The position numbers were made by a program, and so were the translations under genes. This document shows, one piece after another, positions 1 through 64,000 of a stretch of DNA of 64,000 bases. The notes under the pieces are model-generated. The model made no database searches and was not told the origin of the DNA. It saw nothing but the letters and a program-made list of their open reading frames with translations. Numbering within the stretch: position 1 is the first letter of the stretch; the number at the start of each line of letters is the position of its first letter. Source of the DNA: Alcaligenaceae bacterium (GTDB lineage Bacteria > Pseudomonadota > Gammaproteobacteria > Burkholderiales > Burkholderiaceae_B); the NCBI GenBank assembly GCA_013416435.1, contig JACCEN010000005.1, positions 62,001-126,000 of the forward strand, given 5' to 3'.

Positions 1-1
1 C

Positions 2-1324
2 CAGGATACCGGCGTGGTCAACGTGTTCCTGAAGATCGGCATGGATGTGCGGTTCGACACCAAGCGCAGCATGCAAGAGCTCTGTGACGAGGGCGTTCGC
101 CAGGGCTATCTGAACCCCGACAACCCTTTGCGCGCGTCCATCCTCACAGATCCTCTGTTCACGCGCAAGAACACGCGCGACAACACGCCCTGTATTGTCA
201 ACGTCGAGCTCGTCCAGGGCGACAAGGTCGACGTTCAGATCGCGGCCAAGGGCGGCGGCTCCGAAAACAAATCCAAGTTCGTTATGCTCAATCCCAGCGA
301 CTCGCTGGTGGACTGGGTACTGAAAACCGTTCCCCAGATGGGCGCCGGCTGGTGCCCGCCCGGCATGCTGGGCATAGGCGTTGGCGGCACGGCCGAAAAA
401 GCCATGCTGATGGCCAAAGAAGCCTTGATGGAAGACATCGACATGTACGAGCTTCTGCAGCGCGGGCCGCAGAGCAAGCTCGAAGAGCTGCGCATCGAGC
501 TCTACGAGAAAGTGAACGCATTGGGCATCGGCGCTCAGGGCCTGGGCGGGCTTACCACCGTGCTGGACGTCAAGATCAACACCTTCCCCACGCACGCGGC
601 GTCCAAGCCGGTCGCCATGATTCCGAACTGCGCCGCTACGCGCCATGCGCATTTCACGCTGGACGGATCGGGTCCGGCGGTGCTGACGCCGCCTTCCTTG
701 TCCAACTGGCCCGACGTCCATTGGGCGCCCGACTACAACAAGTCATTGCAAGTCGACCTGAACACCTTGACCAAGGAGCAGGTCGCAAGCTGGAAGCCAG
801 GGCAGACGCTGTTGCTGTCGGGCAAGATGCTCACGGGCCGCGATGCGGCGCACAAGCGCATCCAGGACATGCTCGAACGCGGCGAGCCCCTGCCTGTCGA
901 CTTCACCAATCGCGTGATCTATTACGTCGGCCCGGTCGACCCGGTGCGCGACGAGGTCGTTGGGCCGGCGGGTCCGACCACGGCGACGCGCATGGACAAG
1001 TTCACCGGCATGATGCTCGAAAAGACGGGCTTGATCTCCATGATCGGCAAGTCCGAGCGCGGGCCAGTGGCGATCGAGGCGATCCGCGAGCATGGATCCG
1101 CCTATCTGATGGCAGTGGGCGGCTCCGCCTACCTGGTGTCCAAGGCGATCCGTGCGGCGAAGGTCGTGGGTTTCGAGGACCTGGGCATGGAAGCCATCTA
1201 CGAGTTCGATGTCAAGGACATGCCGGTGACCGTAGCGGTGGATTCGCAAGGCGTTTCCGTGCATGAAACCGGCCCGCGCGAATGGCGCAGCCGCATTGCC
1301 GAGATCCCTCTGGTTCCAGTCTGA
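2..1324 (+). CDS. Fumarate hydratase class I, 5'-truncated by the window edge
   Basis: Iron-sulfur fumarase that interconverts fumarate and malate in the TCA cycle (cytoplasm). The reading frame is open from base 2 and begins with QDTG, which in E. coli FumA directly follows the first cluster cysteine, so roughly the first 70-100 residues lie outside the window. The other two expected cluster cysteines are visible in WCPPGM and NCAATRH. The C-terminal beta domain follows, with LSGKMLTGRDAAHKR, IYYVGPVDP and GPTTATRMD, the usual signature of the single-chain FumA/FumB type. It is separated from the next operon by 230 bp holding palindromic repeats, so cotranscription is doubtful. A tartrate dehydratase is less likely because both halves are fused in one chain. 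Confidence 0.93.
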   Translation, partial: QDTGVVNVFLKIGMDVRFDTKRSMQELCDEGVRQGYLNPDNPLRASILTDPLFTRKNTRDNTPCIVNVELVQGDKVDVQIAAKGGGSENKSKFVMLNPSDSLVDWVLKTVPQMGAGWCPPGMLGIGVGGTAEKAMLMAKEALMEDIDMYELLQRGPQSKLEELRIELYEKVNALGIGAQGLGGLTTVLDVKINTFPTHAASKPVAMIPNCAATRHAHFTLDGSGPAVLTPPSLSNWPDVHWAPDYNKSLQVDLNTLTKEQVASWKPGQTLLLSGKMLTGRDAAHKRIQDMLERGEPLPVDFTNRVIYYVGPVDPVRDEVVGPAGPTTATRMDKFTGMMLEKTGLISMIGKSERGPVAIEAIREHGSAYLMAVGGSAYLVSKAIRAAKVVGFEDLGMEAIYEFDVKDMPVTVAVDSQGVSVHETGPREWRSRIAEIPLVPV

Positions 1325-1331
1325 AGAGGAC

Positions 1332-1439
1332 GGGGGGCAGACCCCGCAGCATTCCGGGGTCAGACCCCGTACGGGGTCTGACCCCTAGGCGGCTCGGTCC
1401 GGAATGATCGGGGTCAGACCCCATGCGGGGTCTGACCCC
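1332..1439. repeat. Palindromic repeat cluster A (two full units and a decayed one)
   Basis: Full units lie at 1356-1385 and 1410-1439, each GGGGTCAGACCCC, 4 nt (GTAC or ATGC), GGGGTCTGACCCC. A decayed half unit starts at 1332, seven bases after the fumarase stop codon. Centre-to-centre spacing of the full units is 54 bp. Nothing else is evident between the fumarase and the following operon apart from about 110 bp of ordinary sequence before the ribosome binding site at 1544. Confidence 0.9.
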
Positions 1440-1554
1440 AGGCCGAACACGGCCTGTTAGCCTGAGCTGAATTCCGTCTTATCCAAAAACGAATTCCCAA
1501 AATGGGCCGCAGCGTTCAAGCTATGGCTCTGTCAATTCGCTTTGGAGGATGCAC

Positions 1555-2385
1555 ATGACGCAGCATGAGCTCGATGCTTGGGTGGGCCGTACGGATCGCT
1601 GTGACGACAACGTCGATTCCGGCCATATAAGGAAAGTCGCCTTGGCGCTGGACGCGCCATGCCCCTCGGCGGGCGAGCCGCTGCCTTTATTGTGGCATTG
1701 GGCGCTGTTCGTCAATGGGGTGCCTTACGGGGAAATTGGCGAAGACGGGCACCCCAAGCGGGGCGGGTTTCTGCCGCCCGCGGATGACCGGAACCGCATG
1801 TGGGCCGGTGGCCGGCTGGAATTTCTGACGCCCTTGCGCGTGGGCATCCGGGCGAGGCGGGAGTCCAGCATCGCAGCGATCAAGGAGAAGGACGGCCGCA
1901 GCGGCAAGCTGCTGTTCGTCACGGTCAAGCATGAGTATTTCCAGCAAGACACGCTTTGCATTTCCGAAGAGCAGGACATCGTCTATCGCGAGCCGGCCCC
2001 TCCCAAACTGCAAGGCACGGTGCCGGCGCCGGAGGCGCAGTGGTCCGAACTCGTGCATCCGGATCCCGTCATGCTGTTCCGGTATTCCGCGGTAACCTTC
2101 AACGGGCATCGCATCCACTACGATCAAGACTACGCCATGCACAAGGAAGGCTATCCCGGCCTGGTCGTGCACGGGCCCATGATCGCCACCCTGCAGTGCC
2201 AGGCGTTTACCCGGGCCTATCCCGAAAAACAGGTTGCCGCTTTTTCCTATCGCGGGCTCAGGCCCCTGATCTCGCCCAAGGACTTCCGGGTGGAAGGCGC
2301 AGTGACAGGCGCCGAATCCGCCAGCCTCTGGGCTCAGCAAGACGGCATGATTGCCCATCAATCCGAACTGAGGTTCCGGTCATGA
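1555..2385 (+). CDS. MaoC/FAS1-like hot-dog hydratase, probable itaconyl-CoA hydratase
   Basis: About 276 residues with a double hot-dog (MaoC-like) organisation; the hydratase-type motif is in the C-terminal half around HYDQDYAMHKEGYPGLVVHGP. Families with this build include itaconyl-CoA hydratase (Ich of Pseudomonas) and mesaconyl-C4-CoA hydratase. The downstream genes, a family III CoA transferase and a CitE-like lyase, complete the known itaconate route, so this enzyme would hydrate itaconyl-CoA to citramalyl-CoA. The start at 1555 is preferred over the ATG at 1549 because GGAGG at 1544-1548 abuts 1549 but is six bases from 1555. Its stop overlaps the next start (ATGA), which implies translational coupling. 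Substrate is inferred from context only. Confidence 0.8.
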   Translation: MTQHELDAWVGRTDRCDDNVDSGHIRKVALALDAPCPSAGEPLPLLWHWALFVNGVPYGEIGEDGHPKRGGFLPPADDRNRMWAGGRLEFLTPLRVGIRARRESSIAAIKEKDGRSGKLLFVTVKHEYFQQDTLCISEEQDIVYREPAPPKLQGTVPAPEAQWSELVHPDPVMLFRYSAVTFNGHRIHYDQDYAMHKEGYPGLVVHGPMIATLQCQAFTRAYPEKQVAAFSYRGLRPLISPKDFRVEGAVTGAESASLWAQQDGMIAHQSELRFRS

Positions 2386-3602
2386 GCCCGAACCTCTCGC
2401 AGGCGCAGCGCGACGCGGCTGCCCCCAGGCCGCTCGACGGCATCACGGTCGTCAGCCTGGAGCATGCGATTGCCGCGCCGTTCTGCACGCGTCAACTGGC
2501 GGACATGGGCGCTCGCGTCATCAAGGTCGAGCGGCCGGGCGTCGGCGACTTCGCACGGGGCTACGACGAGCGCGTCAATGGCATGTCTTCGCATTTTGTC
2601 TGGACCAATCGCTCCAAAGAAAGCCTGGCGCTCGATTTGAAGCAGCCCGAGGCCGGCGCCATCTTGCGCCAATTACTGGGCAAGGCTGATGTTCTCGTCC
2701 AGAATCTGGCGCCGGGCGCCGCGGTACGGCTGGGCCTGTCGTTCGAGTCGCTGCAGGAACTGAATCCCCGTCTGATCGTCTGCGATATATCCGGCTATGG
2801 GCAAGGGGGCGACTATCAGGACAAGAAGGCATACGATCTGCTCATCCAGAGCGAAAGCGGCTTCCTCTCAATCACCGGTACGCCCGATAGCCCCGCCAAA
2901 GCAGGCTGCTCCGTCTCGGACATTTCGGCCGGCATGTACGCATACAGCAGCATCCTGTCCGCGCTTCTGCTGCGCGAGCGCACCGGACGCGGCAGCCGGC
3001 TGGACGTCTCCATGCTGGAAAGCATGGTCGAGTGGATGGGCTTTCCCATGTATTACGCATTCGACGATGCGCCGCCGCCGCCACGCGCCGGCGCTTCGCA
3101 TGCCACCATCTATCCCTATGGGCCATTTCCAGTCGGAGACGGGACGGAGATCATGCTCGGCCTGCAGAATGAACGCGAATGGGCGGCGTTTTGCCGCCTC
3201 GTGCTGAGGCAGCCGGAACTTGCGGACGACAGCCGGTACAGCAGCAATTCATCGCGCGTCGCCAACCAGGCCAGCCTGCGTGCCCTGATCGTGACCGCAT
3301 TCGCGTCCCTTTCCCGCCATCAAGTCATCGAGCGGCTCGAACAGGCGCAGATCGCCAATGCGAGCGTCAATACCATGCAGGATGTCTGGCGCCATCCGCA
3401 GCTAGCCCAGCGTGGCCGTTGGCGGCAGGTGGAAAGCCCGGTGGGCCCGCTGCCCGCATTGATTCCACCTGGAAGCAGCTCCGCCTTCGAGGCGCGCATG
3501 GACAGGATTCCCGCGCTTGGCGAAAATACCGGCGCCATCCTGGCCGAGCTCGGTTATTCCACCGAGCAGGTCCAGGCATTTTCAGAGCAGGGAGTCATCT
3601 AA
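2382..3602 (+). CDS. Family III (CaiB/Frc) CoA transferase, probable itaconate CoA transferase
   Basis: A 406-residue CoA transferase of the CaiB-BaiF/Frc family. The N-terminal Rossmann part begins LDGITVVSLEHAIAAPFCTRQLADMGARVIKVERPG, and the catalytic aspartate is Asp152 in KKAYDLLIQSESG. These enzymes move CoA from a donor such as succinyl-CoA to an acid through an aspartyl-CoA anhydride. Placed between an MaoC-like hydratase and a CitE-like lyase it most plausibly activates itaconate (the role of Ict in Pseudomonas). It overlaps the hydratase stop by four bases and its own stop overlaps the lyase start by one base, so the three genes form one coupled unit. Mesaconate or citramalate activation would be an alternative. 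Confidence 0.85.
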   Translation: MSPNLSQAQRDAAAPRPLDGITVVSLEHAIAAPFCTRQLADMGARVIKVERPGVGDFARGYDERVNGMSSHFVWTNRSKESLALDLKQPEAGAILRQLLGKADVLVQNLAPGAAVRLGLSFESLQELNPRLIVCDISGYGQGGDYQDKKAYDLLIQSESGFLSITGTPDSPAKAGCSVSDISAGMYAYSSILSALLLRERTGRGSRLDVSMLESMVEWMGFPMYYAFDDAPPPPRAGASHATIYPYGPFPVGDGTEIMLGLQNEREWAAFCRLVLRQPELADDSRYSSNSSRVANQASLRALIVTAFASLSRHQVIERLEQAQIANASVNTMQDVWRHPQLAQRGRWRQVESPVGPLPALIPPGSSSAFEARMDRIPALGENTGAILAELGYSTEQVQAFSEQGVI

Positions 3603-4435
3603 TGGGATACAGATCCATACGCGCGGCGCTATTCGTTCCGGCAAGCCGTCCCGAGCGCTTTTCAAAGGCGATGGCGGCGGGCGCCGACGCCATCATCATC
3701 GATCTCGAGGACGCGGTCGAAACCAGCCTGAAAGCGCAGGCCCGAACGCATGTGCTGGAATTCGCGCGCAGCAATCCCGATGCCGCTTTCATGTTGCGCG
3801 TCAATGGCGCGGAATCAGAATGGTTCGACGCGGATATCGAGCTCTGCCGCCAGTGCCCGTCGTTGTCCGGAGTGGTGCTGCCCAAGGCCGAGTCGGCCGC
3901 CCAGGTGGCGCGTGCCGCGGAGGCGGGCAAACCCGTCATTCCCATCGTCGAAAGCGCGGCAGGCGTGCTGGCGCTGGCCGCATTGGCCGCGTCGCCAGGA
4001 GTGGAAAGGCTCTCATTCGGCAGCCTGGACCTGATGCTGGAAACCGGCACGGCGCCGGACACCGCAGGTGCGCAATTGCTGCTCGATCATATCCGCTGCC
4101 AGATACTGCTGCATAGCGCGGCAAGCGGTCTGGCTGCGCCGCTGGACGGCGTCTATCCCAACTTCGCGGATCGCGAAGGCCTGGAGCGCATCGCAACGCA
4201 AGTCGCGCAAATGGGTTTCGGCGGCATGCTGTGCATCCATCCGGCACAGGTGCCCGTCATCGTCCGCGCGTTTTCGCCCCCGGAAAGCGAGCAGGCATGG
4301 GCGAAACGGGTGGTCGCCGTGGCGGATGAGACGGGTTCGTTTGCCTTCCAGCTGGATGGCAAGATGGTGGATGCGCCGGTCATCGAACGCGCGCGGCGCA
4401 TTCTGGCGGCGGGAGTTCAGTCGGGCAGCACCTGA
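3602..4435 (+). CDS. CitE-like CoA-ester lyase, probable citramalyl-CoA lyase
   Basis: A 277-residue HpcH/HpaI-CitE family TIM barrel. Visible motifs are RAALFVPASRPERF, the Mg-binding IIDLEDAVETSLKAQAR, VLPKAE, IPIVESAAGVLA, SFGSLDLMLETG and CIHPAQVPVI. Standalone CitE-like proteins cleave malyl-CoA, citramalyl-CoA or HMG-CoA-type thioesters. Following an itaconate-type CoA transferase and hydratase, cleavage of citramalyl-CoA to acetyl-CoA and pyruvate is the expected reaction (Ccl of Pseudomonas). The start codon overlaps the stop of the CoA transferase by one base. The 3' end overlaps convergent folK by 19 bp, leaving no room for a terminator between them. Confidence 0.85.
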   Translation: MGYRSIRAALFVPASRPERFSKAMAAGADAIIIDLEDAVETSLKAQARTHVLEFARSNPDAAFMLRVNGAESEWFDADIELCRQCPSLSGVVLPKAESAAQVARAAEAGKPVIPIVESAAGVLALAALAASPGVERLSFGSLDLMLETGTAPDTAGAQLLLDHIRCQILLHSAASGLAAPLDGVYPNFADREGLERIATQVAQMGFGGMLCIHPAQVPVIVRAFSPPESEQAWAKRVVAVADETGSFAFQLDGKMVDAPVIERARRILAAGVQSGST

Positions 4436-4893
4436 AGCGCCTGATCGGCGCAGGCCTCGATCAGCTGCGGCAAGCCGCCTTGCGGCAATTGCATGTCGGG
4501 TGCCAAATCGGCCAATGGCCGCAGGACGAAGGCGCGCAGGTGCATGCGCGGATGGGGCACGGTAAGACGGGTGTCGGCGATGGCCTGCGTGCCGTACAGC
4601 AGCAGATCGAGGTCCAGCGTGCGCGGCGCATTGCGGTAGGGCCGAAGGCGGCCATGGCGGTTCTCGACCGCTTGCAGCCTATCCAGCAGGGCATGGGCAT
4701 CCAGCGACGTCTGGATCGCTGCGACGGCATTGACGTAATCCGGGCCGCTGGAATCGACAGGCGCGCTGCGATAGAAGCGCGACAGGACGAGGGAAGCAAC
4801 CCCCGGCAGCGCCGACAATTCACGCGCCGCTGTCAGCAGCGTGCCGCGCGCATCGCCGAGGTTCGCGCCCATTCCGATGTATGCCAGGATCAT
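4417..4893 (-). CDS. folK: 2-amino-4-hydroxy-6-hydroxymethyldihydropteridine pyrophosphokinase
   Basis: HPPK, 158 residues, transfers pyrophosphate from ATP to hydroxymethyl-dihydropterin just before dihydropteroate synthase in folate synthesis. The N-terminal YIGMGANLGD, the SRFYRSAPV segment, and the run NRHGRLRPYRNAPRTLDLDLLLYG with the Mg-binding LDLDLL are diagnostic; the length matches the family. It is the last gene of a minus-strand run hda, HAD phosphatase, pcnB, folK, 66 bp after pcnB. The pcnB-folK pair is a widely conserved neighbourhood. The partner folP lies in this window too, near 52 kb. The 3' end overlaps the convergent lyase gene. Confidence 0.95.
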   Translation of the reverse strand: MILAYIGMGANLGDARGTLLTAARELSALPGVASLVLSRFYRSAPVDSSGPDYVNAVAAIQTSLDAHALLDRLQAVENRHGRLRPYRNAPRTLDLDLLLYGTQAIADTRLTVPHPRMHLRAFVLRPLADLAPDMQLPQGGLPQLIEACADQALQVLPD

Positions 4894-4959
4894 GCGTGCT
4901 CCGTGTGCCTACGCCGCCTGCCTTTCAGCGTTAACCGGCCCTGGGCGCGGCATGAGCCA

Positions 4960-6321
4960 TCAAGTACCGGAGGCCGTTGGCGCGCTTTTGCGCGCCGCGC
5001 GCTTGCGCGGACCGCGCCGGCGTTTGCCGGTCGAGGGCTTGCTGCGTTGCTCGGCCTGGAAGCTCTCGATCATTTCCGCCCGGACGGCGTCTTCGGAGTT
5101 GGCCAGGTCCATCCACCATTGCGCCCCGACGCTGTCCACTTCCTTCGCTTCGGCGCGCAATTGCAGGAAATCCACGGCGGCCCGGAAGCGGGGCTGCTCC
5201 AGCATGCGCCAGATGGCGCGGGCATTGACGTGATCGAAGCGGGCCTGCATGAACCAGATCTCGCGCATGTCGGCCTGGAAGCGTCGCTGTATGGCGAGCT
5301 TTCGGGTTTGCTCGTCGACGACGGAATCGGCGGCGAGCATGAGAGCCTGCGCGGCATGCTCGCCGCCTTCAATGAGCGCCTGCCAACGTTTCTTGACCAG
5401 TTTCCAGAGCAGGGCGGCGAACAGGAAGCTGGGACTGATGGTCTTGCCGGCCCGTACCCGGGCGTCGGTCCGTGCCAGCGCGAGATCGACGAACTGCTCG
5501 CCGCCTTCTTCTTCGAAGATGAGGTCGATGAGCGGCAGCAGCCCTTGATGCAGGCCGGCGGACCGCAGCTGGCGCAGGCAGTCCATGGCGTGGCCGCAGG
5601 TGAGCAGCTTGAGGATTTCATCGAACAGGCGCGAGGCCGGAACGTTTTCGATGAGATAGCCCAGGCGCGCAATCGGTTCTGCCGTACCGGGGTCGAGCGT
5701 GGCGTTCAGCTTGGCTGCGAAGCGAATGGCGCGCAGCATGCGCACCGGATCTTCCCGATAGCGCTTTTCCGGGTCGCCGATCATGCGCACCACGCGCTTC
5801 TTCAGGTCGGCGACGCCCCGGTGGTAGTCGATGACTTCTTCGTTGATGGGATCGTAGTACAGGGCGTTCAGCGTGAAGTCGCGGCGCGCCGCGTCTTCTT
5901 CCTGGGTGCCGAAGAGATTGTCGCGCAGGATGCGGCCGTGCTCGTCGGTATCTTCGTCGGCCGCCGCGTTGGCGCGAAAGGTGGAGGTCTCGATGATTTC
6001 CTGGCCGAAGACCACGTGCACCAGCTGGAAACGCCTGCCGATGATGCGAGCCCGGCGAAAAAGGGGCCGTATCTGGTTCGGGGTCGCATTGGTGGCAACG
6101 TCGAAATCCTTGGGCTCCAGCCCGACGATGAGGTCGCGGACAGCGCCGCCGACGATGTAGGCTTCATAGCCTTCGTGGCGCAGCACCTCGCAGACCTTGA
6201 TCGCGTGGCGCGAAACCAGGCGGCGATCGATGCCATGCTTGTCGCGCGACAGGCGCTCGGGCCCGCGCGCCGGCGTGGAAAACAGGCGCGAGACAAAGTT
6301 TTTTATTGTTTCTTTCAGCAT
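4960..6321 (-). CDS. pcnB: Poly(A) polymerase I
   Basis: A 453-residue class II nucleotidyltransferase that adds A tails to RNA and so promotes degradation of structured RNAs and antisense RNAs. The fold signature GGAVRD is at residues 58-63 and the metal-binding pair is in KDFDVAT at 71-77 (Asp72, Asp74). The tRNA-nucleotidyltransferase-like RNA-binding domain follows (DFTLNALYYDP, REDPVRMLRAIRFAAKL). The C-terminus is highly basic (GKRRRGPRKRAARKSA), typical of PcnB rather than CCA-adding enzyme. It starts 10 bases after the stop of the HAD gene and precedes folK, so cotranscription is likely. Confidence 0.95.
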   Translation of the reverse strand: MLKETIKNFVSRLFSTPARGPERLSRDKHGIDRRLVSRHAIKVCEVLRHEGYEAYIVGGAVRDLIVGLEPKDFDVATNATPNQIRPLFRRARIIGRRFQLVHVVFGQEIIETSTFRANAAADEDTDEHGRILRDNLFGTQEEDAARRDFTLNALYYDPINEEVIDYHRGVADLKKRVVRMIGDPEKRYREDPVRMLRAIRFAAKLNATLDPGTAEPIARLGYLIENVPASRLFDEILKLLTCGHAMDCLRQLRSAGLHQGLLPLIDLIFEEEGGEQFVDLALARTDARVRAGKTISPSFLFAALLWKLVKKRWQALIEGGEHAAQALMLAADSVVDEQTRKLAIQRRFQADMREIWFMQARFDHVNARAIWRMLEQPRFRAAVDFLQLRAEAKEVDSVGAQWWMDLANSEDAVRAEMIESFQAEQRSKPSTGKRRRGPRKRAARKSAPTASGT

Positions 6322-6331
6322 GAGCGGTATT

Positions 6332-7033
6332 TTATGACTTTGCGTCCTGCATGTCCTTGAATAGATCGAGGATTTTCCAGCCGCGCTGTTGCGCCAGCTG
6401 GCGCAGTGTTTCGCTGGGATTGGTGGCGACAGGGTGGCTCACGACTTCGAGCAGCGGCAGATCGTTGGGCGAGTCGCTGTAGAAGTAGGTGCGGGAAAAA
6501 TCATCCAGGTTCAGGCCCATGCCCGCCAACCACTGGTTGACGCGCGTGATCTTGCCTGCCTGGAAGCTGGGCACCCCCTGAATGCGCCCCGTGTAGCGGC
6601 CGTCGAGCATTTCCGGGATCGTGGCGATCAGGTTGGGTATGCCGAAGGCCCGCGCGATGGGGGTGGTGACGAATTCATTGGTCGCGGTGACGATGGCGCA
6701 CAGGTCGCCTTGCGCCACGTGCTCCTGCACCAGCGTGGTTGCCGTGGGCAGGATGGCCGGGCGGATGATCTCGGCCATGAATTCTTCGTGCCAGCGAGCC
6801 AGCTCAGGCAGGTCGGCGCGGGTCAGCAGGCCAAGCATGAATTCGGCCGATTGTTCGGCGGTCAACTGGCCGGCGTTATAGCGCAGCATCAGGTCTTCGT
6901 TGCGCCGCTGGGCTTCGGCGGGATCGCCCGCGCGGCCGGTTCGAGCCAGATAGTCGGCCCATTGATAGTCGCTGTCCAGGGGCAATAGCGTATGGTCGAG
7001 GTCGAATAAGGCCAGGCGTTTCGAAGAAGTCAT
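6332..7033 (-). CDS. HAD-superfamily IB phosphatase (SerB-like)
   Basis: A 233-residue HAD hydrolase, subfamily IB. The nucleophile motif is ALFDLDHTLLP with Asp11 and Asp13; motif II is in CAIVTATNEF and motif IV is YSDSPNDLPLLE. The helical cap after motif I (DYQWADYLARTGRAGDP) matches SerB/CicA-like phosphatases, often annotated as histidinol-phosphatase-like or phosphoserine phosphatase-like. The start at 7033 is chosen because the longer frame upstream runs inside hda and the ATG at 7033 overlaps the hda stop (ATGA), implying coupling. The physiological substrate is unknown. Confidence 0.88.
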   Translation of the reverse strand: MTSSKRLALFDLDHTLLPLDSDYQWADYLARTGRAGDPAEAQRRNEDLMLRYNAGQLTAEQSAEFMLGLLTRADLPELARWHEEFMAEIIRPAILPTATTLVQEHVAQGDLCAIVTATNEFVTTPIARAFGIPNLIATIPEMLDGRYTGRIQGVPSFQAGKITRVNQWLAGMGLNLDDFSRTYFYSDSPNDLPLLEVVSHPVATNPSETLRQLAQQRGWKILDLFKDMQDAKS

Positions 7034-7740
7034 AAATCGATTTGTCGTTCGGTGTTGGGCTGGCTGGAGGCCAGCAGGTCTTTCAAGAGAGGCAGCGTGA
7101 TGGCGCGGTGTTTTTCCAGCGAATACCGATCGAGGGCATCCACCAGGGCGCTCAGGCGGCTCATGTCCCGCGCATAATGCGTCAGCACCCAATTGATGAC
7201 TTCCGGCGAGAGCTCCAGCCCCCGGTCGCCGGCGCGTTTTCTGAGCGCGTGGGCGCGGTCGTCGTCGGACAGAGGGTCCAGGCGGAATACCAGGTCCCAT
7301 CCCAGGCGTGTGCGCAAGTCTTCGCGCAGCGGCATGGCCAGCGGTGCCCGGTCGCCCGCGAGAATCAGGGCAAAGCCTTGTTCGGTCGAGGCCACTTCGC
7401 GCCAGCGATTGTACAGGGTGAAAAGCGCCGCCTGTCCGTTCGCATCCAGCAACTGGACATCATCGATGGCGACGAGCCTGTAGGGGGGCGTGTCGGCGGT
7501 GGCAATGTCCTTGAGGGCTTGTGCGGACTCCGATGTGCTGAAATAAAAAGCCTGGTCAGTGCCGGACAGGGCGCGCAAAAGATGGCTGCGGCCGACGCCG
7601 GGCGCGCCCCACAGGTAAATGGCCCTGCCCGGACGCCAATGGCGAAGGGCGTCCAGCGCTTCCTGATTGCCGCCCGTCACGAAATTATCGAGCGATGGCG
7701 GAGAGGGCGGCAAAAGGTCTAATATCAGTTGCTGTGTCAT
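7030..7740 (-). CDS. hda: DnaA regulatory inactivator Hda-like AAA+ protein
   Basis: A 236-residue DnaA-family ATPase without the DnaA DNA-binding domain. Near the N-terminus QLILDL (residues 4-9) fits the beta-clamp binding motif that Hda uses to dock on the sliding clamp. The P-loop is GAPGVGRSH (residues 45-53), with Arg in place of Lys as in E. coli Hda; VAIDDVQLLD is Walker B and the C-terminal lid is present. Known role: stimulating DnaA-ATP hydrolysis after initiation. First gene of the run to folK; divergent from purM over 139 bp in which I find no clear operator. Confidence 0.9.
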   Translation of the reverse strand: MTQQLILDLLPPSPPSLDNFVTGGNQEALDALRHWRPGRAIYLWGAPGVGRSHLLRALSGTDQAFYFSTSESAQALKDIATADTPPYRLVAIDDVQLLDANGQAALFTLYNRWREVASTEQGFALILAGDRAPLAMPLREDLRTRLGWDLVFRLDPLSDDDRAHALRKRAGDRGLELSPEVINWVLTHYARDMSRLSALVDALDRYSLEKHRAITLPLLKDLLASSQPNTERQIDL

Positions 7741-7879
7741 GGGTGTTTGGTTCGGTCGGCGGATCGGCCGGCCGGATGCCCGGTGCCCGGCACAAAGACA
7801 TGCAGGACCGCGTTCATCGTAAAATCATGCTTGGTATTTAATTCAACATGCAATTCTTACATATCCCACGGCATTTCTC

Positions 7880-8932
7880 ATGATTAATAAACATTCCGCT
7901 TCCCTGACCTACCGCGATGCGGGCGTCGATATCGATGCCGGCGAAGCGCTTGTCGATCGCATCAAGCCGCTGGCGGCCAGGACCATGAGGGCCGGAGTCA
8001 TGGCGGGCATCGGCGGTTTCGGCGCCTTGTTCGAAGTGCCGCCGCATCTGAAGGAGCCCGTGCTGGTCTCGGGCACCGATGGCGTGGGCACCAAGCTGCG
8101 CTTGGCTTTCGAATGGAATCGCCACGATACCGTGGGCATCGACCTCGTGGCCATGAGCGTCAATGACATCCTGGTCCAAGGCGCCGAACCGCTGTATTTC
8201 CTGGATTATTTCGCCTGCGGCAAGCTGTCCGTCGATACCGCCGCCAGCGTGGTGGGCGGCATCGCCAAGGGTTGTGAACTGGCAGGCTGCGCCCTGATCG
8301 GCGGCGAAACCGCCGAAATGCCCGGCATGTATCCCGATGGCGAATACGATCTGGCGGGTTTTGCCGTCGGAGCGGTCGAAAAGTCGCGCATCATAGACGG
8401 CAAGAGCATACAGGCGGGCGACGCCGTGCTCGGCCTGGCATCCAGCGGCGCCCATTCCAACGGCTTTTCGCTCCTGCGCAAGATCCTGACGCACGCCAAT
8501 GCGCGGCCGGGCCAGGACCTGGGCGGGCGCCCCCTCGAAGACGTCGTCATGGAGCCGACCCGCATCTACGTCAAATCCGTGCTCGCGGCATTGCAGCAGC
8601 ATGGCACCGCCATCAAGGGGCTCGCGCACATCACGGGCGGGGGCCTGCTGGACAATGTGCCGCGCATTCTTCAGCCGGGGCTGGCGGCGCGCCTGCATCG
8701 CGATGCCTGGGCCATGCCGGAACTGTTCTCCTGGCTGCAGCAGAACGGCGGGGTGGCCGATTCCGAAATGCATCGCGTATTCAATTGCGGGATCGGCATG
8801 GTGATCGTCGTCCCCGCCGAACAGGCGGACGCCGTTGCCGCCACGCTCGCCGCCCAAGGCGAGCAGGTCAGCCGCCTGGGCGAGATCATCGAGCAAGAAG
8901 GACCCGAGGCGCCACAAACCATTGTTGTCTGA
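7880..8932 (+). CDS. purM: Phosphoribosylformylglycinamidine cyclo-ligase (AIR synthetase)
   Basis: A 350-residue PurM that closes the imidazole ring to give AIR in de novo purine synthesis. Motifs: [26 protein letters not shown], the ATP-binding region [56 protein letters not shown] and [15 protein letters not shown]. Length equals the family norm. It is monocistronic here, divergent from hda and convergent with miaA. The 42 bp to the miaA stop are mostly palindromic repeat sequence. No PurR-like operator was recognised upstream. Confidence 0.97.
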
Positions 8933-8944
8933 TCCCAATAGAGG

Positions 8945-9000
8945 GGGGTCAGACCCCATACTAGAGGGGAGGGGTCAGACCCCGTACGGGGTCTGACCCC
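8945..9000. repeat. Palindromic repeat cluster B (half unit plus full unit)
   Basis: A half unit GGGGTCAGACCCC lies at 8945-8957, 12 bases after the purM stop. A perfect full unit with loop GTAC is at 8971-9000. The miaA stop codon (8975-8977) and the last seven miaA codons are inside the full unit. Confidence 0.9.
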
Positions 9001-9925
9001 AATGCCCGGCAACCTTGCGCAGCACCTCTTCGGCAGCTGTTCCAGACAGGCAATCCACCACTTCGCGTTCAGGCTGCGAGCGCAGCCAGGTCAGCTGGCG
9101 TTTGGCCAGCTGGCGCGTGGCCGCCGTCGCCTGCTCGATTGCCTGCTCCAGGCTGATCTTTCCTTCCAGGTGGTCCCACAGTTGCCGGTATCCCACACAG
9201 CGAATGGAAGGCAGGCCCACGTGCAGATCGCCCCTGTCATACAGTGCCCTGACTTCGTCAAGCAAGCCATCTTCGATCATGCGGCGATAGCGCAACGCAA
9301 TGCGCGCATGCAGCACGAGGCGATCGGAAGGCTCCAGGCTGACGGTCACGAATGACAAGGTGTCATCCCGGCGCGCCGGCGCATCTCGCAGCCAGTAGGA
9401 CATGCTGCGCCCGCTGCTGCGGTAGATCTCGATGGCGCGCTGAAGCCGCTGGCTGTCATTGGGAGCCAGCCGCCGAGCGGTTTCGGGGTCGTAGCCCGCC
9501 AGTTGGCGATGCAGTCCGGGCCAGCCGATCTGTGCGGCTTCCTGATCGATCTGCATGCGTATTGCCGGATCGGCGGGCGGAAGGGCATTCAGGCCTTCGC
9601 GCAGCGCCTTGTAGTACAGCATGGTGCCGCCCGACAGCAGCGGCAGCCTGCCCCGGGAGCGGATGTCTTGAATCAGACGGGTGGCGTCCACATGGAAATC
9701 GGCCGCCGAGTAGCTCTGTGCAGGGTCCCGGATATCCAGAAGATGATGGGGAACCAGTGCCCGTTCTTCGGGCGACGGCTTGGCGGTGCCGATGTCCATG
9801 CCGCGATAGATGGTGGCGGAGTCCATCGCAATGATTTCAATCGGCCAGCGTTGCGCGATGGCAAGCGTCGTGGCGCTTTTCCCCGCAGCGGTGGGGCCGG
9901 CCAGGCAGATGACGGGAGTGCTCAT
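8975..9925 (-). CDS. miaA: tRNA dimethylallyltransferase
   Basis: A 316-residue MiaA that prenylates A37 of tRNAs reading UNN codons. The P-loop GPTAAGKS is at residues 10-17, followed by [38 protein letters not shown] and [12 protein letters not shown]. The start at 9925 is taken because its ATG overlaps the mutL stop (ATGA); the longer frame extends into mutL. The C-terminus GQTPYGV and the stop codon are encoded by a palindromic repeat, so the native tail has probably been replaced. The order tsaE-amiC-mutL-miaA matches E. coli, but hfq-hflX do not follow. Confidence 0.96.
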
Positions 9926-11763
9926 TGGCCACGCATGAAGAGTTTGTCCAGATCTCTTAATGGCCACTGCACCCAGGTCGGACGGCCATGATTGCATTGG
10001 TCCGCCCGCTCCGTCTGCTCCATCCGGCGCAGCAGTGCATTCATTTCGTCCAGGCTCAGGCGGCGATTGGCGCGCACGGAACCGTGGCAGGCCATGGTGG
10101 AAAGCAATTCATTGCGCTGCTCGGTCAGGCGCGGCGATACGCCGACACTGCCCAGGTCGCGCAGGACGCCGCGCGCGAGCGATTCGATATCGCCGTTGGC
10201 CAGCAGGGCGGGAACCGCGCGCACGGCCAGTGAGGCCGGTCCGGCGGGACGCAGGTCCAGGCCCAGTTCATTCAAGGTGCCGGCGTGCTCCTCGACCAAG
10301 GCCAGGTCTTTTTCGCCGACATTGAACACGACGGGAACCAGGAGCTCTTGTCTGGGAAGGTTCTGAGCGTCCATGGCGATCTTGAGCTGTTCGTACACGA
10401 CGCGCTCATGCGCTGCGTGCATGTCGACCAGGACCATGCCCGACCGGTTCTGTGCCAGGATGTAGATGCCGTGCAGCTGGCCCAGGGCCATGCCCAAGGG
10501 GAATTCGTCGTCGGGAAGGGCGGTGCGCGCGGGCGCCGTGTCTGGCGGCGCATCGAGCGGCCGGTAGAAAGATTGCCAGTTCATGGCGCCCGGCGAGCTT
10601 TGTTCGTTCAAGCGAAAGGACTGCTGCGAGGAAAACCCGCTCGGATAGCTGGAAGGCTGCCGTCCGGGCAGCGGGCCGGGTACCGTTGCTGTCTCGCCAT
10701 CTTGCCAGGGCGCTTGATACGCGGACGGGGGCATGCCGGACTCCGTGAGGGATTCGAACGGGGCGGCGGCATGTCCGCCTGCGGTGGCCAGAGCGTTGCC
10801 CAGCGTCTGGCTCACGAAACGGTGTATGGCACCGCTATCGCGGAATCGGACCTCGTGCTTGGCGGGATGCACATTGACGTCGACGCCGGCGGGATCGACC
10901 TCCAGGAACAGCACGAACGCGGGTTGCCGGTCGCCATGCAGGACGTCCGCGTAAGCCTGGCGGATGGCATGCGACACGCTGCGGTCCCTGACATAGCGCC
11001 CATTCACGTACAGGAACTGGCGGTCTGCCCGGCTGCGGGCGAAAGTGGGTCGGGTGGCAATGCCTTTGAGCGAGATCAGGCCTTGCTCCTGCCAGATCTC
11101 CAGCCCTTGCTCGATGAACTCGGCGCCCAGAATGTCGCGCACGCGCTGCAGGGCGTCTGTCGATCGCCAGTTGCGTTGCGCCTTGTCGTTGTGGAACAGG
11201 CGGAAAGCCACTTGAGGATGGGCCAGCGCAATGCGTTCCAGCGCATCCACGCAGTGGCCGTATTCCGTGGCTTCGGCCTTCAGGAACTTGCGGCGGGCCG
11301 GAATATCGTCGAACAGCTGCCGCACGTCTATGGTCGTCCCTTGTCCGCCCGCCGCGGCTTGCGGGGTTCCATGATGATTGGAGATCTGCCAGGCATGCGG
11401 ACTGTCCGTGGTGCGCGATGTCAGGGTAACGCGGGCGACCGACGCGATCGAAGCCAGGGCTTCGCCCCGGAACCCCATGGAGCCGACTGACTCCAGTTCG
11501 TTCAGCGTGGATATCTTGCTGGTGGCATGACGCATGAGCGCCAGGCGAAGCTCATTTTGAGGGATGCCGCAGCCATCGTCGATCACCGCGATACGCCTGA
11601 TGCCGCCGCCGTCCAGACGGACTTCGATGGCGCGCGCGCCCGCATCCAGCGAATTCTCGAGGAGTTCTTTCAGGACGGAGGCGGGCCGTTCGATCACCTC
11701 GCCGGCGGCGATCTGGCTGATGAGCAGGTCCGGAAGAGGGGCGATGGAACGGCGTTCCGGCAT
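9922..11763 (-). CDS. mutL: DNA mismatch repair protein MutL
   Basis: A 613-residue GHKL ATPase that couples MutS mismatch recognition to strand removal. N-terminal ATPase motifs are [18 protein letters not shown] and [13 protein letters not shown]. The C-terminal domain has [12 protein letters not shown], which fits the endonuclease metal motif DQHA(x)2E(x)4E except Met for Gln, and CNHGRPT near the end; this suggests a nicking MutL as in species lacking MutH. A Pro/Gln/Ser-rich linker sits around residues 350-430. The start could also be the ATG at 11775 four codons earlier; AAGGA lies between the two in poor position for both. Coupled to miaA by ATGA. Confidence 0.95.
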
Positions 11764-11811
11764 TACGGCAGTCATTTCCTTGGGACAAAGTGGTAACGTC
11801 GACCATGCCGA

Positions 11812-11850
11812 TTTTAGCGTCAACAGGCCTGGGGCCTGTTGACGCTAAAA
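11812..11850. other. Perfect 18-bp inverted repeat between amiC and mutL
   Basis: Arms 11812-11829 and 11833-11850 are exact reverse complements around a 3-nt loop; the core is GCGTCAACAGGCC. The arms begin with TTTT and end with AAAA on the plus strand, and neither strand shows a T run after the hairpin, so it is not a canonical intrinsic terminator in either direction. It lies 18 bp after the amiC stop and about 50 bp before the mutL start, where it could slow decay or act as a protein site. Confidence 0.75.
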
Positions 11851-11868
11851 AAGTAGGCGGCGCTGACC

Positions 11869-13230
11869 CTAGGCGCGGCGGGCCATCGCCGGGCGTGCCG
11901 CGAAGTAGTCGCTGACGCCGGCCAGCATGGCTTTGGCGATCTTGTCCTGGTGCGAAGGGCTGCGTAGCAGGCGCTCTTCTTCCGGGTTGCTGATGAAAGC
12001 GGTTTCCACCAGGATGGAAGGGATGTCCGGCGCTTTCAATACGGCGAAGCCCGCGCGCTCCACGGTTTTCTTGTGCAGGCGATTGATTTTGCCGATTTCC
12101 CCCAGCACGTTTCCGCCAACGCGTACCGAGTCGTTGATTTGAGCCGCGGTGGACAGGTCGAGCAGGACCTGGGCGACCTGTTTGTTGTGGGAGCCCAGGT
12201 TCACGCCGCCGATCAGGTCGGCGTCGTTCTCGCGCTGGGCCATCCAGCGGGCGGCCGCGCTCGTCGCGCCGTTCTGCGACAGCGCGAACACCGAAGATCC
12301 TCGCGCCGAAGGCTTGATCCACGCATCGGCGTGGATGGAAATGAACAGATCCGCCTTGACCCGGCGGGCTTTCTGAACACGCACGTGTAGCGGCACGAAG
12401 TAATCGTTGTCGCGTGTCAGATAGGCGCGCATGCCGGGCTGTGCATCGATCAGCTTCTTCAGGCGCTTTGCAATGCTCAGCACGATATCTTTTTCCCGCG
12501 TGCCGTTTCGGCCGATTGCGCCCGGATCCTCTCCGCCGTGGCCAGGGTCCAGTGCGATCAATATCGACTGGCGCCTTGGCGGCGGCTCGGCGGGTTTCGG
12601 AGCCGGCGCAGGCGGCTTGAGCTTGCGCGCAACCGGCGGCAGCGTCTGGCCCGGTACCGAAGGCACGGGCGCATCCGGCAGGGGATCATTGCGCGCGAGG
12701 TCTTCGAGGACCTCGGCCAGAGGGTCGGTGTCGGCGCTGTCCATGATGGCCATCAGCGGGTCCTGCGCGATCTTGGGATACAAATCCAGCACCAGGCGAT
12801 ATTTGTATTCGCCTATCGGCTTGAGCGTGAAGACTTGCGGCGCAATGGGCTGCTTGAGGTCCATGACCAGGCGGACGACGTCGGGCCGGTTCTGCGCCAC
12901 GCGCACCGAGTCGATGTAGGGATCGTTCGGCCGGACCTTGGAAATGATGTCGCGTATGGTGGTATTGATCGTCAGGCCTTCGATGTCGACGACCAGGCGG
13001 TCCGGGTTCTCGAGCGTGAAGTGTTCGGCTTTCAGCTCGCTGTCCATTTCCAGGGTGACGCGCGTGTATTCGTCGGCCGGCCATGTGCGCACCGCCACGA
13101 TGGTGGCGGCTCGGGCGGCCGTGGGAATGACGGGAAGAACGAACAAGGTGCCGGCTGTCGCAATCAGTCGACGTCGTGAGGCTCCTGTGGGCGAGATGCC
13201 TGGGGAGGAAGTACGAGTGTCGTCAGCCAT
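11869..13230 (-). CDS. amiC: N-acetylmuramoyl-L-alanine amidase, AmiC type
   Basis: A 453-residue periplasmic zinc amidase that cleaves septal peptidoglycan during daughter-cell separation. The N-terminus carries a twin-arginine signal (ASRRRLIATAGTLFVLPVIPTAARA), an AMIN domain follows at about 43-150 for septal targeting, a Pro-rich linker at 185-220, and the Amidase_3 domain to the end with zinc and catalytic residues in LDPGHGGEDPGAIG, REKDIVLSIAK, ISIHADA and ETAFISNPEEE. AAGGA five bases ahead of the ATG supports the start, which means the first 67 bp overlap the 3' end of tsaE in another frame. Confidence 0.95.
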   Translation of the reverse strand: MADDTRTSSPGISPTGASRRRLIATAGTLFVLPVIPTAARAATIVAVRTWPADEYTRVTLEMDSELKAEHFTLENPDRLVVDIEGLTINTTIRDIISKVRPNDPYIDSVRVAQNRPDVVRLVMDLKQPIAPQVFTLKPIGEYKYRLVLDLYPKIAQDPLMAIMDSADTDPLAEVLEDLARNDPLPDAPVPSVPGQTLPPVARKLKPPAPAPKPAEPPPRRQSILIALDPGHGGEDPGAIGRNGTREKDIVLSIAKRLKKLIDAQPGMRAYLTRDNDYFVPLHVRVQKARRVKADLFISIHADAWIKPSARGSSVFALSQNGATSAAARWMAQRENDADLIGGVNLGSHNKQVAQVLLDLSTAAQINDSVRVGGNVLGEIGKINRLHKKTVERAGFAVLKAPDIPSILVETAFISNPEEERLLRSPSHQDKIAKAMLAGVSDYFAARPAMARRA

Positions 13231-13715
13231 AATAATCCTTTGTTGCTATGGGCCGTCAGGCTGGCCTGCCGCCCGGCGTCGGCATATTCGAGGTGAATGT
13301 CGAGATCGGGAGGGGGAAGCAGCTTGCCCGCTTGTTCCGGCCATTCGATCAAAACGATCGCATTTTCCTGCAAAATATCTCGAAATCCGGCATCCACCCA
13401 TTCATTCGAATTGCTAAATCTATAAAAATCAAGGTGATAGAAGTATAAGTTAGAAAGATTATAGCTTTCAAGCAAAGTATAGCTAGGACTTTTTATGCGT
13501 CCGCGGATGCCGGCGGCTCGTAAAAAGGCCCGAGTGAAGCTGGTCTTGCCGGCTCCGAGGTCGCCGCGCAAATGGATGCGGCCGCCCGGCGGCGCGGCCG
13601 GGCGTTCGCCGCAGAGCATGGGGGCTAGCTGTGCGGCAAGTGCGCTGGTGGCGTCTTCGTCCGGCAAATACACTCTAATTGTCTTCAAAATATGCTTATC
13701 ATCATTCATGGGCAT
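13164..13715 (-). CDS. tsaE: tRNA threonylcarbamoyladenosine biosynthesis ATPase TsaE
   Basis: A 183-residue P-loop protein that works with TsaB and TsaD to make t6A37 in ANN-decoding tRNAs. Walker A GDLGAGKTSFTRAF starts at residue 51, followed by IKSPSYTLLESY, FYHLDFYR and VLIEWPEQ, all typical. It is somewhat longer than usual because of the tail that overlaps amiC by 67 bp. The start lies three bases after the stop of the AEC permease, so its ribosome binding site must be inside that gene; an ATG two codons downstream is an alternative. Confidence 0.95.
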   Translation of the reverse strand: MPMNDDKHILKTIRVYLPDEDATSALAAQLAPMLCGERPAAPPGGRIHLRGDLGAGKTSFTRAFLRAAGIRGRIKSPSYTLLESYNLSNLYFYHLDFYRFSNSNEWVDAGFRDILQENAIVLIEWPEQAGKLLPPPDLDIHLEYADAGRQASLTAHSNKGLLWLTTLVLPPQASRPQEPHDVD

Positions 13716-13718
13716 GGG

Positions 13719-14618
13719 TCATGGAGTTGGGCCCAGCGTCAGCCACAGAGGTATGGTGACTGCGGAAATCAGTGTGCCGATCGACATCGTTCCCGCGACC
13801 AGCCGTCCATCGCCGCCCATCCGAGCGGCCAGAACGTAGGCCGAGGAAGCCGTCGGCAGTGCGCTGAATAACAACAGCATCTGCCGTTCGACCAGGCTCA
13901 AATCCATTGCCCAGCCGATGAACAGTGCGGCAAGGGGGCTCAGCAGCAGGCGCACTGCCAGCATCCAGCTGATGAGCTTGCCGCTGTTGCGGCCCGCCTG
14001 AAGCGACAGTGTGGCGCCGACGCAAAGCAGGCCGATGGCAATGGCGCACGCACCCAGCCGCTTGAAGGTGACGTCCACGGGCTGAGGAATGGGAATCTGA
14101 AGAAAGTTGAATGCCAGCGCGGTCAGGGTGGCGATGATGAAGGGGTTGCGGAGGATCTCACCGAATACGCGGCCGCCGTTCTGCCGCGCGAGCCCGTGAA
14201 CCGCCGCGATATTGACGATGGGGACGGCAAACCCCACCAGTATGGCCATGACGGTTTGGCCCGCCGCACCCGCCAGCGGGCCGGCGAGGGACAGGCCGAT
14301 ATAAGTATTGAAGCGATAAGCGCACTGCGCGATCGATGCATGGGCCACGGGGTCGGGCCGCAGCACCGGGACGGCAAGCCATGCCAGCGCCACGCCAAAG
14401 GCCGTCAGCGCCACCACCGCCTGCAAAAGCGTGTACGCGCCCGAAATGCTGATGGGTGTCTGGGTGATGGACTGGAACAGAAGGGCCGGAAACAGAACGA
14501 AGTAAACCAGCTTCTCGGCGCCTTGGAAGAAATCGCGCGAGAACTGAAGCTTATGAAAAAGCACCCACCCCAGCGCGATGAGGAGAAAGTCGGGCAGTAC
14601 GAGCTGGATGACGGCCAT
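13719..14618 (-). CDS. AEC-family (auxin efflux carrier) transporter
   Basis: A 299-residue integral membrane protein with about ten hydrophobic segments in two repeats. The helix-breaking NTYIGLSLAGP and PFIIATLTALAFN regions and the end FSALPTASSAYVLAARMGGD are characteristic of bacterial malonate/malate-type AEC carriers. The substrate cannot be read from sequence; a carboxylate is the usual guess. It is the first gene of a compact minus-strand run with tsaE (3-bp gap) and amiC, and is divergent from a tricarboxylate-type binding protein 191 bp away. Confidence 0.85.
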   Translation of the reverse strand: MAVIQLVLPDFLLIALGWVLFHKLQFSRDFFQGAEKLVYFVLFPALLFQSITQTPISISGAYTLLQAVVALTAFGVALAWLAVPVLRPDPVAHASIAQCAYRFNTYIGLSLAGPLAGAAGQTVMAILVGFAVPIVNIAAVHGLARQNGGRVFGEILRNPFIIATLTALAFNFLQIPIPQPVDVTFKRLGACAIAIGLLCVGATLSLQAGRNSGKLISWMLAVRLLLSPLAALFIGWAMDLSLVERQMLLLFSALPTASSAYVLAARMGGDGRLVAGTMSIGTLISAVTIPLWLTLGPTP

Positions 14619-14759
14619 AAAGCATGGGGGCTGGGAAGCCCACCGGAAAAACGATCGGGTTTACTAGGGAAAAGGAGTATATCGGTAATAGGTGCGCAAC
14701 GAGACAGCAGTAGCTCATTGCTGTTATCCTCCACGCTAATAAGGGAGCTTAGCGTAAAT

Positions 14760-14788
14760 TTGCTCGCTTGTTTTCCGATTCATATGAT
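14760..14788 (+). promoter_or_regulatory. Sigma-70-type promoter of the TctC-like gene
   Basis: A -35 TTGCTC at 14760-14765 and a -10 TATGAT at 14783-14788 are separated by 17 bp, 21 bp before the start codon. The ribosome binding site CGGAGA is at 14795-14800. Assigned by eye only. Confidence 0.55.
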
Positions 14789-14809
14789 TTCTTACGGAGA
14801 GACTCATAC

Positions 14810-15799
14810 ATGGCAACACTCACCAAGAAGTTCGCCGCTTTGACCCTGGCCGCAGGCGTGGCCGCTGCCTTCGGATCCGGCGCAGCGCTTGCCGCCGACT
14901 ATCCTTCGCAGCCCATCCGGGTCATCGTACCTTTTGCCCCTGGCGGCTCAACCGATATCGTCGCCCGCATTGTCACCCAGCGCATGGGGCAGGAACTCGG
15001 CCAGACGATGGTCGTCGAGAACAAGGGCGGCGCCGGCGGCGCCATCGGTGCTGCGGAAGCGGCTCGCGCCAAGCCTGACGGCTATACGCTTTCGATCGCC
15101 ACGGTCTCCACGATGGCCGTCAATTCGGCTTGCCGTCCCAATGATCTCCCATACGATCCCCTGAAGGACTTCGTTCCCGTCACCAATTTCGCGAACGTTC
15201 CCAACGTGATCGAAGTCAATCCCAAGTTCCCGGCGAAGAACTTCAAGGAATTCGTCAAGGCCTTGAAAGACAATCCCGGCAAGTACACCCACGGCAGCTC
15301 GGGCACATGCTCGGTGCTCCACCTGTTCGGCGAAGCCTTCAAGCAAGCCACGGGCACTGATGCCATCCACGTTCCCTACAAGGGTTCGGGTCCCGCCGTC
15401 ACCGATGCCGTCGGTGGCCAGATCGACAGCATGTTCGACAACCTGCCGTCGTCCATGGGCCAGATCCAGGCCGGCAACCTGCGTGCGCTGGCCATCGCCT
15501 GGCCCGAGCGCCTGAAGAGCCTGCCCGATGTCCCGACGCTGGCCGAAGAAGGCTATCCGCAGCTGAACCAGCCCGCCTGGTATGGCCTGCTGGCGCCCGC
15601 CGGCACTCCTCCGGAAGTCATCAAGAAGCTGCGCGACGCGGCCGTGGTGGCCCTGAAGGATCCTCAAGTCATCGATACCCTTGAAAAGCAGGGCGCTGCG
15701 CCCTCGGGCAACACCTCCGAAGAGTTCGCCAAGGAAATCAAGCAGCAATACGACTGGGCCAAGGAAGTCGTGGCCAAGGGCAACATCAAGCTCGAGTAG
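14810..15799 (+). CDS. Bug-family (TctC) periplasmic solute-binding protein
   Basis: A 329-residue extracytoplasmic receptor of the tripartite tricarboxylate transporter family that is hugely expanded in Bordetella relatives. A Sec signal ends at ALAA before DYPSQPIRVIVPFAPGGSTDIVARI; further family motifs are VVENKGGAGGAIGAAEAARAKPDGYT, HVPYKGSGPAVTDAVGGQIDSMFDN and RLKSLPDVPTLAEEGYP. The ligand is probably a small carboxylate but cannot be read from sequence. No TctA or TctB membrane genes lie nearby, so this is an orphan receptor. The start is supported by CGGAGA ten bases upstream. The gene ends at a strong terminator. Confidence 0.93.
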   Translation: MATLTKKFAALTLAAGVAAAFGSGAALAADYPSQPIRVIVPFAPGGSTDIVARIVTQRMGQELGQTMVVENKGGAGGAIGAAEAARAKPDGYTLSIATVSTMAVNSACRPNDLPYDPLKDFVPVTNFANVPNVIEVNPKFPAKNFKEFVKALKDNPGKYTHGSSGTCSVLHLFGEAFKQATGTDAIHVPYKGSGPAVTDAVGGQIDSMFDNLPSSMGQIQAGNLRALAIAWPERLKSLPDVPTLAEEGYPQLNQPAWYGLLAPAGTPPEVIKKLRDAAVVALKDPQVIDTLEKQGAAPSGNTSEEFAKEIKQQYDWAKEVVAKGNIKLE

Positions 15800-15839
15800 T
15801 TTCTTTCATGGCCGCGCCCCGCTTGGCGCGGCCGCCTGA

Positions 15840-17210
15840 TCAAAAAGCCGAGGAGATCCCTCGGCTTTTTTGACGCCTGGCATAGGCTACGCCCCAGACC
15901 ATGCCCAGTATCGCCGCGATGAGCGACCCCATCAGCACCCCCAGTTTGGCCGCATCCAGCAGGGAATCGTCGGTGAAGGCCAGCATGGCGATGAAGATCG
16001 ACATGGTAAAGCCGATGCCCGCCAGCAGGCCGATGAGCCAGATACCGCCCCAGGTCACGCCGGGTGGCAGGCGGCACCAGCCCATTTGCACCATCAGCCA
16101 GCTCACAGTGACCACCCCGAGCGGCTTGCCGACCACAAGGGCCAGCATGATGCCTGCCACGACCCACTGCGCCCCGCCGGCCGCCATGTCCTTGCCGCCC
16201 AGGCTGACGCCGGCATTCGCCAGCGCGAACAGGGGCATCACGCCGTACGCCACCCATGGATGCAGCGCGGATTGCACGCGGACCACCGGCGGCAGCAGTT
16301 CTCGCTGGGCGAGGCGAAGCTGCCGTATGGGCTGCGCCAGATGCTGCGGGTCTGTCTTGTCATCGGCATCGCGCCCAGTCAGCTCCGCGGCGATGCGAGC
16401 AAGCGCATCTTGGGGGCGCTCGCGCATGCGTACCGGCACCACGGGCGTCAGCAAGCCCAGCACCACGCCGGCCAGAGTGGGGTGAGCGCCGGTCATCAGC
16501 AGGCCGGCCCAGACGATCGCGCCCGGCACCACGTAGGCGTAGGCCGAACCGATGCCCATCCGCTGCAGTCCGAGCACCAGCGCGAGGCCGGCGCCGGCCA
16601 CCGCGAATCCTGTGTAGTCGAGTCCTGCCGAGTAGAACAGCGCGATGATGAGCACGGCGACGACGTCGTCGATGATTGCCAGAGCGAGCAGGAAAATACG
16701 CAGGTTGCCGGGAATCGAGCGCCCCAGCAGCGCCAGCACGCCCACTGCGAAGGCGATATCCGTCGCTGTCGGCACGGCCCAGCCGTGCCGGCGTATGGCG
16801 TCGTCGTTCAGCGCCAGATAGATCAGGGCCGGCACCACGACGCCGCCGAGAGCCGCTGCGATCGGCAGGCTGGCCTGGCGAAAATTGCTCAGCGCTCCCT
16901 GGTGCATCTCGCGCCGGATCTCCATGCCTACGACCAGAAAAAACACGGTCATCAATGCGTCGTTGATCCAGAAATGCAGCGATTGGGAGAATGAGAACCC
17001 GCCCAAGCCGAAGGACAGGGGCGTGTGCCAGAGGTGGTGGTAGCTATCGGCGAGCGGGGAGTTCGCCCAGATCAGTGCGGCAGCCGCTGCAGTCAACAGT
17101 ACGATGCCGCTGACGGCTTCGATGTGGAGAAAGCGTTCGAGCGCGGCGAAGGCGTGTTCGGTCAAGCGTTGGGCGCGGGGCAAGTCTTGCCCTGATAGGT
17201 GTCGATGCAT
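15840..17210 (-). CDS. nhaA: Na+/H+ antiporter NhaA
   Basis: A 456-residue inner-membrane antiporter that expels Na+ using the proton gradient. The ion-binding aspartate pair is in [18 protein letters not shown] and the pH/transport regions [17 protein letters not shown] and [15 protein letters not shown] are present; about twelve hydrophobic segments. It is longer than E. coli NhaA (388) owing to an N-terminal cytoplasmic extension and an insertion after [13 protein letters not shown]. The ATG at 17210 is preferred to the frame start at 17279, but no clear ribosome binding site decides it. The final residues KSRGISSAF are encoded in the bidirectional terminator. Confidence 0.93.
15842..15871 (+). 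terminator. Intrinsic terminator downstream of the TctC-like gene, overlapping the nhaA 3' end
   Basis: Stem GCCGAGG (15847-15853) pairs with CCTCGGC (15859-15865), followed by six Ts on the plus strand and five on the minus strand, so it can act in both directions. The last codons and stop of convergent nhaA are inside the hairpin. A second GC hairpin, GGCCGCGCC/GGCGCGGCC, lies at about 15810-15833. Confidence 0.85.
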
Positions 17211-17322
17211 GGTCGTAGCGGTTCCGCGCGGCGGCCCGACCTGCGCTTGAGCCTGTCTCGCTGCAACGGCGGCGGACACCCAGCCGTGATTCTACACTGC
17301 GCAGGCTTTTTGCAAAGTGTCT

Positions 17323-17328
17323 TATAAT
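17323..17328 (+). promoter_or_regulatory. -10 element of the tRNA-Arg gene
   Basis: TATAAT lies 22 bp before the mature tRNA 5' end, a normal distance for a tRNA leader. No good -35 is seen at 16-18 bp. Confidence 0.5.
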
Positions 17329-17349
17329 CACAGCCCGAAATGCTGTCCT

Positions 17350-17424
17350 GTCCCTGTAGTTAAATGGATATAACTTTCCCCTCCTAAGGGAAGATTGCAG
17401 GTTCGATTCCTGCCGGGGACGCCA
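17350..17424 (+). tRNA. tRNA-Arg (anticodon CCT)
   Basis: A complete cloverleaf of 75 nt with encoded CCA. Acceptor stem GTCCCTG pairs with CGGGGAC; the anticodon stem TTCCC/GGGAA encloses loop CTCCTAA with anticodon CCT, which reads AGG; the T arm is GCAGG-TTCGATT-CCTGC. It is a single gene between divergent nhaA and a sulfatase. No integrase or attachment-site duplication of its 3' end is seen in the window. Confidence 0.96.
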
Positions 17425-17546
17425 ATGTTTTCACTCCAGTCGCGTAAATTAACTTCTTCACCTTGAAGAAAATCTGTTACGATTTTTAGCGATTAGAACG
17501 GCGACGCATCAAATGTGTCATGCTGCGCCATCTACTGGAGACAATT

Positions 17547-19745
17547 TTGAAGAAGACATTTCCAGCCTTATGCGCGGCAGGCGTCGCCGCACTCGTGCTT
17601 GCCGGATGCGATAGCGGAGGAGGGGGGGGGAGCACTCCCGACGACACCGCCCAAGGTCCCAATATCCTGTTCGTCATCATGGACGACGTCGGCATCGACC
17701 AGATGAAGGTCTTCGGGTACGGTGGCCAAATGGCGCCCATACTGCCTAATATCAACGCCGTGGCCCATGCCGGCGTGCGCTTTCGCAATACCTGGTCCAT
17801 GCCGGAATGCTCGCCGGGGCGCGCAGCCATGTTTGTGGGCCGTTATCCGTTCCGTACCGGCATCAACCAGGCCATTGGTCCCCAAGACCTTGCCACGTCT
17901 CATCTATCACCCTATGACATCACCGCGCCCAAGCTTCTCAAGCGGGCGGGATACGAAAGCGGGATGTTCGGCAAGTTCCATCTGGGCGGGCCGGAAAACA
18001 ACCAGGCGGAAAACTCCCTGCCCAGCGTGCTCGGTTGGGACTACTTCTACGGATGGGTGGGCGGGCTGCCGGGTTCGAACGACAGGACGGTCGGCGGGTA
18101 CGATACCGCGGGCACGCATATGTGCGGATTCATTCCGGGCGAACAATCGGGCGGCGCAAAAAGCGGCGCCTGCTATCAGGCCGACGGCAGCTGCACGGTC
18201 ATGAGCCGCAATTCGCTTGCCGATGACGCGGCGGGCCTGCAATGCGTGGCGGCCGGCGGCCTGCTGGTTCCAAACGAGACCTGCGGCAAGCCGCCTTCGT
18301 ATCTCAATTTCAATATCCAGAATGCCTATTACGTCTCGCCGCTGGTCATCATCGAAAACGGCAAGACCGAGGAAGTGAAGCTGTCGGATCCTCGCGCCCG
18401 AGGCTACCGCACCACGATCGAAACCGATGCCGCCATCGAATGGATCAAATCGCGCCCTGCGGGCAAGGCATGGATGGCCACGGTCAGTTACAGCGCCGCG
18501 CATACCCCGTGGCAGCAACCTCCCAAGCGGCTGGTGCCGCTGGCTCCGGGCGACGTCAGCCCGCTGGACGCCCTGAGCTGCACGGCCGATGGTCCGCGCG
18601 GCGCGCTGGACCAGCGTATCATCCAGGATCGCATGACGGAAGCCGTGGACACGGAGTTCGGCCGCCTGCTGGTCGAGACCGGCATGGCCAAATACAACGA
18701 AGACGGCACCCTGAACTACGACCCGAAGGCGACGAACACCGTCATTGTCATCGTCGGCGACAACGGCTCTCTGGCCGCCGCCGTCAAGCTGCCTTTCGAT
18801 CCCACGCGGGCCAAGGGCACCGCCTACCAGACCGGGGTATGGGACCCGCTGATCATTGCGGGGCCTCAGGTTGCTCAACCCGACCGCGAAGTCGATCACA
18901 TGGTCAACATGGTGGATCTGTTCCAGTTCTTCGGCGAACTGGCCGGCCTTGATGCGCACAAGGAAGTGCCGCACACCATCGATTCGGTCGGCATACTGCC
19001 TTACCTGACTGATCCCGACCAGGGCAGTCTGCGCACGATCAACTTCACCATGGGCGGTTTGAACGAACAGGCCAACGGCGGCCGCAACGGTCCTTGCGTG
19101 ATGAGTACGGCCTGCACCGTCATTCCGACATCCAAAAGCGTGTGCGAAGACAATATGGGCGTGTATTGGGGGGCCGGCTATACCAGCGACCAGGTCATCC
19201 CCACCAATCCTCCCGGCGCAGGCTATGCAACGTGCGCGGACGTGAACGAAGCACTGTACAAAAAGGGCGAGACCATGCTCGCGCTGGTGCCCGAGTCCAC
19301 CGTCGCGATCCGCAACGAGCGCTACAAGCTGGTGGTCAATACCAGCGTGGACTACGATCCGGTCTCCAATGGCCACAGGGAAGTCACCAGCGAAGAACTT
19401 TACGAGGTCAACCAGGCTGCGCCGATGCCGCTGCTCGATACCGAAGACCGAAATCTGCTGCCTGCCGCCGACCCTCAGCTGGAGGCCATCCGCAGTGATT
19501 TGCGCAGCAAGCTCGACGCCATGCTGGCTTCGAACCCCGCTTGCCCGGGCGACGGCAACATCGACGGCATCGTCAATGCGGAAGACCTGGAAAACTGGAG
19601 AAAAATCGCACATGACTGGGGTCTTTCCAGCGTCTACGATTTCTTGACTCCAGAATATCGCGACGGTAAAACCGACAACAAGGACGAAGCGATCATCCAG
19701 GCCAACCTGGGCAAGACCTGCCCGCGCACCTACAGTCTTTATTGA
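17547..19745 (+). CDS. Lipoprotein sulfatase with a dockerin-like C-terminal tail
   Basis: A 732-residue type I sulfatase. The start is read as TTG at 17547, because CTGGAG at 17535-17540 is six bases ahead and the product begins as a lipoprotein signal, KKTFPALCAAGVAALVLAGC, with lipobox Cys21. Sulfatase features: metal pair in VIMDDVGID, CSPGR with Cys88 as the residue converted to formylglycine, GKFHLGG, VIVGDNGS and AKGTAYQTGVWDPLI. An insertion rich in Cys (about 185-250) is unusual. The C-terminus has GDGNIDGIVNAEDLENW, which fits a dockerin/EF-hand calcium loop, and a degenerate second copy ending GKTC. A run of nine Gs follows the lipobox. Substrate is unknown; no maturase or transporter is adjacent. 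Confidence 0.85.
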   Translation: MKKTFPALCAAGVAALVLAGCDSGGGGGSTPDDTAQGPNILFVIMDDVGIDQMKVFGYGGQMAPILPNINAVAHAGVRFRNTWSMPECSPGRAAMFVGRYPFRTGINQAIGPQDLATSHLSPYDITAPKLLKRAGYESGMFGKFHLGGPENNQAENSLPSVLGWDYFYGWVGGLPGSNDRTVGGYDTAGTHMCGFIPGEQSGGAKSGACYQADGSCTVMSRNSLADDAAGLQCVAAGGLLVPNETCGKPPSYLNFNIQNAYYVSPLVIIENGKTEEVKLSDPRARGYRTTIETDAAIEWIKSRPAGKAWMATVSYSAAHTPWQQPPKRLVPLAPGDVSPLDALSCTADGPRGALDQRIIQDRMTEAVDTEFGRLLVETGMAKYNEDGTLNYDPKATNTVIVIVGDNGSLAAAVKLPFDPTRAKGTAYQTGVWDPLIIAGPQVAQPDREVDHMVNMVDLFQFFGELAGLDAHKEVPHTIDSVGILPYLTDPDQGSLRTINFTMGGLNEQANGGRNGPCVMSTACTVIPTSKSVCEDNMGVYWGAGYTSDQVIPTNPPGAGYATCADVNEALYKKGETMLALVPESTVAIRNERYKLVVNTSVDYDPVSNGHREVTSEELYEVNQAAPMPLLDTEDRNLLPAADPQLEAIRSDLRSKLDAMLASNPACPGDGNIDGIVNAEDLENWRKIAHDWGLSSVYDFLTPEYRDGKTDNKDEAIIQANLGKTCPRTYSLY

Positions 19746-19872
19746 TTTCAAGCTCCAATCGTCCGCAGTCACTCCGCGGGCGATTCGAGCCGGTGCGTGC
19801 CAAGACGCGCCGCGCCGGCATGTTGTATTCTGGCAGGGTGGTCAACTTACGCAGTAAGGAGTCAAGAAAACC

Positions 19873-20430
19873 GTGGACCAAACCAGAGACATTGCCGTCA
19901 TTGTCGGCAGCTTGCGCAAGGAATCCCTCAATCGAAAAGTCGCAGAGGCGCTGCAAGCGCTGGCACCCGCCAGCCTTGCCCTGGAGATCGTCGAAATCGG
20001 GCAGTTGCCGCTGTACAACCAGGACTACGACGAGGATTCCCCCGAATCCTACATAGAATTCCGGCGCCGGATCACCGCTGCCGACGCGGTATTGTTCGTG
20101 ACGCCCGAGCATAACCGCTCCATGCCGGCCGCCATGAAGAACGCGGTCGATATCGGCTCCAGACCTTATTCCAAAAGCGTCTGGAACGGTAAGCCCGCGG
20201 GCGTCATCAGCGCTTCCCCTTCCATGCAGGGCGGCTATGGCGCTAACCACCATCTGCGCCAGTCTCTGGTCGGGCTCAATCTTTACTGCATGCCGCATCC
20301 TGAAACCTATCTCGGCCAAGCCGAAAGGCTGTTCGACCCGGCAGGCGAACCGACCGAAACCGCGCTGGCGCTGCTTCGGAGTTTCATCGATGCCTATGCC
20401 CAGTGGGTGGCTCGTTTTCCGGCATCATGA
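19873..20430 (+). CDS. NAD(P)H-dependent FMN reductase family protein
   Basis: A 185-residue flavodoxin-like oxidoreductase of the NADPH-dependent FMN reductase family (ChrR/YieF/ArsH relatives). The phosphate-binding loop is VGSLRKESLNRKVA; PEHNRSMPAAMKNAVDIGSRP and KPAGVISASPSMQGGYGA are characteristic flavin-site segments. Such enzymes reduce quinones, azo dyes or chromate in vitro; the true substrate is not known. Start is GTG with AAGGAG at 19856-19861, about 11 bases away. Its stop overlaps the ung start (ATGA), so the two are cotranscribed. Confidence 0.88.
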   Translation: MDQTRDIAVIVGSLRKESLNRKVAEALQALAPASLALEIVEIGQLPLYNQDYDEDSPESYIEFRRRITAADAVLFVTPEHNRSMPAAMKNAVDIGSRPYSKSVWNGKPAGVISASPSMQGGYGANHHLRQSLVGLNLYCMPHPETYLGQAERLFDPAGEPTETALALLRSFIDAYAQWVARFPAS

Positions 20431-21230
20431 TGCGGGACGATTCCTCTACCTCGGCGGTGCCGGGCGACCAGATACAGAACGCGTTTCAAGGCGATCTGTA
20501 CGCGCACGTGCATGCCTTGTCGTCGGCCTGGCAGGACGCTTTCCTGGATACGCGCTCGCAGCAGACGCTTCATGACCTGGACGCCTTTCTGGACGAGCGC
20601 CTCGAGGCGGGTGCGACCATCTTCCCTTTGCGGCCCTTTCGGGCTCTGTTGGAAATCCAGCCGCAGGACGTGCAGGTGGTCCTGCTCGGCCAGGATCCTT
20701 ATCACGGGCCGAACCAGGCGCAAGGCCTGGCTTTTTCGGTGCCCGACAACTGCCGGATTCCGCCCAGCCTGCGCAACATGTTCGCCGAGCTTGCCCAGGA
20801 ATATCCCGACTCCTTCGCCACGCAGCGCCACAGCCTGCTGCGGTGGGCGCGACGCGGCGTGCTGCTGCTCAATACTTCCTTGACCGTGGAAGCGCATCAG
20901 CCGGCTTCGCATGCCAAGAAAGGCTGGGAAGTCATCACGGACAACATCATCGAGCGCGTGCTGCGCGAGCCGCGGCCCAAGGTCTTCCTGCTATGGGGTT
21001 CGCATGCGCAATCCAAGCAGGCATTGTTGCAGGTGCAACCGCCGGCTGGGCCTACGCTGGTGTTGAAGGCCAACCATCCTTCGCCGCTGTCCGCCACGCG
21101 CCCGCCCAGGCCCTTTATCGGCTGCGGCCATTTCCGGAAGGCGAACGACTGGTTGCGCGAGCAGGGCGAAAGCGGCGTGGACTGGCTGGATAATCATCAC
21201 ACTGGGGGGGCAGACCCCGCAGGGGTCTGA
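20427..21230 (+). CDS. ung: Uracil-DNA glycosylase
   Basis: A 267-residue family 1 UDG that excises uracil from DNA at the start of base-excision repair. The water-activating motif GQDPYHGPNQAQGLAFSV and the minor-groove loop HPSPLSA are intact, with LLNTSLTVEAHQPASH between. The ATG at 20427 overlaps the stop of the FMN reductase; a second ATG follows directly at 20430. The last eight codons and the stop lie within a palindromic repeat, so the tail GGADPAGV is not native family sequence. Confidence 0.96.
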   Translation: MMRDDSSTSAVPGDQIQNAFQGDLYAHVHALSSAWQDAFLDTRSQQTLHDLDAFLDERLEAGATIFPLRPFRALLEIQPQDVQVVLLGQDPYHGPNQAQGLAFSVPDNCRIPPSLRNMFAELAQEYPDSFATQRHSLLRWARRGVLLLNTSLTVEAHQPASHAKKGWEVITDNIIERVLREPRPKVFLLWGSHAQSKQALLQVQPPAGPTLVLKANHPSPLSATRPPRPFIGCGHFRKANDWLREQGESGVDWLDNHHTGGADPAGV

Positions 21231-21370
21231 CCCCTTGATTGTTTGGGCTTGGGGCCAGACCCCATTCGGGGTCTGACCCCGAACTTTTTTTTTATGGGGT
21301 CAGGCCCTGTTGGGGTCTGACCCCGAAGCCCTTTCGTTGTGGGGTCAGACCCCGCCTGGGGTCTGACCCC
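21204..21370. repeat. Palindromic repeat cluster C (four units)
   Basis: Units lie at 21204-21234, 21251-21280, 21296-21324 and 21341-21370, with centres 44-47 bp apart. They fill the space between convergent ung and the flavin reductase and enter both reading frames. Several changes keep pairing as G-U wobbles, for example CAGGCC against the opposite TCTGA in the third unit. Confidence 0.92.
21251..21293 (+). terminator. Repeat unit followed by nine Ts, a likely terminator for ung
   Basis: The second palindrome of cluster C (13-bp stem with one mismatch, loop ATTC) is followed by GAAC and T9 at 21285-21293. This gives an intrinsic terminator on the plus strand. Of the repeat units in the window it is the only one with a long T tract. 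Confidence 0.6.
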
Positions 21371-21980
21371 CTGCCTCGGGAACCTTCATCATGAAGCGAT
21401 CACGGGTGCGCACGTACCAGCCGGGGCTTTCCATGCGGCCCACGAGCTCCAGCTTGGCGGTATCTATCCAATAGCGTTCGGGATTCTTGATGGCATGGTC
21501 GGCTACGTGCATGCCCAGGATGCTGGCGATGACCAGGTGGTTTTTTTCGCTCAGGTCCACGACTTCGACCGCCTTGCATTCCAGCGAAACCGGACTCGAG
21601 GCGATGCGGGGCGGTTTGATGCGGCTGGCCGGAGCGGTGGAAACGCCGGCTTCGAGCAATTCATTGGTGCCCGGCGCGAAGGGGGCGGCCGTGATGTTCA
21701 TGGCTTCCGCGTCGGCCTCCGATACCAGATTGACCACGAATTCGCCGTTCGCCCGGATGTTCGCCAGTGTGTCTTTTTCGCGGCCGTCCGCATGGCTGCC
21801 TATTCCCAGGCATATGGTCGCCGGGTCGGCGCAAACCACATTGAAGAAAGAAAAAGGGGCGGCATTGGGCGCGCCTTCGTCATTCAGGGAAACGATCCAG
21901 GCAATGGGCCTGGGCGTGATCGTTGCAGTAAGCAATTTGTACCGATTCCGTGCTTGCAGCGCTTCAAAATCGAAAAACAC
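21345..21980 (-). CDS. Flavin reductase-like FMN-binding split-barrel protein
   Basis: A 211-residue member of the flavin reductase/DIM6-NTAB family. Diagnostic segments: LTATITPRPIAWIVSLNDEGAPNAAPFSFFN, DTLANIRANGEFVVNLVSE and HLVIASILGMHVAD. Relatives bind FMN and serve as reductase components or in degradation of aromatic compounds; no oxygenase partner is adjacent. The last eight residues (GGQTPGGV) and the stop are encoded by a palindromic repeat. Upstream lies another repeat cluster, beginning 30 bp before the start codon. Confidence 0.88.
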   Translation of the reverse strand: MFFDFEALQARNRYKLLTATITPRPIAWIVSLNDEGAPNAAPFSFFNVVCADPATICLGIGSHADGREKDTLANIRANGEFVVNLVSEADAEAMNITAAPFAPGTNELLEAGVSTAPASRIKPPRIASSPVSLECKAVEVVDLSEKNHLVIASILGMHVADHAIKNPERYWIDTAKLELVGRMESPGWYVRTRDRFMMKVPEAGGQTPGGV

Positions 21981-22009
21981 ATTATTCCTTTGTTCAAGCG
22001 ATGGTTGAT

Positions 22010-22145
22010 GGGGTCAGACCCCATGCGGGGTCGGACCCCGCCCAAGAAGGGGCCGGCCAGGATGGGGTCAGACCCTTGAGGGTCTGACCCCGGCCCGGAA
22101 GGACTTGATCGTGATGGGGTCGGACCCCGTACGGGGTCCGACCCC
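22010..22145. repeat. Palindromic repeat cluster D (three units)
   Basis: Units at 22010-22039, 22064-22091 and 22116-22145, with centres 53 bp apart. The third is the paired variant GGGGTCGGACCCC/GGGGTCCGACCCC with loop GTAC; the second has stems shortened equally on both sides. The first has an unpaired change in its right arm. The cluster ends 14 bp from the ybaK stop. Confidence 0.9.
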
Positions 22146-22159
22146 TCTGCCCGGGGTGG

Positions 22160-22654
22160 TCAGTCTTTCGCCAGACCCACCTTCACCGGTTTGGCATCGA
22201 GCACCTTGGCCAGCGTATCGGGCGCGATGCCGATGAGGTAGCCGCGCCGCCCTCCGTTCAGGTAGATCACATCATAATCGAGCAGCGAGGCCTCGAACCA
22301 CACGGGCATCTTCTTGCGTGTGGCGAACGGCGACGTACCGCCCACCATGTAGCCAGAGTTGCGTTGGGCGGTTTCCGGCGAGCAGGGGCCGACTTTCTTG
22401 GCGCCGATCTGTCTTGCCAGATTCTTGGTCGACACCTCCATGTCCCCATGCATGACCACCACCAGCGGACGGGCGTTTTCGTCCTCCATGATGAGGGTTT
22501 TGGCAACCTGGTGCGGATCCACGCCCAGCTGCCTGGCGGATTCGCGCGCGCCGCCGTGGTCCACGTATTCGTAGGGGTGTTCGGAGTAGGGTATCCGGTG
22601 CTGCTTGAGCAATTGGGTGGCCGGCGTTTCCGAAACGTGCTTTTCTTTTGCCAT
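22160..22654 (-). CDS. ybaK: Cys-tRNA(Pro)/Cys-tRNA(Cys) deacylase, YbaK/EbsC type
   Basis: A 164-residue YbaK-fold deacylase that hydrolyses mischarged Cys-tRNA(Pro). The pattern is complete: TPATQLLKQHRIPYSEHPYEY, the catalytic-lysine region QVAKTLIM, VVMHGDMEVSTKNLAR, GYMVGGTSPFATRKKMPVWFE and INGG-like YLNGGRRGYLIGI. Length matches the family. It starts 24 bp after the xerD stop, so readthrough from xerD is likely. Confidence 0.93.
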   Translation of the reverse strand: MAKEKHVSETPATQLLKQHRIPYSEHPYEYVDHGGARESARQLGVDPHQVAKTLIMEDENARPLVVVMHGDMEVSTKNLARQIGAKKVGPCSPETAQRNSGYMVGGTSPFATRKKMPVWFEASLLDYDVIYLNGGRRGYLIGIAPDTLAKVLDAKPVKVGLAKD

Positions 22655-22678
22655 GTGCTGAAACGATGAAGGGATGGG

Positions 22679-23578
22679 TCAGGCGCGCGGATGATGCTGG
22701 GCATGAAGGGATTTCAGCCGTTCGCGCGCAACGTGAGTATAGATCTGCGTGGTCGAGATATCCGCATGGCCCAGGAGCATCTGAACGACGCGCAGATCCG
22801 CGCCGTGATTCAGCAGATGCGTTGCAAAGGCATGGCGCAGGACGTGCGGAGAAAGAGGGGCGTGGATATCCGCCTGCAGCGCATATTTCTTCACGATCAG
22901 CCAGAAGGCCTGGCGGGTCATGGCGGCCGCCCTGGCGGTGATGAACAGGGCGTCGCAGCGTCGCGGCCCCAGCAGCGCGGGCCTGGATTCCTTCAGGTAT
23001 CGATCCAGCCAATGCAGCGCCTCTTGGCCCAGCGGCACCAGCCGGTCCTTGCCGCCTTTTCCCATGGTCACGCGCACCACGCCTTCCTGCAGGCTCAATT
23101 CCTGCATGCCCAGGCTGACCAGCTCCGTGACACGCAGGCCTGTTGCGTACAGCGTTTCAAGCATGGCGCGGTCCCGCAAGCCCAATTCGGTGGTCTCATC
23201 GGGAGCCTGCAGCAAGGCATCGACCTGGGCTTCGGAGATGGTCTTGGGAAAGCGGGCCGTGCGTTTGGCTGCGCGCAAGGTAAGACATGGGTCTTTGCCG
23301 ACCCGCCCCTGTCTGAGCGCCCAGAGGTAATAGCGCTTGAGCGCGGCCAGCCGCCGGTTGGCCGTGGCGGCTTTGCTGGTCGCGTGGCGTGCCGCGAACC
23401 AGTCCTGGATGCCGGCGGCGTCTGCCGTGTCCAGGCCTTTACCCTGCTTTGCATGCAGCCATTGGGCAAATGCCGTCAGGTCCCGGCGGTAGGCATCCAA
23501 TGTGTTCTTGGACAGGCCGTCCTCCAGCCAGATGGCGTCGAGAAAGGCGTCGATGGAATCAGGCGGGACGAAGCTCAA
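22679..23578 (-). CDS. xerD: Site-specific tyrosine recombinase XerD
   Basis: Tyrosine recombinase that, with XerC, resolves chromosome dimers at dif. N-terminal SAM-like domain: IDAFLDAIWLEDGLSKNTLDAYRRDLTAFAQWL, close to E. coli XerD. Catalytic residues: Arg in ATGLRVTELVSL, Lys in GKGGKDRLVPL, HVLRHAFATHLLNHGADLRVVQMLLGHADISTTQIYTHV. No ATG is available near the expected N-terminus; a TTG at 23578 gives 299 residues, the normal XerD length, while TTG at 23650 would add 24 basic residues. The product is chromosomal XerD, not a mobile-element integrase. Divergent from modA. Confidence 0.9.
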   Translation of the reverse strand: MSFVPPDSIDAFLDAIWLEDGLSKNTLDAYRRDLTAFAQWLHAKQGKGLDTADAAGIQDWFAARHATSKAATANRRLAALKRYYLWALRQGRVGKDPCLTLRAAKRTARFPKTISEAQVDALLQAPDETTELGLRDRAMLETLYATGLRVTELVSLGMQELSLQEGVVRVTMGKGGKDRLVPLGQEALHWLDRYLKESRPALLGPRRCDALFITARAAAMTRQAFWLIVKKYALQADIHAPLSPHVLRHAFATHLLNHGADLRVVQMLLGHADISTTQIYTHVARERLKSLHAQHHPRA

Positions 23579-23642
23579 GGTCTTGCGCGGGAAGAGGAGT
23601 CGGCGATGCCTTATCTTATCAAAGCGGAAACAGAATCGCGCA

Positions 23643-23672
23643 TTGACCAACCGTTATATAGTTGAGTATATT
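23643..23672 (+). promoter_or_regulatory. modA promoter
   Basis: A -35 TTGACC (23643-23648) and -10 TATATT (23667-23672) are 18 bp apart, 81 bp before the modA start. The ModE box covers the spacer and -10. Confidence 0.55.
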
Positions 23673-23675
23673 GCG
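23652..23675. promoter_or_regulatory. ModE operator
   Basis: CGTTATATA, six bases, TATATTGCG forms the inverted repeat expected for the molybdate-dependent repressor ModE (CGTTATATA-N6-TATATAACG), with two mismatches in the right arm. It sits between xerD and modA, over the -10 of the modA promoter. modE itself is at the far end of the mod locus. Confidence 0.8.
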
Positions 23676-23752
23676 ATCCGGTAGGATGCAGCGTAGCCGC
23701 TATGATCCGGGACGGTAAAGAAGGCTTTCGGGCCTTGAAAAGGAGAATGGGA

Positions 23753-24508
23753 ATGAACATGAAACGAATCCTGGCCGCGCTTGGCCTGGTATGCGTGAGC
23801 CTGCATGCGCAGGCAAGCCCCAATGAAATCCTGGTTGGCGCCGCAGCCAGCCTGACGAACGCCTTCAAGGAGATCGGGGTGCAATTCCAGCAGGAACACC
23901 CCGGCAACAAGGTATTGACGAGCTTTGCCGGGTCCGATGCGATCGCCCATCAGGTGATCCAGGGGGCGCCCATGGACATCTTCGCATCCGCCGACCAGAA
24001 GGCGATGGACAAGGCGGTTGCCGCCGGCATGATCGATGAGTCTTCCCGCCGCGATTTCGTGCGCAACGAGGTCGTGCTGATCGTGCCTGTGAAGGGCGGC
24101 GCGCCGATCAATTCTCTGGCGGACCTCAAAGCCGCCGCCGTCAAGCGCGTGGCGCTTGGCAATCCGGCGACCGTGCCTGTCGGGCGCTATACCAAGGCCA
24201 GCCTGGAAGGCTCGGGTGATTGGGACACCGTCAAGGAACGAGAGGTCCTGGGGCAGAACGTCCGCCAGGTTCTTGACTACGTGGCGCGGGGCGAGGTCGA
24301 TGCGGGATTCGTGTTCGCCACCGATGCGGCCATCATGCCGGATCAGGTCAAGGTAGTGGCGAAGCTGCCGTCGCCCGAGCCGGTGCTGTATCCGATTGCT
24401 CTCGTGAAACGCGACGGTCGCAATCCCCAGGCCAAGGCGCTGCTGGACTATATCCTGTCCGACAAGGGGCTGGCCGTGCTCGACAAATACGGCTTTTCCA
24501 AACCTTGA
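23753..24508 (+). CDS. modA: Molybdate ABC transporter, periplasmic binding protein
   Basis: A 251-residue ModA. A Sec signal (KRILAALGLVCVSLHAQAS) precedes NEILVGAAASLTNAFKEIG, whose AASL supplies oxyanion contacts; TSFAGSDAIAHQVIQGAPMDIFASAD and GNPATVPVGRYTKASLE are family hallmarks. The start at 23753 has AGGAG seven bases ahead; earlier frame extension would spoil the signal peptide. It leads modABC under a promoter covered by a ModE box, so expression should fall when molybdate is plentiful. Confidence 0.95.
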   Translation: MNMKRILAALGLVCVSLHAQASPNEILVGAAASLTNAFKEIGVQFQQEHPGNKVLTSFAGSDAIAHQVIQGAPMDIFASADQKAMDKAVAAGMIDESSRRDFVRNEVVLIVPVKGGAPINSLADLKAAAVKRVALGNPATVPVGRYTKASLEGSGDWDTVKEREVLGQNVRQVLDYVARGEVDAGFVFATDAAIMPDQVKVVAKLPSPEPVLYPIALVKRDGRNPQAKALLDYILSDKGLAVLDKYGFSKP

Positions 24509-24520
24509 CGAGCAGCGTTC

Positions 24521-25210
24521 GTGCGTGAACTCGCCGTTCCGCTGTTCCTGTCTCTCAAAGTAGCGGGATGGGCGACCTTCTTCGCCAGCGTGCTGGGGGT
24601 GGCCAGCGCATTTGCTCTTTCGCGCTGGCGCTCCCGCTGGAGCGATGTGGTGGATTCCGTGCTGACCTTGCCCATGGTGCTGCCACCCACGGTGATCGGC
24701 TATTACCTGCTGGTCTTGCTCGGGCGGAACGGCTGGCTGGGCCGCTATCTGTCCGAATTGGGCATAGAGCTTGTGTTCACCTGGCAAGGCGCCGTGGTGG
24801 CGGCGACCGTCGTGGCGTACCCGTTGGTGCTCAAGGGCGCGCGGGCGGCGTTCGAAAGCGTGGACGGCAGCCTGGAGGACGCCGCACGCGTGCTCGGCAT
24901 CAGCGAGGCTGCCGTTTTCTTTCGTGTCAGCCTGCCTCTGGCCTTGCGCGGCATACTGGCGGGGGTCTTGCTGGCGTTCGCACGGGCTCTGGGAGAATTC
25001 GGCGCCACATTGATGATCGCCGGTAGTATCGAGGGGCGGACCCAGACGCTGTCCATTGCCATCTACGAAGCGGTCCAGGCGGGGAACGACAGTCTGGCCA
25101 ATGTCCTGGTGGTGACCACGTCGCTGACCTGCGTGCTGGTGCTCTGGATGGCGGGCTGGCTGTCGCCTGATCGCCTGCGCGCAGCCGGCACCCGAGGTGG
25201 CGCGCGATGA
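24521..25210 (+). CDS. modB: Molybdate ABC transporter permease
   Basis: A 229-residue inner-membrane permease with about five transmembrane segments. The sequence LSLKVAGWATFFASVLGVASAFALSRWR and LPMVLPPTVIGYYLLVLLGRNGWLG is typical of ModB, and the ATPase-coupling EAA loop is EDAARVLGISEAAVFFRVSLPLALRGILAG. The start is GTG, 12 bases after the modA stop. The end overlaps modC by four bases. Confidence 0.94.
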   Translation: MRELAVPLFLSLKVAGWATFFASVLGVASAFALSRWRSRWSDVVDSVLTLPMVLPPTVIGYYLLVLLGRNGWLGRYLSELGIELVFTWQGAVVAATVVAYPLVLKGARAAFESVDGSLEDAARVLGISEAAVFFRVSLPLALRGILAGVLLAFARALGEFGATLMIAGSIEGRTQTLSIAIYEAVQAGNDSLANVLVVTTSLTCVLVLWMAGWLSPDRLRAAGTRGGAR

Positions 25211-25944
25211 TAGAAATTGCGATCTCGCGGCGGCTGCGCAACGGTGCCCAGGCATTCTCCCTGGATGTCGAACTGGCTTCCGACGCCCGGCGCATCGTGC
25301 TGTTCGGGCCGTCGGGCTCGGGCAAGACTCAAACGCTGCAGGCTATTGCCGGCCTCGCGCGGCCCGACGCCGGGCGCATCGTGGTTGACGGCTTGACGCT
25401 CTTCGACTCGGAGCGGGACATATGCCTTCGGGCGCAGGAGCGTGGTGTCGCTTATCTTCAGCAGGACTACGGCCTGTTCCCCCATCTGACTGTCGCGCAG
25501 AACATCGAGTTCGGCTTGCGCAGGGGCTGGCTGAATCCTCGCCGCGGGACCTTGTCCGATGAGGCCATATACTGGGTGCGGGCCTTTGAACTGGACGCCT
25601 TGCTGGGCAGCTATCCCCAGGAAATTTCAGGCGGGCAGAAGCAGCGGGTCGCCCTGGCGCGCGCACTGGCGCTGAAGCCGCGCCTGCTTTTGCTGGACGA
25701 GCCGCTATCCGCGCTGGACGCGGCATTGCGCGTGAAAATGAGACAGGAGATTGCGGCCTTGCAGTCGCGACTGGATATCCCGATCGTTCTGATCACGCAT
25801 GATCCGGAAGATGCGATATGCCTGGCGGACCAGGTCTTCTGCATACAGGACGGCCGCATCGTGAAAGCATGCCATCCGCGGGAATTGACGGCGCTTCAGT
25901 CCAGCACTCCCAGCATGACGCTGGATGCCTTGAAGATCGCATAG
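25207..25944 (+). CDS. modC: Molybdate ABC transporter ATPase, short form without TOBE domain
   Basis: A 245-residue ABC ATPase: Walker A GPSGSGKT, Q-loop YLQQDYGLFPHLTV, signature ISGGQKQRVALARAL, Walker B LLLLDEPLSALD and switch ITHDPEDA. Typical ModC has about 350 residues with a C-terminal TOBE (Mop) domain; here the protein stops shortly after the ABC domain. Its last 49 bp overlap the 3' end of convergent modE. ATGA overlap with modB indicates coupling. Molybdate specificity follows from the operon. Confidence 0.92.
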   Translation: MIEIAISRRLRNGAQAFSLDVELASDARRIVLFGPSGSGKTQTLQAIAGLARPDAGRIVVDGLTLFDSERDICLRAQERGVAYLQQDYGLFPHLTVAQNIEFGLRRGWLNPRRGTLSDEAIYWVRAFELDALLGSYPQEISGGQKQRVALARALALKPRLLLLDEPLSALDAALRVKMRQEIAALQSRLDIPIVLITHDPEDAICLADQVFCIQDGRIVKACHPRELTALQSSTPSMTLDALKIA

Positions 25945-26726
25945 ACCGGCAGGCCTTCGCGCAGCTGCATGGAAATCGCGCTGTCGCAGCTCAGCATGGC
26001 GGCCAGGATCTGCCCTCCTTGCAGTTCTATGCTGACTTCCGTGTTGACCGCGCCTTCCACGATGCGGACCAGCCGCCCGGGCAGTTGATTGCGCGCGGAA
26101 AGGCGCGTGTCACCGCCGGGCAGCCCGACGATCACCGACGAGGCTTTGATGAAGGCCAGGGCGCGTTTGCCGACGCACAGGCCCAGGTCTACCGTGCTCT
26201 CGCTGCTGATCGATGCCACGATGGCCGTGTCGTCGCTCAGCTTCAAGGTGATTTCGTCGTTCACGGCTCCCGTCTTTATGTGCTGGATGGTGCCGGCCAG
26301 CTTGTTGCGTGCCGATGTTTGAATCATCATGTGCTGAATGAGCTCGAGATTATCGGGCGACTGCCTGCTGGCAGACGCGAGCCGCGCCATGAACCGTTCA
26401 TGTTCGGCGTTCAGGATGCGGAAGGTCGTCAATAGCGCTTTGGCACGCGGCGTGAGCGTCGCGCCGCCGCCGCGCTGACCGCCGGTGTTTCTGAGCACCA
26501 GCGGTTCGCCGGCCAGGTTGTTCATCGTATCCACCGCGTCCCAGGCGCCTTTGTAGCTCAAGCCGATCTTTTTCGCGGCGGCGGTGATCGAGCCTTCTTG
26601 GTCGATGGCTTCGAGCAGCGCCATTCTTTTCTGACTGCCCCAGTCCTGATCGCCCGAGCGGAACCAGATGGAGCCGCTCAGTTCCAAGGGGGGGCGACCG
26701 GAGGCATGGACTGATTTCTTAGGCAT
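25896..26726 (-). CDS. modE: Molybdate-responsive transcriptional regulator ModE
   Basis: A 276-residue ModE. The N-terminal LysR-like winged helix is at about 20-130 (MALLEAIDQEGSITAAAKKIGLSYKGAWDAVDTMNN, then RGGGATLTPRAKALL), followed by two TOBE/Mop modules (ARNKLAGTIQHIKTGAVNDEITLKL and ARNQLPGRLVRIVEGAVNTEVSIEL). With molybdate bound, ModE represses modABC and can activate molybdoenzyme genes. It is convergent with and overlaps modC by 49 bp. No ModE box was seen at its own promoter. Confidence 0.95.
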   Translation of the reverse strand: MPKKSVHASGRPPLELSGSIWFRSGDQDWGSQKRMALLEAIDQEGSITAAAKKIGLSYKGAWDAVDTMNNLAGEPLVLRNTGGQRGGGATLTPRAKALLTTFRILNAEHERFMARLASASRQSPDNLELIQHMMIQTSARNKLAGTIQHIKTGAVNDEITLKLSDDTAIVASISSESTVDLGLCVGKRALAFIKASSVIVGLPGGDTRLSARNQLPGRLVRIVEGAVNTEVSIELQGGQILAAMLSCDSAISMQLREGLPVYAIFKASSVMLGVLD

Positions 26727-26818
26727 GGCGGGATTGTAATGGCGCGGGGCGGTTTGTCGCCAGCCGCCACAGGACCTAGAATGCTCTCACTTTCCTTCCC
26801 GCCGTCCCAACCCTTGAA

Positions 26819-29476
26819 ATGCTAGATTCCCTGCCTGCGATCAGTCTAGACGAACTATCCGATTTCGATGCGCAAGACACTCTGGTGCTCACCGTGAACA
26901 ACCGGCATGCGCGGCGTGTGCTGGCCGAGCTCTCGGCAAATCTCGGCGGAGACCGCCGGGTCATCGCCGTCCCCGACATCGTGCCTTTGTCCGCGTGGCT
27001 GCGACAGTTGTCCGATCAGCTCTCTTTTCTGCCGGATTCCGGCATGGCCAGCCACCCGATAGATGCCTTCGGCGCCCGGCTGCTTTGGCAGCGCGTCATC
27101 GAACGCGTGGAGTCGGACAGGGTGCTGCTCGATGTCGCCCAGGCCGCGACGCTGGCCATGGAGGCCGATCGGCTGATGGACGACTGGCGCATCGAGGTCG
27201 GTTCCGGACAGGAAACGGGCGATTATCTGCGCTTTCGGGAGTGGCGTGCCGGATATCGGCAGGCGCTGGCGGAACTGGATCTCGAAGACGCCAACCAGGC
27301 CTACGAAACCGTGCATGCCGCCATGCGAGATGGCCGTCTGTGCAGCAGCGCGCGCCAGGTGGTCCTGGGCGGATTCACGGAGCTCTCTCCCAGGCTGGCG
27401 ACCATGCTCGCGGCGCTGCAGCAGCAGGGCTGCACGCTTTGGGTGTTGCGTCCGTCTTCCGCTGCGCTGCATGCGACCCATCGCGTCGTGGCGCAGGATC
27501 CGGATACGGAATGGCGCCTGGCCGCCCATTGGGCGGCCGAGCAATTGCGGAACAACCCATCGGGGCGTTACGCCATCATCGCGAGCCGCCTGGAGGCCGA
27601 TGCGCCGCTCGCGCACCGATGCTTGCGTGCCGCCCTCGGGACCGATGCGCAGGGCAGGCATGTTCCTTATAACGTAGCGGTTGCCCGGCCGCTGTCCGGC
27701 TGGCCGCTGATACGCGCAGCCCTGGCCTGGCTGCGCGTACTGGCCCTCATCAATCGCGGCCGGCCTTGTCCCCCCGAGGATCTCGGCCGGGCATTGTTGG
27801 CGGGCGGCTGCGCCGGGCATACCGAGGAGGCGGCAGGCCGTGCAGTGATCGACGCATACTGGCGCGAGCAAACGGTGCTGGCCGTACCGACGGCGGATTT
27901 CGCCGCCTTGCTCGAACGGCATGCTCCCCGGCTGTTCCAGGCATGGCAGGCGTGCATCGCCGGGCTTGACGGCGACACCGCGCCGGCCGGCCTCGACATC
28001 TGGTCGCAGCGGTTTCGCCGATATCTGCAGTGCCTGGGCTTCCCGGGAAGAGGCATGCTGGACAGCCACGCGTTCCAGGTTCTCGAAGCGTTGGATGCAG
28101 TGCTGGACAGAATGTCCGCGCAATCCGTCGTGGCCGGCAAGCTCGGTTTTGGCGCCGCCGTGGGTCTGCTGGGCAGGCTGATCGACGAAACGCCATTCCA
28201 GCCGCAGCGCGATCCTTCGGCACGGATCGACGTGCTGGGCTTTCTCGAGTCCGAGGGCGGCCGATGGGACGCGGTCTGGATACTAGGGCTGACCGACGAA
28301 GTCCTGCCGGCGGTACCTCGGCCCAATCCCTTCTTGCCTTTGCCGGCGCTGCGCCAGGCCAATGCGCCCAGGGCCACGCCCGAACGCGAACTGCAATGGG
28401 CCAGGGGCATGTTCCGCGCCCTGCAGGAATGCGCGCCGCAAGTATGGGTAAGCCATGCCGGCCAGGAGGGCGAGCGCGAGCTTCGGCCCAGCCCCTTCAT
28501 CGCCAGGCTCGACGTCCAGCCGTTTTCCTTGCCCGATGCCGGCGCGGGCGCCTGCGTGCTGGAGTCGCTGCGCGATGACCAGGGCCCCGCGTTACAGCCG
28601 GGCCAGCCGACGCGCGGAGGAATTGCCGTCATCGACACGCAGGCCCGCAATCCCTTGTGGGCCTTCGCCCGGTATCGCCTGGGCGCCCGGCGGCTTTCCG
28701 CCTATGCCGACGTCACCGATCAGAACGCACGGGGGATTTTTCTGCATCGAGCGATGGAGCTGGTCTGGCGGGTGCTGCCCGACCAGGCGGCGCTGCTGAG
28801 GCTGGAGGACGAAAGCGACGTCGATGGTTTTCTTCAGGACATACTCGAACAGGCCGCCGCAGACTGCCTCTCGGACTACGGGCCGGCGCTCAGAAGGTTG
28901 GAGTCCGCCCGGGCCCTGTCGGTGCTGGCGTCGTGGCTCGATATCGAACGCGCACGCGTGCCTTTCACCGTGCGCGACGTCGAACAGGACTATCCCTGGA
29001 GCCATGGCCCGCTGTCGCTGAATCTGCGGCTCGATCGCATCGACGAGCTCGATGGCGGCAAGTTGGCCGTGATCGATTACAAGACCGGGGGCGGCAGTGT
29101 GGATCCCCGTTCCGATTGGATGCGCGATCGGCCTATCGGCTTGCAGCTTCCTTTCTATGCATCGGTGCTGGCACAGGAAGGCGCCGGCGTCGCCGCCCTG
29201 GTGCTTGCCCGCCTCCACGCCAAAGGGCCCGAAGTCAAAGGCCTGGCCGACATCGACTGCGGGCTGAACGGCCTGGTTTCCCAGCGCGACTGGCCGGCTT
29301 TTGCCGAACTGGAGTGGGGCGGCCTCATGGCGAGATGGCGGCAGACCATTCATCAGTTGGCCCAGGAATACATTTCGGGGCATGCCGCGAACCAGAGCCT
29401 GAGGGCGGACGACATCGACTATTGCGACATCCTGCCTTTCTTGCGCTTGAACGAGGATTACCGGCGTGTTCAGTAA
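26819..29476 (+). CDS. AddB-like PD-(D/E)XK nuclease/inactive helicase subunit
   Basis: An 885-residue protein of the type often annotated as probable DNA repair protein paired with a UvrD-like helicase. The N-terminal part (TLVLTVNNRHARRVLAELSANLG, then DIVPLSAWLRQLSDQL) lacks a Walker A motif, as in beta-proteobacterial AddB-like subunits. A helicase-like centre includes DVLGFLESEGGRWDAVWILGLTDEVLP. The C-terminal nuclease core is LRLDRIDELDGGKLAVIDYKTG, with Asp753 and Lys755 of the D-x-K motif. It overlaps the next gene by 11 bp, so the pair probably forms one end-resecting exonuclease. The ATG has no strong ribosome binding site. Confidence 0.82.
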   Translation: MLDSLPAISLDELSDFDAQDTLVLTVNNRHARRVLAELSANLGGDRRVIAVPDIVPLSAWLRQLSDQLSFLPDSGMASHPIDAFGARLLWQRVIERVESDRVLLDVAQAATLAMEADRLMDDWRIEVGSGQETGDYLRFREWRAGYRQALAELDLEDANQAYETVHAAMRDGRLCSSARQVVLGGFTELSPRLATMLAALQQQGCTLWVLRPSSAALHATHRVVAQDPDTEWRLAAHWAAEQLRNNPSGRYAIIASRLEADAPLAHRCLRAALGTDAQGRHVPYNVAVARPLSGWPLIRAALAWLRVLALINRGRPCPPEDLGRALLAGGCAGHTEEAAGRAVIDAYWREQTVLAVPTADFAALLERHAPRLFQAWQACIAGLDGDTAPAGLDIWSQRFRRYLQCLGFPGRGMLDSHAFQVLEALDAVLDRMSAQSVVAGKLGFGAAVGLLGRLIDETPFQPQRDPSARIDVLGFLESEGGRWDAVWILGLTDEVLPAVPRPNPFLPLPALRQANAPRATPERELQWARGMFRALQECAPQVWVSHAGQEGERELRPSPFIARLDVQPFSLPDAGAGACVLESLRDDQGPALQPGQPTRGGIAVIDTQARNPLWAFARYRLGARRLSAYADVTDQNARGIFLHRAMELVWRVLPDQAALLRLEDESDVDGFLQDILEQAAADCLSDYGPALRRLESARALSVLASWLDIERARVPFTVRDVEQDYPWSHGPLSLNLRLDRIDELDGGKLAVIDYKTGGGSVDPRSDWMRDRPIGLQLPFYASVLAQEGAGVAALVLARLHAKGPEVKGLADIDCGLNGLVSQRDWPAFAELEWGGLMARWRQTIHQLAQEYISGHAANQSLRADDIDYCDILPFLRLNEDYRRVQ

Positions 29477-32400
29477 GCAACCCAGCGACAGCGCGGTTCG
29501 CGCGGCGGCGGTCGACCCGGCGCGATCGTTCATCATCCAGGCCCCGGCGGGCTCGGGCAAGACCGAGTTGCTCACCGATCGTATTCTGGCCTTGCTGGCA
29601 ACGGTGAACCGTCCCGAGGAAATCGTCGCCATCACCTTTACCCGCAAGGCCGCGTCCGAAATGCATGCGCGTGTCATCGGCAAGCTGGAAGCCGGTCTCG
29701 GGCCGGAACCCGCCGAGCCGTACAAGCTGCGCAGCTGGCGGCTGGCGCAGCGTGCCATGCGGCGCAACGATGAACTGGGGTGGAACCTGCTGGAGCACCC
29801 GGCACGACTCAGCATCCGGACCATCGACTCTTTCTGTACCTACCTGGTGCGCGCCATGCCCTGGCTCAGCTCCCTGGGCGGCGTACCGTCCATTGCCGAC
29901 AATGCGCGCGAGCACTATGAAGCCGCCGCGTGGGCCACGCTTGCCATGGCGGACGAGCACGAAGCGGTCGCCGCGCTCATCGAGCACATGGACGTGGACC
30001 TGGGCGCCGCCCAGGCGCTGCTTGCCGACATGCTCGCAAGCCGGGATCAATGGCTGCCCTTGCTTGCGGAAGGCGGTGACATCGACCTGCTCACGGACAA
30101 TCTGAACCGGGCCATCGAGCTGGATCTGCGGCGGCTGAAGGACGCCATGCCGACGGGCTGGGCACAAGCCTTGGCGGAGCCCGTCCGGGAAGCCGCCCGC
30201 TGTCTGGCCGAGTCGGAGGAACAGGGTCTCGATCTGCGCAAGTTGCTGCACTGGGATGGCATGCCGTTCAGTACGGACCCGCAAGACATAGGCCGTTGGC
30301 AGGCGCTGGCCGATGTCCTGCTGACCGGCAAGGGCACGCCGCGCCGGACGGTGACCATCAAGCAGGGCTTCAAGGCGAAGTCCGACTACAAGGAAACATT
30401 CCTCGGCTGGATCAAGGCGGTTCCCGACAACGAGCCCTGGGTGGCCGAGCTCGCGGATATTCGTTTCGCTCCAGCGCGCGGATATGCGCCCCGGCAAAAA
30501 GAGATACTGGCCATATTGATCCAAGTCCTGTGGATAGCGGCGGCACAGCTCAAGCTGCGCTTCACGGAAGCCGGAGAGGTCGATTTCTCCGAAATATCGC
30601 AGCGCGCCCTCCAGGCGCTGGGCGAAGTCGATGACCCGAGCGACCTGTTGCTGGCGCTGGACGCCTCCATCCGCCACCTGCTGGTGGACGAGTTCCAGGA
30701 CACCAGCCAGTCCCAGATTGCGCTGCTCGAGCGATTGACCGCCGGCTGGTCGGCTGACGACGGCCGCACACTGTTCCTGGTCGGCGACCCCATGCAGTCG
30801 ATCTACCGGTTCCGCAAGGCCGACGTGGGCGGGTTCCTGCGGGTCAAGGAAAACGGCCTGGGCGAAGTCAGGCTCGATGCCTTGGAGCTGACCGACAATT
30901 TCCGCTCGCAATCCAACCTGGTTGAATGGGTCAATACGACCTGCGGCCCGATTTTCCCGCCGCAGAATCATCCCGGGCTGGGGGCGATCACCTATACGCC
31001 TTCGATTGCCTTCAATGAAGGCCTGGACGGCCTGGGCACCGAATTCCACCCGGTCTGGCTGCCGCCGCAGGCTGATGCGCAGGCGGCCGAAGATATTTCG
31101 GCCGAGGCGGAGGCGCTGGCCGTCTATCTTGCCCGGGAAGCGCTGGAACGCAACGCCGGCAGCGAGCATCCGGTGGCCATACTGGTGCGGGCGCGCACGC
31201 ACCTGGGTAGCATCGTTCACCGGCTTGCGGAGCAGGGCGTGCCTTGCCGTGCCGTGGAGCTCGTCACCTTGCGGTCGCGTCAGCCCGTGATCGATCTGGC
31301 GCAGCTTGCGCGGGCCCTGTCCCATCCGGCGGACCGCCTGGCTTGGTTGTCGGTGCTGCGTTCGCCCTTGTGCGGCCTCACCCTTAACAGCCTCCATGCT
31401 TTGTGCGGGCATGACCATCGTGCCGCCATGCCCACGCTCATCGAAGATTTCCTCAGGCGCGTGGCGTCCGGACAGGAAAGCCTGCCCGCAGGGGAACTGA
31501 AGCGTCTGCGGCATGCCGCGGAAGTCATGCTGGATTCCGGCAACGCGGCCGGGACCGTCCCTTTCGCGGCATGGCTCGAAGAATGCTGGACCCGGCTGGG
31601 TGGACCCGCCATCTACCCCGAAGCGAGCGATCGGGCCGACGTAGAGCAGCTCTTCAGGCTGGTCGAAAACCTGGCCCCTTACGGCAATCTCGATCCCGTC
31701 GAACTCGAGAGCCGGCTGGACGAGCTCTATGCCGCGCCCAGCGGCGGCGGGCCCGCGGTAGAGGTCATGACCATCCATAAATCCAAAGGCCTGGAGTTTG
31801 AAACCGTGATCATTGCGGGCTTGCACAAGTTGCCCCGCAGCGACCGGGCGCCGCTGATGCGTTTCGAGCAGAGCGGGGAAGACCTGTTGCTGGGACCCAT
31901 CAAACCCAGGGCGCTGGATGAGCATGATCCGGTTTCGCTCTACCTGGCTGCCCGTGAAAAGAAGCGCGCCGCCTACGAAGCCGACCGCTTGCTGTACGTT
32001 GCGCTGACCAGGGCGCGCAAGCAGCTGCATCTGATCGGCGAACTTCGGCTGGACGACGGCATGGACATCAAGCCGCCGGCGGGAAGCTCGATGCTGGGCC
32101 GGCTATGGAACCAGATGCGCCCGCCCGAGGTGCCCGAGATCTCCGACCTTCAGGATGCGGGCCTTGAACCGAAAGCGCGCGTGGGCGACCGATATCTGCT
32201 GCGAAGGGTGGAAGCATCCATTCCGGAAAGCGGCGACAGCCGTCCGGCCGCCGCAGGGCGTCCGGCTCCCTGGGATTGGCGTGCTTCCCGGACGGACGAA
32301 AGCGTCATCGGAAGCGTGGCGCATGCCTGGCTGGAACGCATGGGGCGCGACGGCGCGGATTCCTGGGATGCGGACATGCTGAGCGCCGGCCTGCCGGTGT

Positions 32401-32807
32401 TCCGCAAGCAGCTTAGCCGCGCGGGCATGCGCGAATCGATGCTGGACGCCGCCGCCGGCATCCTCCGGGACACCTTGCTGGCCACGCTTGCCAGCGAGCG
32501 TGGCCGCTGGCTGCTGCATGTCGCCAAGGCGCATCGGGAATGGTCGCTGCTGGATATCAGCGGTCGGGTCTCGGTCATTGACCTGGCCATTTCCCAGGAG
32601 CGGGATTGGCTGGTGGTCGACTACAAGACCGGCGTGCCGCACGACGGTGAAAGCGCGGAGGAGTTTTCTGCACGCATGCGGGAGGCCTACCGGGAACAGA
32701 TAGAGCGCTACTGCGCCCATGTTCACGCCCTGGATGGACGCCCGGCGCGCGGCGCGCTGTACTTTCCGCGCGCCGACATCTGGGTCGACTACGGGCTCGT
32801 CGCCTGA
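29466..32807 (+). CDS. AddA-like UvrD-family helicase-nuclease
   Basis: A 1113-residue SF1A helicase with a C-terminal nuclease, the expected catalytic partner of the preceding gene in processing DNA ends for recombination. Walker A APAGSGKTE at 26-33, motif Ia ITFTRKAASEMHARV, motif II LLVDEFQDTSQSQ near residue 405, motif III GDPMQSIYRFRKADV, motif V VMTIHKSKGLEFETVI and motif VI RLLYVALTRARKQLHL are all intact. The end has GRVSVIDLAISQERDWLVVDYKTG, a second PD-(D/E)XK site. Two nucleases and one active helicase motor match the AddAB plan rather than RecBCD; no recC or recD is nearby. Confidence 0.88.
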   Translation: MFSKQPSDSAVRAAAVDPARSFIIQAPAGSGKTELLTDRILALLATVNRPEEIVAITFTRKAASEMHARVIGKLEAGLGPEPAEPYKLRSWRLAQRAMRRNDELGWNLLEHPARLSIRTIDSFCTYLVRAMPWLSSLGGVPSIADNAREHYEAAAWATLAMADEHEAVAALIEHMDVDLGAAQALLADMLASRDQWLPLLAEGGDIDLLTDNLNRAIELDLRRLKDAMPTGWAQALAEPVREAARCLAESEEQGLDLRKLLHWDGMPFSTDPQDIGRWQALADVLLTGKGTPRRTVTIKQGFKAKSDYKETFLGWIKAVPDNEPWVAELADIRFAPARGYAPRQKEILAILIQVLWIAAAQLKLRFTEAGEVDFSEISQRALQALGEVDDPSDLLLALDASIRHLLVDEFQDTSQSQIALLERLTAGWSADDGRTLFLVGDPMQSIYRFRKADVGGFLRVKENGLGEVRLDALELTDNFRSQSNLVEWVNTTCGPIFPPQNHPGLGAITYTPSIAFNEGLDGLGTEFHPVWLPPQADAQAAEDISAEAEALAVYLAREALERNAGSEHPVAILVRARTHLGSIVHRLAEQGVPCRAVELVTLRSRQPVIDLAQLARALSHPADRLAWLSVLRSPLCGLTLNSLHALCGHDHRAAMPTLIEDFLRRVASGQESLPAGELKRLRHAAEVMLDSGNAAGTVPFAAWLEECWTRLGGPAIYPEASDRADVEQLFRLVENLAPYGNLDPVELESRLDELYAAPSGGGPAVEVMTIHKSKGLEFETVIIAGLHKLPRSDRAPLMRFEQSGEDLLLGPIKPRALDEHDPVSLYLAAREKKRAAYEADRLLYVALTRARKQLHLIGELRLDDGMDIKPPAGSSMLGRLWNQMRPPEVPEISDLQDAGLEPKARVGDRYLLRRVEASIPESGDSRPAAAGRPAPWDWRASRTDESVIGSVAHAWLERMGRDGADSWDADMLSAGLPVFRKQLSRAGMRESMLDAAAGILRDTLLATLASERGRWLLHVAKAHREWSLLDISGRVSVIDLAISQERDWLVVDYKTGVPHDGESAEEFSARMREAYREQIERYCAHVHALDGRPARGALYFPRADIWVDYGLVA

Positions 32808-32857
32808 GCGCACCCGCCTGCCGGCGCGCAGTCGCAAGACCTGTTAAACTTCCGAAT

Positions 32858-32952
32858 GGCGGGCCCCTTCGCATGGTTCGGCGGTGAACCTGGTCAGGTC
32901 GGGAACGAAGCAGCCACAGTCGCTTAGGATCAGTGCCGAAGTCAGGCTCGCC
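32858..32952 (+). ncRNA. ffs: 4.5S / signal recognition particle RNA (small bacterial type)
   Basis: The conserved domain IV core is obvious: GGTGAACCTGGTCAGGTC, then GGAA tetraloop, GAAGCAGCCACAG, followed by pairing with the 5' half. Ends are set by the terminal helix GGCGGGCC (32858-32865) with GGCTCGCC (32945-32952). The pair closing the GGAA tetraloop is G-C here instead of the usual C-G. The RNA binds Ffh to target inner-membrane proteins. It lies 83 bp ahead of dnaX. A -10-like TAAACT is at 32845-32850. Confidence 0.95.
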
Positions 32953-33035
32953 CCTCACCAAATACCACTAGCCTTCCTGAATCCGGTACACTTTTCGTTT
33001 ACCCATCACGAAGCTCCCGGTTTCAGGCTCCTTGC

Positions 33036-35069
33036 ATGACTTATCTGGTATTGGCGCGTAAATGGCGGCCCCGTTCGTTTGACACCCTCATCGGCCAGGA
33101 CCACGTGGTTCGCGCTCTGACACATGCGCTGTCCACCCAGCGCCTGCATCACGCCTGGCTGTTCACGGGCACACGCGGCGTCGGCAAGACGACCCTGTCG
33201 CGCATACTGGCCAAGTCCCTGAATTGCGAAACGGGCATTACCGCCCAGGCCTGCGGCGTCTGTCGCGCCTGCACCGAAATCGACGCGGGGCGCTTCGTCG
33301 ACTATGTAGAGCTCGATGCCGCATCCAACCGGGGCGTCGAGGAAATGACGCAGTTGCTCGAACAGGCGGTCTATGCGCCCAGCAGCGGTCGCTTCAAGGT
33401 CTACATGATCGACGAAGTGCACATGCTCACCGGCCATGCGTTCAACGCCATGCTCAAGACGCTGGAAGAGCCGCCGCCTCATGTCAAGTTCATCCTCGCA
33501 ACGACCGATCCCCAGAAAATTCCGGTCACCGTGCTATCGCGCTGCCTGCAGTTCAATCTGAAGCAAATGACGGGCGACGCCATCGTCGGACATTTGCAGG
33601 AAATTCTTGCGCAGGAAGCCATCCAGTTCGAAACGCCCGCGCTGCGCCTGCTGGCTCAAGCGGCATCGGGATCGATGCGCGATGCGCTGTCGCTGACCGA
33701 CCAGGCCATTGCTTATAGCGCGGGAAATCTCAGCGCCGAAGCCATCCAGGGCATGCTGGGCACCATCGACCAGCGCCATCTGGCCGCCTTGCTTCGTGCG
33801 CTGGCCGCAAGCGACGCCACCCAGGTCCTGAAGGTTGCCGACGAACTCGCAAACCGTGGCCTGTCCTATTCCGGTGCTTTGGCCGATCTTGCAGTGTTGC
33901 TGTCCCGCGTGGCCATGCAGCAGCGTGTGCCGGGGCTGACGCCCGCGGACGACCCCTTGGCGGACGACATCGCTGCACTTGCCGGCCTGCTGCATGCGGA
34001 TCACGTACAGCTGTTCTATTCCATTGCGGTGCATAGCCGGCAGGAACTCGCCCTGGCACCGGACGAATACGCGGGCTTCGTCATGGCTTGCCTGCGCATG
34101 CTGTCGCTGGTTCCCGCAGGGGCCGTGGTGCCGCCCGCGCCCGCGCCCGCGCCCCCGAGTACCGGCCCCGATGCGCCCGCGCAGCCCGACACCTCTGCGG
34201 AACCTGTCGCGGATGATGCCGGTCCCGCTCCAGCCGCCGGCGCAGCAGCGGCTTCCCCCGCGCCCGTGCCGGCATCCCTGGGCCAGTCAGCTCCGCCCAG
34301 CGTGGCTCCCGTGCTTGCATCCACCGTGGCCACCGCCGCGGACGCGGCAACGGAGCCCTCCGCTGATAACGATATTCCCGCCTGGGAGCCGCTTCCCGAG
34401 CCTCCAGGCGCTGAAAGCGGCGGCTCCGCCCCGCCGCCTGCGGACTCGTCTTACGACGTACCACCCGATGCGCCGCCCGATGCCACGCCTGACACCGGCG
34501 CGGCCGACGACGAAATCTACGACGATGGCCGATTCGAGCCGGCATACATGGACGAGGATGCCGGCTACGTGCCGATGGACGAATTCGAAACCCTGGCCGA
34601 CTACGCACCCGAATCCGTCCCCATGGTTTTCGCCGACAAGCCTAAGAAGGCGCGTTCGCCTCGCCTGCGCGACATGTCCGCGGGAGGCTGGCCGGCACTT
34701 GCCGCAACGCTGCCGGTCACCGGATTGGCCGCCGAGCTCGCGCGGCAAAGCGAATGGCTCGGTGCTCAGGGCGACACGGTGCGCCTGCGCGTTGCGGTGC
34801 GCACCCTGGCCGAAAGTCCCGGCAAGGCACGCCTGCGCACAGTGCTGTCCGAACATTTCGGCACTGTCGTTCAGCTCGATGTCGAGTATGGCGCAACCGG
34901 TGATGACACCGCGCATGCTGTCGAGCAGGCACGCAGGGCGCAGCGGCAAAAGGATGCCGAGCATGCGGTGGAGCAGGACGCTTTCGTAAGAACCTTGATT
35001 TCCGAGTTCGGCGCCATGGTGGTGCCGGGCTCCATCAGCGCTGCGCCCGAGCACCGGGCATCGCAATAA
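33036..35069 (+). CDS. dnaX: DNA polymerase III subunits gamma and tau
   Basis: A 677-residue clamp-loader ATPase. Walker [13 protein letters not shown] starts at 45; a zinc site is formed by Cys64, Cys73, Cys76 and Cys79; Walker B is MIDEVHML and the sensor region [20 protein letters not shown]. Domain III ends near 355, then a Pro/Ala-rich, acidic linker of about 150 residues leads to the tau C-terminal part (about 530-677) that binds polymerase alpha. I see no A-rich slippery site of the E. coli type, so a frameshifted gamma form is not supported. It heads the dnaX-ybaB-recR unit. Confidence 0.95.
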
Positions 35070-35103
35070 CGCTGGCTCATTTTTACTTCAGGAAAACTCA
35101 ATC

Positions 35104-35430
35104 ATGATGAAAGGACAGATCGCGGGCCTGATGCGTCAGGCTCAGCAAATGCAGGAAAACATGAAGAAGGCCCAAGAGGCCCTGGCCGAGATCGTCGTCG
35201 AAGGCGCATCGGGCGGTGGGCTGGTCAAGGTGTCCATGTCCTGCCGGCACGATGTCAAGCGTGTGACGATCGATCCCAGCCTGCTCGCTGACGATAAGGA
35301 CATGCTCGAAGACCTGGTGGCCGCCGCCTTCAACGACGCCCTGCGCAAAGCCGAAACCACATCCCAGGAAAAAATGGCTTCCGTTACGGCAGGCATGCCT
35401 TTGCCCCCAGGGATGAAACTGCCGTTCTGA
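35104..35430 (+). CDS. ybaB: Nucleoid-associated protein YbaB/EbfC family
   Basis: A 108-residue DNA-binding protein of the YbaB family; the coiled-coil-like N-terminus [29 protein letters not shown] and the strand pair [23 protein letters not shown] are typical. Homologues form tweezer-shaped dimers that bind DNA and often sit between dnaX and recR, as here. AGGAAAA lies seven bases before the ATG at 35104; a second ATG follows directly. It ends four bases before recR. Confidence 0.95.
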
Positions 35431-35433
35431 TCG

Positions 35434-36042
35434 ATGGAAGCGCCTCTGCCAGAACCTGAACCGCTCAAGGCTCTCATCGAATCCCTGCGCCGCTTGCCCG
35501 GCGTGGGGGTCAGGTCGGCCCGCCGCATGGCCTACCATCTGCTCCAGCACGACCAGCCCGGCGCCGACCAGCTCAGCCGTGCGCTGTCTTCGGCCTTGCG
35601 GGATCTGCGTCATTGTTCCCGGTGCAACGGCTTTACCGAAGAGGAAATCTGCGCTACCTGCAGCAATCCCAAGCGCGACCCTTCCATCCTTTGCATCGTC
35701 GAGACCCCGGCCGACCAGAATACGATCGAATCCAGCCATGGGTACCGCGGGCTGTACTACGTGCTCATGGGGCGGCTCGCCCCCCTTGAGGGCATCGGTC
35801 CCGACGAGCTCCGGTTCGACAGGCTGCTGAAAAGAGTGGGCGACGGGCAGGTGAAGGAAGTCATACTGGCCACGAATTTCACGGCCGAGGGCGAAACGAC
35901 TGCGCATTACCTTTCCGAGCTCTTGCAGGCGCGCGGCATCGCCGTGAGCCGTCTCGCCCGAGGCGTCCCCGCGGGAAGCGAACTCGAATACGTCGATGCG
36001 GGCACCATAGCCTGGGCGTTGATGGAACGACGCAGTACGTGA
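35434..36042 (+). CDS. recR: Recombination mediator RecR
   Basis: A 202-residue RecR that helps RecFO load RecA at gaps. Helix-hairpin-helix [20 protein letters not shown], zinc-finger cysteines in [22 protein letters not shown], the Toprim domain from [14 protein letters not shown] through [14 protein letters not shown], and the Walker-like end are present. Third gene of the dnaX unit. Its stop is followed after three bases by a palindromic repeat. Confidence 0.97.
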
Positions 36043-36045
36043 TGA

Positions 36046-36075
36046 GGGGTCAGACCCCGTACGGGGTCTGACCCC
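36046..36075. repeat. Palindromic repeat unit E
   Basis: One perfect unit with loop GTAC begins three bases after the recR stop. A decayed remnant (GGGGGCTGACCCC) follows at about 36087. The remaining ~110 bp up to the next gene contain its ribosome binding site and no other recognised signal. Confidence 0.9.
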
Positions 36076-36208
36076 GGCGCCGAGCCCGGGGGCTGACCCC
36101 AGGGATATCCATGAGACCGGCTGCCCAGGCCGCTTGCCGGGGTCAATCTCATGTAATATGACGAAAAAAATCAGGCCCCGTGCCTATAATTCGTCAGGAG
36201 ATCCCCTC

Positions 36209-37249
36209 ATGTCCTTATCTCGTCGCGATATGCTCAAGTTGGCGGGCGTGGCCGGTGCCGCGGCCGTCGCTCCCCGTTTAGCCGGTGCCCAGGCACTGGA
36301 AAAGAAAGACGTGGTGATTGCCGTGGGCGGTCAAGCGCTCATCTATTATCTGCCCCTGTCCATCGCCCATGTGAATGGCTATTTCAAGGACGAGGGGCTG
36401 GATGCGAAAATCGTCGACTTCGCGGGCGGGTCCAAGGCGCTCCAGGCGGTCGTGGGCGGCAGCGCCGACGTGGTTTCCGGCGCGTTCGAACACACGATCA
36501 ACCTGCAGTCCAAGGGGCAGGCCTATCGCGCATTCGCACAGCAGGGCCATGCGCCCATGATCGTATTGGCGGTCTCCAAGAAGACCATGGCCGGCTACAA
36601 AAGCCCGGCCGACCTGAAAGGCAAGAAGGTCGGCGTCACGGCGCCCGGTTCTTCCACGAACATGATGGTCAGCTTCTATCTGGCCCAACATGGCCTCAAG
36701 CCCACCGATGTCTCCATCGTCGGCGTGGGCGCGGGGGCGGGCGCCATCACCGCGATGCGCACCGGCCAGATCGACGCCATCGCCAACCTCGATCCGGTCA
36801 TCAGCACGCTTGTCAAGGAAGACGCGGTGCAGATCGTTGCCGATACGCGCACCATCAAGGACACCATCCAGATTTTCGGCGGCAACATGCCCTCGGGCTG
36901 CCTGTACACCTCGCAGGAATTCATCGACAAGAATCCCAACACGGTGCAGGCCCTGGCCAACGCCATCGTTCGCGCCGACAAATGGATACAGGCGTCCACA
37001 CCCGACCAGATCGCCAAGGTCGTGCCCGAAGGCTATCTGCTGGGCGACGTGGAACTCTACAAGCTCGCGCTGCAAGGCAACAAAGAGGCGCTCTCGCCCG
37101 ATGGCCGTGTGCCCGAAGACGGCCCGCAGACGGCCTTGAACGCCTTGGCCGCCTTCGTGCCGAATTTCCCCAAAGACAAGATCGACGTGACCAAGATCTG
37201 GACCAACGACTTCGTCAACAAGGCCAATCAGAAGTATCCGAATGCCTGA
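36209..37249 (+). CDS. NitT/TauT-family ABC transporter substrate-binding protein
   Basis: A 346-residue SsuA/THI5-like binding protein. The signal peptide SRRDMLKLAGVAGAAAVAPRLAGAQA has a twin-arginine motif, so Tat export is probable. The mature part follows the family pattern: LPLSIAHVNGYFKDEGLDAKIVDFAGGSKALQAVVGGSADVVSGAFEHTI and LKGKKVGVTAPGSSTNMMVSFYLAQHGL. Related systems import sulfonates, taurine, nitrate or aromatic acids; nothing here fixes the ligand, and no oxygenase gene is adjacent. AGGAG eight bases ahead supports the start at 36209. It overlaps the ATPase gene by eight bases. Confidence 0.88.
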   Translation: MSLSRRDMLKLAGVAGAAAVAPRLAGAQALEKKDVVIAVGGQALIYYLPLSIAHVNGYFKDEGLDAKIVDFAGGSKALQAVVGGSADVVSGAFEHTINLQSKGQAYRAFAQQGHAPMIVLAVSKKTMAGYKSPADLKGKKVGVTAPGSSTNMMVSFYLAQHGLKPTDVSIVGVGAGAGAITAMRTGQIDAIANLDPVISTLVKEDAVQIVADTRTIKDTIQIFGGNMPSGCLYTSQEFIDKNPNTVQALANAIVRADKWIQASTPDQIAKVVPEGYLLGDVELYKLALQGNKEALSPDGRVPEDGPQTALNALAAFVPNFPKDKIDVTKIWTNDFVNKANQKYPNA

Positions 37250-38051
37250 CGCCGCCTTATCGCTTGAAAGCATTACCTGCACCTTTGCGTCCAACGAAAG
37301 CGCGGGTAAAAGCTATACCGCCGTCAAGGACACCTCGCTGTCGATCGCGCCCGGCGAGTTCGTCTCCGTCGTCGGGCCCACCGGCTGCGGCAAGTCCACA
37401 TTGCTCAATGTGGGGGCGGGGCTGCTGGCCCCGTCGGCCGGCCAGGTCAAGGTGTTCGGCAAGGTGCTTCAAGGGGTGAACCAGCGCGCAGGCTATATGT
37501 TCCAGGGCGAAGCGCTGATGCCCTGGCGCAGCGCGCTCAGCAACGTGACGGCGGGGCTCGAGTTCGCCGGTGTCCCGGCCGCCGAAGCGCAGTCGCGCGG
37601 CCGCGATTGGCTGAAGCGGGTAGGGCTGGGCGGCTTCGAAAACCGCTATCCGCATCAAATGTCGGGCGGCATGCGCAAACGCACCATGCTGGCCCAGACC
37701 CTCATCCGCGATCCCGACATCATCCTCATGGACGAGCCCTTTTCGGCGCTCGACGTCCAGACCCGCCAGTTGATGGAAAACGAGGTCCTGGACATCTGGA
37801 TGTCCAAGCGCAAGGCCGTGCTGTTCATCACCCACGATCTGGACGAGGCCATCGCCATGAGCGATCGCGTGGTGGTGCTGTCGGCCGGGCCTGCCACGCA
37901 CCCCATCGGCGAGTTCGCCATCGATATTCCGCGTCCGCGCGATGTGGCCGAAGTGCGCATGAATCCGCGCTTTGTCGAGTTGCACAAGGCTATCTGGGAT
38001 GTCTTGCGCGAGGAAGTCCTCAAGGGCTATGCCCAACAGAAGCGGGCTTGA
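37242..38051 (+). CDS. NitT/TauT-family ABC transporter ATPase
   Basis: A 269-residue ABC ATPase (SsuB/TauB type): Walker A GPTGCGKST, Q-loop YMFQGEALMPWRSALSNV, signature MSGGMRKRTMLAQTL, Walker B IILMDEPFSALD, switch ITHDLDEAIAMSDRVVVL. It overlaps the binding-protein gene by eight bases and its stop is two bases from the permease start, so all three are cotranslated. Confidence 0.92.
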   Translation: MPDAALSLESITCTFASNESAGKSYTAVKDTSLSIAPGEFVSVVGPTGCGKSTLLNVGAGLLAPSAGQVKVFGKVLQGVNQRAGYMFQGEALMPWRSALSNVTAGLEFAGVPAAEAQSRGRDWLKRVGLGGFENRYPHQMSGGMRKRTMLAQTLIRDPDIILMDEPFSALDVQTRQLMENEVLDIWMSKRKAVLFITHDLDEAIAMSDRVVVLSAGPATHPIGEFAIDIPRPRDVAEVRMNPRFVELHKAIWDVLREEVLKGYAQQKRA

Positions 38052-38052
38052 A

Positions 38053-38847
38053 ATGCCGAAGTCGAAAAAAAACCAATCCCTTTCCCTGCGTTTCTGGCAG
38101 GTATCGCTGCTGGTCATCGTCCTGCTGGCCTGGCACTTCGCGTCCCAGGACAGGAACTTCGCCTTTTTCTTCGGGCAGCCCATAGAGGTCGCAAAAGTCA
38201 TTTGGGCGTGGTTCGTGACGAATGCCGATATCTACAGGCATCTGGGCGTCACGCTTACTGAAACCATGCTGGCATTCGTGATCGGAACGATCGCGGGCCT
38301 GGGTTTCGGGCTGTGGCTGGGGCTTTCACGCGGGGCCAGCGCGCTTCTGGATCCTTACATCACGGCGCTGAATTCCATGCCGCGCGTCATTCTGGCGCCG
38401 ATCTTCGGCATGTGGTTCGGCCTGGGCATCTGGTCCAAGGTTGCGCTGGCCGTCACCCTGGTGTTCTTCATCGTGTTCTTCAACGTGTATCAGGGTGTGC
38501 GGGAAGTCAGCACGACATTGCTCGACAACGCGCGCATGCTTGGCGCCAACCGCAAGCAGCTACTGCGCCACGTGTATATTCCCTCGGCCACCAGCTGGGT
38601 GTTTTCCAGCCTGCATACGTCGGTTGGCCTGGCTTTCGTGGGCGCGGTGGTGGGCGAATACCTGGGGTCCGCCAGCGGCGTCGGCTACCTGATCCTGCAG
38701 GCCGAAGGCACGCTGGACGTGAACACGGTGTTTGCCGGCATCGTGGTGCTGACCGTCTTTGCGCTGCTGCTGGACGGTGCCGTCACCCTGGTCGAAGAAC
38801 GCCTGCTGTCCTGGAAGCCCAAAGCCGGCGAAACTGAAAAGCTGTGA
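38053..38847 (+). CDS. NitT/TauT-family ABC transporter permease
   Basis: A 264-residue permease of the SsuC/TauC type with about six transmembrane helices. The EAA coupling loop is STTLLDNARMLGANRKQLLRHVYIPSATSWVFSSLH, followed by GLAFVGAVVGEYLGSASGVGYLI. The start at 38053 follows the ATPase stop; the longer frame upstream is inside the ATPase. Its stop is three bases before a repeat cluster that fills the space to convergent transaldolase. Confidence 0.92.
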   Translation: MPKSKKNQSLSLRFWQVSLLVIVLLAWHFASQDRNFAFFFGQPIEVAKVIWAWFVTNADIYRHLGVTLTETMLAFVIGTIAGLGFGLWLGLSRGASALLDPYITALNSMPRVILAPIFGMWFGLGIWSKVALAVTLVFFIVFFNVYQGVREVSTTLLDNARMLGANRKQLLRHVYIPSATSWVFSSLHTSVGLAFVGAVVGEYLGSASGVGYLILQAEGTLDVNTVFAGIVVLTVFALLLDGAVTLVEERLLSWKPKAGETEKL

Positions 38848-38850
38848 TGC

Positions 38851-39006
38851 GGGGACAGGCCCCGCATGGGGTCTGTCCCCCGGATCCGGCGCTGGGGTCA
38901 GACCCCATGCGGGGTCTGACCCCCTCTGTCTCGGCGCAGGGGTCGGACCCCATGCGGGGTCCGACCCCTTCCAAGATTGGGGTCAGACCCGATCGGGTCT
39001 GACCCC
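38851..39006. repeat. Palindromic repeat cluster F (four units)
   Basis: Units at 38851-38880, 38894-38923, 38939-38968 and 38979-39006; centres 43, 45 and 39 bp apart. The first is a GGGGACAG/CTGTCCCC variant and the third a TCGGA/TCCGA variant, both paired changes; the fourth has each stem shortened by one base around GATC. The array occupies nearly the whole space between the stops of the ABC permease and transaldolase. Confidence 0.93.
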
Positions 39007-39012
39007 AATGTC

Positions 39013-39972
39013 TCATTTCTGGCGAGCCTCGGCGATCACTGCATCGAGCTTCTGGGCGTCGGCAACGAAGACGCGGATGCCTTCCGCCAGTTTTTCGGTC
39101 GCCATGGCGTCCTGGTTCAGTTCGGTACGGAACGCCACTTCATTGCTCGCCATCCAGACCGGCGCGTTCTTCTTCGCTTCGTCGGGATTGAGCTTGCGGA
39201 CCAGCGGTTCGGTGCTCGAAGAAAGCTCGTTGAGAAGATCGGGACTGATGGTCAGGAGATCGCAGCCGGCCAGCGCTTGGATTTGCCCGATATTGCGGAA
39301 GCTGGCCCCCATGATCTCCGTTGCGATATCGTAAGCTTTGTAATAATCGTAAATTCTTTTTACTGACTGCACGCCAGGGTCGGCCGCGCCGGCGTTTGCC
39401 GATTCGTCCCATTGCGCTGCGGCCGCTTTCTTGTGCCAGTCATAGATTCGCCCGACAAAAGGCGAAATCAGCTGGACCTTCGCCTGCGCGCAGGCGAGCG
39501 CTTGCGGCAGCGAAAACAGCAGGGTCATGTTGCAGCGTATGCCTTCGGCCTGCAGCACCTTGGCCGCCTGTATGCCTTCCCAGGTGGAGGCCAGTTTGAT
39601 CAGCACCCGTTCACGTTCGATGCCGGCGCGCTGGTACAGGGCGATGATCTGGCGGGCGCGCTCGATGCTGGCCTGGGCATCGAAGGACAAGCGCGCGTCG
39701 ACTTCTGTAGAGACGCGGCCGGGTATGATGTCGAGGATTTCGCGGCCGAATGCGACGAGCAATTGGTCGGCCAGTTCGCTGCCGGGACTGTTCCGATTGT
39801 CGGCAACCACTTTCTCCAGCAGGGGGCGATTGTCGGGCTGCTGCACTGCCTTCAGGATCAGCGTAGGGTTGGTGGTGGCGTCGGTCGGACGATATTTGCG
39901 CATTGTCTCGAAATCGCCGGTGTCGGCGACCACGGTTGTAAACTGACGCAACGAATCAAGTTGATTGGACAT
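39013..39972 (-). CDS. tal: Transaldolase (class 1, TalB type)
   Basis: A 319-residue TIM-barrel transaldolase of the non-oxidative pentose phosphate pathway. The N-terminus [41 protein letters not shown] matches TalB, and the Schiff-base lysine is in [33 protein letters not shown] and [26 protein letters not shown] are also typical. It is divergent from carA over 168 bp and ends six bases from a repeat array. Confidence 0.96.
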
Positions 39973-39975
39973 ATT

Positions 39976-39993
39976 TTTTACACCGGTTTAAAA
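39976..39993. promoter_or_regulatory. Palindrome directly upstream of tal
   Basis: TTTTACACC/GGTTTAAAA is an 18-bp palindrome with one mismatched pair, ending four bases from the tal start codon. A similar TAAACC-GG-GGTTTA lies just before carA. No regulator can be named. Confidence 0.4.
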
Positions 39994-40069
39994 CAATACA
40001 AAGCCGTAGCCGGTTACTGTAGTCGATTTTCCTCCGGCAGGCAGCGGCAGGCTTGATTGTTACATGGGT

Positions 40070-40100
40070 TTGCCGGACCCGCAGCGACTCAAGGTATAAT
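40070..40100 (+). promoter_or_regulatory. Candidate carA promoter
   Basis: A perfect -10 TATAAT at 40095-40100 lies 40 bp before the carA start; the best -35 is TTGCCG at 40070-40075 with a long 19-bp spacer. The inverted repeat TAAACC-GG-GGTTTA is at 40125-40138, just ahead of the start codon. Confidence 0.5.
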
Positions 40101-40140
40101 CAGAAGGTTTAATTACTGACTTTATAAACCGGGGTTTACA

Positions 40141-41295
40141 GTGCTACCGTCACTCTTTTCCGAGGGCGCCCAAGAGGCTCCCACAGCAATTCTTGCCCTG
40201 GCGGACGGTACCATCTTCAAGGGTGTCTCTATCGGCGCCGATGGTTATTGCGTCGCCGAAGTCGTCTTCAATACCGCCATGACGGGTTATCAGGAAATCC
40301 TGACCGACCCCAGCTACAGCGGTCAAATCGTAACCTTGACCTATCCGCACATCGGCAACACGGGTGTCAACGACGAAGACGTCGAATCCACGCAGGTGCA
40401 TGCCGCAGGCCTGGTCGTGCGCGACTGTTCTTTGCGCGTGTCGAACTATCGCGCAACCCGGTCCCTGCCCGAATACCTCAAGGCAGAGGGCGTGGTCGCC
40501 ATCGCCGGGGTCGATACACGCAAGCTGACGCGCATCCTGCGCGATGGCGGCGCCCAAGGCGCTTGCATACTGGTGGGCGATGACACCGAACGCGCACTGG
40601 AGCTCGCACGCCAGTTCCCCGGCATGTCCGGCCAGGACCTGGCCAGCACGGTATCCACCAAGCAGTCCAACGACTGGCGCGGGGGTACCTGGCAAATCGG
40701 CAAGGGCTTTGCCGATCCCAGCGAAAACACCTACCACGTCGTTGCCTATGATTACGGCATCAAGACCAACATCCTGCGCCTGCTTGCCGACCGCGGCTGC
40801 CGGATCACATTGGTGCCCGCGCAGACGCCGGTCGAAGAAGTCCTGGCCCTGAAGCCCGACGGCATATTCCTTTCCAACGGCCCTGGCGATCCCGAACCCT
40901 GCAAATACGCCATCGACACCTGCAAGGCCGCGCTCGAGGGCAAGATTCCGCTGTTCGGCATTTGCCTGGGCCAGCAGATTCTCGGCCTGGGCCTGGGCGC
41001 CAAGACGGTGAAGATGAAAACCGGCCACCACGGGGCCAACCATCCGGTGCAGGATCTCGATACGGGCAAGGTGTTCATAACCAGCCAGAACCACGGCTTC
41101 AATGTCGACGTCGATTCGCTGCCGCCCAACGCGCGCATCACCCACGTGTCTTTGTTCGACGGCACGCTTCAGGGGTTCGAACTCACCGACAGCCCCGCCT
41201 TCTGCTTCCAGGGCCATCCTGAAGCCAGTCCCGGCCCACACGACATCGTGGTGCTCTTCGACAAATTCATCAGCCTCATGGCCGGAAAAAAATAA
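40141..41295 (+). CDS. carA: Carbamoyl-phosphate synthase small (glutaminase) subunit
   Basis: A 384-residue CarA that channels ammonia from glutamine to CarB for arginine and pyrimidine synthesis. The N-terminal domain has [19 protein letters not shown]; the class I amidotransferase triad is Cys in [15 protein letters not shown] and His/Glu in GHPEASPGP. The start is GTG with no evident Shine-Dalgarno sequence, but the residues that follow ([16 protein letters not shown]) match the family start. Nine bases separate it from carB. Confidence 0.96.
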
Positions 41296-41304
41296 TCCAG
41301 CATC

Positions 41305-44300
41305 ATGCCAAAGCGTACAGACATAAAAAGCATACTCATCATCGGGGCCGGTCCGATCATCATCGGTCAGGCCTGCGAATTCGACTATTCCGGCGCGCAG
41401 GCGTGCAAGGCGCTCAAGGCCGATGGCTATCGCACCATCCTGGTCAACAGCAACCCCGCCACCATCATGACGGATCCGGAAACGGCAGACGTCACCTACA
41501 TCGAGCCCATCACCTGGCAGGCCGTTGAAAAAATCATCGAGCGCGAGAAACCCGACGCGCTGTTGCCGACCATGGGCGGCCAGACGGCGTTGAATTGCGC
41601 GCTCGACCTGGTCCGCCAGGGTGTGCTGGCCAAGCATGGCGTCGAACTCATCGGCGCAAACGAGCATGCCATCGAGAAGGCGGAAGACCGCCAGAAATTC
41701 AAGCTTGCGATGGACGCCATCGGCCTTGAGTCGGCCAAGTCCGGCGTTGCGCACACCATGGACGAAGCCTGGGAAGTCCAGCGCCGCATCGGCGACGAAG
41801 CCGGCAACTCGGGGTTCCCGGTGGTCATTCGCCCCAGCTTCACCATGGGTGGAACCGGCGGCGGCATCGCCTACAACAGCGAAGAATTCGAAAGCATCTG
41901 CAGGCGGGGGCTCGAAGCCTCTCCGACCAGCGAGCTCCTGATCGAAGAGTCCCTGCTCGGCTGGAAGGAATTCGAAATGGAGGTCGTGCGCGACAAGGCC
42001 GACAACTGCATCATCGTCTGCTCCATCGAGAACCTGGATCCCATGGGCGTGCACACCGGTGACTCCATCACCGTGGCGCCGGCCCAGACGCTGACCGACA
42101 AGGAATACCAGGTCATGCGCAATGCATCCATCGCCGTCCTGCGTGAAATCGGCGTGGATACAGGCGGGTCCAACGTGCAGTTCGCGGTCAATCCGGCTAA
42201 CGGCCGCCTGATCGTCATCGAAATGAATCCGCGCGTGTCCCGTTCCTCGGCGCTTGCCTCCAAGGCCACGGGCTTCCCCATTGCCAAGGTCGCAGCGCGG
42301 CTGGCCGTAGGCTACACGCTCGACGAGCTCAAGAACGAGATCACCGGAGGGGCCACGCCGGCTTCCTTCGAGCCGGCCATCGACTACGTCGTGACCAAGG
42401 TGCCGCGCTTCGCCTTCGAGAAGTTCCCGCAGGCCGACTCGCGCCTGACCACCCAGATGAAATCCGTGGGCGAGGTCATGGCCATCGGCCGTACCTTCCA
42501 GGAATCCTTCCAGAAGGCCCTGCGCGGGCTCGAAGTCGGTGTTGACGGCCTGAACCAGAAGACCACCGATCGCGAGAAGCTGCAAATCGAACTGGGCGAG
42601 CCCGGCCCCGAGCGCATCTGGTATGTTGGCGACGCCTTTGCACAGGGCTTCACACTCGAAGAGGTCCATGGCCTGACCAGCATCGATCCCTGGTTCCTGG
42701 CGCAGATCAAGGAAATCGTCGACATCGAGCTCGCGCTCGAGCAAAGAACACTGGCCGACCTCGACCGTGAAACGGTCTGGCAGCTCAAGCGCCGCGGCTT
42801 TTCCGATCGCCGGCTGGCCTTCCTGCTGGATACCTCCGAATCCGAAGTCCGCAAGCTGCGCCATCAGCTGGGCGTGCGCCCGGTCTACAAGCGGGTCGAT
42901 ACCTGCGCGGCCGAATTTCCCACGCGCACCGCTTACATGTATTCCACCTACGAAGATGAATGCGAGGCCGTTCCCACGGACCGCAAGAAGATCATCGTGC
43001 TGGGCGGTGGCCCCAACCGCATCGGCCAGGGCATCGAATTCGACTACTGCTGCGTGCATGCCGCACTGGCCTTGCGTGACGATGGCTATGAAACCATCAT
43101 GGTCAATTGCAACCCTGAAACGGTTTCGACCGACTACGATACCTCCGATCGCCTTTATTTCGAGCCCTTGACGCTCGAAGACGTGCTCGAGATCGTGCAC
43201 AAGGAAAATCCCGTCGGCATGATCGTGCAGTACGGCGGCCAGACGCCCTTGAAGCTGGCTCGCGCGCTCGAAGCCAACGGCGTGCCCATCATCGGCACCA
43301 GCCCCGAGTCCATCGACGTTGCCGAAGACCGCGAACGCTTCCAGAAACTGCTGACCAAGCTTGGCCTGCGCCAGCCGCCCAACCGCACCGCCCGCACCGA
43401 AGGCGAGGCCCTGTCGCTCGCCGCCGAGATCGGCTATCCCCTGGTGGTGCGCCCCAGCTACGTGCTGGGCGGCCGCGCCATGGAAATCGTTCACGAGCAG
43501 CAGGATCTCGAACGCTATATGCGTGAGGCCGTGAAGGTCAGCAATGACTCGCCGGTGCTGCTGGATCACTTCCTGAACAACGCGACGGAAGTCGATGTGG
43601 ACTGCCTCGCCGACGGCGAAACCGTCTTCATCGGCGGTGTCATGGAGCACATCGAGCAGGCCGGCGTCCATTCCGGCGATTCCGCATGCAGTCTGCCTCC
43701 GTACTCGCTGTCCAGCGCGACCATCGCCGAGATCAAGCGCCAGACCTCTCTCATGGCCCGCGCGCTGAACGTGAAGGGTCTAATGAACGTGCAGTTCGCC
43801 ATCCAGGACGGCGACGTCTACGTGCTCGAGGTCAACCCCCGCGCGTCGCGCACGGTGCCTTATGTTTCCAAGGCGACCGGCCTGCAGCTGGCCAAGATCG
43901 CGGCGCGCGCCATGGCCGGCAAGACGCTTGCCGAGCAGGGTGTCACGCGCGAAGTCGTGCCGCCGTACTACTCGGTCAAGGAAGCCGTCTTCCCCTTCGT
44001 CAAGTTCCCGGGCGTGGACACCATCCTGGGGCCTGAAATGAAATCGACCGGCGAAGTCATGGGCGTGGGTGAAAGCTTTGGCGAAGCCTTCGTCAAGTCG
44101 CAACTGGCCGCAGGCGTGCTGCTGCCCGAAAAGGGCACGGCCTTCATCAGCGTGCGGGCGCAAGACAAGCCCCGCGCCGTCGAAGTGGCCAGGGGCCTGG
44201 TCGAACTCGGCTTCAAGATCGTGGCAACGCGGGGAACCGCCGCCGCCATCGAGGAAGCCGGGCTGCCCGTGCAAGTGGTCAACAAGGTCACGGAGGGCCG

Positions 44301-44544
44301 TCCGCACATCGTCGACATGATCAAGAACGGCGAGATCGCTCTGGTCATCAACACGGTCGAGGAACGCCGCAACGCCATCGCCGATTCGCGCACCATACGC
44401 ACGAATTCGCTGGCGGCCCGCGTCACCTTCTTCACGACCATCGCCGGTGCTCGCGCCGCGGTCGAGGGCCTGCAGTATCTGCGCAAGGGCGATGGCCTCA
44501 AGGTCTATTCCCTGCAGGACCTGCACGCGTCCATCGCGGCCTAG
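41305..44544 (+). CDS. carB: Carbamoyl-phosphate synthase large subunit
   Basis: A 1079-residue CarB with the usual internal duplication. Both ATP-grasp halves are intact: [30 protein letters not shown] with [16 protein letters not shown] in the first, and [26 protein letters not shown] with [14 protein letters not shown] in the second. The C-terminal MGS-like allosteric domain ([44 protein letters not shown]) binds UMP/ornithine in relatives. Carbamoyl phosphate from here feeds arginine and pyrimidine synthesis. Confidence 0.97.
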
Positions 44545-44562
44545 CAGATGGCCTTTGCCTAG

Positions 44563-45321
44563 GTGAAGCGCGTCTTCATCACCGGGGCGAGCAGCGGCAT
44601 CGGTGCCGGGCTCGCCCGTTTTTATGCGTCCGAAGGCGCGCAGCTGGCGCTGCTGGGGCGGCGCGAGGCCGCGCTGGCCGAGTTGCGGGCATCCCTGCCG
44701 GGCCGGCATTCCATCTATGTCGTCGACGCAAGGAACCGGCAGGCCCTGCACGCGGCAGCGCGTGATTTTTTGGCAGTCGGCCCGGTGGACGTGGTGATCG
44801 CGAGCGCCGGCATCAGCGCTGGAACCCTGACGGAAGAGCTGGCGGACTACGAAGTCTTCGAGTCCATCGTGAAGACCAACTTGCTGGCCACGGTGGCGAC
44901 CTTCGAGCCTTTCATTGCTTCCATGAGGCAGCGAAAAGAGGGCAGGCTGGTCGGCATCGGCAGCGTCGCGGGCGTGCGAGGCCTTCCCGGTGCCGGGGCG
45001 TACAGCGCATCGAAGGCGGCCGTCCGGGCGTACTGTGAAAGCCTGCGCGTGGAACTGCGATCCAGCGGCGTCAAGGTCGTGACGATCGCGCCGGGATTCA
45101 TCCAGACGCCGATGACGGCCCGCAATCCCTACCGGATGCCCTTCCTGATGCCGGTGGACCGCTTCGTTCCCAGGGCGGTGCGAGCCATCGAGCGAGGCAG
45201 TTCATACCAGGTCATTCCCTGGCAGATGGGTGTGGTTGCAGGCTTGCTTGGGCTGGTGCCCAATGCCGTGTACGACTATTTCGCGGCAGGCCGCAAGCGC
45301 AAGCCTCGTATTGGCGAGTGA
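44563..45321 (+). CDS. Short-chain dehydrogenase/reductase
   Basis: A 252-residue classical SDR. The NAD(P)-binding glycine motif is GASSGIG at 8-14; the catalytic residues are Ser134, Tyr147 and Lys151 (AYSASK). Arg33-Arg34 after the second strand suggest NADP preference. The product ends with a hydrophobic/basic C-terminus (GLLGLVPNAVYDYFAAGRKRKP), like bacterial SDRs acting on lipids. Start is GTG, 18 bases after carB. Substrate is unknown. It is the first of four genes between carB and greA that are not part of the conserved block. Confidence 0.85.
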   Translation: MKRVFITGASSGIGAGLARFYASEGAQLALLGRREAALAELRASLPGRHSIYVVDARNRQALHAAARDFLAVGPVDVVIASAGISAGTLTEELADYEVFESIVKTNLLATVATFEPFIASMRQRKEGRLVGIGSVAGVRGLPGAGAYSASKAAVRAYCESLRVELRSSGVKVVTIAPGFIQTPMTARNPYRMPFLMPVDRFVPRAVRAIERGSSYQVIPWQMGVVAGLLGLVPNAVYDYFAAGRKRKPRIGE

Positions 45322-45331
45322 GCCGATGCGT

Positions 45332-45415
45332 GGGGTCAGACCCCATACGGGGTCTGACCCCTTGGCGTGTTCATGGCCGTGAGCTGGGGTCAGACCCCGT
45401 ATGGGGTCTGACCCC
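45332..45415. repeat. Palindromic repeat cluster G (two units)
   Basis: Perfect units with loops ATAC and GTAT at 45332-45361 and 45386-45415, centres 54 bp apart. The cluster starts ten bases after the SDR stop and ends exactly at the ychJ stop codon (45416-45418). Confidence 0.93.
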
Positions 45416-45835
45416 TCAATCCCTTTCGTCGACGTCACCATCCACATACAGCCACCGCCCGTCCTCACGCAGGAAGCGGCTTAGCTCGGTGAGCCGGAAT
45501 GCCTTGCCCGCCTGGCGATATCTGGCCGTGAACTTCACTTCCGCATGGTCGGCATCCAGCTCCCGGTGTCCATGGATGCGCAGTCCCAGCCAACGCACGC
45601 CGTGAGGCGTATCGGGCGGGTCGACTTCCAGGTCGATCGGGCGCGTGCCGGGATGCCAGGTCGCCTGAAGATAGCGGGCGAGCCCGAGCGTATAAGCGGT
45701 ATAGCGGGAACGCATCAAGCGTTCCGCCGTGGCCGGGACCTGGTCGCCCTCGATAAACAGCCCGCAGCAGCGCTGGTACGGCGTGCCGGCGGGCAGGCCG
45801 CCACAGGGGCAGGGCGGATTCGAGGCGGTTTTCAT
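45416..45835 (-). CDS. YchJ-family protein (UPF0225, SEC-C-like)
   Basis: A 139-residue protein with an N-terminal zinc-type cysteine cluster, CPCGG and YQRCCGLFIEG, followed by the NTF2-like YchJ middle domain (RLMRSRYTAYTLGLARYLQATWHPGTRP, then WLGLRIHG and VKFTARYRQAGKAFRLTELSRFLREDGRWLYVDGD). The family is widespread but has no firm function. It ends directly at a palindromic repeat and starts six bases after the stop of the histidine phosphatase gene, so those two are likely cotranscribed. Confidence 0.88.
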   Translation of the reverse strand: MKTASNPPCPCGGLPAGTPYQRCCGLFIEGDQVPATAERLMRSRYTAYTLGLARYLQATWHPGTRPIDLEVDPPDTPHGVRWLGLRIHGHRELDADHAEVKFTARYRQAGKAFRLTELSRFLREDGRWLYVDGDVDERD

Positions 45836-45841
45836 GAGGCG

Positions 45842-46489
45842 CTACAGGACGTCGTCCAGCGCTTCGGCTTCCAGGTGGCCGGTGTAGCCCCAGTCCTGGA
45901 TGAACCAGTCGCCCGGGCCGCGGATGCCGCAGCGGTTGACGCTGACGTTCAGTATGGGGAAGGGCCGCTGTGTTTCCAGTGTGGCGCCGGTGCTGTACCG
46001 CCACGCGATATCGATGACTCCGCCGTGAGTGAAGACCAGCACATTCTGGCCGGGGTGCTGGTGCGCGATGCCTTCGAAGGCCCGGCTGACGCGCTGCGAG
46101 AACGCAAGATAGGATTCTCCGCCCTCGATGGGCTGGTCCGGCTTGCGAAAATCGATCAGCGCCTTGCCGTCCGAAGCCTTGCTGAGACTGGACCAGTCCT
46201 CGCCCTGGTAGATGCCGTAGCAGCGCTCGCGCAGTCCTGGATCCGTGATGATCGTCGGATCCATAGACCGGGTGGCGATCTGCGCGGTCTCAAGGGCACG
46301 GCTCAGGTCGCTGCTGTATATGGCGTGTATGTCGGTCGCGAAGGCGGCGGACTCGAGGAATCGGGCCAGTTGCTCGGCCTGCTTCTTCCCATTGTCATTG
46401 AGCGGAATGTCAAGCCAGCCCTGCAGCCGACGCTCCGCGTTCCAGAGGGTTTCCCCGTGCCGTACCAACCAGAAGTGTGTTGTGTTCAT
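45842..46489 (-). CDS. Histidine phosphatase (phosphoglycerate mutase-like) family protein
   Basis: A 215-residue branch I histidine phosphatase. The phospho-accepting His is in LVRHGETLWNAERRLQGWLDIPLNDNG; the partner residues lie in YSSDLSRALETAQ, GLRERCYGIYQGEDW and VFTHGGVIDIAWR. Relatives range from cofactor-dependent phosphoglycerate mutase to CobC-like or broad phosphatases; the short length favours a phosphatase. It is divergent from a nucleobase permease over 135 bp. Confidence 0.88.
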   Translation of the reverse strand: MNTTHFWLVRHGETLWNAERRLQGWLDIPLNDNGKKQAEQLARFLESAAFATDIHAIYSSDLSRALETAQIATRSMDPTIITDPGLRERCYGIYQGEDWSSLSKASDGKALIDFRKPDQPIEGGESYLAFSQRVSRAFEGIAHQHPGQNVLVFTHGGVIDIAWRYSTGATLETQRPFPILNVSVNRCGIRGPGDWFIQDWGYTGHLEAEALDDVL

Positions 46490-46624
46490 GTCTTAAGCGT
46501 TGCAAGGCGGATTTCGCCACAATAAATCAGTGGGGATCACGGAAGTTGTTGCAGTGGAACAGGCCGCGCACGTACACTCTCGCCTGCAACAAAACAGCTA
46601 TTTTAATAAAAAGGGCGGATTCCC

Positions 46625-47947
46625 ATGTCGAACTCCTATTTTCCGCGCTGGCGCAAGGTTGACGGCGGCGCATCCGGCGTCGTGGTGCAGCCCGACGAGC
46701 GCATGTCCTGGCCGCAGAACGTCGCGATGGGCGCGCAGCACGTCGTGGCCATGTTCGGTTCCACCATCTTGGCACCCCTGCTCATGGGTTTCGACGCCAA
46801 CGTCGCCATATTGATGTCCGGCATTGGCACACTGATTTTCTTCCTCTTCGTCGGCGGGCGCGTCCCCAGTTATCTGGGATCCAGCTTCGCCTTCATCGGC
46901 GGCGTCATCGCGGTGACGGGTTACGCGGGCAGCGGCGCCAACGCGAATATCGGCGTTGCTTTGGGCGCCATCATCGCCTGCGGTCTCGTCTATACCCTCA
47001 TAGGATTGCTGGTGTGGTGGGTCAACGCCCGCTCCGGCGGGGCGGCGCAATGGATCAACGCCTGGATGCCGCCGGTGGTGACAGGCGCCATTGTAGCCGT
47101 CATCGGGTTGAATCTGGCGCCCATCGCCGCCAAAGGGGCCATGGGCGGATCCACTTTCGAGGCCTTGATGGCCCTGGTGACGGTGCTGTGCGTGGGCGGC
47201 ATTGCCGTCTATACGCGGGGCACGGTGCAAAGGCTGCTCATCCTGGTCGGCCTGCTGCTGGCTTGCGTCATCTATGCCGTCCTGACCAATGGCCTGGGCT
47301 TGGGGAAACCCATCGATTTCAGCGGCGTCCAGGCAGCGTCCTGGCTCGGCCTGCCTCGGTTTGCGGCGCCGGTCTTCGAGTTTCACGCCATGAGCGTCAT
47401 CGTCCCGGTGGCCATCATCCTGGTTGCCGAGAACCTCGGGCACATCAAGGCCGTCAGCGCCATGACCGGGCAGAACCTGGACGTCTACCTGGGCCGCGCA
47501 TTCGTGGGCGACGGCGTCGCCACCATGGTGTCCGGGGCGGTCGGCGGGACGGGCGTCACGACTTATGCGGAAAACATCGGCGTCATGACCGTGACCCGCA
47601 TCTATTCGACACTTGTGTTCGTGGTGGCCGCGCTGATTGCGATCCTATTGGGCTTTTCACCCAAGTTCGGGGCTTTGATACAGACCATACCGGGGCCGGT
47701 CCTGGGCGGCATGTCGGTCGTGGTTTTTGGTTTGATCGCGGTGGCGGGCGCCCGGATCTGGGTAGTGAATCAAGTCGACTTCAGCGACAACCGCAACCTC
47801 ATCGTGGCGGCGGTGACGCTCGTCTTGGGCGCCGGTAATTTTTCCTTGCAATTGGGCGCATTTCGCCTTGACGGCATCGGCACGGCCACTTTTGGCGCCA
47901 TACTCCTGTATGCGCTGCTGCGGCGCAGTTCGCCCGCCCCGGTATAG
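46625..47947 (+). CDS. NCS2-family nucleobase (uracil/pyrimidine) permease
   Basis: A 440-residue permease of the nucleobase:cation symporter-2 family with about 14 hydrophobic segments. The family signature is in VAENLGHIKAVSAMTGQNLD; other UraA/RutG-like segments are QNVAMGAQHVVAMFGSTILAPLLMGFD at the start and VGGTGVTTYAENIGVMTVTRIYS. Uracil or another pyrimidine is the likely substrate. A weak GGCGGA lies a few bases before the ATG. It ends before a repeat cluster and a strong terminator. Confidence 0.9.
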   Translation: MSNSYFPRWRKVDGGASGVVVQPDERMSWPQNVAMGAQHVVAMFGSTILAPLLMGFDANVAILMSGIGTLIFFLFVGGRVPSYLGSSFAFIGGVIAVTGYAGSGANANIGVALGAIIACGLVYTLIGLLVWWVNARSGGAAQWINAWMPPVVTGAIVAVIGLNLAPIAAKGAMGGSTFEALMALVTVLCVGGIAVYTRGTVQRLLILVGLLLACVIYAVLTNGLGLGKPIDFSGVQAASWLGLPRFAAPVFEFHAMSVIVPVAIILVAENLGHIKAVSAMTGQNLDVYLGRAFVGDGVATMVSGAVGGTGVTTYAENIGVMTVTRIYSTLVFVVAALIAILLGFSPKFGALIQTIPGPVLGGMSVVVFGLIAVAGARIWVVNQVDFSDNRNLIVAAVTLVLGAGNFSLQLGAFRLDGIGTATFGAILLYALLRRSSPAPV

Positions 47948-47952
47948 CCCAA

Positions 47953-48051
47953 GGGGTCAGACCCCGTACGGGGTCTGACCCCCGGCGCCGTTCGCCTGCC
48001 TCGGTATAGCCGAACGCTGGGGTCTGATGACCCCATTCGGGGTCTGACCCC
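47953..48051. repeat. Palindromic repeat cluster H (two units)
   Basis: A perfect unit with loop GTAC at 47953-47982, five bases after the permease stop, and a second at 48019-48051 whose left arm carries an extra TGA. Centres are about 67 bp apart. Confidence 0.9.
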
Positions 48052-48103
48052 CAGGCCGCATGGGCTTGCAATTTCCCTCAAGTTTGCCGACAATACGTAC
48101 GTG

Positions 48104-48137
48104 CCCCCGGTTGTTCGTCATGCCGGGGGTTTGTTTT
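48104..48137 (+). terminator. Intrinsic terminator after the nucleobase permease
   Basis: CCCCCGG (48104-48110) pairs with CCGGGGG (48123-48129) around a 12-nt loop and is followed by TTTGTTTT. Confidence 0.85.
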
Positions 48138-48199
48138 GAACTAGGCCAAATTGTTGTTCACAGCTATAACAAACCAACGATCCCTTTAGTTCCACGCAC

Positions 48200-48218
48200 G
48201 GGCGGCATGCACCCGCCC
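48200..48218 (+). other. GC-rich hairpin in the greA leader
   Basis: GGGCGG (48200-48205) and CCGCCC (48213-48218) with a 7-nt loop, followed by an A/T-rich stretch. Position suggests a leader structure. Confidence 0.5.
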
Positions 48219-48233
48219 AAATAATTATCGATA

Positions 48234-48260
48234 GGCGCTCCATGTGGGGAGCGTCTTTTT
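48234..48260 (+). terminator. Terminator-like hairpin immediately before greA
   Basis: GGCGCTCC (48234-48241) pairs with GGAGCGTC (48248-48255; one G-U) around ATGTGG and is followed by five Ts, then AC and four Ts. It lies 20 bp before the greA start codon and ahead of its Shine-Dalgarno sequence, so it would act as an attenuator or create a short leader RNA. Confidence 0.7.
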
Positions 48261-48280
48261 ACTTTTGAGTCAGGAATATT

Positions 48281-48757
48281 ATGTCTGCGATCCCGTTGAC
48301 AGTTCGCGGCGCTGAGCGCTTGCAAGTAGAACTCCACCGTTTGAAGACCGTTGAGCGGCCGGAAGTCATCAATGCCATCGCCGAGGCGCGTGCGCAAGGC
48401 GACTTGTCGGAAAACGCCGAATACGATGCCGCACGCGAGCGACAGGCCTTCGTGGAAGGCCGCATCCAGGAACTGGAAAGCACGCTCTCGAACGCCCAGA
48501 TCATCGACCCTGCCGCACTGGACGTCGACGGCAAGGCCGTATTCGGCGCCACCGTCGAAATCGAGGACCTCGAATCCGGCGAGCGTGTCAAGTACCAGAT
48601 CGTGGGCGATGTCGAGGCCGATATCCGCGCCAACATGATTTCGGTATCCAGCCCGGTGGCACGCGCCTTGATCGGCAAGACGGAAGGCGACGTGGTGGAA
48701 GTCAAGGCGCCCGCCGGCATACGCGAGTACGAAGTACTGAACGTCAGCTATATTTAA
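48281..48757 (+). CDS. greA: Transcription elongation factor GreA
   Basis: A 158-residue GreA that stimulates RNA polymerase to cleave backtracked transcripts. The N-terminal coiled coil ends in the acidic tip [19 protein letters not shown], which reaches the polymerase active centre; the C-terminal FKBP-like domain is [28 protein letters not shown] to the end. AGGAA precedes the ATG. The stop codon is inside a small palindrome (48753-48771). A terminator-like hairpin lies in its leader. Confidence 0.96.
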
Positions 48758-48822
48758 CGCCCGGCGTTAAAGTTGTGCCCAGCGTCGTGCCTTTGGGCGT
48801 ACCGACCCACGCCGGGGCCGGC

Positions 48823-48856
48823 GAAAAAAAAGCCCAGCGCGGTTGGCGTTGGGCTT
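48823..48856 (-). terminator. Terminator of yhbY (bidirectional with greA)
   Basis: On the minus strand the stem AAAGCCCAACGCC/GCGCTGGGC is followed by eight Ts, a canonical terminator 13 bp after the yhbY stop. On the plus strand the same hairpin is followed by TTTATAAT, a weaker stop signal for greA. Confidence 0.88.
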
Positions 48857-48868
48857 TATAATGATAGC

Positions 48869-49444
48869 TTAACGTTTCCCTGAACGAAGCCCGCGCCTTG
48901 CGCCGGCGCGCAGCGAAAGCGCGCTGCCGCTGCGACGCGGTATGCCGTGGGCGGGGCGTGCCGGGGCATTGGATGCCGCCAGGGCGCGTCGAGCCCGGGG
49001 CGCCGCGGTTTCGGGTGCTTCGGATTTCTGCGCAGCGCGCTTGGTTTTTTCGTCGCGCCGGGTTCGGGTCACGCCTTCGGCCGCCAGTTTCTTCGGCGTA
49101 TGCGGTTCGGTCGGCTTTCGTACCGCGCGCGTCGCGTATTCGGCTTCTGCCTTGGCTTTCTGGGCTTTGGGGTCCGGCCGATAAATGATCAGCGTCTTGC
49201 CCAGGTGATGCACGAGCGCGCAGGACAGGCTGTCGCATATGGTTTCCAGCATGGCGTTGCGGGCTTCGCGCTCTTCGCCGGCGACCCTGACCTTGATCAA
49301 TTGATGCGCAGTCAGGTTGTTATCGATTTCTTTCAGTACGGAATCAGTCAAGCCCCGGTCTCCGATCAGGACGACTGGGCGCAAAGGATGGGCGGCAGCG
49401 CGAAGGGCGCTGCGCTCTTGGGATGTGATGTCTAGTTTTGCCAT
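48869..49444 (-). CDS. yhbY: YhbY-type CRM-domain RNA-binding protein with a long basic tail
   Basis: A 191-residue protein. The N-terminal ~100 residues are a CRM/YhbY domain (MAKLDITSQERSALRAAAHPLRPVVLIGDRGLTDSVLKEIDNNLTAHQLIKVRVAGEEREAR) that associates with pre-50S ribosomal particles in E. coli. The remaining ~90 residues are Ala/Arg/Lys-rich and low complexity, not found in the 97-residue E. coli protein, and probably contact rRNA. It is divergent from rlmE, with only 17 bp between start codons, so their promoters must overlap into the genes. Confidence 0.92.
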   Translation of the reverse strand: MAKLDITSQERSALRAAAHPLRPVVLIGDRGLTDSVLKEIDNNLTAHQLIKVRVAGEEREARNAMLETICDSLSCALVHHLGKTLIIYRPDPKAQKAKAEAEYATRAVRKPTEPHTPKKLAAEGVTRTRRDEKTKRAAQKSEAPETAAPRARRALAASNAPARPAHGIPRRSGSALSLRAGARRGLRSGKR

Positions 49445-49461
49445 AATGAGATTGTACGGGA

Positions 49462-50106
49462 ATGGCCAAAAAAAAATTCTCCAAAGAGTGGATTCAGCAG
49501 CATATTAATGATCCCTACGTCAAAATGGCGCAACAGAAGGGATATCGTGCCCGTGCGGCGTTCAAGCTGACCGAGATCCTCGACAGCGAAAAGCTGTTGC
49601 GTCCCGGCGATGTCGTGGTCGACCTGGGTTCCGCGCCGGGAAGCTGGTCGCAGGTTGCGCGCGAGCGGCTGGTCGGCCCCGGCGGCGTACTCACCGGACG
49701 CATCATCGCGCTCGACATGCTTCCCATGGAACCCATTGCGGGGGTAGAGTTCATACAAGGAGATTTCCGCGAGGACACCGTGCTCGACCAGCTTGCCGAA
49801 CGCTTGGGCGGTGCGCGCGTGGATCTTGTAATTTCCGATATGGCCCCCAACTTGTCAGGGGTGGGATCGGCGGATTCAGCTAGAATTCAGCATGTGTGTG
49901 ATTTGGCACTCGATTTCGCCTCCCAGCATCTCAAGCCGGACGGGGCGCTGATCGTCAAGGCGTTTCATGGCAGTGGATTCTCCCAGATCGTCGAATCGTT
50001 CAAACGCAGCTTTCAGCGGGTGGTCGAGCGCAAGCCCAAGGCGTCGCGCGACAAGTCCTCTGAAACCTTCCTGGTGGCACGGCGTCTTAAGCATCAGGTT
50101 TCTTAA
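49462..50106 (+). CDS. rlmE: 23S rRNA (uridine-2552-2'-O)-methyltransferase RlmE
   Basis: A 214-residue FtsJ/RrmJ methyltransferase that methylates U2552 in the ribosomal A loop. The N-terminus [36 protein letters not shown], the SAM loop [15 protein letters not shown], and the catalytic K-D-K-E residues in [14 protein letters not shown] and [10 protein letters not shown] are as expected. It precedes ftsH as in E. coli and starts 17 bp from divergent yhbY. Confidence 0.96.
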
Positions 50107-50209
50107 AACACGATTCCTTCTATCGGGTAGAATGAATCATTGACATACTTGTTCTGCTGCCGTGTTTGCGGGGGTGTGGCAAGCCGAGGTTACAAGTAGG
50201 AGGTTGGCT

Positions 50210-52108
50210 TTGAACAACTCGTTTTCCAAGGTCGCGATCTGGATGGTGATCGCGCTTGTCCTGTTCACTGTGTTCAAGCAGTTCGACGGGCGCGCACCCA
50301 CGGCCGAGACCGTGACCTATACCCAATTCATGAATGACGCCCAGGCAGGGCGCATCACGAAGGTCGACATCCAGGGCGACACCTTGTATGTCACCCCCGA
50401 CGCCGGCCGGCCGTACAGCCTGACATCTCCGGGAGACCTGTGGATGGTGCCCGAGCTCGTCAAGTCCGGGGTGCAAGTCTCGGGCAAGGCCCGCGAAGAG
50501 CCTTCGTTCCTGACCAGCCTGTTCATTTCGTGGTTCCCCATGCTGCTGCTGATCGGCGTATGGATCTTCTTCATGCGCCAGATGCAGGGCGGCGGCAAAG
50601 GGGGGGCGTTCAGCTTCGGCAAGTCGCGCGCCCGCATGCTCGATGAAAACACCAACCACATCACCTTTGCCGACGTCGCCGGTTGCGACGAAGCCAAGGA
50701 AGATGTCCAGGAACTGGTCGACTTCCTGCGCGATCCAACCAAGTTCCAGCGCCTTGGAGGCCGTATTCCGCGCGGCGTCCTGATGGTCGGTTCGCCAGGC
50801 ACGGGCAAGACCTTGCTGGCCAAGGCCATTGCAGGCGAAGCCAAAGTGCCGTTCTTCAGCATTTCCGGCTCCGACTTCGTCGAAATGTTCGTCGGCGTGG
50901 GCGCAGCCCGGGTGCGCGACATGTTCGAGAACGCCAAGAAGCAGGCTCCGTGCATCATCTTCATCGACGAAATCGATGCGGTCGGCCGCCAGCGCGGCGC
51001 CGGGCTGGGTGGCGGCAACGACGAACGCGAACAAACCCTCAACCAGCTTCTGGTCGAGATGGACGGCTTTGAAACGGGGCAGGGCGTGCTGGTCATCGCC
51101 GCCACGAACCGACCCGACGTCCTCGATCCGGCGCTGCTGCGCCCGGGCCGCTTCGACCGCCAGGTGGTGGTGTCGCTGCCCGACATCCGCGGGCGCGAGC
51201 AGATCCTGAAAGTCCATATGCGCAAGGTGCCGCTGGCGACCAACGTCGACGCCATGGTGCTGGCGCGCGGCACGCCGGGCTTTTCGGGCGCCGACCTTGC
51301 CAACCTGGTGAACGAGGCCGCGTTGTTTGCCGCCCGCCGCAACGGGCGCACCGTCGACATGGCCGACTTCGAAAAGGCCAAGGACAAGATCATCATGGGC
51401 GCCGAACGCCGGTCGCTCATCATGCCCGAAGAGGAACGCCGCAATACGGCTTACCACGAGTCCGGCCACGCATTGGTCGCGCGGCTGCTGCCGAAGACCG
51501 ATCCGGTGCACAAGGTCACGATCATTCCGCGCGGCCGCGCGCTGGGCGTCACCATGCAGCTGCCTGAAGGCGATCGCTACAGCATGGACAAAGAACGCCT
51601 CTTGAATACGATCGCGGTGCTGTTCGGCGGCCGCATCGCCGAAGAGGTCTTCATGAATCAAATGACGACCGGGGCATCCAACGACTTCGAGCGCGCCACG
51701 GCCATCGCCCGCGATATCGTCACTCGCTACGGCATGACCGACTCCCTCGGTCCTGTGGTGTATGCCGAAAACGAAGGCGAAGTCTTCCTGGGGCGCAGCG
51801 TGACCAAGACGACGCATATGTCCGAGGCCACCATGCAGAAGGTCGACCACGAGATCCGCGAGATCATTGATCAGCAGTACGCGATTGCCCGCAAGCTCAT
51901 CGAAGACAACCGCGACAAGATGGAAGCCATGACGGCCGCGCTGCTCGAGTGGGAAACCATCGATGCAGAGCAAATCGACGACATCATGCAGGGCCGTCCT
52001 CCGCGTCCGCCTCAGGCTCTGTCCGGCGGTCCCGCACCGTCCGACACGCCTCCGCCCGCGGCCGGCGTGTCCTCCGCCGGCGGCGATGCCGCGGCGACTC
52101 CCGTCTAA
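50210..52108 (+). CDS. ftsH: ATP-dependent membrane zinc metalloprotease FtsH
   Basis: A 632-residue AAA+ protease of the inner membrane that degrades unassembled membrane proteins and short-lived cytoplasmic regulators. The TTG at 50210 is chosen because AGGAGG at 50198-50203 is six bases ahead and the product then begins [26 protein letters not shown], the usual N-terminus; the GTG at 50162 would bury the ribosome binding site. Two membrane segments flank the periplasmic part. Walker A GSPGTGKT, second region of homology [19 protein letters not shown], zinc motif HESGH and the third ligand in [16 protein letters not shown] are intact. Confidence 0.96.
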
Positions 52109-52128
52109 ACTGGTCTCTATCGTATTCA

Positions 52129-52968
52129 ATGAGTTCCAGCTTGCTTTGTGGGCGCTTCGAGCTTGATCTCGGGCGCCCATTGATAATGGGGATCGTCAAC
52201 GTCACCCCCGACTCTTTTTCCGATGGCGCTGAACACTTCGAGGCCGACGCCGCGATCGCGCATGGGCGCCTGCTGGCAGAGCAGGGCGCCGACATGCTGG
52301 ATATCGGCGGGGAATCGACGCGGCCGGGAGCGGAGCCTTTGTCCGCCGAAGAAGAGCTGCAACGGGTGCTCCCCGTCATCGAAGGCTTGCGCAGTCTCGG
52401 CATTCCCTTGTCCATCGACACCTTCAAGCCGCAGGTGATGCGCGCCGTGCTCGGTGTCGGCGCCGACATGATCAACGATATATGCGGTTTCACACGGCCC
52501 GGCGCCATCGAAGCCGTTGCCGATTCTAATTGCGGCCTATGCATCATGCACATGCAAGGCGAGCCCAAGACCATGCAGGCCGATCCTCAATACGATGACC
52601 TGCTGCTGGAGGTCCAGCAGTTCCTGCACGGCCAGGCGCGCGCCGTGCGCGTAGCGGGGGTGTCGGAACGCCGTATCGTGCTGGACCCGGGCTTCGGGTT
52701 CGGCAAGACCCAACCGCAGAACTACCTGCTGCTGCGCAAGCTGGCTGACCTCGACAACCAGGGCTATCCCTGGCTGATTGGCGTATCGCGAAAATCCATG
52801 ATTGGGCACATCATAGGCCGCGCACCCGCTGAAAGGGTATACGGCAGCGTGGCGGCCGCGTTGGCGGCGATTGCGCGCGGCGCCCGCATCATCAGGGTGC
52901 ACGACGTAGCGGCGACTTCAGACGCCCTCAGGGTCTGGAGCGCAGTGGAAACCGGAGCTTATTTATGA
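52129..52968 (+). CDS. folP: Dihydropteroate synthase
   Basis: A 279-residue TIM-barrel enzyme that joins p-aminobenzoate to the pterin made by FolK; the sulfonamide target. Motifs are [84 protein letters not shown] and [11 protein letters not shown]. The ATG at 52129 lies 20 bp after ftsH. The stop overlaps glmM (ATGA). Confidence 0.97.
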
Positions 52969-54311
52969 CTGAACGCAAGTATTTTGGAACCGACGGTGTT
53001 CGTGGTGAAGTCGGCGGTCCCACCATCAATGCGGAATTCGCGCTCCGGCTCGGCTATGCCGCGGGGCGCGTGCTTGCCCGCAAGCATCCCGGCAGGGGCC
53101 GGCCCGCGGTCGTCATAGGCAAGGACACGCGAATTTCGGGCTACATGCTCGAATCCGCGCTTGAAGCGGGGCTGTCGGCGGCGGGCATCGATGTGCTGCT
53201 GGCGGGCCCGGTCCCCACGCCGGCCGTCGCTTATCTGACCCGTGCCCTTCGCCTGGTGGCCGGCATTGTCATCAGCGCTTCCCATAATCCTTACCAGGAC
53301 AACGGCATCAAGTTCTTCTCCGCCCAGGGCATGAAGCTTCCGGACGAGATCGAGGCCGAAATCGAGGCGGCGATCGATGAACCGCTGGGCTGCGTCGGGT
53401 CCGAAGCGCTGGGCCGTGCGCGCCGCATCGACGACGCGGCGGGGCGCTACATTGAGTTTTGCAAAAGCACCTTCCCCAACGAACTGGATCTGTCGGGCTT
53501 GTCCATCGTGGTGGATGCCGCGCATGGCGCGGCCTACCATATTGCGCCGCACGTCTTCCGCGAGCTCGGCGCCGAGGTCTTTTCCATAGGATGCCAGCCC
53601 GACGGCTTCAATATCAACGAAGGCGTGGGCGCCATGCATCCCGAAACCCTGGTGGCGGAAGTCCAGGCCCGAGGCGCTGACATCGGCATCGCACTCGATG
53701 GCGATGCGGACCGCCTGCAAATGGTCGATGGCAGCGGTCGCCTGTACAACGGCGACGAACTCCTTTACGCCATTGTGCGCGACCGCATGACACAGCAGAA
53801 AGTCGACGGGGTGGTGGGCACGCTCATGACGAACTTCGGTTTCGAAAAGCGGATGCAAGCCCTGGGCGTGGCTTTTGAACGCGCCAAGGTCGGCGACCGC
53901 TATGTGCTGGAAGCCATGCAGGCCCGGGGCTGGCTGTACGGCGGAGAAAGTTCCGGCCACCTGCTGTGTCTCGATTGCCACACCACGGGCGATGGAATCA
54001 TCGCGGCGCTGCAAGTCCTTCGGGCAATGAGCCGCAGCGGCAATTCGCTGGCTCAACTGGTATCCGACCTGAGGATGTATCCTCAGAAGATGGTCAACGT
54101 GCCACTGGCGCAGGGCGTGCAGTGGCAGACTCACGCGGGCCTGGCCGCAGCGCGCGAGAAGGTCGAACAGAAACTGAACGGGCGGGGGCGTGTTCTGATA
54201 CGCGCCTCCGGCACGGAACCCAAGCTGCGGCTCATGGTAGAGGCCGAAGAGGCGGTGCTCGCCGAAGAAGGCGTGCGCGAATTGGTTGCGGTGAACCTTA
54301 CAAGCGAGTAA
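52965..54311 (+). CDS. glmM: Phosphoglucosamine mutase
   Basis: A 448-residue phosphohexomutase that makes glucosamine-1-phosphate for peptidoglycan and LPS. The N-terminus [13 protein letters not shown], the phosphoserine loop [20 protein letters not shown], the metal loop [13 protein letters not shown], the sugar loop GGESSGH and the phosphate loop [15 protein letters not shown] are complete. It is coupled to folP by ATGA, the same order as E. coli ftsH-folP-glmM. Confidence 0.97.
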
Positions 54312-54330
54312 CGTAAGCATCAAATACCTG

Positions 54331-54362
54331 AAACATTCATCGCAGATAATCACCGAATGTTT
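54331..54362 (+). promoter_or_regulatory. Inverted repeat directly before the OlsB-like ribosome binding site
   Basis: AAACATTC (54331-54338) and GAATGTTT (54355-54362) are perfect reverse complements 16 bp apart; AGGAG follows directly at 54363-54367. It could be an operator or a leader hairpin beside the Shine-Dalgarno sequence. Confidence 0.55.
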
Positions 54363-54375
54363 AGGAGTTACTCGA

Positions 54376-55158
54376 ATGCTAGAGTCTGCACGCATAGAAA
54401 CCGGCATCGCCATAGACAGGAACTGGACGCGGCCCGTGGCCGGGGACCTGATAATGGGGCTGGCTGGTAGCACCGAAGAGCTGGAAGCGATACAGCGCTT
54501 GCGCTACCAGGTATTCACGGAAGAAATGAACGCGGTGTTTCCAGACTCCGCGAACGGCCTGGATGCCGACCGCTTCGATCCCTGGTGCGAGCATTTCATG
54601 GTCAAAGAGGCACACACCGGCCGCATAGTGGGCACCTACCGGCTCCTGACGCCGGCAAACGCCCGCAAGGCCGGCGGCTATTACTCCGAATCGGAATTCG
54701 ACCTCGTCGGCCTCAGCCACATCTATGACCAGATCGTCGAAGTGGGGCGGTCATGCACGCATGCCGACTACCGGAATGGCTCGGTCATCATGCTGTTATG
54801 GTCGGGCATCGCCGGCCTGATGCTGGAATCCGGCTTCCGGTATCTGCTAGGTTGTGCCAGCGTCAGCCTGCGCGACGACGGCGTTACCGCGGCCGAGGTC
54901 TGGCGCGTGGCGAGAAAAGCCCTGGAAAGCTCGCCCGATGTTCCCCGCGTGTCGCCACGCCATCGTTATCCTGTCGAGTGCCTGGACAGCGCGTTGCCGG
55001 CGCGTATTCCGCCGCTCATCAAAGGCTATCTGAAGCTGGGCGCCACGATTTGCGGCGAGCCCGCCTGGGATCCCGATTTCAATACCGCCGATTTCCCCGT
55101 CCTGCTCGACATAAGAAAGATGGATGAGCGTTATCGCCGCCATTTCGGCCTGGTTTAG
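54376..55158 (+). CDS. OlsB-like GNAT acyltransferase (ornithine lipid synthesis)
   Basis: A 260-residue protein of the hemolysin-like GNAT family that includes L-ornithine N-acyltransferase OlsB. Characteristic stretches: STEELEAIQRLRYQVFTEEMNAVFPDS, DRFDPWCEHFMVKEAHTGRIVGTYRLL, VEVGRSCTHADYRNGSVIMLLWSGI and PRHRYPVECLDSALPARIPPLIKGYLKLGATICGEPAWDPDFNTADFPVLLDI. OlsB forms lyso-ornithine lipid from acyl-ACP and ornithine; OlsA is not in the window. Ornithine lipids are often made under phosphate limitation, and this gene sits beside ppx-ppk-pst. AGGAG lies eight bases before the ATG. The TAG stop shares its last base with a repeat. Confidence 0.82.
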   Translation: MLESARIETGIAIDRNWTRPVAGDLIMGLAGSTEELEAIQRLRYQVFTEEMNAVFPDSANGLDADRFDPWCEHFMVKEAHTGRIVGTYRLLTPANARKAGGYYSESEFDLVGLSHIYDQIVEVGRSCTHADYRNGSVIMLLWSGIAGLMLESGFRYLLGCASVSLRDDGVTAAEVWRVARKALESSPDVPRVSPRHRYPVECLDSALPARIPPLIKGYLKLGATICGEPAWDPDFNTADFPVLLDIRKMDERYRRHFGLV

Positions 55159-55186
55159 GGGTCAGACCCCGCATGGGGTCTGACCC
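55158..55186. repeat. Palindromic repeat unit I
   Basis: One unit, loop GCAT, with a slightly eroded right end. It begins at the last base of the OlsB-like stop codon and ends 12 bp from the stop of convergent ppx. Confidence 0.88.
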
Positions 55187-55198
55187 TGTTCCACCGCT

Positions 55199-56698
55199 CT
55201 AAGTCTCGACGAGATTGAACTCGAATCCGGCCTTGGCCCACTCCACGGTTTCCGCCTGAAGCGAAAATTCCGAGAGCGGATGGGCATCCAGCCAGGACTT
55301 CGACGCCTTCAGCGTGATTTTCTGGCCCTGGCCCTGGGCCTGCAGGGTGATGGGAAGCCCGGCCTTATGGTCTTCGCGCCGACGGCACAGCAGCACCGCG
55401 AGCCGCAGGCAAAGCAGCGTCAGCCATTTTTCCCTGGTGGGTTCGAGCAGGGAAAGCTTGTTGATCTTGCCGTGATGCCCCAGCACGAAAAGCGCAAGCA
55501 TGGATTGATCGTCGTTCGAAAAGCCCGGCATGTCGGCATGCTGGAGAATATAAGCGCCATGCTTGTGGTATTCAGCATGGGCGATGCTGATGCCCACTTC
55601 GTGAAGGTCGGACGCCCAGCCCAAGGTGCGCTGGAGCTCTTCTTTCTCGACGTTGCCCGGCAGATCGAGTTGCGAGAAAAACTGCAGCGCGATGCGCTTG
55701 ACCCGTTCTGACTGCCGGGTGTCGATGTGATAGCGCTTGATGAACTGGCGTGCGGTTTCGTCGCGCTTGTCATGAGCTGAGTCACGGCCCAGGATGTCGT
55801 ACAGCACCCCCACGCGCAACGCGCCCTCTCCGGGCGCCATGGCTTTGATCTTGAGTTCCTGAAATGCCGCCAGCATGATGGCCAGGCCGCCCGCCAGCAC
55901 CAGGGAACGATCGTGCTTCAGGCCGGGCAGCTCTTTCATGATGACTTTGCCGTCGCGTATCAGCTTGGCCTTGAGCAATTCCAGGCCTTCGAGGGTGATG
56001 CCCTTCTTGGACATGCCGCCTTCCTGCAGCACGGCGATCAGCCCTTTTGCCGTGCCGGACGAGCCGTAGGCCTCTTGCCAGCCGGTTTTCCGGTACTGCT
56101 TGGATATGCCTTCAAGTTCCCGGCGTGCAGCCAGCTGGGCGCGCTCCATGCGGGCCGCGGTGATGTTGCCGTCGGGAAAGAACTGCCGCGTAAAGCTGAC
56201 GCAGCCCATGTACAGCGAGCTCATGTGCATGGGCTGGAATCCCTTTCCAATGATGACCTCGGTCGATCCGCCGCCGATGTCTATCATCAGGCGGCGGTTG
56301 GGAGAAGGGGGGAGCTCGTTGGTGATGCCTGAAAAAATCAGTCGCGCTTCTTCCTGTCCCGCGATGACTTCGATGGGAAATCCGAGAGCTGCTTCCGCGC
56401 GCGGCAGTATGTCGGCGACATTGCGCGCAATACGGAATGTATTGGTGGCCACCGCCCTGACGCGATTGGGATGGAAGCCCGACAGCCGTTCGCCGAAGCG
56501 CTTCAGGACGGTGATGGCGCGCTCGATGGCTTCTTCGGAAATGACTTTGTCTTCGTTCAGGCCGGCCGCCAGCCTGACGGACTCTTTTAGACGGTCGACG
56601 GAGTAGATTTGCGCTTTGCCGTCCAGTTGTACGACGCGTCCGATGGATAGCCGAAAGCTGTTGGAGCCCAAGTCGACCGCGGCAAGTAGATAGTCCAT
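55199..56698 (-). CDS. ppx: Exopolyphosphatase (Ppx/GppA family)
   Basis: A 499-residue phosphatase that releases orthophosphate from polyphosphate chains, or pppGpp to ppGpp. Actin-like fold motifs: AAVDLGSNSFRLSIGRV, RAVATNTFRIARN, VIAGQEEARLIFSGI, LMIDIGGGSTEVIIGKG and YGSSGTAKGLI; the C-terminal HD-type region includes WASDLHEVGISIAHAEYHKHGAYILQHADMPGFS. It is divergent from ppk, which makes the same polymer. A -10-like TATAAT on the minus strand is at 56728-56733. Confidence 0.94.
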   Translation of the reverse strand: MDYLLAAVDLGSNSFRLSIGRVVQLDGKAQIYSVDRLKESVRLAAGLNEDKVISEEAIERAITVLKRFGERLSGFHPNRVRAVATNTFRIARNVADILPRAEAALGFPIEVIAGQEEARLIFSGITNELPPSPNRRLMIDIGGGSTEVIIGKGFQPMHMSSLYMGCVSFTRQFFPDGNITAARMERAQLAARRELEGISKQYRKTGWQEAYGSSGTAKGLIAVLQEGGMSKKGITLEGLELLKAKLIRDGKVIMKELPGLKHDRSLVLAGGLAIMLAAFQELKIKAMAPGEGALRVGVLYDILGRDSAHDKRDETARQFIKRYHIDTRQSERVKRIALQFFSQLDLPGNVEKEELQRTLGWASDLHEVGISIAHAEYHKHGAYILQHADMPGFSNDDQSMLALFVLGHHGKINKLSLLEPTREKWLTLLCLRLAVLLCRRREDHKAGLPITLQAQGQGQKITLKASKSWLDAHPLSEFSLQAETVEWAKAGFEFNLVET

Positions 56699-56780
56699 TA
56701 TGAGAGATTGCTGGTGGATACCTACGAATTATAAAGACTGCGCGCGCATGCGTCTTTATGCCGCCTTCCGGTTTGCTTCC

Positions 56781-56853
56781 GGGGTCGGACCCCGACGGGG
56801 TCCGACCCCCTGCGCACGGACTTTTGGGGTCAGACCCCAAGGGGTCTGACCCC
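56781..56853. repeat. Palindromic repeat cluster J (two units)
   Basis: A TCGGA/TCCGA paired-variant unit with 3-nt loop at 56781-56809 and a standard unit with a 2-nt loop at 56826-56853; centres 44.5 bp apart. This is the only cluster that is not next to a stop codon: it lies between divergent promoters. Confidence 0.9.
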
Positions 56854-56970
56854 TCGCGAACGACTGCTGGAAGAAATCGAGTGCGCCTATGCTGATGAGT
56901 GGCCGAGCAATCGCCGATGCTTACTATCTAAGGGCGTTTTGATAGTATAGAAACGTGCACGTCTTCCGGC

Positions 56971-57004
56971 TTGTCACATAACAGTAATGAAAATGACGTA
57001 AAAC
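56971..57004 (+). promoter_or_regulatory. Possible Pho box and promoter of ppk
   Basis: TTGTCAC, ATAA, CAGTAAT resembles the PhoB repeat pair CTGTCAT-N4-CTGTCAT (about five or six of seven matches each). A weak -10 TAAAAC follows after 10 bp at 56999-57004, the spacing used in PhoB-dependent promoters. Confidence 0.5.
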
Positions 57005-57033
57005 CTCGTGTGCTTCTTTTTCTGGACTGATCC

Positions 57034-59109
57034 ATGCTCCCTTCGTCGTCGAATCCTACTCTCTTGAACCGCGAGCTTTCCTTGCTCAAGTTCAATGAGC
57101 GTGTGCTGGCCATGGCCGAGAACCGCAACACGCCGCTGCTCGAGCGCCTGCGGTATCTTTGCATCGTCAGTTCCAACCTCGACGAGTTCTTCGAGATCCG
57201 GATTTCCAGCTTGAAAGAACAGCAAAGGCAGACACCGACGCTGGTCGGCGTAGACGGCTACACTCCGGGCGAGGCTTTCGAGCGGGTGCAGATCGCGGCC
57301 CATGAGCTGGTCGACAGGCAAAACAACCTGTTGATGAACCAGGTGCTGCCCAAGCTCAAGGCAGAGGGCATCGCCCTGATCGAGCCCGCGCGCTGGGACG
57401 AAGGCATGCGCGAATGGGCGCATGACTCTTTCGAGCGCGATGTCATGCCCATGCTCACTCCCATCGGGCTGGATCCCGCCCATCCCTTTCCACGCGTCTA
57501 CAACAAGAGCCTGAATTTCATCGTTGCGCTGTCCGGGCAGGACGCATTCGGGCGCAGCGCCTCTATTGCCATCGTACAGGCGCCCCGCGCGCTGCCGCGG
57601 GTAATGCACATGCCGTCCGAAATATCCGGCATTCCCAATGGCTACATATTGCTGTCGGCCTTGATCAGCGTCTTCGTGGGCGAACTGTTCCCGGGGCTGG
57701 ACGTCAAGGGGGTGTATCAATGGCGCGTCACGCGCAACAGCGATCTGTTCGTTGACGAAGAAGAAATCACCAACTTGCGGCAGGCGCTTCAGGGCGAACT
57801 GTCGCAGCGCAATTTCGGGGCGGCGGTCCGGCTCGAGATCGACCAGAGCATGCCGCCGGACCTGGAAGCCTTCCTGCAGCAGGAGTTTCTGCTTCAGCCG
57901 CAGGACACCTATCGGGTAAGCGGGCCGGTGAACCTGTCGCGGCTGATGCAATTGTGCAATGCCATCGACCGGCCCGATCTCCTGTTTCCGGACTATCGCC
58001 CCAAGCTGCCCGCGCCTTTTGATCACTTGCCCGACGACGATCCTGCAGCCTTGTTCAGCGCCATCGCCGAGCGCGATTGCCTGCTGCATCACCCGTACCA
58101 GTCTTTTCAGCCGGTGCTTGCTTTCCTGACCGCGGCGGCCATGGATCCGTCGGTGGTCGCCATCAAGCAGACCATCTACCGCACAGGAGAAGACTCCGAG
58201 CTCATGCGCCTACTGCTGGCCGCGGCGCGGGCAGGAAAAGAAGTCACGGTGATCGTCGAGCTCATGGCGCGCTTCGACGAACAGACCAACATCAACTGGG
58301 CGGCAAGGCTGGAAGAAGTCGGTGCGCATGTCAGCTATGGGGTCGTCGGACACAAGACGCATGCCAAGATGGCCTTGATCCTGCGGCGCGAAAACGGCCG
58401 GATCCGCCGTTACGGGCACTTGGGCACGGGCAATTATCACCCGCGCACCGCCAAGCTCTATACGGATTTCGGCTTGATCACCGCCGACCAGAAAGTGTGC
58501 GAAGACATGGATAAGGTATTTTCGCTCTTGACGGGCCTGGGGGCGCGCCGGCCGCTCAAGTGCCTGCTGCAATCACCGTTCACGCTGCACGAAACCATGC
58601 TGGCGCTGATACGCAACGAGGCATCCATCGCCAAGAGCGGCAAGAAGGCGCGGATCATGGCCAAGATGAATTCCTTGCTGGAGCCCATCGTCATCGACGC
58701 CTTGTACAAGGCCAGCCAGGCCGGCGTCAAGGTGGACCTGGTGATCAGAGGCGCATGCGCCCTGAGGGCGGGGGTGCCCGGCCTGTCGGAGAACATCCGT
58801 GTCCGCTCCATCGTGGGGCGCTTCCTCGAGCATTCCCGGGTCTTTTACTTCTACAACGAAGGCGCCGAAAACGTTTACTTGTCATCGGCCGACTGGATGG
58901 ACCGGAATTTTTTCCGCCGGGTCGAACTGGGATTCCCGGTGTTCGACAAAGCGCTGAAGAAGCGAGTCATCAACGAAGCATTCACCTATGCGCTGCGCGA
59001 CAACCAACTGGCCTGGAGGGCGCTGCCCAATGGCACCTACGTCAAGATCAAGCCCAGCGGCAAGCCCTTTAACCTCCATCAGCACCTGATGCAGCAACTG
59101 GGGTCGTAA
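57034..59109 (+). CDS. ppk: Polyphosphate kinase 1
   Basis: A 691-residue PPK1 that polymerises the gamma phosphate of ATP into polyphosphate. N domain: LLNRELSLLKFNERVLAMAENRNTPLLERLRYLCIVSSNLDEFFEIR; the catalytic domains include KQTIYRTGEDSELM and VELMARFDEQTNINWA, and the phosphorylated histidine should be His443 in HKTHAKMALI; the following RYGHLGTGNYHPRTAKLYTDFGLIT is highly conserved. Length matches the family. It is followed after 103 bp by pstS with its own Pho box. Confidence 0.97.
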   Translation: MLPSSSNPTLLNRELSLLKFNERVLAMAENRNTPLLERLRYLCIVSSNLDEFFEIRISSLKEQQRQTPTLVGVDGYTPGEAFERVQIAAHELVDRQNNLLMNQVLPKLKAEGIALIEPARWDEGMREWAHDSFERDVMPMLTPIGLDPAHPFPRVYNKSLNFIVALSGQDAFGRSASIAIVQAPRALPRVMHMPSEISGIPNGYILLSALISVFVGELFPGLDVKGVYQWRVTRNSDLFVDEEEITNLRQALQGELSQRNFGAAVRLEIDQSMPPDLEAFLQQEFLLQPQDTYRVSGPVNLSRLMQLCNAIDRPDLLFPDYRPKLPAPFDHLPDDDPAALFSAIAERDCLLHHPYQSFQPVLAFLTAAAMDPSVVAIKQTIYRTGEDSELMRLLLAAARAGKEVTVIVELMARFDEQTNINWAARLEEVGAHVSYGVVGHKTHAKMALILRRENGRIRRYGHLGTGNYHPRTAKLYTDFGLITADQKVCEDMDKVFSLLTGLGARRPLKCLLQSPFTLHETMLALIRNEASIAKSGKKARIMAKMNSLLEPIVIDALYKASQAGVKVDLVIRGACALRAGVPGLSENIRVRSIVGRFLEHSRVFYFYNEGAENVYLSSADWMDRNFFRRVELGFPVFDKALKKRVINEAFTYALRDNQLAWRALPNGTYVKIKPSGKPFNLHQHLMQQLGS

Positions 59110-59121
59110 CTTTTTGTGGCG

Positions 59122-59155
59122 CTGTCACGAACATGTCATATTCGATCTTTACTAT
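59122..59155 (+). promoter_or_regulatory. Pho box and promoter of pstS
   Basis: CTGTCAC (59122-59128), GAAC, ATGTCAT (59133-59139) matches the PhoB consensus closely. The -10 TACTAT (59150-59155) begins 10 bp after the box, where PhoB replaces the -35 contact. The pstS start is 58 bp downstream. Confidence 0.82.
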
Positions 59156-59212
59156 GACGAGCAATGCAGGCCTGCCTGCTTTTACCAGTCTCAGTTCAAG
59201 AGGGTTCCTCAC

Positions 59213-60256
59213 ATGTTTAAACGCGTATTTTTGAAGGTCTCCGTCGGTTTCGCCCTGGGCACGGTCGCCATTGCGGCCCATGCCGCCGACATCACCGGCG
59301 CCGGCGCATCCTTCCCGTATCCGATCTATGCCAAATGGGCTGCCCAATACCAGAAGGACACTGGCAATCGCGTGAACTACCAGTCCATCGGCTCTGGTGG
59401 CGGCCAGCAGCAGATCATCGCCAAGACAGTCGATTTCGGCGCGTCGGATGATCCCATGAAGGCGGATGCGCTTGAGCAGAACAACCTGCTGCAATTCCCC
59501 GCCATCATCGGCGGCACGGTGCCTGTCGTCAATATCGACGGCATCAAGCCCGGCGAGTTGAAGCTATCGGGTGAAATCATTGCCGATATCTTCCTTGCCA
59601 AGATCAAGAAGTGGGACGATGCCGCGATCAAGGCGATGAATCCCGATCTGAAGCTGCCTTCCACTTCCATCATCGTCGTACACCGCTCCGACGGCTCGGG
59701 CACCACGTTCGGCTGGACCAACTATCTGTCCAAAGTGTCCCCCGCCTGGAAGGAACAGGTCGGCGAAGGCAAGGCTGTCAAGTGGCCCACCGGCCAGGGC
59801 GGCAAGGGCAACGAAGGGGTGGCCGCCTATGTTCGCCAGTTGAAGAACTCCATCGGCTACGTCGAATACGCCTATGCGAAGCAAAACAACCTGGCATGGA
59901 CCCAGCTCAAGAACAAGGACGGCAAGTTCGTGCAGCCCACGCAGGCCGCCTTTGCCGCCGCCGCAGCGAACGCCGACTGGAAGAGCGCGCCCGGGATGGG
60001 CGTGGTGCTGACCGACGAGCCGGGCGCCGACTCGTGGCCCGTTACGGCGGCCAGCTTCATCCTGGTCCACAAGAAGCAGGACAAGCCTGAAGCCGGCAAG
60101 GAAGTCCTGGCCTTCTTCGATTGGGCTTTCAAGAATGGCGGTAAAATGGCGGAAGAGCTCGACTACGTCCCGATGCCCGACGCGGTCGTGAAGCAGGTCG
60201 CCGATGCCTGGAAGACCGAAATCAAAGCTGCCGACGGCAGCGCCATCTGGAAGTAA
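59213..60256 (+). CDS. pstS: Phosphate ABC transporter, periplasmic phosphate-binding protein
   Basis: A 347-residue PstS. The Sec signal FKRVFLKVSVGFALGTVAIAAHA precedes ADITGAGASFPYPIYAKWAAQYQKDTGNRVNYQSIGSGGGQQQIIAKTVDFGASDDPM; phosphate contacts are in GASFP, SDDP and HRSDGSGTTFGWTNYLS. The start at 59213 is the first one that gives a proper signal peptide. Expression is expected to rise on phosphate limitation through the Pho box upstream. A 14-bp hairpin follows before pstC. Confidence 0.97.
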   Translation: MFKRVFLKVSVGFALGTVAIAAHAADITGAGASFPYPIYAKWAAQYQKDTGNRVNYQSIGSGGGQQQIIAKTVDFGASDDPMKADALEQNNLLQFPAIIGGTVPVVNIDGIKPGELKLSGEIIADIFLAKIKKWDDAAIKAMNPDLKLPSTSIIVVHRSDGSGTTFGWTNYLSKVSPAWKEQVGEGKAVKWPTGQGGKGNEGVAAYVRQLKNSIGYVEYAYAKQNNLAWTQLKNKDGKFVQPTQAAFAAAAANADWKSAPGMGVVLTDEPGADSWPVTAASFILVHKKQDKPEAGKEVLAFFDWAFKNGGKMAEELDYVPMPDAVVKQVADAWKTEIKAADGSAIWK

Positions 60257-60290
60257 CCGGTAGAAAAAGGGGTATTCCTTTTTTCGCCAG

Positions 60291-60327
60291 ACAAAGACGG
60301 TGTCGTTTTACATGACACCGTCTTTGT
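60291..60327 (+). other. Strong hairpin between pstS and pstC
   Basis: A perfect 14-bp stem, ACAAAGACGGTGTC with its complement, around a 9-nt loop (60305-60313), not followed by a T run. Hairpins here commonly protect the binding-protein mRNA or stop part of the transcription, giving more PstS than membrane subunits. The rest of the 161-bp gap shows no gene. Confidence 0.8.
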
Positions 60328-60417
60328 TATGTAAAAATTGCGGTTTATCGACCCGATTTTTCAGTCCCCTTCAAAACCGGCCTTGACGGCCAGGCTGCGA
60401 CATGCAACAAGACCAAC

Positions 60418-61356
60418 ATGAAAAATAACCAGAACGCACTACTTGACGCTTTGTTCAAGAACCTGACGCGTACCTTTGCGTTCTTTGTGTTCATTTTGCT
60501 CGGCGCCATCATGGTGTCCCTGATCTACGGCAGCCGGGAATCCATCGCAGAACATGGCTTGGCGTTCCTGTGGACCAATAACTGGGATCCCGTCCAGAAC
60601 GTCTATGGCGCCTTGGTGCCGATCATGGGCACCCTGCTTACCTCGGCGATCGCGCTCGTGATCGCGGTGCCTGTTTCGTTCGGCATCGCCATGTTCCTGA
60701 CCGAACTGTCCCCCGTCTGGCTTCGCCGGCCGCTGGGCACGGCCATTGAAATGCTGGCCGCCATTCCCTCCATCATCTACGGCATGTGGGGGCTGTTCGT
60801 ATTCGTGCCGGTTTTCCAGCAGTACATCCAACCCCACATCATCGATGCATTCGAGGGCATTCCCGTGCTGGGCTCCATCTTTGGTGGGCCTCCCTTCGGG
60901 ATCGGCGTGTTCACGGCAGGCCTGATCCTGTCCATCATGGTGATTCCCTTCATCACGGCGGTCATGCGCGATGTATTCGAACTGGTGCCTCCATTGTTGA
61001 AGGAGTCGGCTTACGGTTTGGGAAGCACCACCTGGGAAGTCGTCTGGAAGGTGGTCCTGCCCTACACCAAGAGCGGCGTAATCGGGGGCATCATGCTGGG
61101 GCTGGGCCGTGCGCTGGGGGAAACCATGGCGGTCACCTTCGTGATCGGCAACGCCTTCAACTTGCCTTCGTCGATTTTCTCACCCTCGAACTCCATCGCT
61201 TCGGCCCTGGCCAACGAGTTCAACGAGGCGGGCGGCATGCAGAAATCGGCCTTGCTCGAACTGGGGCTCATCCTGTTCCTGATCACGACAGTCGTGCTGG
61301 CTTTGTCGAAACTCCTGCTTCTTCGCCTGGCCAAGGGCGAGGGAACGTCGCACTAA
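60418..61356 (+). CDS. pstC: Phosphate ABC transporter permease PstC
   Basis: A 312-residue permease with about six membrane helices. The N-terminal [74 protein letters not shown] and the coupling loop [48 protein letters not shown] are typical. It lies 15 bases before pstA. Confidence 0.96.
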
Positions 61357-61371
61357 GAACGGATACCCAAC

Positions 61372-62232
61372 ATGTTCAATTCCGATTCCGTCGTCACTCT
61401 TTCCAATCCGGTATACCGGAGACGCCAGCGTTTCAATCGTGTCTTGCTGGCTTTGTCCGGTGCAACCGTCGTCTTCGGCCTGTTCTGGCTGACCTGGATC
61501 ATCTTGACCTTGTTTCTCAAGGGCGGTGCTGCACTATCCCTTACTCTGCTCACCGAAAGCACGCCTCCACCGGGGGCGGACGGCGGTTTGCTGAACGCCA
61601 TCCTGGGCAGCGTCATGATGGCCGCCGTGGCGACCATCATTGGAACGCCCATCGGCGTGCTGGCCGGCACCTACCTGGCGGAATATGGCCAGCGAGGCTG
61701 GCTGGCCCCCGCAACGCGCTTCCTGAACGATGTGCTGCTGTCAGCGCCTTCCATCATCATCGGCCTATTCATCTACGCAATATACGTCGCGCAAGTGGAG
61801 CACTACTCAGGCTGGGCCGGCGCCTTCGCGCTTGCCATCCTGGTCATACCGGTGGTGGTGCGCTCAACCGACAACATGCTCATGCTGGTGCCGAACAGCC
61901 TGCGCGAAGCCGCGGCAGCCCTGGGATGCCCGCAATGGCGGGTGGTCATGTTCATCTGCTACCGCGCGGCGCGGTCGGGCATCATCACCGGGGTCCTGCT
62001 GGCGATTGCACGCATATCGGGCGAAACCGCGCCTTTGCTGTTCACAGCGCTGAACAATCAGTTCATGTCCATGAACATGAATGCGCCCATCGCCAACCTT
62101 CCTGTGGTCATCTTCCAGTACGCCGCCAGCCCATACGAGGACTGGAACCGCCTCGCGTGGGCGGGCGCCGTCATGATCACTCTGCTCGTGCTTGGCATCA
62201 ATATCGCCGCACGCGCTTTATTCCGCAAATAA
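61372..62232 (+). CDS. pstA: Phosphate ABC transporter permease PstA
   Basis: A 286-residue permease with six membrane helices; [58 protein letters not shown] and the EAA loop [49 protein letters not shown] mark it as PstA. It pairs with PstC to form the channel. It is 34 bases ahead of pstB. Confidence 0.96.
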
Positions 62233-62266
62233 CATAGCGCGGGGGCCGCCCCGCGAGGAACGGATT

Positions 62267-63043
62267 ATGCAATCTACTACGACAGCCGAACGTACGAAAC
62301 TGGAAGTCAAGAATCTCAATTTCTACTACGGCAAGTTCCACGCCATCAAGGACGTGAACCTTTCCATCAAAGAGAACAAGGTCACCGCCTTCATCGGCCC
62401 ATCGGGCTGTGGAAAATCCACCTTGCTGCGCACGTTCAACCGCATGTACGAGCTCTACCCCGGCCAGCGCGCCGAGGGCGAGATCAACCTGGACGGCAAC
62501 AACCTGCTGACGTCCAAGATGGACATATCGCTCATACGCGCCAAGGTCGGCATGGTGTTCCAGAAGCCTACGCCGTTTCCCATGAGCATCTACGACAACA
62601 TCGCCTTCGGCGTGCGTCTGTTCGAGCGCCTGAGCAAAGGCGAAATGGATGAGCGCGTGGAATGGGCACTGACCAAGGCGGCGCTGTGGAACGAAGTCAA
62701 GGACAAGCTCAACCAAAGCGGCTATGGCCTTTCCGGCGGACAGCAGCAGCGCCTGTGCATCGCGCGCGGCGTGGCGATCAAGCCCGAGGTTCTGTTGCTG
62801 GATGAGCCCTGCTCGGCGCTGGACCCGATTTCCACGGCCAAGATCGAAGAATTGATCGCCGAGCTGAAGTCCGACTACACGGTGGTGATCGTGACGCACA
62901 ACATGCAGCAGGCGGCTCGCTGTTCGGACTACACCGCCTACATGTACTTGGGCGAGCTCATGGAGTTCGGCGAGACCGACCAGATCTTCGTGAAGCCCGC
63001 ACGTAAAGAGACCGAAGACTACATCACGGGCCGTTTCGGTTGA
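62267..63043 (+). CDS. pstB: Phosphate ABC transporter ATPase PstB
   Basis: A 258-residue ABC ATPase: [44 protein letters not shown] (Walker A), [22 protein letters not shown] (Q-loop), [14 protein letters not shown] (signature), [14 protein letters not shown] (Walker B) and [16 protein letters not shown] lies seven bases ahead of the ATG at 62267. It ends the operon: phoU, which often follows, is absent here and a convergent patatin gene comes next. Confidence 0.97.
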
Positions 63044-63062
63044 AGCCCGGCAGGGCCTGGCG

Positions 63063-63977
63063 CTAGCTTCGCGCCAAGCCCAGTTCCATCAGGGCGGGGA
63101 TCGCGGATTTCGCGGCCCTCGCGCCTTCTTCTATTGCGACCTTGCCCCGATGGAAGTCCAGCAGGCCCAATTGCGCCAGCCTGGGAGTGATCACCACGTC
63201 GGGCGGTTCTCCGACCATGCGGCTGCGAGTTATCCTGACCTGCATGATATTGATGCTCGATGCCATGACGTCCAGCATGGACGGCAAGCGGCGCGTCTCC
63301 TCTTCCGGTTCCGGCAGCCATGCGCTGAGGTTGCGCTGCAGCTTTTGCATCCATTCATGGCCTACGAGCGTCTGGGGCTGGGCCGGCGCCGGCTTGTTGA
63401 AATGACGGCCGAAAAGATCCGCGTTCAGGTCGACGGCAATCAGGATCTCGGCGCCCATGGCCCGGGCCAGTGAAACCGGAACCGGATTCACCAATCCACC
63501 ATCTGCAAGCAGGTGATCTTCGTGCCAGACCGGCGAGAAGAGCCCGGGCAAGGCGATGGAAGCGCGCACGGCATCCACGGTGGAACCGGTGCGCAGCCAG
63601 ATCTCCGCACCGGTGTGCAGCGAAGTGGCGACGGCGCCGAAGGGCAGCTTGAGCTCTTCGATCGGCCGGTCCAGAAATGTGCGCTTGAAAAAATCCATCA
63701 GGCGTTCGCCCTTCAGCATGCCGCCGTCCAGGCGCAAGTCCATGAAGGACACCACATCCTTGATGTGCAGTTCGCGCACCCAGCCCTCGAATTCATCAAG
63801 CACGCCCAGGCCGTAGGTGGCGCCCACCAACGCGCCGATCGACGTGCCGCAGATGATGTCCGGGACAATGCCGTGTTCTTCCAGCGCCCTGATGACGCCG
63901 ATATGCGCCCAGCCGCGCGCGGATCCGCTGCCTAGAACCAGACCGATGCGGGGCTTGCGCGAAGTAGGGTGCTGCAT
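63063..63977 (-). CDS. Patatin-like phospholipase (RssA-like)
   Basis: A 304-residue patatin-family serine lipase. Glycine-rich oxyanion loop LGSGSARGWAHIGVI, nucleophile Ser46 in GTSIG and catalytic Asp159 in ADGG form the dyad; the second half has VDLNADLFGRHF and MQVRITRSRMVGEPPDVVITPRL. Bacterial relatives include RssA/YchK and type III effector-like lipases; no secretion signal is seen, so it is probably cytoplasmic or membrane-associated. An in-frame stop lies just upstream near the window end; a TTG at 63992 is an alternative start. It is convergent with pstB, 19 bp apart. Confidence 0.9.
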   Translation of the reverse strand: MQHPTSRKPRIGLVLGSGSARGWAHIGVIRALEEHGIVPDIICGTSIGALVGATYGLGVLDEFEGWVRELHIKDVVSFMDLRLDGGMLKGERLMDFFKRTFLDRPIEELKLPFGAVATSLHTGAEIWLRTGSTVDAVRASIALPGLFSPVWHEDHLLADGGLVNPVPVSLARAMGAEILIAVDLNADLFGRHFNKPAPAQPQTLVGHEWMQKLQRNLSAWLPEPEEETRRLPSMLDVMASSINIMQVRITRSRMVGEPPDVVITPRLAQLGLLDFHRGKVAIEEGARAAKSAIPALMELGLARS

Positions 63978-64000
63978 GGGCTTACCCGACAAAGGTCAAT

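Follow-up and report, generated by a model that had tools for sequence, protein, structure and literature searches.

Two terminator-like hairpins in series follow a conserved promoter in the greA leader of a betaproteobacterial family

In the window (the whole stretch of 64,000 nucleotides that was analysed), greA, whose product assists RNA polymerase, lies downstream of a co-directional gene for a xanthine/uracil-type permease, whose stop codon is at 47947. The GreA protein matches Pfam PF03449 and PF01272 above cut-off, and inspection of its residues shows that D41 and E44 are both present. The leader has the order conserved promoter, hairpin T1, insert, hairpin T2, ribosome-binding site, greA; within 48051-48280, T1 and T2 are the sole hairpins with a T tract called between the permease stop and greA. 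The features are listed below.

48066..48071, + strand: conserved greA promoter, -35 element TTGCAA (its TTGC unchanged across 72 aligned sequences)
48089..48094, + strand: -10 element GACAAT (ACAAT invariant in 72 aligned sequences)
48103..48130, + strand: predicted terminator hairpin T1, core CCCCCGG / CCGGGGG (-18.2 kcal/mol; 88 of 90 family loci)
48130..48137, + strand: T tract of T1, TTTGTTTT, from the sequence
48138..48192, + strand: P2/P3 domain of the insert (17 related inserts)
48200..48218, + strand: P4 hairpin GGGCGG / CCGCCC (17 inserts, 79% paired, both-side changes in 3 of 6 pairs)
48233..48256, + strand: predicted terminator hairpin T2 (-15.2 to -15.7 kcal/mol; conservation; model R2)
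48256..48266, + strand: T tract of T2, TTTTTACTTTT, from the sequence and alignment A1
48272..48276, + strand: Shine-Dalgarno sequence AGGAA, kept in alignment A1
48281..48757, + strand: greA coding sequence (158 aa)

The initial annotation described an 8-bp stem with a T5 tract 20 bp ahead of greA, and coordinates, energy, shuffles and conservation all agree with it. Residues 48234-48241 (GGCGCTCC) pair with 48248-48255 (GGAGCGTC) to form the 8-bp stem of T2, T5 occupies 48256-48260, a further run of T extends to 48266, and the greA ATG at 48281 follows T5 by 20 nt. Extended by one A-T pair, the stem has 9 bp and an energy of -15.7 kcal/mol (z -4.65), with none of 200 shuffles as good. A plain consensus terminator scan does not exceed the chance level, reporting 2 terminator-like sites against a shuffle mean of 2.0. 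Our own stricter, energy-based finder, which calls a hairpin together with its T tract, was tested on dinucleotide shuffles of 48161-48280; a site at -15 kcal/mol or below arises in 1 of 1000 shuffles, and any site at -8 or below in 71 of 1000. Hairpins with T tracts are found in the last 100 nt before 8 of the 46 ORFs in the window, that of greA being the most stable.

For comparison we used the window's own family, which we take to be the Alcaligenaceae and which includes Achromobacter; 262 of its 268 genomes have a strong greA match. Ninety leaders, one per species genome, were compared from 28 of the 43 genera; they comprise the 30 best greA matches and 60 hand-picked for spread among the matches listed for the 262 genomes (L005, L006 and L014 lie outside the 90, L005 being seemingly the same contig as L134). 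The promoter pattern is present in 89 of these loci and T1 is called in 88, the exceptions being L109 and L119; in all 88 the promoter lies upstream of both hairpins. A T2 distinct from T1 is called by the energy-based finder in 82 loci and 25 of the 28 genera, the call in L109 being repeat-derived and not homologous. The finder calls no T2 in the other eight (L135, L154, L156, L161, L163, L165, L166 and L172), of which L156 and L163 have a weak match to the T2 model, R2, at greA. The initial annotation had proposed a comparison with related genera, and its outcome disposes of T2 as a speciality of one bacterium.

The spacing of these elements is informative. The distance from the -10 element to the end of T1 is 28-49 nt (median 34, sd 3.6) and that from the end of T2 to the ATG is 19-27 nt (sd 1.6), whereas the -35 element lies anywhere from 91 to 343 nt before the ATG. 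These nearly constant end distances, combined with a variable total length, point to a leader built of two modules, the first anchored to the promoter and the second to greA. At the compact extreme, only 17-23 nt separate the end of T1 from the greA ATG in four loci of genus g43 (L154, L165, L166 and L172), and in L152 the promoter, T1, T2 and the ATG all fall inside 122 nt. Distances to the upstream gene, derived from open frames, were discarded as too noisy in GC-rich loci.

The window promoter, TTGCAA-N17-GACAAT at 48066-48094, follows a family pattern of TTGC..-N17-(G/C)ACAAT in which the spacer is 17 nt throughout the loci with a promoter, except for 16 nt in L168. A simple sigma-70 scan does not report it in the window; according to a passage of PMC11722255, a sigma-A promoter of B. 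pertussis uses a TTGCAT -35 element with a 17-nt spacer. Transcription would start near 48100-48102, and T1, as a whole 48103-48138, thus follows the predicted start by only a few nt and lies about 100 nt upstream of T2.

Both hairpins are maintained by paired changes. In alignment A1, which holds 66 distinct T2 rows (T2-less loci, duplicates and the longer hairpin calls of L089, L134, L141 and L142 being left out), 98% of pair cells hold standard pairs, and 4 of the 9 pairs have changed on both sides. Alignment A2 holds 72 distinct T1 rows out of 87, with 15 near copies removed by hand; here 96% of pair cells are standard and both-side changes occur in 5 of the 7 pairs, a count equalled by one slid control (slide -3). 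None of 500 shuffled controls reaches the covariation score of T2, and likewise none of 500 reaches that of T1, excesses of a kind that kinship alone can give. Model R1, built on the promoter and T1, has one strong match in its own genome, at greA (48063-48149, 82.7 bits), and four further weak ones (E 0.059 to 0.343); R2 has a single match there, also at greA (48226-48283, 66.6 bits). R1 matches 230 and R2 159 of the 268 family genomes. At the level of sequence, these comparisons establish T2 and the coupling of the promoter to T1, and show that these elements are conserved and that the stems stay paired. The decisive evidence for T2 as a candidate terminator is its conservation in 82 of the 90 family loci together with the compensatory changes; it is very probably a terminator inside the greA leader, as had been suggested.

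In 80 loci the insert between T1 and T2 measures 7 to 231 nt, with a median of 114.5. Eighteen inserts were chosen by eye for a common motif, and 17 form alignment A3, L133 having been dropped after the first alignment. The outer helix of the P2/P3 domain, 48138-48145 with 48185-48192, begins at the T1 tract (85% paired, 2 both-side pairs); the inner helix joins 48149-48156 to 48175-48182 (91% paired, 5 both-side pairs). The P2/P3 loop, ACAGCTATAA, with its A-rich flank, is near-invariant in the 17 related inserts. Overall, 85.8% of cells are paired and both-side changes occur in 10 of 22 pairs; 16 of 500 shuffles and one slid control attain as many both-side pairs, but none attains the score or the share of paired cells. 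Other genera carry other inserts, the conservation being confined to this 17-locus group, and the insert of L152 is only 7 nt long. A second promoter within the insert, suggested by TATAAC/TATAAA at the conserved loop, was considered and rejected, as by eye there is no -35 element at a proper distance; since the flanking arms also co-vary, we read these letters as an RNA loop.

A second hairpin at 48200-48218, which the initial annotation thought might compete with T2 or form an RNA body, is present as P4 (-11.9 kcal/mol, a value matched by 13 of 200 shuffles) and is part of the structured insert. It does not compete with T2 in the folds: both form, and the T2 helix has a mean pair probability of 0.98 in the full leader. 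Across 80 folded leaders the T1 and T2 helices form with mean probabilities of 0.94 and 0.93; exceptions, with probability below 0.5, are T2 in L134, L140 and L155 and T1 in L157. No antiterminator fold excluding the terminator, as expected of a two-state attenuator, appears in the equilibrium folds of these 80 full leaders. Rfam gives eight matches up to E 10 in 47900-48900, all below the gathering score and outside T1-T2, and no match at the gathering score in ten relatives.

The explanation that we favour, with a probability of about 0.68, is that the greA leader is a serial-terminator attenuator, transcribed from the conserved promoter through T1 and T2. The compact loci are telling here: as T1 abuts greA in the four g43 loci, and the elements of L152 stand back to back, there is no space for an ordinary promoter between terminator and gene, and greA would most simply be transcribed from the conserved promoter through the hairpins. 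Transcription would begin near 48100, RNA polymerase reaching T1 within ~35 nt and T2 ~160 nt downstream, right before the ribosome-binding site. Termination is likely at both hairpins: some polymerases would stop at T1, giving a predicted RNA of ~33-39 nt, some at T2, giving a predicted RNA of ~158-163 nt, and the remainder would yield greA mRNA with a 5' leader of ~180 nt. By analogy with what is reported of GraL in E. coli, the strength of termination may depend on how much active GreA is present. On this basis greA is probably held low by early termination, an arrangement loosely comparable to that of E. coli, although its parts are different and doubled. A more elaborate version, doubtful at present, would make T1 and T2 a family-wide dual checkpoint acting in series as a GreA homeostat, with a tiny RNA from T1 and a longer structured RNA from T2, both of which may act in trans, and with the clade-specific insert adding a signal.

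The hairpins could instead be mere terminators of the upstream permease gene, with an unrecognised greA promoter overlapping T2. Terminators between neighbouring genes are ordinary, the permease gene is co-directional with greA in the window, and no other T-tract hairpin is called in 48051-48280 after its stop. Such an arrangement is nevertheless unlikely, because T1 keeps a fixed distance from a promoter that lies upstream of it, T2 keeps its 19-27 nt from the ATG, the family promoter precedes both hairpins wherever T1 is called, and a promoter after T2 would place the start within or beside the Shine-Dalgarno sequence. T1 may additionally serve the upstream gene. It is also conceivable, if improbable, that the promoter and T1 are an independent gene for a very small trans-acting RNA placed before greA, T2 alone being the leader terminator of greA. 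The coupling of promoter and T1 at a distance from greA that varies from 91 to 343 nt would suit this, as would a predicted RNA of GraL size; however, where T1 abuts greA in g43 the same promoter must serve greA unless the gene is read from upstream, the promoter-T1 unit is single-copy in its own genome, at greA, and we recognised no conserved single-stranded seed.

A further idea is that the structured insert acts as an aptamer, sensing a ligand or a protein and thereby switching T2. Three helices kept by compensatory changes and the loop ACAGCTATAA in 17 related inserts speak for it, yet T2 persists outside this group, where the insert is unconserved, and even in L152 with its 7 nt. As T2 also forms whatever the insert does in the folded leaders, and no Rfam family matches, we regard an aptamer as very improbable.

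GraL, in the greA leader of Escherichia coli, was reportedly described by Potrykus et al. in 2010. It is reported to consist of several short RNAs, 37-59 nt long, and to act in trans (nudE). Its feedback is puzzling, and to our knowledge is known in detail from E. coli only. According to PMC6829880, the E. coli leader has the promoters P1 (sigma70) and P2 (sigmaE), a 19-nt stretch before the hairpin, a terminator ~100 nt from the AUG (itself at +150) and GraL RNAs of up to 59 nt; about one third of transcripts get past the terminator. The same paper states that catalytically active GreA represses its own gene by way of leader sequences, and that a D41 mutant of GreA abolishes autoregulation (PMC6829880).

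The family leader resembles this system in having a promoter followed within tens of nt by a putative intrinsic terminator, in a predicted short RNA whose length is likewise some tens of nt, and in a GreA with the catalytic residues D41 and E44. It differs in having one conserved promoter pattern rather than P1 and P2, two serial putative terminators and a structured insert, the second of these terminators lying beside the ribosome-binding site and not ~100 nt from the AUG. The parallel with GraL drawn in the initial annotation thus holds in so far as a predicted intrinsic terminator follows a greA promoter within the leader, but the positional counterpart of the GraL terminator would be T1 (48103-48138), as T2 adjoins the ribosome-binding site. 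Its remark that the sequence is unrelated to GraL is borne out: at the greA locus of E. coli K-12 (L173), R2 finds no match and R1 only two weak ones outside the leader (E 0.015 and 0.55). The data favour neither common descent with GraL nor a separate origin.

Attenuation of greA is already known as a kind. Naville and Gautheret (2010; PMC2965389) predicted greA- and rnk-leader attenuators across bacteria, and in the portions of that paper available the leaders drawn, from Pseudomonas, enterobacteria, bacilli and Yersinia, have clear antiterminators, in contrast to those here, where none is seen. In those portions of its main text Bordetella and Ralstonia are absent and Burkholderia occurs only in a passage on insertion sequences. 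The literature searched yielded no paper on a betaproteobacterial greA leader; the word 'greA' is absent from the available part of PMC8386462, and passages of PMC4035088 and PMC12235514 contain only words like 'greater'. What is new, as far as that literature goes, is the pairing of predicted terminators in a promoter-tied and a gene-tied half. A two-terminator leader in at least 25 genera would make early termination before greA a lasting feature in another bacterial class, and the natural variants, with T1 only, T1 and T2 back to back, or long inserts, allow the role of each part to be tested.

Predicted greA leader hairpins of several different sequences are widespread in betaproteobacteria. 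A T-tract hairpin lies in the last 100 nt before greA in 38 of 76 named loci, drawn from other betaproteobacteria and a few neighbouring groups; this is a lower bound, as the 40-nt limit of the finder misses long stems (e.g. Burkholderia L007-L009, by eye). Among 278 other ORFs in loci of this sort, used as controls, 22 have one (Fisher p 3e-15), with control starts set at the first ATG or GTG and possibly misplaced; L014 and L019, the latter with only 35 nt upstream, are excluded from the 76. Where greA is close behind carB, the hairpin tends by eye to be missing. A -10-like hexamer lies 5-30 nt before the hairpin in 13 of the 76 loci. The hexamer CATAAT stands 10-16 nt before a T-tract hairpin near greA in L022, L023, L033, L039, L041, L042, L046, L057, L058, L082 and L084; these loci, mostly of Comamonadaceae type, represent another putative promoter-terminator-greA arrangement of different sequence. 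The hairpins of these 38 loci differ in sequence from T1 and T2, for example CCGCCG..CGGCGG with TTTGCTTTT in Comamonadaceae-type loci, and each leader has only one in the stretch read.

Outside the family, and counted apart from two Achromobacter loci, R1 has a weak match abutting greA in L051 (E 8e-5), and its hairpin part matches near greA in L047 (E 0.065); for R2 there is a match near greA in L073 (E 0.0096). An extension of the promoter-T1 motif to the rest of the order was rejected: 33 of 300 sampled genomes matched R1, 7 of them from the family, and in the 20 of the 26 others in which greA was located, none of the R1 matches is at greA. Among viral contigs there were just five distant relatives of greA, which are uninformative.

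Two kinds of repeat occur in the window. An inverted repeat that includes runs of A and of T, GCCCAGCGC..GCGTTGGGC, lies between the convergent greA and yhbY at 48827-48858 and looks like a two-way terminator. The 13-mer GGGGTCTGACCCC is a dispersed palindromic repeat between genes, with 27 copies in the window against 0.01 expected, mostly as inverted pairs; sites include 45332-45415, 47953-47982 and 48039-48051, and three copies lie just 5' of the greA promoter.
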